NCBI GenBank assembly: GCA_002719885.1
Contig: PBFH01000044.1
Location: 7,642-39,947, forward strand
DNA: 32,306 bases
Source of the DNA: Rhodospirillaceae bacterium
GTDB lineage: Bacteria > Pseudomonadota > Alphaproteobacteria > MPNO01 > UBA2964
Direction of reading: 5' to 3'
The notes under the pieces are model-generated. The model ran no database searches, was not told where the DNA came from, and saw only the letters and a list, made by a program, of their open reading frames with translations. A program made the translations under genes and the position numbers. This document shows, one piece after another, positions 1 through 32,306 of the stretch; the stretch's first letter is position 1; each line of letters starts with the position of its first letter.

Positions 1-1026
1 ATTTCGGTTGTTGAAAATCGGTGTGCTCATCGTGGGGCTCAACTCTGTCAGTCACTTTCAGGTAATACAGGGACTGCAATAATGTGTCCCTATCATCAGT
101 GGACTTATACTCTTGATGGTGTGCTGACGGGAATGCCATTTAAAAGGGGGATAAATGGCAAGGGAGGTCTTAACCCAGATTTTGATATGCAAAAACACGG
201 ACTATTAAGTTTACGCGTTGAAAGCCTAAATGGTGTTGTTTTTGCAAGTTTTGATAAAGATGTTGCGCCTCTTAAGACCTACTTAGGCAAGAATATGGAA
301 AAATATTTTACTCGAATTTTTGATGGGCGCGGTTTGAGGGTGGTGGGTTATGAACGGCAGGTAATAGATTGTAACTGGAAACTTCAGATGGAGAACCTGA
401 AGGATCCCTATCATGCTGGTATTTTACACCTTTTTTTGATTTCGTTTGGCTTATTTAGGCTTGATCAAGAGTCGAAATGTTTGGTGGATGATAGTAAAGG
501 CCATTCGGTTCTCATGACCGCTAAAGGAACAGAAGAGGGGAAGGAGGATACCGGTGGAGTCCGTATAGCCGCTCCTGACTTCACTCTCACTGATCATGAA
601 CTCATAAAGCCGCGTATGGAATTTCCCGACAACATTACTTTATCAATTCAAACATTATTCCCTTCGATCATTGTCCAAGCCCAATGCAATACACTTGCGA
701 CACGCCACGTTATTCCAAAAGGTCCGGGTAGCCATGAGCTAGTTTGGACATTTTTTGGGTTTGAAGATGATGACGAAGAGATGAGAGATTTACGGCTTCG
801 TCAGGCTAATCTTATGGGTTCTGCTGGTTATGTTACATTAGACGATGCAGAGGCTCTAGAGTTCAGCCAATTGGGTCTTACAGGGTTGCCTAATGGTCAA
901 TCAGCGGTTCTTGAAATTGGAGGGACTGATTGTGAGTCTAATGACCATTTGGTAACAGAGTCACTTATACGTGGTTTTTATATGCGATATCGTGATGTTA
1001 TGGGTCATGAAAGTGGCACAAAGTGA
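1..1026 (+). CDS. Rieske aromatic-ring-hydroxylating dioxygenase, large (alpha) subunit, 5' partial
   Basis: Catalytic subunit of a two-component aromatic-ring-hydroxylating oxygenase. The reading frame is open from base 1, so the N-terminus lies outside the window. The Rieske [2Fe-2S] ligands are visible: CAH at codons 8-10 and CPYH at codons 29-32. The mononuclear iron site follows as DPYHAGILH (D-x2-H-x4-H, about bases 403-429). From family knowledge, electrons pass from a reductase (not in the window) through the Rieske cluster to the iron, which activates O2. General look is of the terephthalate/salicylate/anthranilate oxygenase branch, but the substrate is inferred only loosely. The stop overlaps the small-subunit start, so the pair is translationally coupled. 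A Met codon at 82 is internal and would delete most of the Rieske cluster. Confidence 0.93.
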   Translation: MSVVENRCAHRGAQLCQSLSGNTGTAIMCPYHQWTYTLDGVLTGMPFKRGINGKGGLNPDFDMQKHGLLSLRVESLNGVVFASFDKDVAPLKTYLGKNMEKYFTRIFDGRGLRVVGYERQVIDCNWKLQMENLKDPYHAGILHLFLISFGLFRLDQESKCLVDDSKGHSVLMTAKGTEEGKEDTGGVRIAAPDFTLTDHELIKPRMEFPDNITLSIQTLFPSIIVQAQCNTLATRHVIPKGPGSHELVWTFFGFEDDDEEMRDLRLRQANLMGSAGYVTLDDAEALEFSQLGLTGLPNGQSAVLEIGGTDCESNDHLVTESLIRGFYMRYRDVMGHESGTK

Positions 1027-1523
1027 TGGAGAAAATGGAAGAAGTGTCACCCGTAACCAATGATCTAATACTCCGCAGAATAGAGAGATTACAACTTGAT
1101 TATATTTCGTCAATTGACGATGGACCTCTGGAAAAGTGGCCATATTTTTTTACTGATAAGTGCCTGTACAATGTAGTATCTCGAGATAATTATAATCGTG
1201 GCATGGAACTAGGTGTTATGCGATTTGAATCTTTGGGTATGTTGGTTGATCGAGCAACAGCAACTCAGCATGCAGCCGTTTTTGCTCCTAGGGTAATCAG
1301 ACACATAATAGGTCCCGCATTAGTAGATGATACAGGGGATGGCTACAAGTCGCGCAGCAACGTTGTCGTTTATCAGACCTCACCTGATGGCGATACCATG
1401 TTGTTAATGGCAGCCACTTATGATGATCTCATTGTAGAACAAGCCGGTATTTTGAAATTCAGTAAAAAACTTGTGATATACGATACTCACCGAATACCGG
1501 ATTCTATTGTATACCCACTCTAA
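1026..1523 (+). CDS. Aromatic-ring-hydroxylating dioxygenase, small (beta) subunit
   Basis: Protein of 165 residues with the cone-shaped (SnoaL/NTF2-like) beta-subunit fold typical of ring-hydroxylating dioxygenases: early LDYISSIDDG, then WPYFFTDKCLYNVVSR, later a VIRHIIGP segment and a strand-rich C-terminus. The beta subunit has no redox centre; it stabilises the alpha3beta3 hexamer and can shape substrate choice. The ATG at 1026 overlaps the alpha-subunit stop by one base (TGATG). A GTG one codon earlier (1023) and an ATG at 1035 preceded by GGAG are possible alternatives. It ends one base away from the stop of the convergent dehydrogenase gene, leaving no room for a terminator between them. 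Confidence 0.88.
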   Translation: MEKMEEVSPVTNDLILRRIERLQLDYISSIDDGPLEKWPYFFTDKCLYNVVSRDNYNRGMELGVMRFESLGMLVDRATATQHAAVFAPRVIRHIIGPALVDDTGDGYKSRSNVVVYQTSPDGDTMLLMAATYDDLIVEQAGILKFSKKLVIYDTHRIPDSIVYPL

Positions 1524-1524
1524 C

Positions 1525-2364
1525 CTACGTGGGCTTTAGGTCTGGCCAAACACTTTGTTGGCCTGCTCCAGGCCATCCCGCCGGAGCCGATGCATTTTCA
1601 GCAGCTTGGTTTGGTGGCAAGTTTTTATCCCATCCTGTTCCTGTGAGACGATTACCATTGAAATTATCTGAAGAACGCGACATGAGCCAGCAAATCGGTT
1701 CTTGCATAACCTCAGGTTGTACCATCGAATCACGATCAGGTGACGAAGCTGCTGGCACCATTGAAGTGTTCGTGGGTCCCCCGGGCACTAGGACGTTTAC
1801 TGTAATCCCACTACCTTCGCAGTCTTTTGCCCAACAAGAAGATTGTGCTTCGAGGGCGCCTTTGGAGGGGCCGTAAGGTGTCCATCCGCGTCTGATCATT
1901 GTATCCATGCTCGTGGTGACATTCACAATCCGACCCCATTTTTGCTTCAAGAAATATGGCATAGCAGATTTAGCGATGAGGAAAGGCGCCCTTGCATTTA
2001 CGTAAAAAATAGCATCCCAGCGTTCATCTGGAACATCCCAAAACTTTATATTGTCGACATAATAATTTTCGCGAATTGTTGATAAACCTATTCCGGCATT
2101 ATTGACCAAACCATCAATATTGCCAAAAGTATCGAAAGTTGTTTTTGCTATTCCGGCACATATATTTGGATTTCTCAAATCTGCAGCTATGGGCATTACT
2201 TTTTCGGAACCGCAGTTATCCCTCAATGCTTCAAGACGCTCCTGTGAGATATCTACTGCTGCAACAATTGCTCCCGCGTTGACTAGAGCCTTGACCATTG
2301 CTTCACCCAAACCACCCGCGGCGCCGGTAACTATAATAATTTTGTTGTAAAGCTGTTTCTCCAC
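1525..2364 (-). CDS. NAD-dependent short-chain dehydrogenase/reductase (SDR)
   Basis: Classical SDR of 279 residues. The cofactor motif TGAAGGLG is at residues 13-20. Asp38 ends the second strand (VAAVDIS), which in this family favours NAD(H) over NADP(H). NNAG is at 88-91, and the catalytic set is Ser152, Tyr164 and Lys168 (YGPSK). A tail rich in Pro, Ala and Trp follows the core, as seen in some alphaproteobacterial SDRs. The frame is open upstream to 2508, but that extension is not SDR-like. The GTG at 2364 is preceded by AGAGG at good spacing and gives a normal SDR N-terminus, so it is preferred. Beside a ring-hydroxylating oxygenase it could oxidise a diol or alcohol product, but it is transcribed convergently, so the link is inference. 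Confidence 0.9.
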   Translation of the reverse strand: MEKQLYNKIIIVTGAAGGLGEAMVKALVNAGAIVAAVDISQERLEALRDNCGSEKVMPIAADLRNPNICAGIAKTTFDTFGNIDGLVNNAGIGLSTIRENYYVDNIKFWDVPDERWDAIFYVNARAPFLIAKSAMPYFLKQKWGRIVNVTTSMDTMIRRGWTPYGPSKGALEAQSSCWAKDCEGSGITVNVLVPGGPTNTSMVPAASSPDRDSMVQPEVMQEPICWLMSRSSDNFNGNRLTGTGWDKNLPPNQAAENASAPAGWPGAGQQSVWPDLKPT

Positions 2365-2501
2365 TGCCTGAACCTCTGCTAATATGTTTTTAATTTCTCG
2401 AAGGTATGAGGCGTTTCTCAAATTGACAACGGTGATATTGAAGTAGGAGTATCGATAGATAAAGAAATTATCATCCGTATCTCTAATAAATGGATAGAAA
2501 A

Positions 2502-3323
2502 ATGACAAAACATCTTACGGAAGAACAGGTTGAGAGCTTTAATAATAATGGTTTTATCTCTCCAATGGATGCACTAAATCAAAGTGAGGCAGCAGAGTGC
2601 CTTCAATGTCTTGAAGATTACGAAAACCTTACTGGTAATTCTGCTCAGGAGAGTCTGACACTCAAATCTCATCTACCATTCGGTCTCTTTAGTCGTGTCA
2701 TTAGAAATGAAAGAGTTCTTGATGCTGTAGAAGACCTTATTGGACCAAATATTTTGTGCTGGGGCTCATCATTTTTTGTGAAGGAACCAAAATCTCCTAC
2801 CTTTGTATCGTGGCATGCGGATACATATTATTATGGTATTGAGCCACAAGAGACTGTGACTGCATGGATAGCATTCTCTCCAAGCAATTTAGAATCTGGT
2901 TGCATTCGTTGTATACCCGGTAGTCATAAAGTTAGGACTGAGTTTGACAATAAACCCCAAGAACATAATGTTCTCGCGCGGGGTCAAAATACCAAAAACG
3001 TAAATGAAAATGACGCTGTTTTTATGCCATTGGAGGCTGGCCAGTTTTCTATCCACCATGAGTGTACAGTGCACTCATCGCTTCCAAATAATGCTGATTA
3101 TCGGCGTATCGGTTATTCTATACATTATTGTCCCACGCATGTACGAGAAACTATGTATGATCCAGTGGACGGAAAAAAATCCGCTGCATTAGTTCGTGGT
3201 GTAGACGATTATAATTATTGGGACCCCGAGCCTATGACAGAAGTCGACTTTGATCCTGTGATGGCAGCTCATATGGTCGAAATCCGGCGCCAATTTATGG
3301 CACGAAATAAAGGAAGAGGTTAA
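2502..3323 (+). CDS. Phytanoyl-CoA dioxygenase (PhyH) family oxygenase
   Basis: Predicted Fe(II)/2-oxoglutarate-dependent oxygenase of the PhyH family, 273 residues. The metal facial triad is visible: His105-x-Asp107 in SWHADTYYYG, and distal His191 in TVHSSLPN, followed ten residues later by Arg-Arg (201-202), which is expected to hold the 2-oxoglutarate carboxylate. The N-terminal LTEEQVESFNNNGF is typical of the family. I prefer the ATG at 2502 because it gives that normal N-terminus; an in-frame ATG at 2490 adds four residues, and neither has a strong ribosome-binding site. The family hydroxylates aliphatic chains, amino acids and secondary metabolites, so the substrate is unknown. It is followed after one base by the cupin gene, indicating co-translation. 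Confidence 0.88.
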   Translation: MTKHLTEEQVESFNNNGFISPMDALNQSEAAECLQCLEDYENLTGNSAQESLTLKSHLPFGLFSRVIRNERVLDAVEDLIGPNILCWGSSFFVKEPKSPTFVSWHADTYYYGIEPQETVTAWIAFSPSNLESGCIRCIPGSHKVRTEFDNKPQEHNVLARGQNTKNVNENDAVFMPLEAGQFSIHHECTVHSSLPNNADYRRIGYSIHYCPTHVRETMYDPVDGKKSAALVRGVDDYNYWDPEPMTEVDFDPVMAAHMVEIRRQFMARNKGRG

Positions 3324-3324
3324 A

Positions 3325-3927
3325 ATGCCAGATGATGGGTCGAAGCCAATGTTGCCTGCAGTAGAGGCGTTTATTGATAGGATGCGTCGCGTCTTTGCGG
3401 ATGGTATACCTGAACCGGAAAGATGGGAAATTTGCCGTGAATATCTCAAAGAACTTATAGCAAATTCCGAGTTAAAAGAACACGCTAAGAGTTGGCCGAT
3501 AACTGGTTATAATCCCAAAACGGATCGTGTTCAGAATCTTCTTTTTTACGAAGACAAGGATTATGGTTTTGTTATTAATGCATTAATTAAAAACCCTGGT
3601 GGATCCGCAATGGTTCATGATCATGGTTCGGCTTGGACCATTTACGGAGTGCTTGCGGGAGAAGAGCGAATTGTCCACTTTGACTCTGAAGAGAAACCTG
3701 ATGGTTGCTTCCTGACTAAGGAGAGCCATTCTGAATACTGTGGCCCAGGTGATGTCGATGTGGTCAAGCCTTGGCTAATACATTCTGAATATGCTGGAGA
3801 AGAAAAATCTATAGCAGTTATTGTACGCTCAAAAAAATCAGGGACATTCAAACAATATAGATATCTTGAAAATGGAGAGCGTGTAATCATTAAAGGGCCA
3901 GAACAAGTGCCTTACTCTTTGTTTTGA
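3325..3927 (+). CDS. Cysteine-dioxygenase-like cupin protein
   Basis: Single-domain cupin of 200 residues, about the size of bacterial thiol dioxygenases. Cupin motif 1 shows MVHDHGSAW with His98 and His100; motif 2 shows GPGDVDVVKPWLIHSEY with His143. That is a three-His iron site as in cysteine and 3-mercaptopropionate dioxygenases, rather than the 3-His/1-Glu site of most cupins, although a Glu (103 region, LAGEE) lies after motif 1. The ATG follows the upstream oxygenase stop by one base and sits behind GGAAGAGG, so the two are coupled. Metal binding is well supported; the thiol substrate is only a family guess, and a sugar-isomerase-like or regulatory cupin cannot be excluded. Confidence 0.75.
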   Translation: MPDDGSKPMLPAVEAFIDRMRRVFADGIPEPERWEICREYLKELIANSELKEHAKSWPITGYNPKTDRVQNLLFYEDKDYGFVINALIKNPGGSAMVHDHGSAWTIYGVLAGEERIVHFDSEEKPDGCFLTKESHSEYCGPGDVDVVKPWLIHSEYAGEEKSIAVIVRSKKSGTFKQYRYLENGERVIIKGPEQVPYSLF

Positions 3928-4015
3928 TGGACGGCTGCGAGTTATTTTTAAGTTTCTACTGTAGTTGAAATATACTTATAGGAAAAAACACTAATAAAAC
4001 TTCAGGAGAAAATTT

Positions 4016-5068
4016 TTGAAATTTGGCTATTTTACGCTATCTGATAACCACTATCCAAATAATCCGCGAACAGCTTCACAATTTGTACTTGAAATTAGAG
4101 AGCAGGCTATCCTAGCGGATAAACTAGGGTATAACTCAGCGTGGATCGGGGAACATCATTTCGATAGGCTAGGTGTCAATTCACGACCAGATATATTACT
4201 TGCGAGTATCATCCCGGAAACAAAAAATATTCGATTGGCACCAGCTGTTAATGTTTTGCCGATTCATCATCCTATTCATGTAGCCGAGATGTGGGCTACT
4301 CTTGATTTGATTTCAGGAGGGCGGGTTGATTATGCCTGTGGTCGAGGCTATGACCGAGCCGAATATATTCCGTTTGATGCAGATTTTATGACGTCGGCTG
4401 AGGTTTTTGAGGAAGGACTAGCTGTTTTAAAAAAAGCTTGGACTGAGCCGGGGATGTGGTCCTTTAAGGGGGATCACTATCAAATAAGAGACATGGAGAT
4501 CACTCCCAAACCTGTCCAAAACCCTATTCCCATTTATGTCGGTTCATTTTCCAAAACCTCCGTAGATTTGGCTGCCCGTAATGGTTTAAATATTATATAT
4601 GCCCCTTTTGCGGCAGCAATGGTTTTTGGTGGTCTTAAAGAAGCGGTTGAAAGTTATCGCGAGGCTGTTATCGAAATGGGTAAAGTTCGCGGTAAGGCAA
4701 TGTGTAGTTACTTCATTTATATTGCCGACACCGATGAGGAAGAAGATCGAGGGCGGCAGTATCAAATAGATTATTTTCAAAATTGTGTTTTACGTGCTTT
4801 TCCTGATGATCCAGAAAAAATGCCTCCTACTATGCATTATTTCTTAAAAATTAACGAAATATTGCGTAATACTAAAAAAGAAGATCTGTCAGACCGTTCG
4901 ATCCTCATCGGTTCTCCGTTAAAAATAATTGAAAGTCTAAAAAAGATCCAGGCGGCTGGTATTGACGAAGTAATTTTATATTTCAATGTTGGAAGAAAAC
5001 CGCATCAATTGGTTAAGGAGCAAATGCATCGTTTTTCTGAAGAGATAGCGCCGGAATTTAACACCTAA
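4016..5068 (+). CDS. LLM-class (luciferase-like) flavin-dependent oxidoreductase
   Basis: Protein of 350 residues with the luciferase-like TIM-barrel pattern: MKFGYFTLSDN at the start, QAILADKLGYNSAWIGEHHF after strand 1, then IRLAPAVNVLPIHHPIHVAEMWATLDLISGGR, the hallmark central region, and a central VGSFSKTSVDLAARNGL. Such enzymes use reduced FMN from a separate reductase to oxygenate aldehydes, sulfonates, nitriloacetate-type ligands or other small molecules. The start is TTG at 4016: AGGAG at 4004-4008 lies seven bases upstream and Lys-Phe-Gly-Tyr follows directly, as in the family. It lies 88 bases behind the cupin gene on the same strand and ends 8 bases from the convergent methyltransferase gene. 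Confidence 0.9.
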   Translation: MKFGYFTLSDNHYPNNPRTASQFVLEIREQAILADKLGYNSAWIGEHHFDRLGVNSRPDILLASIIPETKNIRLAPAVNVLPIHHPIHVAEMWATLDLISGGRVDYACGRGYDRAEYIPFDADFMTSAEVFEEGLAVLKKAWTEPGMWSFKGDHYQIRDMEITPKPVQNPIPIYVGSFSKTSVDLAARNGLNIIYAPFAAAMVFGGLKEAVESYREAVIEMGKVRGKAMCSYFIYIADTDEEEDRGRQYQIDYFQNCVLRAFPDDPEKMPPTMHYFLKINEILRNTKKEDLSDRSILIGSPLKIIESLKKIQAAGIDEVILYFNVGRKPHQLVKEQMHRFSEEIAPEFNT

Positions 5069-5076
5069 TTGATAGA

Positions 5077-6567
5077 TTACTCACCTAAGTCAACATTGAT
5101 CCGATTTTCGGTAAACGACGCTAAAAGACTTATCGGTTTATTTTTCTTGACCATCATTGGACTAGATAATGGGTACACTGATTGTTTCCAATGTGTTGAG
5201 GCGCTGAAGGGTGAAGTCGATATAAAAGTATCTTCATTCAATTGAAGATCAAACCACAAAGCAATTCCATGGGCCATTCCATCAGTATTTGGGGTCAACT
5301 TAAATTTATGTCTCTTCGGAACAAATTTTTTCGAAGGAAACTCGAATTTAAAAATTTCAGTTGGTTTGCTAAGAATTTTCCATTGGAATTTAGAAAGGTC
5401 AGTTTGCAAACTCATTCTAGGTTTTATTCTATTAAAAAGCCGGATATCAAGACTCGCAACCTTGTCAACTCGACTTTCCTGATAAATTTTTTTACTTTCA
5501 AATGGGGCCGCAAAAACAGTCGCACCACAGGGTATTACGATGACACCTGGTTTACATAGCCTTTTTACAGCATCATTTATCACTGGTATAATTTTTTCTC
5601 CTAGTAAACTCGCATCAACTAATTCGGCTATTAAAACATCAGCCTTTTGTTTAAGCTCAACTCCTATACTCAAAAATTCTGAATGTTTATGTATAATAGA
5701 TATTTTATCATCAAACCCATTGTCTTTGATGATTTTGGTTGCCGTTTCCGCTAAAATTTCGACAGCTTCGCAAGCTATAACGTGTCGTGCGCCGGCACGA
5801 CTTGCTAACATTGCGAGTAGACCTGTCCCCGTTCCAATGTCGAGAACATATGTTTCTGGTTTTATGGTGGCATTAATGGCTGTCTCAAAGGCTTCGGTTC
5901 GTTCATAATCATTTAACATTGCTGCGTGCCAGTGCGGTATCACCAATTCGAGGATCGAATCTAGAGCTGATTGAGCAATAGCGTTCTCAGGTTCACGGTT
6001 TAGTGCTGTTTTGTAGCATTTAATAGCAGCATCATTCATACTGGAGTTACGATACTCATTACCTAACGCAATGTAGCCTTCAGCTGACTCTGGATTTAAT
6101 AAGGTTGCTTGTAGAAGATTATCAATTGCCGAGGTTACCTTCCCCATCTCTGAATAAGTTTTTCCGCGACCTAAGAAAGCCTGATCATTAAGTGGAGAAA
6201 GTTCAACAGCCTTGTCATATGATTTAATCGCGGTTTCAATAAAGCCGTAGCAATGAGAAATATCTCCATTGATACGAAGAATATCGCTTGTTGACCCTGT
6301 TGCGTTAATTGCCTTTTCAAAAAACTTTAGGCTCAAGGTATCCTGACCACGTTTTTTTGATAGCAATGCTTTTAAAATATAAACAGGAGAAATTAGTGGT
6401 TCGGAACATTCGTCCAGTACAGACTCCGATTGCTGTGTTGCACTTTTTTTCAACAGTTCCAGTGACCGAAGTATAAATTTTCCTTGGGAAGTCCGTCCCG
6501 ATTTAGTGCTTTTAATGTTGACTTCTAAATCATCAAGAAGGTCATTAACCTTATTCTTAAAATTCAT
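5077..6567 (-). CDS. TPR-repeat protein arginine methyltransferase, PRMT7/PRMT9-like
   Basis: Protein of 496 residues in two parts. Residues about 60-205 form tetratricopeptide-like helical repeats (for example SYDKAVELSPLNDQAFLGRG, AIKCYKTALNREPENAIAQS). Residues about 210-496 form an AdoMet methyltransferase with the full set of PRMT landmarks: MLNDYERTEAF before the core, motif I VLDIGTGTG (241-249), a double-E loop ELVDASLLGE with Glu315 and Glu324 nine apart and Asp at +3 as in PRMT7, and a THW loop THWKQ at 458-462. By family it should methylate arginine side chains of proteins. The frame opens at 6636, but that would overlap rlmB; the Met at 6567 leaves a 16-base gap behind the rlmB stop. 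PRMTs are uncommon in bacteria. Often mislabelled L11 methyltransferase or generic TPR protein; the THW loop argues against that. Confidence 0.85.
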   Translation of the reverse strand: MNFKNKVNDLLDDLEVNIKSTKSGRTSQGKFILRSLELLKKSATQQSESVLDECSEPLISPVYILKALLSKKRGQDTLSLKFFEKAINATGSTSDILRINGDISHCYGFIETAIKSYDKAVELSPLNDQAFLGRGKTYSEMGKVTSAIDNLLQATLLNPESAEGYIALGNEYRNSSMNDAAIKCYKTALNREPENAIAQSALDSILELVIPHWHAAMLNDYERTEAFETAINATIKPETYVLDIGTGTGLLAMLASRAGARHVIACEAVEILAETATKIIKDNGFDDKISIIHKHSEFLSIGVELKQKADVLIAELVDASLLGEKIIPVINDAVKRLCKPGVIVIPCGATVFAAPFESKKIYQESRVDKVASLDIRLFNRIKPRMSLQTDLSKFQWKILSKPTEIFKFEFPSKKFVPKRHKFKLTPNTDGMAHGIALWFDLQLNEDTFISTSPFSASTHWKQSVYPLSSPMMVKKNKPISLLASFTENRINVDLGE

Positions 6568-6583
6568 CGGTATAAAATTTACT

Positions 6584-7357
6584 CTAAATAGTTTTAGTAA
6601 GAGAGAATAATGCAATGGCACAAGCATTCGATACATTCAAACTAGAAATAGGTCCGTGTCCTTCTATCTTTGTAAGTTCATCACAACTTTGTTTGACCAA
6701 TCGCCTTAATCCGCTTCCCTCGGCGCCTAGAACAATTGCGGTTAAATTGTTTGGGACATAATCGCTCAACGCACGGGTCGAATTTGAGTCTAACCCCAAA
6801 CACCAGAAACCGCCCAATTTTAGTTTTTCCAAAGAACGGGATATATTTTTTACTCTGATAACTGGAACCTTTTCCATTCCACCAGACGCGGCCTTGGCAA
6901 TGATGCCGTTAAGTGTCGGAGAGTGCCGGTCCTGGATAATAACAGCGAGGGCTCCAAAAAACGCGCCGGAACGAATAATAGAGCCTATATTCCTTGGGTC
7001 TGTAATTTGATCTAAAACAATGATAACCCCTCTTTGCCTAGTTTTTGCTTCATTACATATTTGCTCAATGTTGACTGCCGGTAGTTTTGATACCAGAGCT
7101 GCTATCCCTTGGTGTACAGCTCTTGGCGGTAGTAATGCCTCCAGTTGATGAGGAGAGACCATCTCTAATTTTATCTCAGTGTTTTGGGCGTATTGGGCTT
7201 GATCTAGATGACCGTCTTTCGACAGAAGGATGCGTTTAGTTTTTCGGTCTGCGTTCTTTAGTGCGGCCATGACTGCATGATGGCCATAGATCCAAATTTC
7301 TGCGGAATTATTTTTAGGACGAGCACTACTATGGGATTGAAACCGGGCAGCTGCCAT
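6584..7357 (-). CDS. rlmB: 23S rRNA (guanosine-2'-O-)-methyltransferase RlmB (TrmH/SpoU family)
   Basis: SpoU-family methyltransferase of 257 residues, the normal RlmB size, expected to methylate the 2'-O of G2251 (E. coli numbering) in the peptidyl-transferase P-loop. The N-terminal substrate-binding domain opens with IWIYGHHAVMAAL. The knotted SPOUT domain carries the three motifs: LDQITDPRNIGSIIRSGA (115-132, with Asn123 and Arg129), IVLGAEGSGLRRL (208-220) and SSLNVSNACAIALF (238-251). The frame is open to 7525, but the ATG at 7357 has AAGGAG just upstream and gives the standard N-terminus. It heads a minus-strand pair with the PRMT-like gene, divergent from tRNA-Tyr. rlmB next to tRNA-Tyr and tRNA-Gly is a familiar alphaproteobacterial arrangement. 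Confidence 0.93.
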   Translation of the reverse strand: MAAARFQSHSSARPKNNSAEIWIYGHHAVMAALKNADRKTKRILLSKDGHLDQAQYAQNTEIKLEMVSPHQLEALLPPRAVHQGIAALVSKLPAVNIEQICNEAKTRQRGVIIVLDQITDPRNIGSIIRSGAFFGALAVIIQDRHSPTLNGIIAKAASGGMEKVPVIRVKNISRSLEKLKLGGFWCLGLDSNSTRALSDYVPNNLTAIVLGAEGSGLRRLVKQSCDELTKIEGHGPISSLNVSNACAIALFSLTKTI

Positions 7358-7487
7358 GTCTTTCTTCTCCTTGCACTTCTGTTTTTGCCCTTCTATATTG
7401 CGTCCTAATACGAAGTTAAAGCAAATACTCAATCGATAGTTCCCATAGATGGTATTTAGAGAATTTGTATTTAGCTGAATAAGGACA

Positions 7488-7517
7488 TTGACAAGCAGGC
7501 CTAATTTCCCGTATTTG
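7488..7517 (+). promoter_or_regulatory. Candidate sigma70 promoter for tRNA-Tyr/tRNA-Gly
   Basis: A perfect TTGACA at 7488-7493 is followed after 18 bases by TATTTG (7512-7517), a weak -10. The next bases (CTCGCC) form a GC-rich discriminator of the kind found at stringently controlled stable-RNA promoters. The start point would lie about 30 bases before the tRNA-Tyr gene. The -35 and discriminator are the supporting signals; the -10 is poor, so confidence is moderate. Confidence 0.42.
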
Positions 7518-7552
7518 CTCGCCAATTCCTCTATCTGACTGGATTGGAACTA

Positions 7553-7638
7553 GGAGGGGTGCCCGAGTGGCTAAAGGGGACGGGCTGTAAACCCGTTGGC
7601 TTACGCCTACGTTGGTTCGAATCCAACCCCCTCCACCA
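7553..7638 (+). tRNA. tRNA-Tyr (GUA anticodon)
   Basis: Class II tRNA of 86 bases including an encoded CCA. Acceptor GGAGGGG (7553-7559) pairs with CCCCTCC (7628-7634), discriminator A, CCA at 7636-7638. The anticodon stem ACGGG/CCCGT encloses CTGTAAA, so the anticodon is GTA (7587-7589). A long variable arm (TTGGCTTACGCC region) and a T-loop GTTCGAATC are present, as expected of bacterial tRNA-Tyr. Confidence 0.97.
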
Positions 7639-7751
7639 TCCGGTAGGATATTTTGGAGGTTTTTTGGATTGGAAGATAATAGTGTTGGGATAATTGGAAT
7701 TTTGGAGAGGATTTTATCAAGCAGACATCAATTGAACAAAACTAGCTTTAT

Positions 7752-7825
7752 GCGGGCGTAGCTCAATGGTAGAGCCCCAGCCTTCCAAGCTGGTTATGAG
7801 GGTTCGATTCCCTTCGCCCGCTCCA
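7752..7825 (+). tRNA. tRNA-Gly (UCC anticodon)
   Basis: Standard cloverleaf of 74 bases with encoded CCA. Acceptor GCGGGCG (7752-7758) pairs with CGCCCGC (7815-7821), discriminator T, CCA at 7823-7825. Anticodon stem CCAGC/GCTGG encloses CTTCCAA, anticodon TCC (7784-7786). D-loop AATGGTAGAG and T-loop GGTTCGATTCC are regular. It follows tRNA-Tyr by 113 bases in which I see no other gene, and precedes tuf by 85 bases; the two tRNAs and tuf may share a transcript. Confidence 0.97.
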
Positions 7826-7910
7826 TCATTGGGGCTATTAAGTTCATAAAAAATGTTTGCAATAATGTTTTAATCAAAATAAGACGGCCCAGAAATAAAA
7901 GGATATTACT

Positions 7911-9101
7911 ATGGCGAAGGAGAAGTTTGAGCGTACGAAGCCGCATTGCAATATTGGTACGATTGGTCATGTTGATCATGGTAAAACCACTTTGACCGCG
8001 GCTATTACGAAGGTTCTTGCTGAGAGTGGTGGAGCGGATTTTACGGCGTACGACCAGATTGATAAGGCTCCGGAAGAGAAGGAGCGTGGTATAACTATTG
8101 CGACGGCTCACGTCGAGTATGAAACGGACAATCGCCACTACGCACACGTAGATTGTCCAGGTCATGCTGACTATGTAAAGAATATGATTACAGGTGCAGC
8201 TCAGATGGACGGCGCTATTTTAGTTGTTAGCGCGGCAGATGGACCTATGCCTCAGACACGTGAGCATATTTTGCTTGCCCGTCAGGTAGGTGTTCCTGCA
8301 ATTGTGGTATTTATGAATAAAGTCGATCAGGTTGATGACCCTGAGTTGCTAGAGCTTGTTGAACTAGAGATTCGGGAACTTTTGAGTTCCTACGAGTTTC
8401 CAGGGGACGATATTCCGATTGTTTCGGGTACGGCTTTGGGTGCTCTTGAGGATAGTGACCCGGCAACGGGTAGAGAATCGATCCAAGCTTTGATGGCAGC
8501 GGTTGATGATTATATTCCTCAGCCTGATCGTCCGAAGGACCTACCTTTTCTGATGCCGATTGAAGATGTGTTCTCAATTTCTGGTCGCGGTACGGTTGTT
8601 ACAGGCCGTGTTGAGCGCGGTATCGTGAATGTTGGTGACGAGGTTGAGGTTGTCGGTCTGAAGGATACAGAGAAGACAGTTGTCACGGGTGTTGAGATGT
8701 TCCGTAAGCTCTTGGATAGTGGAGAGGCTGGTGACAATGTTGGGTGTTTATTGCGTGGTGTGGATCGTGAAGATGTTGAACGTGGTCAGGTTTTGGCACA
8801 GCCAGGATCAATTACGCCTCATACGCAATTTATGGCAGAAGCCTATATCTTGACAAAGGAAGAGGGTGGGCGTCATACACCATTTTTCTCCAACTATCGG
8901 CCACAATTCTATTTCCGGACAACGGATGTGACGGGTTCTGTGGTGTTGCCAGAAGGTACAGAGATGGTAATGCCTGGAGATAATATTACGATGGAAGTTA
9001 CACTAATCCAGCCAATTGCAATGGATGATGGTCTTCGGTTTGCTATCCGTGAAGGTGGGCGCACCGTCGGTGCTGGCGTTGTAGCTTCTATTAAAGCTTA
9101 A
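7911..9101 (+). CDS. tuf: Translation elongation factor Tu
   Basis: GTPase of 396 residues that delivers aminoacyl-tRNA to the ribosomal A site. All G motifs are intact: GHVDHGKT at 19-26, switch [16 protein letters not shown] with Thr62, DCPGHADY at 81-88, NKVD at 136-139, and SGTAL for G5. Domains 2 and 3 follow (from about residue 205) with the usual [17 protein letters not shown] and a C-terminal [15 protein letters not shown] lies upstream of the ATG. It is preceded by tRNA-Gly and followed directly by rpsJ, without rpsL, rpsG or fusA before it, which is an unusual junction (see findings). Confidence 0.98.
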
Positions 9102-9142
9102 GTGTGTTGGCAAGTTACGGCTTGTTGAAGGAAGGCAGTTAG

Positions 9143-9451
9143 ATGGATAACCAGAGTATACGTATTCGGCTTAAGGCATTTGACCACCGCGTACTTGATA
9201 CATCTACACATGAAATCGTCAATACGGCGAAGAGGACTGGAGCAGAAGTACGGGGACCCATACCGTTGCCAACCAAGATTGAAAAATTTACTGTTTTGCG
9301 TTCCCCTCATGTGAATAAAAAATCACGGGAACAATTTGAAATCCGGACCCATAAGCGGCTTTTGGATATAATAGATCCGACACCACAAACGGTTGATGCT
9401 TTGATGAAGCTCGATCTTGCGGCTGGTGTAGATGTAGAGATTAAATTGTAG
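9143..9451 (+). CDS. rpsJ: 30S ribosomal protein S10
   Basis: Protein of 102 residues, the normal S10 length. The S10 signature is clear: [19 protein letters not shown] near the start, then [36 protein letters not shown] and the tail [12 protein letters not shown]10 sits in the 30S head and also acts as NusE in antitermination complexes. First gene of the S10 operon proper, 41 bases behind tuf; GAAGG lies before the ATG. I see no hairpin or promoter between tuf and rpsJ, so read-through from tuf is likely. Confidence 0.98.
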
Positions 9452-9463
9452 GAAAAATTTCTG

Positions 9464-10240
9464 ATGCGCACGGGGATAATAGCAAAAAAAATGGGTATGA
9501 CGCGGACTTTTTCTTCCGATGGTCAGCACGTTCCGGTTACCGTTCTAAAAGTAGAAAACCTGCAGGTTGTTGATGTTCGTACCAAAGATGCGAATGGGTA
9601 TGACGCCGTTCAAATCGGGTGGGGTAAAGCAAAATCGAAAAATGTGTCCAAACCAATGCGAGGACACTATGCTAAAGCAAAAGTCGAGCCAAAACAGAAA
9701 TTGGCAGAATTTCGTGTTAGCGAGGATGCTATTTTGCCTGTAGGTGCTGAGCTTTCGGCTGAACATTTTATAGCTGGCCAGCGCGTCGATGTTGTAGGAA
9801 CAAGCATTGGTAAGGGTTTTGCTGGCGGAATGAAGAGGCATAATTTCTCTGGATTGGAAGCTTCCCATGGAGTTTCAATAAGTCATAGAAGTCATGGTTC
9901 AACAGGAAATAGTCAAGATCCCGGAAAAGTTTGGAAGGGAAAAAAAATGGCTGGCCATATGGGAGCAGTTAGAAAAACCGTTCAGAATTTAGAAGTGGTT
10001 TCATCCGATGCCGATCGTGGAATACTGTTGATAAAAGGCGCGGTGCCCGGTGCCGAGGGTGGTTTTGTTCTGATTGCTGATGCTAAGAAGAAATCTACTC
10101 CTGATGAAGTTCCTTTTCCGGCTTCCATTCTTGGTGTTGATAATTCAACTGCATTAGAAGAAATTAAACCCGAAGGTGAAGGCGGGACTGATACTATGGT
10201 CTCTTTAACAGGCACTGTTGAAGAAGAGAAAAAGGATTAG
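9464..10240 (+). CDS. rplC: 50S ribosomal protein L3
   Basis: Protein of 258 residues with the L3 start [15 protein letters not shown] and the conserved central loop [34 protein letters not shown], which reaches the peptidyl-transferase centre (Gln in GNSQDPG is the residue methylated in E. coli). The core is followed by an acidic, low-complexity tail of about 45 residues (from KKKSTPDE to VEEEKKD), so the protein is longer than the E. coli one (209 residues). The tail overlaps the ribosome-binding site of rplD, and the stop is four bases before the rplD ATG. Confidence 0.97.
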
Positions 10241-10244
10241 GCCC

Positions 10245-10865
10245 ATGAAGTGCGATGTTATCACTCTTGAAAATAAAAAGTCTGGTTCTTTAGATCTGGA
10301 CGAAACAGTTTTTGGGATTGAGGTTCGAAAGGATATTTTGGCGCGTATGGTCAATTATCAACTTGCAAAAAGGCGAGGCGGTAATCATAAGACAAAGACT
10401 ATAGGAGAAATTAGGGGTACTACCGCTAAACCATGGAACCAAAAAGGTACCGGACGTGCAAGGGCCGGTAGTAGGAGGGCGACCCAATTTCGTGGTGGAC
10501 AAACAGTTTTTGGTCCAGTTGTTAGATCACATGAGCAATCATTAAATAAGAAAGTTCGCAAGCTTGCATTGAAGACAGCTCTTTCAAGTAAGCAGGCTTC
10601 TGGTAAATTAATAATATTGGATCAAGAGAAGTTAGATGATCCCAAAACGAATAATTTATCGAAAAATCTTTCTGCGATTGGGGTGGACTCTGCTTTAATT
10701 GTTGCTGGAATTGAAATAGATTCAAATTTTGCCAAGGCAGCAGCAAATATACCTCAAATAGATGTCCTCCCGCAGCAGGGAGCTAACGTATACGATATTT
10801 TGCGGCGCGATAAATTAGTTCTAACCAGAGAAGCGGTCACTCAGCTTGTAGAGAGGTTAAAATGA
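10245..10865 (+). CDS. rplD: 50S ribosomal protein L4
   Basis: Protein of 206 residues, with the tunnel-loop signature [43 protein letters not shown] that lines the nascent-peptide exit tunnel. The frame extends upstream to a TTG at 10218 inside rplC, but the ATG at 10245 is behind AAGGA and gives the usual L4 start ([18 protein letters not shown]). In E. coli L4 represses its own operon by binding the leader; no such leader is recognisable here. Its stop overlaps the rplW start by four bases (ATGA). Confidence 0.97.
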
Positions 10866-11185
10866 CCGCGCGCAGAGAGAAACCAGTGACGGTGACAATT
10901 AATCAGGCATATGACTTGATTGTCGCTCCTGTAGTTACAGAAAAATCAACAATGGGTTCAGAGAATAATCAGGTTACCTTTCGGGTCCCCTTAACCGCCA
11001 CCAAACCCCAAATAAAGGCGGCCATTGAGATCTTGTTCAAAGTTAAGGTTAATTCGGTGAACACTCTCAAACAAAGGGGAAAAATTAAGCGGTTTAAAGG
11101 AAAGCTTGGTAAGAGGCCGGATTATAAAAAAGCTATCGTCTCACTCGCAGAAGGTGAGATGATTGATGTAACAACAGGGGTTTAA
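10862..11185 (+). CDS. rplW: 50S ribosomal protein L23
   Basis: Protein of 107 residues. The L23 core is visible from [15 protein letters not shown] through [32 protein letters not shown] to [25 protein letters not shown]23 surrounds the exit tunnel and is the docking point for trigger factor and SRP. The first dozen residues ([13 protein letters not shown]) are a short extension relative to the minimal protein. Coupled to rplD by a four-base ATGA overlap, four bases before rplB. Confidence 0.96.
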
Positions 11186-11189
11186 CATT

Positions 11190-12017
11190 ATGGCCTTAAA
11201 GAATTTTAAACCAACAAGCCCGTCGCAACGAGCTCTAGTTTTAATAGACCGCTCTGAATTGTGGAAAGGGAAGCCGTTTAAGGCCCTAACCGAAGGTTTA
11301 AAAAATAACGGCGGAAGAAATAATCTTGGTCGCATAACTATGCGTCGAAGAGGTGGAGGGCATAAACGCCGTTACCGTAAAATTGATTTTAAACGAACAA
11401 AAAATGATGTCTTTGCAACTATCGAAAGACTTGAATTTGACCCAAACCGTTCTGCTTTCATAGCTTTGATTAAATATAGTGATGGCGAGGCCGCTTATAT
11501 TCTCGCACCGCAACGTCTAGGTGTTGGTGATCAAGTCGTCTCGGGTGAACAGGTCGATATTAAACCTGGTAACGCTATGCCAATGGAGAATATCCCGGTT
11601 GGTACCATAGTTCATAATGTTGAGATGAAACCAGGTGGAGGGGGACAAATCGCTCGCGCTGCCGGTACTTATGTCCAGTTGATAGGTAAAGATGCTGGTT
11701 ATGCTCAATTAAGATTGAGTTCTGGAGAGCTTCGGATGGTACCAGCGCGTTGCATGGCCACCGTTGGTTCCGTTTCCAATGCAGATAACAAGAATACCAA
11801 TATGGGTAAAGCGGGTCGCAATCGTTGGTTAGGTAAAAGACCTTCTGTCCGTGGTGTTGCGATGAATCCAGTCGACCATCCACACGGTGGAGGTGAGGGA
11901 AGAAGTTCAGGCGGACGGCACCCTGTATCTCCATGGGGTCTTCCGACAAAAGGTAAACGTACTCGCGGTAAACGGCCAAGTGATAAATATATCATGCGAC
12001 GTAGGCATAAAAGATAG
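11190..12017 (+). CDS. rplB: 50S ribosomal protein L2
   Basis: Protein of 275 residues, the normal L2 length. The N-terminal [14 protein letters not shown] and [16 protein letters not shown] are typical, and the C-terminal [26 protein letters not shown] contains the conserved His needed for peptidyl-transferase centre assembly. L2 is a primary 23S rRNA binder bridging to the 30S subunit. Four bases after rplW, twelve before rpsS. Confidence 0.98.
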
Positions 12018-12029
12018 GGGAGTGGGGTA

Positions 12030-12308
12030 GTGGCTCGATCAATTTGGAAAGGACCATTCGTAGATGGTTACTTGCTTAAAAAGGCAGAGGCGGCGCGAAG
12101 TTCCGCTCGCAAAGAAATTATTCGTATTTGGTCGCGGCGTTCGACTATTTTGCCCCAGTTTGTAGGCCTTACGTTTGGAGTATATAACGGCCAAAAATTT
12201 ATCCCAGTTCTTGTGACAGAAAATATGGTTGGTCATAAGTTTGGAGAGTTTTCGCCGACGCGAACTTTCCGAGGACATGGTGCGGATAAAAAAGTCAGGA
12301 GAGCGTAA
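12030..12308 (+). CDS. rpsS: 30S ribosomal protein S19
   Basis: Protein of 92 residues of normal length, with [27 protein letters not shown]-like [25 protein letters not shown] and the closing [14 protein letters not shown]19 forms part of the 30S head and contacts S13 and the A-site finger. The start codon is GTG (12030), behind the GGGGAG stretch; no ATG fits. The stop TAA shares a base with the rplV ATG (TAATG). Confidence 0.97.
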
Positions 12309-12688
12309 TGAGTAAAAAATCTGCTCCACGCCGTTATAAAGAAAACGAAGCTATGGCTTTCTCGAAAGCGATCCGCATTAGTCCGCAGAAACTTAATTTA
12401 GTTGCGAGTTTAATCCGTGGAAAGGAAGCTTCTGAGGCGTTAGCGAGTTTAACCTTTTCCCCTAAACGAGTAGCTTATGATGTTAAACGAGTGCTAGAAT
12501 CAGCTATAGCTAATGCAGAAAATAATCATCAACTAGATGTCGATCGTTTATACGTCTCTGAGGCATCTGTCGGTCGAGCCTTTGCCCTAAAACGTTTTAG
12601 GCCAAGGGCCCGAGGACGAACGGGCAGTATTACCAAGCCATTTAGTAATTTAACAGTTGTTGTTCGAGAGCGTGAGGAGGCCAAATAA
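12308..12688 (+). CDS. rplV: 50S ribosomal protein L22
   Basis: Protein of 126 residues. The L22 pattern is clear: [24 protein letters not shown], then [15 protein letters not shown] and the basic beta-hairpin [17 protein letters not shown], which reaches into the exit tunnel and is where macrolide-resistance changes occur in other bacteria. A ten-residue basic N-terminal extension precedes the core, as is common in this class. Overlaps neighbours on both sides by one base through TAATG junctions. Confidence 0.97.
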
Positions 12689-13365
12689 TGGGACAAAAGG
12701 TAAACCCCATCGGGCTTAGGCTCGGAATTAACAGGACATGGGATTCCCGTTGGTATGCCGAAGAACAGTATGGCCAAATGCTTCATGAAGATATCAAACT
12801 TCGTGAATATCTATCAAAAAAATTAATTCAGGCTGCGGTTTCCAAAATTGTTATAGAACGTCCAGCAAAGAAAGCGCGCGTGACTATTCACTCGGCTCGT
12901 CCTGGTGTTGTTATAGGAAAAAAAGGTGCTGATATCGAAAAACTGCGGCTCGAGTTGGCACGGATGGTAGGCAGCGATGTTAATTTAAATATAGTAGAAA
13001 TTCGAAAACCGGAGATTGATGCAAAACTAGTTGCGGAAAATATTGCTCAACAACTGGAACGCCGGGTGGCTTTCCGCAGAGCAATGAAAAGGGCTGTGCA
13101 ATCCGCAATTCGTCTTGGCGCAGAGGGTATTCGTATCAACTGTGGAGGTAGACTGGGCGGAGCAGAAATTGCTAGGACTGAATGGTACCGAGAGGGAAGG
13201 GTTCCCTTACATACTTTAAGAGCTGATGTCGATTATGGAACGGCCACGGGCCAAACAACTTATGGTGCATGTGGCGTAAAAGTTTGGGTCTTTAAAGGAG
13301 AAGTTCTGGCTCATGATCCAATGGCTCAAGATAAGCGCGCTCAGGAGCAGCAGCCGGCTCGCTGA
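12688..13365 (+). CDS. rpsC: 30S ribosomal protein S3
   Basis: Protein of 225 residues. Starts with [25 protein letters not shown]; the KH type-2 RNA-binding loop GKKG is in [16 protein letters not shown]; the C-terminal domain has [33 protein letters not shown]3 lies at the mRNA entry channel and contributes to ribosomal helicase activity. Starts on the last base of the rplV stop. Confidence 0.98.
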
Positions 13366-13392
13366 CGGTAAGTGATAGGAAGGATTTTAGTA

Positions 13393-13806
13393 ATGTTATC
13401 TCCCAAGCGTACCAAATTCCGAAAGGCACATAAGGGACGGATTCACGGAAATGCTAAAGGCGGTACTTTGTTGAATTTTGGATCCTTTGGACTGAAGGCT
13501 ACCACACCTGGTCGAATTACAGCGAGACAAATTGAGGCCTCACGGCGAGCTATTACTAGACACATGAGACGGGCTGGGCGTGTCTGGATCCGCGTTTTTC
13601 CAGATGTTCCAGTCTCGCAAAAGCCAGCAGAAGTTCGACAAGGAAAAGGAAAAGGGGCTCCTGAATATTGGGCCTGCCGGGTAAAGCCGGGGAGAATAAT
13701 GTTTGAGGTTGATGGTGTGCCCGAACCAATAGCTAGAGTGGCTTTAGCACTTGCTGCGGCAAAGCTGCCACTTCAGACCCGCGTAGTTAAGCGGCTAACT
13801 GAATAA
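13393..13806 (+). CDS. rplP: 50S ribosomal protein L16
   Basis: Protein of 137 residues, the usual L16 length. [16 protein letters not shown] at the start and [30 protein letters not shown] in the core are diagnostic; the later ARGKGAPE-like [23 protein letters not shown] loop approaches the A-site tRNA. The frame is open from a GTG at 13372, but the ATG at 13393 follows AGGAAGGA and gives the family N-terminus. Confidence 0.97.
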
Positions 13807-13817
13807 GGGAGTAAGAA

Positions 13818-14021
13818 ATGAATGGAGCCGACCTCAGAACTAAAACAAAAGATGAGCTTTCCGATCAACTTCAGGAGCTTAAAAAGGAGGCGCTAAATTT
13901 ACGTTTTCAGCGGGCAAGCGGTCAGTTGGAAACAACAGCGCGGATTAAGCAGGTTAGAAGAGACATAGCGCGTATACATACTGTGATATGTGAACGGTCC
14001 AAGAACGTGGTGCAGGGGTAG
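13818..14021 (+). CDS. rpmC: 50S ribosomal protein L29
   Basis: Small helical protein of 67 residues with the L29 pattern [51 protein letters not shown]. It sits next to L23 at the exit tunnel and helps dock SRP. Eleven bases after rplP; rpsQ begins three bases after its stop. Confidence 0.96.
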
Positions 14022-14024
14022 ATC

Positions 14025-14261
14025 ATGCCAAAGAGAGTGTTACAGGGTGTTGTTATTTCAGATAAGACCGATAAAACGTTGACAGTCAGGGTCGAGAGAA
14101 AAGTACGTCATCCACTTTATGGAAAATTTATTCGTCAATCTAAAAAGTATGCAGTGCATGACGCTGAGAACAACTTTAAAATAGGACAAAATGTAAAGAT
14201 TCGTGAGTGTCGCCCAATTTCAAAATCAAAGCGTTGGGAGGTCATTGCTGACGGCAAATAA
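14025..14261 (+). CDS. rpsQ: 30S ribosomal protein S17
   Basis: Protein of 78 residues, OB-fold S17: [44 protein letters not shown], then [18 protein letters not shown]. Primary 16S rRNA binder of the 30S body. Length and motifs are standard. Confidence 0.97.
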
Positions 14262-14287
14262 AGCTTTTTCCGATTGAAAGTAAAATA

Positions 14288-14656
14288 ATGATTAACGTCG
14301 AAACTAATTTAGAAGTAGCAGATAACTCAGGTGCACGCCGTGTGCAATGCATCCGTATTCTTGGTGGAAGCCGCAGACGCAGTGCAAGCATTGGAGATGT
14401 AATCGTTGTAACGGTTAAGGAAGCAATACCGCGTGGCCGCGTAAAAAAAGGTGATATTCATAAGGCGGTAGTTGTCCGCACCGCGAAAGAAATTCACCGA
14501 ACTGATGGCACGTCAATTCGTTTTGATAGAAATGCAGCTGTATTAATTAATCCACAAGGTGAACCCATTGGAACAAGAATTTTTGGGCCTGTGACACGCG
14601 AATTAAGGGGGCGCCGTTTTATGCGTATTATTTCCCTTGCACCTGAAGTTTTGTAG
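14288..14656 (+). CDS. rplN: 50S ribosomal protein L14
   Basis: Protein of 122 residues, the near-universal L14 length. [27 protein letters not shown], then [31 protein letters not shown], and [26 protein letters not shown]. It lies at the subunit interface (bridge B8) and is the docking site of the silencing factor RsfS. A 26-base gap separates it from rpsQ; no promoter is evident there. Confidence 0.98.
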
Positions 14657-14667
14657 GAAATGTTGCT

Positions 14668-15000
14668 ATGAAAAATAAAAATATTTTTACAAAAAAAATT
14701 AGAAAAGGTGACAATGTCATAGTTCTCGCGGGAAAAGACAAAGGTAAGACCGGAGATGTTTTGAAGGTTTACCCTGGACAACAAAAGGTACTTGTTCAGG
14801 GTGTCAATATCGTTAAACGGCATACCGCCCCATCGCAGAATAATCCGGGAGGAATAGATCAAAAAGAATCTGCGATACATATATCCAATGTGTCTTTGCT
14901 GGATCCAGATAGTGGCAAGCCAACAAAAGTAGGTTTTAGAATTTTAGAAGACGGTCGCAAAGTCCGCATTGCTCGTGCGTCCGGTGAAATGATTGATTAA
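14668..15000 (+). CDS. rplX: 50S ribosomal protein L24
   Basis: Protein of 110 residues with a KOW motif: [43 protein letters not shown], then [21 protein letters not shown]24 initiates 50S assembly by binding the 5' end of 23S rRNA. The N-terminal KNKNIFTKK is somewhat longer than the core; the ATG at 14668 is the only good start. Confidence 0.96.
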
Positions 15001-15010
15001 AGGTTACAAT

Positions 15011-15547
15011 ATGACACGTTTGCAAGAACATTATAAAGACGTCGTTAAACCAGAATTGGTTTCTAACTTCGGTTATAAGAATTCGATGGAGGTGCCGAAA
15101 GTTGAAAAGATTGTAATTAATATGGGCGTAGGAGAGGCAGCAGCAGACTCAAAGAAAATGGACTCTGCCGCAAATGAGTTGGCTCTTATTTCGGGCCAAC
15201 AGCCGGTGATTATTAAATCAAGAAAGTCAGTTGCTACCTTTAAATTACGTGAGGGGATGTCAGTTGGTTGTAAAGTTACCTTACGTCGGGAGAGGATGTA
15301 CGAGTTTTTAGATCGGTTAATTAACATTGCATTACCTCAAGTCCGAGATTTTCGTGGTCTTTCGCCAAAAAGTTTTGATGGACGCGGAAACTATGCGATG
15401 GGACTAAAGGAACAAATAGTGTTTCCTGAAATAGATTATGACTCGGTGGATGAGATTAGAGGTATGGATATCGTAATCGTCACATCTGCTAAATCAGATG
15501 ATGAGGCAAAGGCCCTGTTGAAGGGTTTGAATTTGCCTATTAATTAG
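15011..15547 (+). CDS. rplE: 50S ribosomal protein L5
   Basis: Protein of 178 residues, normal for L5: [70 protein letters not shown], and [31 protein letters not shown]. It binds 5S rRNA and contacts P-site tRNA. The frame extends back to 14993 inside rplX; the ATG at 15011 behind AAAGG gives the family N-terminus. Confidence 0.97.
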
Positions 15548-15567
15548 AGGGGTACAGGAGATTTAAA

Positions 15568-15873
15568 ATGGCTAAAACTAGCGCTATTGAGAAAAACCGA
15601 AAGCGTATTCAGATGGTAAAAAAATTTGCTGCGAAGAGAGCGCAATTGAAATCAATTGCGGCTGATCAGTCTAGCCCAGCAGAGGCACGGTTTGAAGCAA
15701 GGCTTAAACTTGCTGCATTGCCACGAAATTCTGCCCCATCAAGAATAAGGAATCGATGTGAGGTTTCAGGCCGCCCTCGAGGATACTATAGAAAGTTTAA
15801 GATTTCTCGCATTGCGCTTAGGGACCTTGCATCTAGTGGTCATATTCCCGGTATGGTTAAGTCGAGTTGGTAA
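15568..15873 (+). CDS. rpsN: 30S ribosomal protein S14 (zinc-independent form)
   Basis: Protein of 101 residues. It has the long S14 form with a single Cys and no CxxC pair, so it is the zinc-independent type. Signature [38 protein letters not shown] is in the last 40 residues. S14 packs against S3 and S10 in the 30S head. Confidence 0.97.
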
Positions 15874-15886
15874 GAGAGAATAAAAA

Positions 15887-16285
15887 ATGACAATGAGTGA
15901 CCCTATTAGCGATATGCTAACGAGAATTCGAAATGGTCAAACAGCAAATAAAGGTGCGATTAAAAGTCCTTCCTCTAAACTTCGTGTGAGCGTTCTCGAT
16001 GTGTTGCAACGTGAAGGTTATATTCGTGGGTATGAAATTCAAAAAGGTGAACGGTCTTTACCTGAAATTCGAATAGAGCTCAAGTACCACGAAGGTGAGC
16101 CGGTTATAAAAGAAATGCATAGAGTTTCACGACCAGGAAGGCGAGTATACTCGAAGATAAAGGATTTGCAGCGTGTTTATAACGGTTTAGGCATATCAAT
16201 CCTATCAACACCACGAGGCGTTTTGTCCGATGGAGAGGCGCGGGAGCAAAATGTTGGTGGCGAAGTAATTTGTACGGTTTTCTAG
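15887..16285 (+). CDS. rpsH: 30S ribosomal protein S8
   Basis: Protein of 132 residues: [43 protein letters not shown], and the C-terminal [34 protein letters not shown]8 binds 16S rRNA helix 21 and in E. coli represses the spc operon by binding a mimic at rplE; no such mimic could be judged here. ATG at 15887 or 15893; the former gives the usual alphaproteobacterial length. Confidence 0.97.
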
Positions 16286-16294
16286 GAGAAAGTG

Positions 16295-16828
16295 ATGTCG
16301 CGTGTCGGATCAAGTCCTGTATCAGTTCCAGAAAGTGTTACAATCAGTATCGCCGGGCAACTCATAACGGCTAAAGGAAAACTTGGTCAATTGAGTATAG
16401 ACGTTGTTGAGGATGTAGAGATTGTTCAAGAGGAAAGTCTGATACGATTAAGGCCAAGAAACAATAGTACGCATGCTAGAGCAATGTGGGGTACAACCCG
16501 TAGCTTGTTACAAAATATTGTCAGGGGTGTAGATGAAGGTTTTTCTGTTAATCTTGAAATTGTTGGTGTTGGCTATAGGGCAGCAGTAGAAGGAAAAATT
16601 CTTGCATTGCAACTCGGATTTAGTCACGAAATCCGTTATGAAATTCCTGAAGGGATCACAATAAAATGTGAGCGCCCTACGATAATTACCATTAGTGGGA
16701 CTGACCGACAACTAGTAGGACAAGTTGCTGCAAATATTAGAAAATTCAGGAAACCTGAACCTTATAAAGGTAAGGGTGTGAGATATGAGAACGAATTTAT
16801 CCTTCGTAAGGAAGGCAAAAAGAAATAG
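16295..16828 (+). CDS. rplF: 50S ribosomal protein L6
   Basis: Protein of 177 residues, the standard L6 size: SRVGSSPVSVPESVTISIAGQLITAKGKLGQL, HARAMWGTTRSLLQNIVRGVDEGF, and the C-terminal SGTDRQLVGQVAANIRKFRKPEPYKGKGVRYENEFILRKEGKKK. A GTG one codon upstream is also possible, but ATG at 16295 has AGGAG at better spacing. L6 lies at the base of the factor-binding stalk. Confidence 0.97.
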   Translation: MSRVGSSPVSVPESVTISIAGQLITAKGKLGQLSIDVVEDVEIVQEESLIRLRPRNNSTHARAMWGTTRSLLQNIVRGVDEGFSVNLEIVGVGYRAAVEGKILALQLGFSHEIRYEIPEGITIKCERPTIITISGTDRQLVGQVAANIRKFRKPEPYKGKGVRYENEFILRKEGKKK

Positions 16829-16837
16829 GACTACCAA

Positions 16838-17200
16838 ATGTTAAAAAGTAATCAACTAAGAGTGAGGCGTAAAAAAAGGGTACGCTCTAACCTTCGCGGG
16901 GCCAGTGGGACACGTCCTCGGTTGTCCGTATTTAGATCTAATAAAAACATTTATGCGCAGATTATCGATGATCTTAAAGGCTTTACTATCGTTTCTGCTT
17001 CTTCACAGGAAAAAGAAGTGGCAAAGCCATTGGAATCCAGCTCATCGAAAGAAGCTGCTGTTGCGGTTGGTAAATTAGTCGCTGAAAGAGCTGCCGTGAA
17101 GGGATTAAACCAAGTAATATTTGATCGTGGTTCATATCTTTTTCATGGACGAGTGAAGGCTTTGGCTGATGCTGCGCGCGAAGCTGGGCTAAAATTTTGA
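16838..17200 (+). CDS. rplR: 50S ribosomal protein L18
   Basis: Protein of 120 residues: basic N-terminus [38 protein letters not shown], then [45 protein letters not shown]18 binds 5S rRNA together with L5. Nine bases after rplF, twelve before rpsE. Confidence 0.97.
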
Positions 17201-17212
17201 CGGAGAATTATA

Positions 17213-17794
17213 ATGGCACGTAATGACCAGCGTCGCGGAAGAGGTCGTGATGCTAACAATGAACAAAATGACCTTGTTGATAAATTAGTTGGTATTAATA
17301 GGGTAGCTAAAGTTGTAAAAGGGGGACGTCGTTTTGGATTCGCCGCTTTAGTGGTCGTAGGAGATGAAAAGGGGCGTGTAGGATTTGGTTCTGGTAAAGC
17401 AAGAGAGGTACCAGAGGCTATTCGTAAGGCAACTGAACGTGCTAAATCTGGAATGATAAGGATTCCACTTCGTGAAGGTCGCACGCTTCACCATGATGTT
17501 CGAGGCGATTTCGGTGCTGGCCATGTTGTTTGCAGGGCAGCGCCAGCCGGTACAGGTATAATAGCCGGAGGTCCGATGCGCGCAGTTTTCGAAACACTAG
17601 GTGTTCAAGATGTTGTTGCCAAGTCCACTGGCTCTCAAAACCCGTATAATATGGTAAAAGCAACATTTCAGGCATTACTTAGACTGCAATCACCTCGCAC
17701 AGTGGCAGCTCGAAGGGGTCGTAAAGTTTCTGATATTCTAGGTCCTCGTTCTGCACCTGCAAAAATAAAATCATCCGCAGTTTCGGAGAAATAG
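17213..17794 (+). CDS. rpsE: 30S ribosomal protein S5
   Basis: Protein of 193 residues: [58 protein letters not shown] is the S5 signature; the C-terminal half has [44 protein letters not shown]5 contributes to decoding accuracy. The extended polar N-terminus ([17 protein letters not shown]) and basic tail are normal for the class. Confidence 0.97.
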
Positions 17795-17795
17795 A

Positions 17796-17981
17796 ATGGC
17801 AACAGAAACATTAATAGTTACTCAAATAGGTAGTCCAATTGGCCGACCGGCCGATCAACGTCAAACCTTGGCAGGGTTAGGCTTGAATAAAATCAATCGA
17901 ACCAGAGAACTTGAGAATACACCGGCCATTAGGGGTATGATAAACAAAGTAAGTCATCTTGTACGGGTTGAAGAAAAATAA
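17796..17981 (+). CDS. rpmD: 50S ribosomal protein L30
   Basis: Small protein of 61 residues with the L30 pattern [55 protein letters not shown]. It begins one base after the rpsE stop. L30 is missing in some bacteria, so its presence here is a real call. A 30-base gap leads to rplO. Confidence 0.95.
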
Positions 17982-18011
17982 AAAAACAAACAAGTTCAAC
18001 GAGGTAAGAAA

Positions 18012-18536
18012 ATGCAATTAAACCAACTTTCCGACAATAAAGGTGCAAGAAAAACGCATAAACGCGCGGGTCGTGGTGCCTCTTCTGGCTTGGGGAAAAC
18101 CGCCGGCAAAGGACAAAAAGGTCAAAAATCACGCAGTGGTGTTGCATTAGCCGGGTTTGAAGGGGGACAAATGCCGCTATTTCGACGTCTTCCTAAACGT
18201 GGTTTTAACAATATATTTAGGAAAAACTACCGTGAATTAAATTTGGGTAAACTCCAAGCTGCGATTGACCTTAATAAGTTGGATATTACGAAGCTGATTA
18301 CTGCTAACGATTTAATTTCTTCTGGGTTGATAAAGACAGCCCGGGATGGGGTCCGCCTCTTAGGTAAAGGTACCTTAAAATCTAAGATTGATATTGAAGT
18401 TGTTGGTGCTTCAAAAGCAGCAATCTCAGCCGTTGAGCTTGCAGGTGGGTCTGTGAAGCTTCTCCGATTAGAAGATTCGAGTAAAAAAATAGACAATAAA
18501 AACAAAGAAAAGTCATTGGAAGCAAAGAAAGCTTAG
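18012..18536 (+). CDS. rplO: 50S ribosomal protein L15
   Basis: Protein of 174 residues: [42 protein letters not shown] at the start and [19 protein letters not shown] are diagnostic of L15, with [10 protein letters not shown] near the end. It is longer than the common 145-160 residues because of a Lys/Asn/Glu-rich tail ([19 protein letters not shown]). Late-assembly protein of the 50S subunit. Confidence 0.97.
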
Positions 18537-18580
18537 GATAACCAAAATAACATAAGTACTATAATTTTTCGGAGAAAGGT

Positions 18581-19924
18581 ATGGCGTCTGCCGCTGAACA
18601 ATTAGCTGCTCATATCAATTTCGGTCAGCTATCAAAAGCTACGGAATTGAAAAAAAGGCTATGGTTTACGCTTGGTGCGTTGATAATTTATCGTCTCGGG
18701 ACGTATATACCTTTGCCGGGTATAGACCCTACGATTTTAAAAGAAATATTCCAACAACAGGCCAGCGGCATATTAGGTATGTTTAACATGTTTGCAGGTG
18801 GAGCTTTTGGTCGTATGACGATCTTTGCTCTTGGAATCATGCCGTACATCTCGGCCGCGATTATTATGCAGCTACTTACAGCTGTTTCCCCTTATTTTAT
18901 AGCTTTGAAGAAAGAGGGAGAACCGGGACGCAAAAAAATTAATCAGTATACGCGATATGGAACAGTGTTCCTCGCTGCTCTTCAAGGTTATGGTATCGGA
19001 ATCGGCCTAGAGAGTATGACCGGTTCTCAGGGCTCTGCGGTAATTGACCCTGGTCTTTTTTTCAGAGCCACGACAGTTATCACATTAGTTGGTGGTACGA
19101 TGTTCTTGATGTGGCTTGGAGAACAAATCACAGCTCGGGGCGTTGGGAACGGTATTTCTTTGATTATTTTTGCCGGTATTGTCGCTGAATTACCATCAGC
19201 GTTGGCAGGAACATTAGAGCTTGGGCGTACGGGAGCGCTACCAGCTGGGTTAATCGTCTTCTTTCTCTTGATGGCGTTGGTTGTAATTGCAGTAATCGTA
19301 TATGTTGAGAGGGCACAGAGACGGGTTGTAGTGCAGTATCCTAAAAGACAGGTAGGTAATAAAATGTTTGGGGGCGATAGTTCGCATTTACCTCTGAAAC
19401 TTAATACAGCTGGCGTTATTCCCCCAATTTTTGCAAGTTCGTTATTATTGTTGCCTATTACATTAGCTGGATTTACGGCGAATGCTGGACCTGATTGGCT
19501 TAATTCGATGGTAGCCTACCTAGGTCGCGGACAACTTGCCTACTTGTTGATATATGCCGCGCTTATCGGGTTTTTTGCTTTTTTCTATACTTCAGTCGTA
19601 TTTAATCCTTCTGAGACTGCTGATAACTTGAAAAATAATGGCGGGTTTTTACCCGGTATACGCCCTGGGAAAAATACTGCGGAGTACCTTGACTTTATAT
19701 TGACCCGTCTGACGGTTTTTGGCGCACTTTATTTAATTGCGATAAGTATATTACCAGAAATTTTAATCTCTAAGTATTCAGTTCCGTTTTATTTTGGTGG
19801 CACGAGTTTGCTAATCGTAGTTACTGTTACGATGGATACAGTTGCCCAAGTTCAATCTCATCTACTAGCACACCAATATGAAGGGTTGATTAAAAAATCG
19901 CGGTTGAGAGGTCGTCGGGGATGA
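18581..19924 (+). CDS. secY: Protein translocase subunit SecY
   Basis: Channel subunit of the Sec translocon, 447 residues, with ten predicted membrane segments. Diagnostic parts: LGTYIPLPGIDP at TM1, the plug region QASGILGMFNMFAGGAFGRMTIFALGIMPYISA, ITARGVGNGISLIIFAGI, VYVERAQRRVVVQYPKR in cytoplasmic loop C4, and the C-terminal SEILISKYS-like LPEILISKYSVPFYFGGTSLLIVVTVTMDTVAQVQSHLLAHQYEGL. Placed after rplO as in most bacteria. Its stop overlaps the adk start by four bases (ATGA). Confidence 0.98.
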   Translation: MASAAEQLAAHINFGQLSKATELKKRLWFTLGALIIYRLGTYIPLPGIDPTILKEIFQQQASGILGMFNMFAGGAFGRMTIFALGIMPYISAAIIMQLLTAVSPYFIALKKEGEPGRKKINQYTRYGTVFLAALQGYGIGIGLESMTGSQGSAVIDPGLFFRATTVITLVGGTMFLMWLGEQITARGVGNGISLIIFAGIVAELPSALAGTLELGRTGALPAGLIVFFLLMALVVIAVIVYVERAQRRVVVQYPKRQVGNKMFGGDSSHLPLKLNTAGVIPPIFASSLLLLPITLAGFTANAGPDWLNSMVAYLGRGQLAYLLIYAALIGFFAFFYTSVVFNPSETADNLKNNGGFLPGIRPGKNTAEYLDFILTRLTVFGALYLIAISILPEILISKYSVPFYFGGTSLLIVVTVTMDTVAQVQSHLLAHQYEGLIKKSRLRGRRG

Positions 19925-20571
19925 ATATTATTCTTCTCGGTCCCCCTGGTGCTGGAAAAGGTACTCAGGCCAAGGAGCTTGAAAAAAAACATGGCCTTCT
20001 GCAGCTCTCTACTGGGGACATGCTGCGTGAGGCAATAATATCAGGCAGTAAACTTGGAGAGGAAGTAAAAACAATTATGGAGTCTGGTGCTTTGGTACCG
20101 GATGATATAATGATCAGAATGATTTCAAATCGTATAGAACAACCTGATAGTAAGAATGGGTTTATTCTTGATGGCTTTCCGCGCACTACCGCTCAGGCGC
20201 GAGAATTAGATGTTATGTTGGAACGAAAAGGTATGAAAATTGATTTTGTAATTGAATTGGCTGTTCAATACGATGTACTTACTCAACGTATCTCTGGCCG
20301 TTATAATTGCACTAACTGCGGTGCCGGGTACCACGATGAATTCCAAAAACCATTTAAGGAAGGGATCTGTGATCAATGCGCAGGTGACCAGTTTTCGCGC
20401 CGTTCTGATGATAAACCAGAAACGGTGAAGGCACGGCTCTCTGCCTATGAGGAGCAAACAGCGCCATTACTTCCTTATTACCGAAAAATGAATAGTTTAA
20501 GTAGTGTTAATGCTATGGCGGAGATTTCAGAGGTAACTTTAGAAATAGAGAGTGTAATTTGTGTGCCATGA
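19921..20571 (+). CDS. adk: Adenylate kinase with zinc-type LID
   Basis: Converts ATP plus AMP to two ADP; 216 residues, long form. P-loop GPPGAGKGT (7-15), AMP-site TGDMLR (31-36), DGFPRT (84-89) and the LID. The LID carries Cys130-x2-Cys133 and Cys150-x2-Cys153, the four-Cys set that binds structural zinc in Gram-positive and some proteobacterial enzymes; E. coli Adk instead has a hydrogen-bonded LID. Coupled to secY by an ATGA overlap. A strong promoter for the next genes starts four bases after its stop. Confidence 0.97.
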   Translation: MNIILLGPPGAGKGTQAKELEKKHGLLQLSTGDMLREAIISGSKLGEEVKTIMESGALVPDDIMIRMISNRIEQPDSKNGFILDGFPRTTAQARELDVMLERKGMKIDFVIELAVQYDVLTQRISGRYNCTNCGAGYHDEFQKPFKEGICDQCAGDQFSRRSDDKPETVKARLSAYEEQTAPLLPYYRKMNSLSSVNAMAEISEVTLEIESVICVP

Positions 20572-20574
20572 TTG

Positions 20575-20602
20575 TTGACTTGCAAATGAGAGTTCATATA
20601 AT
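20575..20602 (+). promoter_or_regulatory. Near-consensus sigma70 promoter for rpsM-rpsK-rpoA-rplQ
   Basis: TTGACT (20575-20580, five of six consensus bases) and a perfect TATAAT (20597-20602) are 16 bases apart. They fall in the only sizeable gap of the ribosomal cluster (103 bases between adk and rpsM), on the right strand, leaving a leader of about 65 bases before rpsM. This gives the alpha operon its own transcription start. Read directly from the sequence; activity is inferred. Confidence 0.8.
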
Positions 20603-20674
20603 CCAGCACCTTCGCGCTTGGAAAATAGTTAGTGAATATCAAGGCGTTAATTAGTAAAACAAGGAGACCGCTAA

Positions 20675-21037
20675 ATGGCGCGGATATCAGGCGTAAATCT
20701 TCCAAATAAACCAACGGGTGTTGCTCTTACCTACATTCATGGTATCGGCAGAACTGCCGCTTCGGAAATTTGTACCGCCGTTGGTGTAGATGCTACGGTG
20801 CGTATGAATGAACTAAGCGACGATGAGGTAGGTCGTATTAGAGAAATTATCGATCGTGATCATCGGGTCGAGGGCGAGCTCAGACGTGATATTGCTATGA
20901 ATATCAAACGTTTGATGGACTTAGGTTGTTACCGTGGATTGCGTCATCGGCGTGGAATGCCGTTGCGCGGACAACGCACACATACAAATGCTCGAACTCG
21001 TAAGGGACGTGCCCGTCCGATCGCTGGTAAAAATTAA
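20675..21037 (+). CDS. rpsM: 30S ribosomal protein S13
   Basis: Protein of 120 residues: [32 protein letters not shown] at the start, then [42 protein letters not shown]13 contacts P-site tRNA with its basic tail and forms bridges with L5. AAGGAG lies upstream of the ATG. First gene after the internal promoter. Confidence 0.98.
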
Positions 21038-21055
21038 GGTACGATAGGAAAAGAA

Positions 21056-21448
21056 ATGGCTAAGGCTCCCACTTCCCGAGTTCGTAAACGCGAACGTAAA
21101 AATATCACATCGGGTACGGCCCATGTGAATGCAACGTTTAATAATACAATGATTACTATTGCAGATGCACAAGGTAATACCATCGCATGGTCTTCTGCCG
21201 GGCAGGCTGGTTTTAAGGGGTCACGAAAATCTACACCCTACGCTGCTCAAATTGCGGCAGAGGATGCGGGTCGTAAAGCCATGGAGCATGGTATGAAAAC
21301 CCTAGAGGTAGAGGTTAAGGGTCCAGGCTCTGGCCGAGAATCTGCACTTAGAGCCCTACAAACGGTAGGGTTTTCAATTACCACTATTAAAGATGTTACA
21401 CCGATCCCACATAATGGTTGTCGGCCGAGGAAACGTCGACGGGTTTAA
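21056..21448 (+). CDS. rpsK: 30S ribosomal protein S11
   Basis: Protein of 130 residues: [50 protein letters not shown], then [16 protein letters not shown] and [19 protein letters not shown]11 forms part of the platform around the E-site mRNA. Followed by a 96-base leader before rpoA with two small hairpins; rpsD, which lies here in E. coli, is absent. Confidence 0.98.
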
Positions 21449-21467
21449 TTTTAATATATCAAGCTGA

Positions 21468-21522
21468 TTAGCGGTGATTATCGCTAAGACGGATTTAATT
21501 TTTTTAGGGGGCTTTAGCCCTC
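21468..21522 (+). other. Two small stem-loops in the rpsK-rpoA spacer
   Basis: First stem-loop: TTAGCG (21468-21473) pairs with CGCTAA (21482-21487) around an eight-base loop, perfect. Second: GGGGGC (21507-21512) pairs with GCCCTC (21517-21522) around TTTA, six pairs with one G-T. A run of seven T lies between them (within 21499-21505), too far from the first stem for a canonical terminator. They occupy most of the rpoA leader and could tune rpoA expression relative to rpsM/rpsK; function is inference. Confidence 0.4.
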
Positions 21523-21544
21523 AAATGAGAATGAGGTTGCACTC

Positions 21545-22561
21545 GTGATTCAAAAAAATTGGCAAGAACTTATAAAACCGAACAAATTAGAAGTAACTCC
21601 GGGATTTGATGAATCTCGTATGGGAACAATTGTGGTCGAACCATTAGAACGCGGATTTGGCCTTACCTTGGGAAATGCGCTACGCAGGGTCTTGTTGTCT
21701 TCGCTGCAGGGAGCAGCCGTTACCGCGGTACAAATTGATGGTGTTTTACATGAATTCTCTTCAATCCCTGGTGTTCGAGAAGATGTTACAGATATTGTTT
21801 TAAACCTAAAATCATTATCTTTGCGGTACCAGGGTGATGAGGCACGCCGCATATCTTTGACAGCTGAAGGTCCTGCAGAGGTAACAGCGGGGATGATAGA
21901 AGCATCCCATGACGTAGAGATAGTAAATCCAGATTTAGTCATTTGTACTTTAGACGATGGCGCTAAAATAAATATGGAAATGACAATCACGACGGGTATG
22001 GGTTATTTACCAGCCGTTCAAACTAGGGCCGAGGACCAACCGATCGGTCTTGTGCCTATTGACGCTATTTATAGCCCTGTGCGTAGGGTTTCTTTTCAGG
22101 TTAATAATACACGCGTTGGACAAGTTACCGATTATGATAAGCTTACGATTGACATTGAAACAGATGGTACTTTAGTTCCGGATGACGCAGTGGCATTAGC
22201 GGCCCGGATTTTACAAGATCAGCTGCGTCCATTTGTTAATTTTGAGGAGCCGGAGCCTCCAGAAGACACTACCATACCTGAAGAGCCCAAATTTAATCGC
22301 AATCTTTTAAGGAAGGTTGATGAGCTCGAATTATCTGTCAGGTCAGCAAACTGTTTAAAGAATGATAACATCATTTACATTGGCGATTTGGTTCAAAAGT
22401 CTGAGCAGGAAATGCTGCGAACTCCAAACTTTGGACGAAAGTCTCTAAATGAGATTAAGGAGGTATTGTCTCAGATGGGACTCCACCTTGGAATGGAAAT
22501 ATTGGAATGGCCGCCTGAAAATATTGAGGAAATGGCCAAAAGACTAGAGGAACCATATTGA
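21545..22561 (+). CDS. rpoA: RNA polymerase alpha subunit
   Basis: Protein of 338 residues. N-terminal dimerisation domain: [19 protein letters not shown], then [45 protein letters not shown]. After an acidic linker ([16 protein letters not shown]) comes the C-terminal domain: [51 protein letters not shown], which contacts UP elements and activators. Start codon is GTG at 21545; no closer ATG fits the family start. Confidence 0.98.
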
Positions 22562-22577
22562 TTTCGGAGCTAAGAAC

Positions 22578-23009
22578 ATGCGTCATAGAATGAGTGGACG
22601 AAAACTTAATCGGACAAGTTCACACCGAAAGGCTTTGTTTCGTAACATGTCAGTTGCGTTGCTGAAGCATGAGCAAATTAAAACAACTTTACCAAAGGCT
22701 AAAGAGCTGCGCGGGGTAGTTGATCGATTGATCACCCTTGGAAAAAGGGGATCACTCCATGCCCGGCGCCAAGCATTGACTCGTTTGAACCATGATAATG
22801 TTATAGTAGAAAAATTATTCACCGTGTTGTCTGAGAGATACGCGACAAGGGACGGCGGCTATACAAGGGTTCTGAAAGCAGGGTTTCGTTATGGAGATAA
22901 TTCCCCGATGGCAATTATTGAACTAATAGAGCGTGATGAAGATGCTAAGGGACAAGACTCCGGTCCACCACAAAATGTTTCCGAGGAAGAGGAATCCAAA
23001 GCCGCCTAA
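22578..23009 (+). CDS. rplQ: 50S ribosomal protein L17
   Basis: Protein of 143 residues: [58 protein letters not shown] is the L17 signature; [23 protein letters not shown] closes the core. An acidic, disordered-looking tail of about 25 residues ([10 protein letters not shown] to EEEESKAA) follows, as in many alphaproteobacterial L17 proteins. Last gene of the superoperon; a terminator follows 33 bases later. Confidence 0.97.
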
Positions 23010-23042
23010 CAACGCTACGGCCTCCTGCAAATCGGTTTTTCG

Positions 23043-23067
23043 GGACAGCCTTAGGCTGTCCTTTTTT
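23043..23067 (+). terminator. Intrinsic terminator of the ribosomal superoperon
   Basis: GGACAGCC (23043-23050) and GGCTGTCC (23054-23061) form a perfect eight-pair stem around TTA, followed directly by six T (23062-23067). It lies 33 bases after the rplQ stop and before the protease gene, a textbook rho-independent terminator. Confidence 0.93.
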
Positions 23068-23116
23068 GTCTGATGAAGAATAGTGAAAATTTGCTATAAC
23101 TATTTTAGATTTGAAA

Positions 23117-24559
23117 ATGTTTATATCTTTGAAGAAATTTAAAAAAGTAATATTAGGTTTCTCTTTGTGTATTTTTTTTGCGCTTAATTCTATTTTATTA
23201 TCGGCTGCTAATTCTTCTCAAAAGATGGTTCCACTATTAAAAACCGAATTAATTCCATCATATGCACCATTGGTCAAAAAAGCCTCACCTGCTGTAGTTA
23301 ATATTTATACAAAAAGGGTAATTAGAAGTAATCGTTCTCCATTTTTTAATGATCCGTTTTTCAAACAATTTTTTGGTGATAATGTTTTTCAATTCGGAGT
23401 TCCCAGAAAGCGTGTTGAGAGGTCCCTTGGCTCCGGTGTCATCGTGCGCTCTGATGGGATTGTTGTCACTAATAGTCATGTAATAAAAGATGCTGATGAA
23501 ATTACCGTTATTCTATCTAATCGAAATGAGTTAGCAGCTAAGGTAATACTCGCAGATGATAAAACGGATCTGGCGGTTTTAAAAATTCAAACGGACGATG
23601 AAGGGCTTCCATTTTTAAAATTAAGAGATTCGGATGACCTGGAGGTCGGTGATATAGTCTTTGCTATTGGAAACCCATTTGGGGTTGGGCAAACAGTTAC
23701 GAATGGTATTGTATCCGCCCTTGCACGGGCTGCTGTTGGTATATCAGATTTTAGTTTCTTTATTCAAACCGATGCCGCTATTAATCCGGGAAATTCAGGG
23801 GGGGCTCTGATAACCATGGATGGGAAGTTAGTGGGGGTGAATACGGCCATATATAGTCGTAGCGGTGGGTCACAAGGTATAGGTTTTGCGATTCCCTCGA
23901 ATATGGTAGCTCGCATAATTGATAATGCGTTAAATGGTGCAAAAGTTGTCAGGCCCTGGCTTGGGGCAACCGGACAAAATTTAACTCCTGATTTGATGAA
24001 ATCTTTGAATTTGAAAAATCCGTGGGGTGTTTTGGTAAATAAAATTTATGATAATGGACCAGCAGCACGAGCAGGAATTAAGGCGGGCGATGTCATTATT
24101 GGTATAAATAAATTCGACATTGCAGATTTGAATGAGCTTAAATTTAGGATTGCTACTCTAAAAGTGAATAAGAGAGCAATAATTCTCTTGTTTCGAAACG
24201 GTAAAAAAGAAAAAGTAATTTTTCCTCTTGAAGCGGCCCCTGAAAAACCATCTCGTGAAGTCACAAAGCTTATCGGTCGTCACCCTTTATCAGGCGCTAT
24301 TGTGGCAAATATGTCACCAGCGTTAGCAGAGGAACTCTCTCTTGACCCAATGGAAAGCGGCATATTCGTAATGAGTACAACCTCAAATAGTGCCGCTAGG
24401 CGCATCGGACTTCTCAAAGGAGATTGGATTTTAGGTATAAACGGAAAAAAAGTATTTACAGTCCGCAGCCTCATTTCGTCTCTTAATAAAAATGCACCGA
24501 AATGGAGTTTGACCCTGAGACGGAACGGTAAGGTCTTTACAGCAGTCATTGGAGGATGA
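23117..24559 (+). CDS. Periplasmic HtrA/Deg-type serine protease (Do-like) with two PDZ domains
   Basis: Protein of 480 residues. A basic start and hydrophobic stretch (residues 1-31, ending SILLSAANS) form a signal peptide, so it acts in the periplasm. The trypsin-like domain has the catalytic triad His121 (TNSHVI), Asp151 (TDLAVLK) and Ser227 (NPGNSGGA). PDZ1 (about 270-365, NLTPDLMKSLNL...GPAARAGIKAGDVIIGIN) and PDZ2 (about 385-475) follow, as in DegP/DegQ. Role by family: clearing or holding misfolded envelope proteins. TTG at 23111 is a possible start, but ATG at 23117 is preferred; no strong ribosome-binding site is seen for either. It follows the superoperon terminator and its stop overlaps the rarA ribosome-binding region. 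Confidence 0.92.
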   Translation: MFISLKKFKKVILGFSLCIFFALNSILLSAANSSQKMVPLLKTELIPSYAPLVKKASPAVVNIYTKRVIRSNRSPFFNDPFFKQFFGDNVFQFGVPRKRVERSLGSGVIVRSDGIVVTNSHVIKDADEITVILSNRNELAAKVILADDKTDLAVLKIQTDDEGLPFLKLRDSDDLEVGDIVFAIGNPFGVGQTVTNGIVSALARAAVGISDFSFFIQTDAAINPGNSGGALITMDGKLVGVNTAIYSRSGGSQGIGFAIPSNMVARIIDNALNGAKVVRPWLGATGQNLTPDLMKSLNLKNPWGVLVNKIYDNGPAARAGIKAGDVIIGINKFDIADLNELKFRIATLKVNKRAIILLFRNGKKEKVIFPLEAAPEKPSREVTKLIGRHPLSGAIVANMSPALAEELSLDPMESGIFVMSTTSNSAARRIGLLKGDWILGINGKKVFTVRSLISSLNKNAPKWSLTLRRNGKVFTAVIGG

Positions 24560-24560
24560 A

Positions 24561-25862
24561 ATGACTTCTGAGCAGAGTCTTTTCGGCAATCAACAAGCCC
24601 GTCCTTTAGCAGATAGAATTAGACCAAGTTCTTTAATAGAGGTAGTGGGACAAGATCATTTACTTGAAGATAATGGCCAGATAGGACGGTTGTTGAAAGC
24701 CAAGAAATTAACCTCAATGATTTTATGGGGCCCACCGGGGTCGGGAAAAACGACTATCGCAAGATTATTAGAAAAAACAGCTGATCATACCTTTATAGAA
24801 ATATCAGCAATCCTTTCGGGAGTAACTGAGCTAAGAAAGGTATTTGAAAGGGCTAGCTTAGATAGAGACACGGGAATAAAAACAATCCTTTTTGTTGATG
24901 AAATTCACCGTTTCAATCGGGCTCAGCAAGATAGTTTTCTGCCTTATATCGAGGATGGAACAATCATTCTGGTAGGGGCAACTACTGAAAATCCATCTTT
25001 TGAATTAATACCGCCATTGCTTTCAAGGACCCAAGTGATTGTTTTACGTAGACTAAATCACGAAGCGTTAGAAAAAATTTTAATTAGAGCAGAGCGTGAA
25101 TTTGATAGAAAATTACCCATAACGGAAGATGCAAAAATTAATCTCCTAAATATGGTAGACGGGGACGGAAGATATCTTTTGAACCTTGTCGAAACTATTT
25201 TCATGGTTCCTGAGAACAAGCTAATTGATAGAACAAGATTGGTTGAGATTGTACAAAAACGCATGCCGTTATACGACCGAATGCAAGACCAACACTATAA
25301 CCTTATTAGTGCTTTGCATAAGTCACTACGTAGCTCCGACGTTGATGCTGCCTTGTACTGGTTGGCCAGAATGCTAGCTGGCGGTGAAGATCCAAAATAT
25401 TTATTACGTCGACTTGTTCGCTTTGCTTCTGAAGATGTCGGGTTGGCAGACCCTAATGCCATTTTACAGGCTATAGCAGGGTGGGAGAGCTATACACGCC
25501 TCGGATCGCCAGAAGGCGAATTAGCAATTGCTCAAGTTGTTATATATCTTGCAAGCGCACCTAAATCAAATGCGGTTTATATTGGCTTTGATTCTGCAAC
25601 AAAAGCTGCAAAACGAACTGGTTCACGAATGCCCCCCAAATGGATTCTGAATCCATCAACTAGTTTGTTAAAAAAACTTGGTTATGGTGAAGGGTATCAA
25701 TATGACCACGATAATCCTGAAGGATTCGCTGGGCAGAATTGCTTTCCCGAAAATATGAAACGGGAAAAGTATTATAAACCAGTTGGCCGCGGTTTTGAAT
25801 ATGAGGTAAAAAAAAGATTAGCCCAATGGGAAAAAATTCGTGCTAATAAAACAGATGGGTAA
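24561..25862 (+). CDS. rarA: Replication-associated recombination protein A (RarA/MgsA AAA+ ATPase)
   Basis: AAA+ ATPase of 433 residues acting at stalled replication forks. Walker A GPPGSGKT at 57-64, Walker B LFVDEIHRFN near 110-119, and the family block RPSSLIEVVGQDHLL at the start. The C-terminal MgsA/tetramerisation region is seen in SALHKSLRSSDVDAALYWLARMLAGGEDPKYLLRRLVRFASEDVGLADPNA, and the closing Y-D-N-P-E-G region before CFPENM is typical. GGAGGA just upstream supports ATG at 24561; this Shine-Dalgarno lies inside the protease gene, so the two are coupled. Confidence 0.95.
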   Translation: MTSEQSLFGNQQARPLADRIRPSSLIEVVGQDHLLEDNGQIGRLLKAKKLTSMILWGPPGSGKTTIARLLEKTADHTFIEISAILSGVTELRKVFERASLDRDTGIKTILFVDEIHRFNRAQQDSFLPYIEDGTIILVGATTENPSFELIPPLLSRTQVIVLRRLNHEALEKILIRAEREFDRKLPITEDAKINLLNMVDGDGRYLLNLVETIFMVPENKLIDRTRLVEIVQKRMPLYDRMQDQHYNLISALHKSLRSSDVDAALYWLARMLAGGEDPKYLLRRLVRFASEDVGLADPNAILQAIAGWESYTRLGSPEGELAIAQVVIYLASAPKSNAVYIGFDSATKAAKRTGSRMPPKWILNPSTSLLKKLGYGEGYQYDHDNPEGFAGQNCFPENMKREKYYKPVGRGFEYEVKKRLAQWEKIRANKTDG

Positions 25863-25871
25863 AATAAAAAT

Positions 25872-26249
25872 ATGTATATGATACTTGCTATCGGGATTGG
25901 TGGAGCCTTGGGTGCTCTCTTGCGATATTTTATAACAAGTATGATATTTAACCAGTTTGGAAATCAATTTCCTTGGGGAACGTTAACTGTCAATCTTCTT
26001 GGCTGTGCACTACTTGGTTTTTTGATAACGATAGTTTCCAATAGCTGGTCATATTCAGAAGAATTTCGTTCATTTTTTAATATTGGATTGATTGGGGCAC
26101 TCACGACTTTCTCGGCTCTTTCTATCGAAGTGGTTCTCATGATTGAAAGAGGTAATTGGTTGATGGCGATCAGTTATGTTGTGTTGTCAGTTATTTGTTG
26201 TGTTGGGGTCACGATGGTTTCTATGTTTGTAACAAAGAACATTATCTGA
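25872..26249 (+). CDS. crcB: Fluoride channel CrcB/Fluc
   Basis: Small membrane protein of 125 residues with four hydrophobic segments. Family marks: GIGGALGALLRYFI at the start, WGTLTVNLLGCALLGF in TM2, and GLIGALTTFSALSIE in TM3 (the Phe-box/TTFS region). It works as a dual-topology dimer that exports fluoride. The gap after rarA is only nine bases, so no fluoride riboswitch precedes it. Its TGA shares one base with the ATG of the next gene. Confidence 0.94.
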   Translation: MYMILAIGIGGALGALLRYFITSMIFNQFGNQFPWGTLTVNLLGCALLGFLITIVSNSWSYSEEFRSFFNIGLIGALTTFSALSIEVVLMIERGNWLMAISYVVLSVICCVGVTMVSMFVTKNII

Positions 26250-27268
26250 TGAAGAAGGTATCAAAAATTCTGGTAACTAGTGCAGAGGAAAATATACGGA
26301 TTGACCGGTGGTTCAAACGTCATTTTCCAACATTAAGTCATAGTTTTATTACAAAACTTGCACGAACCGGGCAGGTACGAGTCGACGGGGCGCGTGTTAA
26401 ATCATCTACTCGCCTAAAACAGGGACAACTAGTTCGAGTACCCCCTTTAAAAGTAGAAGTGAAAAGTAAAAAACATAGAAATATTCCCGACCTATCAAAG
26501 GATCAAATTTCTTTTATACGTTCTCTAGTTATTTATATGGACGATGACATTATTGTCGTAAATAAACCGCCGGGTTTGGCCGTTCAAGGAGGTAGTAAGA
26601 CGCTGTTTCACTTAGATGGTTTATTGAATGGGCTAAAATTCGGAGGATTAGAAAGACCAAAACTAGTCCATCGGCTAGATAAAGACACCAGCGGTATTAT
26701 GCTTTTGGCTCGCAATTCATTTTCTGCAGCGCAATTAATCTCCAGCTTTAGAAATCGTGAAATTTCGAAGGTTTATTGGGCCTTAGTCGTTGGTGTTCCA
26801 AAGCCTCGACTGGGAGAAATAAATGCACCAATTAGTAAGAAAAAAAAGTTTGGAATTGAAAAAATGAGTGTGGAAAGATGGAATGGAGCTGAAGCAATTT
26901 CAGATTTCTCAACTATTGAAACGGCGGGACGGCATGTTTCTTGGTTAGCTTTAAGACCTCATACTGGGCGCACACATCAGCTTCGGGTTCATTGTAGTTT
27001 GATTGGAACTCCTATACTCGGCGATTTTAAGTATGGAGGAAGGCAGGCATTCATAGATGGAGTACCCGGCACCCGGAATCTGCATCTTCACGCAAGATCA
27101 TTAGAATTCAAGCACCCATCTGGGAAAAAAAAATATTTTGTAGCTTCTCTCTCTGAAAAAATGAATCAAACTTGGCAGTTTTTTGGTTTTAATGCTGCAA
27201 AGACCTTTGATGCGTTTTCAGAATGGGAAACAAAGGGAAAGATTAAATGCTTGAGCCTTCACGAATAG
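26249..27268 (+). CDS. rluC: RluC/RluD-family 23S rRNA pseudouridine synthase
   Basis: Protein of 339 residues. N-terminal S4 RNA-binding domain (about 15-65: RIDRWFKRHFPTLSHSFITKLARTGQVRVDG), then the RluA-family catalytic domain with LVHRLDKDTSGIMLLA (catalytic Asp134) and RPHTGRTHQLRVHCSLIGTPILGDFKYGG. By family and by context (between crcB and the HAD gene in this class) it is RluC-like; RluD cannot be strictly excluded. The frame is open to 26156, but the ATG at 26249 overlaps the crcB stop by one base (TGATG) and gives a normal S4 start. Its end overlaps the next gene by 22 bases. Confidence 0.9.
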   Translation: MKKVSKILVTSAEENIRIDRWFKRHFPTLSHSFITKLARTGQVRVDGARVKSSTRLKQGQLVRVPPLKVEVKSKKHRNIPDLSKDQISFIRSLVIYMDDDIIVVNKPPGLAVQGGSKTLFHLDGLLNGLKFGGLERPKLVHRLDKDTSGIMLLARNSFSAAQLISSFRNREISKVYWALVVGVPKPRLGEINAPISKKKKFGIEKMSVERWNGAEAISDFSTIETAGRHVSWLALRPHTGRTHQLRVHCSLIGTPILGDFKYGGRQAFIDGVPGTRNLHLHARSLEFKHPSGKKKYFVASLSEKMNQTWQFFGFNAAKTFDAFSEWETKGKIKCLSLHE

Positions 27269-27918
27269 TAGCCTTCGATTTAGATGGTACCCTTTTGGAT
27301 AGTGCAAATTCTATAGTCACTGGCGTCTTAGCTTGTTGGAATGCATGTGGTTTTCCGCCGCCCGATCAAGATCACGTCAGAAAGATCATCGGCTTACCTT
27401 GGGAGGAATCTATACGGGAATTGTTACCTGAGGCGGGAAAAAAAGAATTTGAAAAAATTAAAGCTTATCATGAAGACGTGGCGAGTGGTGTTAGGGCGGC
27501 CCCGCCCCGCCAGGAAAAACTATTTCCGGGGATTTTAGATGCACTCGATAAAATCGAGTTAGCTGGGTATTTATTATCAATAATTACTAGCCGTTCCTCA
27601 GGGCGACTACAGCAATTATTAGACAAAAATGGAATTGGTGGGCGATTTGTTACTTTAAAAACAACTGATGATGGTCCTGGAAAACCAAGCCCCTTTTTGA
27701 TGAACCAGATATTAGACGAGTTTGGTATAGATAAGGAAAATGCAGTAATGGTTGGAGATACAACATTCGACATTTTGATGGCTCGTAATGCCGGCACATC
27801 TGCTATTGGGGTAACGTGGGGCGTGCATGATATTAAAGAGTTATTAGACGCAGGGGCCGACACAATTGTTGATAATATTTCCCATCTTCCCAAATCAATA
27901 AATCAAATTTTGCGTTGA
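27247..27918 (+). CDS. HAD-superfamily phosphatase, phosphoglycolate-phosphatase-like
   Basis: Protein of 223 residues with all HAD motifs: FDLDGTLLDS with nucleophile Asp11 and acid/base Asp13, motif II Thr114 (SIITSRSSG), Lys156 (GKPSPF), and motif IV VGDTTFDILMARNAG with Asp181 and Asp185. The helical cap sits between motifs I and II. Resembles Gph phosphatases, but the true substrate is unknown. Begins 22 bases inside the pseudouridine synthase gene. Confidence 0.88.
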   Translation: MLEPSRIVAFDLDGTLLDSANSIVTGVLACWNACGFPPPDQDHVRKIIGLPWEESIRELLPEAGKKEFEKIKAYHEDVASGVRAAPPRQEKLFPGILDALDKIELAGYLLSIITSRSSGRLQQLLDKNGIGGRFVTLKTTDDGPGKPSPFLMNQILDEFGIDKENAVMVGDTTFDILMARNAGTSAIGVTWGVHDIKELLDAGADTIVDNISHLPKSINQILR

Positions 27919-27943
27919 AAGTTTATAGATCAACCCTGATATT

Positions 27944-28657
27944 ATGGAAAAATTTTACAAAAACGTTTCTATTTCTGAGTACCATAGCGGTTGGATTGTT
28001 TCTTTAGATGAGAAAACCCTTAAAACACCTCAGAATAATAAATTGATATTGCCAACTGAAAATCTCGCAGCAGCTATATTAAATGAGTGGAATACACAAG
28101 ATACTGAAGTTGACCCTATGAATATGCCGTTAACGCGCCTAGCTAACACCACGATAGATAAAACGCAGGAGAAACGTAAAAAAACCATTGAAGAAATTTG
28201 TAGTTATGCGCATACCGATGCAGTTTGTTACCAAATTGAAGAACCCAAAGATCTTTTTGAGAGACAAGAGGCCGAATGGGTACCATTACTAGAATGGCTA
28301 CACCAGGAATGGAGTATTAAGCTTTTGATAACAAAAGGCATCACGCAAATTGAACAGACAAAAGAAACTATTGAGAGGGTGCTAGGTGTTGTCTCTACTT
28401 ATAACGATTTTGGTTTGACTTCTCTTTACGCTTTGACTGACGTTTGTGGTTCATTTGTGATAGCTCTCGCTGTAATGGAAGAAAAAATAGATATAGAACG
28501 CGCTCTATGTTGTACGACACTAGAACAGCAATATCAAATGAGTTTATGGGGCAAAGATCCCGCTATTTTATGTCAACATAATGAGCTTAGAGATGAAATT
28601 TCAAATGCTTATCAATTTCATATTTTGTCATCTGTTTCTGGAAGTATAAAAATTTAA
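27944..28657 (+). CDS. ATP12-family F1-ATPase assembly chaperone
   Basis: Protein of 237 residues matching ATP12: KFYKNVSISEYHSGWIVSLDEKTLKTPQNNKLILPTENLAAAILNEWNTQ, then MPLTRLANTTIDKTQEKR and the block EICSYAHTDAVCYQIEEPKDLFERQEAEWVPLLEW. In mitochondria ATP12 protects the F1 alpha subunit during assembly; alphaproteobacteria retain a homologue. It ends the plus-strand run that starts with the protease gene, 29 bases from the convergent lipB; no terminator hairpin is visible in that gap. Confidence 0.93.
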   Translation: MEKFYKNVSISEYHSGWIVSLDEKTLKTPQNNKLILPTENLAAAILNEWNTQDTEVDPMNMPLTRLANTTIDKTQEKRKKTIEEICSYAHTDAVCYQIEEPKDLFERQEAEWVPLLEWLHQEWSIKLLITKGITQIEQTKETIERVLGVVSTYNDFGLTSLYALTDVCGSFVIALAVMEEKIDIERALCCTTLEQQYQMSLWGKDPAILCQHNELRDEISNAYQFHILSSVSGSIKI

Positions 28658-28686
28658 ATAAGGTAATTTTTGGTTTTTATTGCGCC

Positions 28687-29361
28687 TTAGCTACTGTTAT
28701 TAGTGTGTGAACCAAAAATGGAATAAAAATGATCTTTGAGACTTTGCGCCACCTCTGAGATATCGGCTTGTACTCCTAAATCTGATAGAGAAGTTACCCC
28801 ATATTTTTTAACGCCGCATGGAATAATACCTGAATAATGTTCTAAATTAGGGTCTATATTAATAGAAATTCCATGATAGCTGACCCATTGCCGAACACGA
28901 ACCCCAATCGCGGCAATTTTTGCTTCTAATGGGGGTTTTTTTTGGCCGGGGTTCATTATAATCCAAATACCGACACGGCCCTTCCTTCTATGGCCAATAA
29001 TATTGAATTCAGCTAGCGCATTAATAATCCACTGCTCTAAATCAAATATGTATTTCCGAATATCTTTTTCTCTTTTTTTGAGATCAAGCATTAGGTAACA
29101 AATGAGTTGGCCGGGACCATGATAGGTCGCTCGACCACCCCTACCGGTGTGAAATACCGGGAAACGGCTGGGTTCTAATACTTCTGATTTTTCAGCTCTA
29201 GTACCCAGGGTATATATGGAGGGGTGTTGTAGTAACCATAGTTGTTGGGGTGCCTTATGATCCCTGATCTCAGAAACAATTTTTTCCATTTCAATGACAG
29301 AGGATCTATAATCTGTCAGAGTGGTCAACGTTTCTTTGCAATTTACATAATTTTTTAACAT
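28687..29361 (-). CDS. lipB: Octanoyl-[acyl-carrier-protein]:protein N-octanoyltransferase LipB
   Basis: Transfers octanoate from ACP to the lipoyl domains of 2-oxoacid dehydrogenases and GcvH, first step of lipoate synthesis; cytoplasmic; 224 residues. RGGRATYHGPGQ lies at 74-85, catalytic Lys148 in KIAAIGVR and acyl-carrying Cys182 in GIIPCGVKKYG. Lone minus-strand gene between ATP12 and tRNA-Leu. Confidence 0.95.
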   Translation of the reverse strand: MLKNYVNCKETLTTLTDYRSSVIEMEKIVSEIRDHKAPQQLWLLQHPSIYTLGTRAEKSEVLEPSRFPVFHTGRGGRATYHGPGQLICYLMLDLKKREKDIRKYIFDLEQWIINALAEFNIIGHRRKGRVGIWIIMNPGQKKPPLEAKIAAIGVRVRQWVSYHGISINIDPNLEHYSGIIPCGVKKYGVTSLSDLGVQADISEVAQSLKDHFYSIFGSHTNNSS

Positions 29362-29448
29362 TTTATCGGTTGGTCTTGCGATAGTGCCGGCAATTTGGTA
29401 TCTCCCGAGACAGTATGGATGTCTTGTTGTAGATATTCCAGTTAATTC

Positions 29449-29535
29449 GCGGTCGTGGCGGAACTGGTAGACGCGCAGCGTTGAGGTCGCTGTGGGAGGA
29501 ATCCCGTGGAAGTTCGAGTCTTCTCGACCGCACCA
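29449..29535 (+). tRNA. tRNA-Leu (GAG anticodon)
   Basis: Class II tRNA of 87 bases with encoded CCA. Acceptor GCGGTCG (29449-29455) pairs with CGACCGC (29525-29531), discriminator A, CCA at 29533-29535. Anticodon stem CAGCG/CGCTG encloses TTGAGGT, anticodon GAG (29483-29485), followed by the long variable arm TGGGAGGAATCCCG. T-loop AGTTCGAGTCTT is regular. Confidence 0.97.
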
Positions 29536-29614
29536 CTTTTCTGGTCTGTAACTGTTGGATTTAGATCTGAATGATTATAGGCTTTGGTTCACTCGTAACT
29601 GTTTAAGCGGCAAC

Positions 29615-31018
29615 ATGGGTAAAAATATGTTAGAGCCGAAAGTTAAACCTGAAGGCCTGTCGGTTCGAGCGGACGAATTACTGGGCCTCAGCCCTGAACT
29701 CATAAACAGTGTAAGAGATTCCCTTCGAGAACAAAATCAAACTCGAGCTAAAATGATAGTTGCTTCACTTCGGGCTTCAGAATTTGCTGATCTGCTGCAA
29801 CTCTTGAGCCCTAATCTTAGAAGACGTCTTATAGAATGCATGGGAACCGACTTTGATCCACAAGTTTTAGCCGAGCTTGAAGGAGATATACAGGAGGAGA
29901 TATCTGAACAGCTTGGGCCTGTCTCATTAGCTAACATGATCATCCGTTTAGATATAGATGATGCACTAGAACTCATTATAACTCTGAGAAAAGATAGGCA
30001 ACGGGAAATACTAAAACAACTTCCTTCTGAACTTAGAAACCTTGTTGAGGTAGGCTTAGCTTTCCCTAAAGATAGTGCTGGTCGTCTTATGGGACGTGAG
30101 TTTGTTGCTGTTCCATCTTTCTGGACGGTGGATGACACGATTAAATTTCTGAGGGAAGCCGATAATTTACCTAATGAATTTTATGAAATATTCATTGTAA
30201 ACCCCCGTCATCGGCCAATTGGAAAAGTATCTTTAAGTAATATTCTCAGAAATGAAAAGCCAACTAAGATAAGCAGTATAATGCTATCAGAAATTGTAAC
30301 AGTTCCAGCTATAATGGATCAGGAAGAGGTTGCTTTTGTTTTTTCTCAGAAAGATTTAGTGTCTGTTCCGGTAGTTGACGAGTCCTACCGCCTCATTGGG
30401 GTTATTACCGTTGATGATGTACTTGATGTCATACAGGAAGAAGCCGAAGAAGATATTATGCGGTTAGGTGGGGTTAAAAGTGATGACCTTTATTCTGCGG
30501 CTTTTCAAACTGGGAGGTCCCGATTTTCTTGGCTCTTTCTCAATTTGATAACGGCGATTGTTGTTTCAATTGTGATAGGCATTTTCGAATCCACACTGGA
30601 GCAAATTGTAATGCTCGCCGTATTGATGCCTATAGTAGCGTCAATGGGAGGAAATGCCGGAACACAGACAATGACCGTAGCAGTGAGAGCTCTTGCGACC
30701 AAAGAGTTATCCGATACGAATGCTATGAGAGTTATGGGGAAAGAATTTTTAGTCGGTGTCTATAATGGAATTCTTTTTGCGACCTTGGTTGGTGGAGTGG
30801 CATGGTTCTGGACTAATTCTTTGAAGATTGGAGGTGTTATGGCTGTGGCAATGATGATAACATTAATTATGGCGGCACTTTCTGGCATGACAATTCCTCT
30901 TATTTTACAAAGAGCAGGAACTGACCCCGCTATTGCATCAGGTGTTGTCCTGACCACGATAACCGATATTATAGCTTTTGGTGTGTTCCTTGGATTTGCT
31001 ACTTTGCTTCTGCTCTAA
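29615..31018 (+). CDS. mgtE: Magnesium transporter MgtE
   Basis: Mg2+ channel/transporter of 467 residues. Order: helical N-domain (about 20-140), CBS pair (about 155-275, including VPVVDESYRLIGVITVDDVLDVI), a connecting helix, and five membrane segments from about residue 303. The pore signature GGNAGTQT is at 345-352, and the last segment has TTITDIIAF with the Asp that lines the pore in known MgtE structures. The frame opens upstream at a TTG (29555) soon after tRNA-Leu, but ATG at 29615 (or 29627) gives a family-like start; no strong ribosome-binding site decides. No Mg riboswitch is recognisable in the 79 bases after the tRNA. Confidence 0.92.
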   Translation: MGKNMLEPKVKPEGLSVRADELLGLSPELINSVRDSLREQNQTRAKMIVASLRASEFADLLQLLSPNLRRRLIECMGTDFDPQVLAELEGDIQEEISEQLGPVSLANMIIRLDIDDALELIITLRKDRQREILKQLPSELRNLVEVGLAFPKDSAGRLMGREFVAVPSFWTVDDTIKFLREADNLPNEFYEIFIVNPRHRPIGKVSLSNILRNEKPTKISSIMLSEIVTVPAIMDQEEVAFVFSQKDLVSVPVVDESYRLIGVITVDDVLDVIQEEAEEDIMRLGGVKSDDLYSAAFQTGRSRFSWLFLNLITAIVVSIVIGIFESTLEQIVMLAVLMPIVASMGGNAGTQTMTVAVRALATKELSDTNAMRVMGKEFLVGVYNGILFATLVGGVAWFWTNSLKIGGVMAVAMMITLIMAALSGMTIPLILQRAGTDPAIASGVVLTTITDIIAFGVFLGFATLLLL

Positions 31019-31048
31019 GTTTTACAAGCAATTGTCTGGGCCGTTATT

Positions 31049-32306
31049 TTGAAAATTAATCATTTAATTGCCTCGTTATCCATAATTATGGGTGTGGTTC
31101 TTTTTTTTACTCCCCCACCAGGTGACATTGCTCCGGTTGTGATGCGAACGGCTGGTGTTGTTATCATAGCGGTGAGTTTGTTTGCGACGGCGGTTATCCC
31201 CGAGTTTCTAGGCGGGTTAATATTTTTCTTTTTGTGTGTCATCCTCACGATAGCACCTCCCGATATTGTTTTTTCAGGTTTTTTTTCTGGGGCAGTTTGG
31301 CTTGTACTCGGAGGGATGATTATTGGCATTGGCATAGAGGTGTCGGGTCTAGGCGCACGCTTGGCAGGAAAATTAGAACGTGTCTTTGGCGGAAATTATT
31401 TTAAGTTGATATGTGGTACGGTTCTACTGATGTTGGTGTTGGCTTTTTTAGTACCTTCGGCGGTTGGTCGGGTTACCATGATGTTACCGGTTGTTCTTGC
31501 CTTGGCAAGTCGTCTTGGTTTTAAAGAAGGTAGCAATGGCAGGGCCGGCCTCATACTCTCAGTTGGTATGGGAACGTTGATAACGCCATTCTCGATTTTG
31601 CCTGCGAATGTTCCAAACGTTGTTTTATCTGGTGCAGCAGAGGCTGTATACGGTATCCAGTTTTCTTATACGGACTGGTTTCTCCTGCACTTTCCTGTTC
31701 TCGGTGTTATAGGTTTTATTGGTCTTCCTATCGCTATTTATTTTCTCTTTCCTGATAAAATTGAGAAGCGTTTAATAAAAGAACCCGAAGTATCACAGCC
31801 ATGGTCATTTAACGAGAAAAAGCTTTTAGTTCTTTTATTTATTACACTCGGTCTATGGGCGACAGATAACTTACACGGTATTTCTCCCGCATGGGTTTCT
31901 CTTGGCGCAGGTATTGTCTGTTCGTTGCCCGTAGTAGGGGTTTTACCAGCAGGACAAGTGATGTCTAAAATAAATTTTGGTCCGATTATATTTCTTGCAT
32001 CAGTTATCGGTATGGGGGCTGTAGTAACGCAGACAGGACTCGGTGAAAGCTTGGCACATTTTCTTATATCGAAGGTCGATTTAACAGAGGGGACGGGTCT
32101 GAAGAAATTTTATTCTGTTATTGGATTGGGGTGGTTTTTACAGTTATTTACTACGTTGCCGGGACAACCAGCGATTATGACGGCAGTATCTGAACCGATA
32201 GCTTTAGCTACAGGTTGGTCTTTGCCAACCGTGTTAATGGCACAGGTGCCCGCATGGGCAATGGTTATTTTTCCATACCAGGCGCCTGTACTTGTTATTA
32301 CAAGAG
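31049..32306 (+). CDS. SLC13/DASS-like anion permease, 3' partial
   Basis: Open to the right edge; at least 419 codons, almost wholly hydrophobic, with about ten membrane segments visible. Features recalling the divalent-anion:sodium symporter superfamily are GTLITPFSILPANVPNVVLSG (first re-entrant hairpin region) and the later FTTLPGQPAIMTAVSEPIALATGWSL with VPAWAMVIFPYQAPV in the mirror-image half. The expected SNT-type sodium-site motif is not obvious; the equivalent place reads VPSAVGRVTMMLP. Start is uncertain: TTG at 31049 keeps the first membrane helix whole, while ATG at 31088 would cut into it. It follows mgtE by 30 bases. Substrate unknown. Confidence 0.78.
   Translation, partial: MKINHLIASLSIIMGVVLFFTPPPGDIAPVVMRTAGVVIIAVSLFATAVIPEFLGGLIFFFLCVILTIAPPDIVFSGFFSGAVWLVLGGMIIGIGIEVSGLGARLAGKLERVFGGNYFKLICGTVLLMLVLAFLVPSAVGRVTMMLPVVLALASRLGFKEGSNGRAGLILSVGMGTLITPFSILPANVPNVVLSGAAEAVYGIQFSYTDWFLLHFPVLGVIGFIGLPIAIYFLFPDKIEKRLIKEPEVSQPWSFNEKKLLVLLFITLGLWATDNLHGISPAWVSLGAGIVCSLPVVGVLPAGQVMSKINFGPIIFLASVIGMGAVVTQTGLGESLAHFLISKVDLTEGTGLKKFYSVIGLGWFLQLFTTLPGQPAIMTAVSEPIALATGWSLPTVLMAQVPAWAMVIFPYQAPVLVITR

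Follow-up and report, generated by a model that had tools for sequence, protein, structure and literature searches.

A TPR-bearing, single-module candidate arginine methyltransferase of the PRMT7/9 branch in Alphaproteobacteria

Introduction

Protein arginine methylation is regarded as largely eukaryotic. PRMT7 and PRMT9 make mono- or symmetric dimethylarginine, and the second PRMT9 module is inactive. PrmA, the ribosomal protein L11 methyltransferase, lacks the PRMT barrel and loops, and SznE belongs to streptozotocin biosynthesis. PRMT9 is built of tandem PRMT modules (PMC10578352). SznE/StzE is an arginine-guanidino methyltransferase that provides N-omega-methyl-L-arginine for SznF (review, PMC11705231). 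Our search of the literature on bacterial PRMTs yielded only a review, which mentions predicted Legionella PRMTs and M. tuberculosis Rv1988.

Here we describe a 496-amino-acid protein from a Rhodospirillaceae bacterium in which tetratricopeptide repeats (TPRs) precede one PRMT module. The window is the whole stretch of DNA analysed, 32,306 nucleotides of one contig from a metagenome-assembled genome (MAG) whose isolate name, RS665, may point to a marine habitat of the host.

Results

The gene is a complete minus-strand open reading frame running from 6567 to 5077. A longer frame from an alternative ATG at 6636 was rejected, as it would overlap rlmB and finds no support in relatives. All eight of the other same-genus genomes sampled carry the gene, one of them as a contig-end fragment only, and a contig search with one query sequence found one close MAG, labelled Rhodospirillales (L028). 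Compared with this nearest relative, dN/dS was approximately 0.22–0.26 over 434 clean codons, indicating purifying selection. The gene is real. Features of the locus, in window coordinates, are as follows.

5077..6567, minus strand: TPR-PRMT gene, 496 aa (open reading frame and translation, genus conservation, dN/dS)
5968..6381, minus strand: N-terminal TPR region, about aa 63–200, with clear repeats at aa 110–200 (Pfam and NCBIfam TPR models)
5926..5931, minus strand: junction motif W213-H214, separated by 19 residues from the last TPR proline, P-x19-WH (alignments)
5815..5847, minus strand: AdoMet motif I, VLDIGTGTGLL, aa 241–251
5596..5625, minus strand: double-E loop E-L-V-D-A-S-L-L-G-E, E315 to E324 (aa 315–324)
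5095..5523, minus strand: PRMT_C barrel/oligomerisation region, aa 349–491 (PF22528)
5188..5196, minus strand: THW loop T458-H459-W460, aa 458–460
6584..7525, minus strand: rlmB, 23S rRNA 2'-O-methyltransferase, 16 nt upstream of the TPR-PRMT gene (TIGR00186, E 2e-56)

A preliminary description, made from the DNA letters, had proposed N-terminal TPRs followed by one PRMT module, rather than a tandem pair, with an AdoMet motif, a double-E loop in the PRMT7/9 style and a THW loop, and all of these elements were recovered. Pfam matched TPR_11 (E 8e-16) and TPR_1 (9e-14), the best repeat lying at aa 162–195; NCBIfam TPR matches were weak and began at aa 57–63, and in phmmer searches of the PDB the TPR region matched engineered TPR and OGT structures. 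Pfam places the AdoMet core between the TPRs and PRMT_C, the latter scoring 61.5 bits (E 1.2e-16) against a cut-off of 27, and the protein ends five residues past that match, leaving a single module. Motif I, both loop glutamates and THW are intact. The order of a Rossmann core and then a barrel/oligomerisation domain, as in the PRMT superfamily, is supported by PF22528 and by a near-full-length profile alignment to PRMT7/9. An AlphaFold2 model built from five sequences (the query, L028 and three viral-contig relatives) reached a pLDDT of only 41.5.

Automatic annotation would instead make the protein a PrmA-type ribosomal-protein methyltransferase, an identity that a 40-bit Pfam PrmA match, the RefSeq names of relatives and the neighbouring rlmB could all be taken to favour. 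The match is limited, however, to the class I AdoMet core that the two proteins have in common (aa 230–344), no full-length PrmA match was obtained (NCBIfam 19–34 bits against cut-offs of 183–327), and the PRMT_C barrel and the double-E and THW loops are present in the 496-aa protein, so that we regard this identity as highly improbable.

Among solved structures the closest were PRMT7 and PRMT9, with phmmer E-values of 1e-46 and 1e-37, respectively, when the entire protein was the query, and 6e-48 and 3e-37 when only its PRMT part was used. Built from 16 bacterial catalytic domains, a profile scored 306 bits against PRMT7, 281 against PRMT9 (these two scores each covering two modules) and 222 against T. 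brucei PRMT7, compared with about 150 bits or less against PRMT1, PRMT3, PRMT6 and CARM1. PRMT7 thus gave the highest profile scores; the mouse and C. elegans proteins share the E-x2-D-x2-L-x-G-E loop and an HW.Q loop with the bacterial protein, and T. brucei PRMT7 likewise has one module. PRMT7 differs in having neither TPRs nor the W-H junction motif (FH in T. brucei), and its post-I motif is AIE, ALE or AVE rather than the ACE of the bacterial protein.

The domain order of TPRs and then PRMT, initially likened to that of animal PRMT9, held up and extends to a collinear junction of equal length. A TPR plus PRMT profile matched Xenopus PRMT9 (8rbk) in a single stretch, with 240 bits in the N-terminal half; TPRs and junction align gap-free, and the first break is a one-residue insertion shortly before motif I. 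W213-H214 is invariant in the TPR alignment, and P-x19-WH, in which the last TPR proline stands 20 residues before the tryptophan, occurs in 33 of the 43 bacterial rows scored, most exceptions being TPR-less, having another residue in place of the proline, or having been mis-scored by the motif search. The W-H pair with equal spacing is found in PRMT9 too; this pair, like the Cys that precedes the post-I Glu (C266-E267), is common to the bacterial protein and PRMT9 but missing in the PRMT7 rows. Further likenesses are an RWHF.MLND-like start, the ACE post-I motif and an E-x-V-D-A-x-L-x-G-E loop; differences are the tandem module pair of PRMT9 as opposed to the single module here, and TCW where the bacterial protein keeps an intact THW.

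Trees were built from catalytic domains, PDB alignments supplying the eukaryotic rows. In them PRMT7/9 and the bacterial group came together to the exclusion of PRMT1–4 with support of 100/99, and 98/88 in a larger set. Together with the profile scores and the loops, this places the protein in the PRMT7/9 branch and not with PRMT1–4 or PrmA; this membership is secure. When the root was placed on PRMT1–4, both PRMT7 (that of T. brucei included) and PRMT9 nested among bacterial sequences, the node excluding the family clade of the 496-aa protein having support of 97/93, and an arrangement holding all bacteria together was only marginally disfavoured (AU p 0.046). Of the bacterial proteins encountered here, this family is the nearest kin of animal PRMT7 and PRMT9. 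Separate origins of PRMT7 and PRMT9 are not claimed, because AU tests did not reject the two as one clade (p 0.26; p 0.17 with T. brucei added). PRMT9 joined a betaproteobacterial protein with N-terminal TPRs from an Eleftheria terrae plasmid (98/89 or 85/91), both being long branches, and in both trees the clade of the 496-aa protein branched apart from PRMT9. The initial label of PRMT9-like is therefore apt for architecture and junction, but nothing in the tree marks PRMT9 as its particular partner.

The likeness to PRMT9 could have arisen by convergence, if bacteria and animals each made their own fusion of TPRs to a PRMT7/9-type module. TPRs are promiscuous, their number differs from one bacterial relative to another, members with none fall inside the bacterial group, and in the catalytic tree PRMT9 does not lie next to the clade of the 496-aa protein, all of which would fit such a history. 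Convergence would not readily account for the P-x19-WH spacing being of equal length in PRMT9, for the gap-free alignment across the junction, or for the C266-E267 and W-H residues being shared with PRMT9 and not with PRMT7, and we consider it possible but doubtful. The common spacing, W-H pair and Cys favour a single ancestral TPR-PRMT fusion.

The Eleftheria terrae protein (L046, 4432–7083) is 883 aa long: TPRs at its N-terminus are followed by a long middle part that no Pfam model matches and, at the C-terminus, by a PRMT-like domain in which Lys replaces the second loop Glu. PRMT-like domains were also seen within non-ribosomal peptide synthetase frames (L024, in G059, 2197 aa; L049, a Nostoc plasmid), and a Streptomyces sp. 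F2 plasmid (L045, 3024–6981) encodes a methyltransferase distantly resembling PRMTs, with a gene of the arginine deiminase family a few genes away.

Relatives at E 1e-20 or better were present in 54 of 386 alphaproteobacterial genomes, or 32 of 266 genera, and most bear TPRs, which vary in number and are missing from some members; a search with the PRMT_C model alone marked 8 of 299 Pseudomonadota. The genome survey covered Alphaproteobacteria, and the Streptomyces and Nostoc relatives come from plasmid records. No match was found among the phage records searched, and the viral contigs searched held distant PRMT-like stretches alone, all without the W-H motif. Public records name several relatives '50S ribosomal protein L11 methyltransferase' or 'tetratricopeptide repeat protein'. 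The early remark that such enzymes are rarely described in bacteria thus needs qualification: the family is widespread, and its apparent rarity partly reflects mislabelling as L11 methyltransferase. The 496-aa protein is best read as a bacterial variant of the PRMT7/9 kind with TPRs and a single module, and not as an oddity. In one TPR-PRMT subclade (L012, L013, L014, L076, L077, L078, L081, L089) the second double-E Glu is replaced by Pro, mostly as SELINxGMLAP, which suggests altered or lost chemistry there; the chemistry would therefore not be common to all members.

The pair formed with rlmB is adjoined by tRNA-Tyr, tRNA-Gly, tuf and rpsJ. It is present wherever a same-genus contig spans the junction, and recurs in two more of the family's genera. 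It is confined to that one family, the two genes being unlinked elsewhere. In genus g4 the cupin gene follows rlmB immediately and the PRMT is missing; at the empty site of L101 and L103 (in G012 and G011) both the PRMT and the luciferase-like gene are absent between rlmB and the cupin gene. Both members of the pair change quickly within the genus: identity to most of its members is about 51–55% for RlmB and 45–47% for the PRMT, compared with 93–98% for EF-Tu. Convergent to the pair lies a separate block encoding Rieske dioxygenase subunits, an SDR, PhyH, a cupin and a luciferase-like monooxygenase, conserved genus-wide and mostly at 62–90% identity. A functional link between the PRMT and the luciferase-like gene was considered and rejected as weak, because the closest relative (G006; L051, 7386–7584) retains the methyltransferase with only short end remnants of the luciferase-like gene, the product of either an internal deletion or a MAG assembly error.

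The main alternative is a small-molecule role: the substrate would be a small molecule bearing a guanidino group, whether free L-arginine or a conjugate, as for SznE, and the TPRs would hold the enzyme in a biosynthetic complex or similar. SznE/StzE likewise methylates the guanidino group of arginine, though it acts on free L-arginine and is likened here by description and not by sequence. TPR-less relatives in Pantoea dispersa (plasmid NZ_CP082345.1; L042, 4259–9477; the best plasmid match, 35% identity) and Methylobacterium indicum (plasmid; L048, 5917–9974) nest in the same branch of the tree, and both loci, which are mutually homologous, set the PRMT7/9-like methyltransferase beside Rieske and ATP-grasp genes and a gene of the Haem_oxygenas_2 plus cupin architecture of SznF. 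Each is probably a biosynthetic cluster of the nitrosourea type outside Streptomyces, its product derived from N-methylarginine and perhaps an N-nitroso compound, and since they mirror the SznE and SznF arrangement, small-molecule use is likely in part of the branch, with the TPR-less members probably acting on free arginine. The 496-aa protein and most of its relatives, however, carry TPRs on a junction of fixed length, and around its gene lie rlmB and an oxygenase cluster that contains nothing SznF-like, so for this protein we consider a small-molecule role unlikely.

Discussion

We favour, as reasonably probable, the reading of the 496-aa protein as an arginine (guanidino-N) methyltransferase that uses AdoMet, belongs to the PRMT7/9 branch and would act on one or a few proteins. 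Its protein-arginine activity is something we infer. In favour of this reading stand the profile ranking, the intact catalytic residues, the PRMT_C score far above cut-off, the trees, the alignment to Xenopus PRMT9 across TPRs, junction and PRMT part, the rlmB-PRMT bicistron and the purifying selection; the TPR-less branch members in clusters suggestive of free-arginine substrates and the subclade without the second loop Glu count against it. By homology, motif I and E267 would bind AdoMet, while E315 and E324 would grip the arginine guanidinium between them. Because there is no second module with which to form a pseudodimer of the PRMT7 or PRMT9 type, barrel and arm would be expected to pair two chains into the usual PRMT dimer, here a homodimer. 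The TPRs stand directly ahead of the first catalytic helix, a position suited to presenting a protein, and may hold the substrate or a partner, while the PRMT7/9-like loops suggest mono- or symmetric dimethylarginine as product. The fixed pairing with rlmB weakly suggests, as a guess, that the substrate belongs to the ribosome or another part of the translation apparatus; that the pairing is found in one family only and that g4 retains rlmB without the PRMT argue against such a link.

As to origins, we raise only tentatively that PRMT9, and perhaps PRMT7, arose from a TPR-PRMT of bacteria, possibly of Alphaproteobacteria, in which the docking module was already in place, with the 496-aa protein as a living single-module form and itself a protein-arginine methyltransferase.

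The TPR-PRMT family, carried by about one in seven of the sampled Alphaproteobacteria under wrong names, would point to a regulatory protein mark to be sought in bacteria. The family would also offer a bacterial single-module point of comparison for the origin of the tandem enzymes PRMT7 and PRMT9, and would make it possible to delete the gene from a genome and compare methyl-arginine proteomes.
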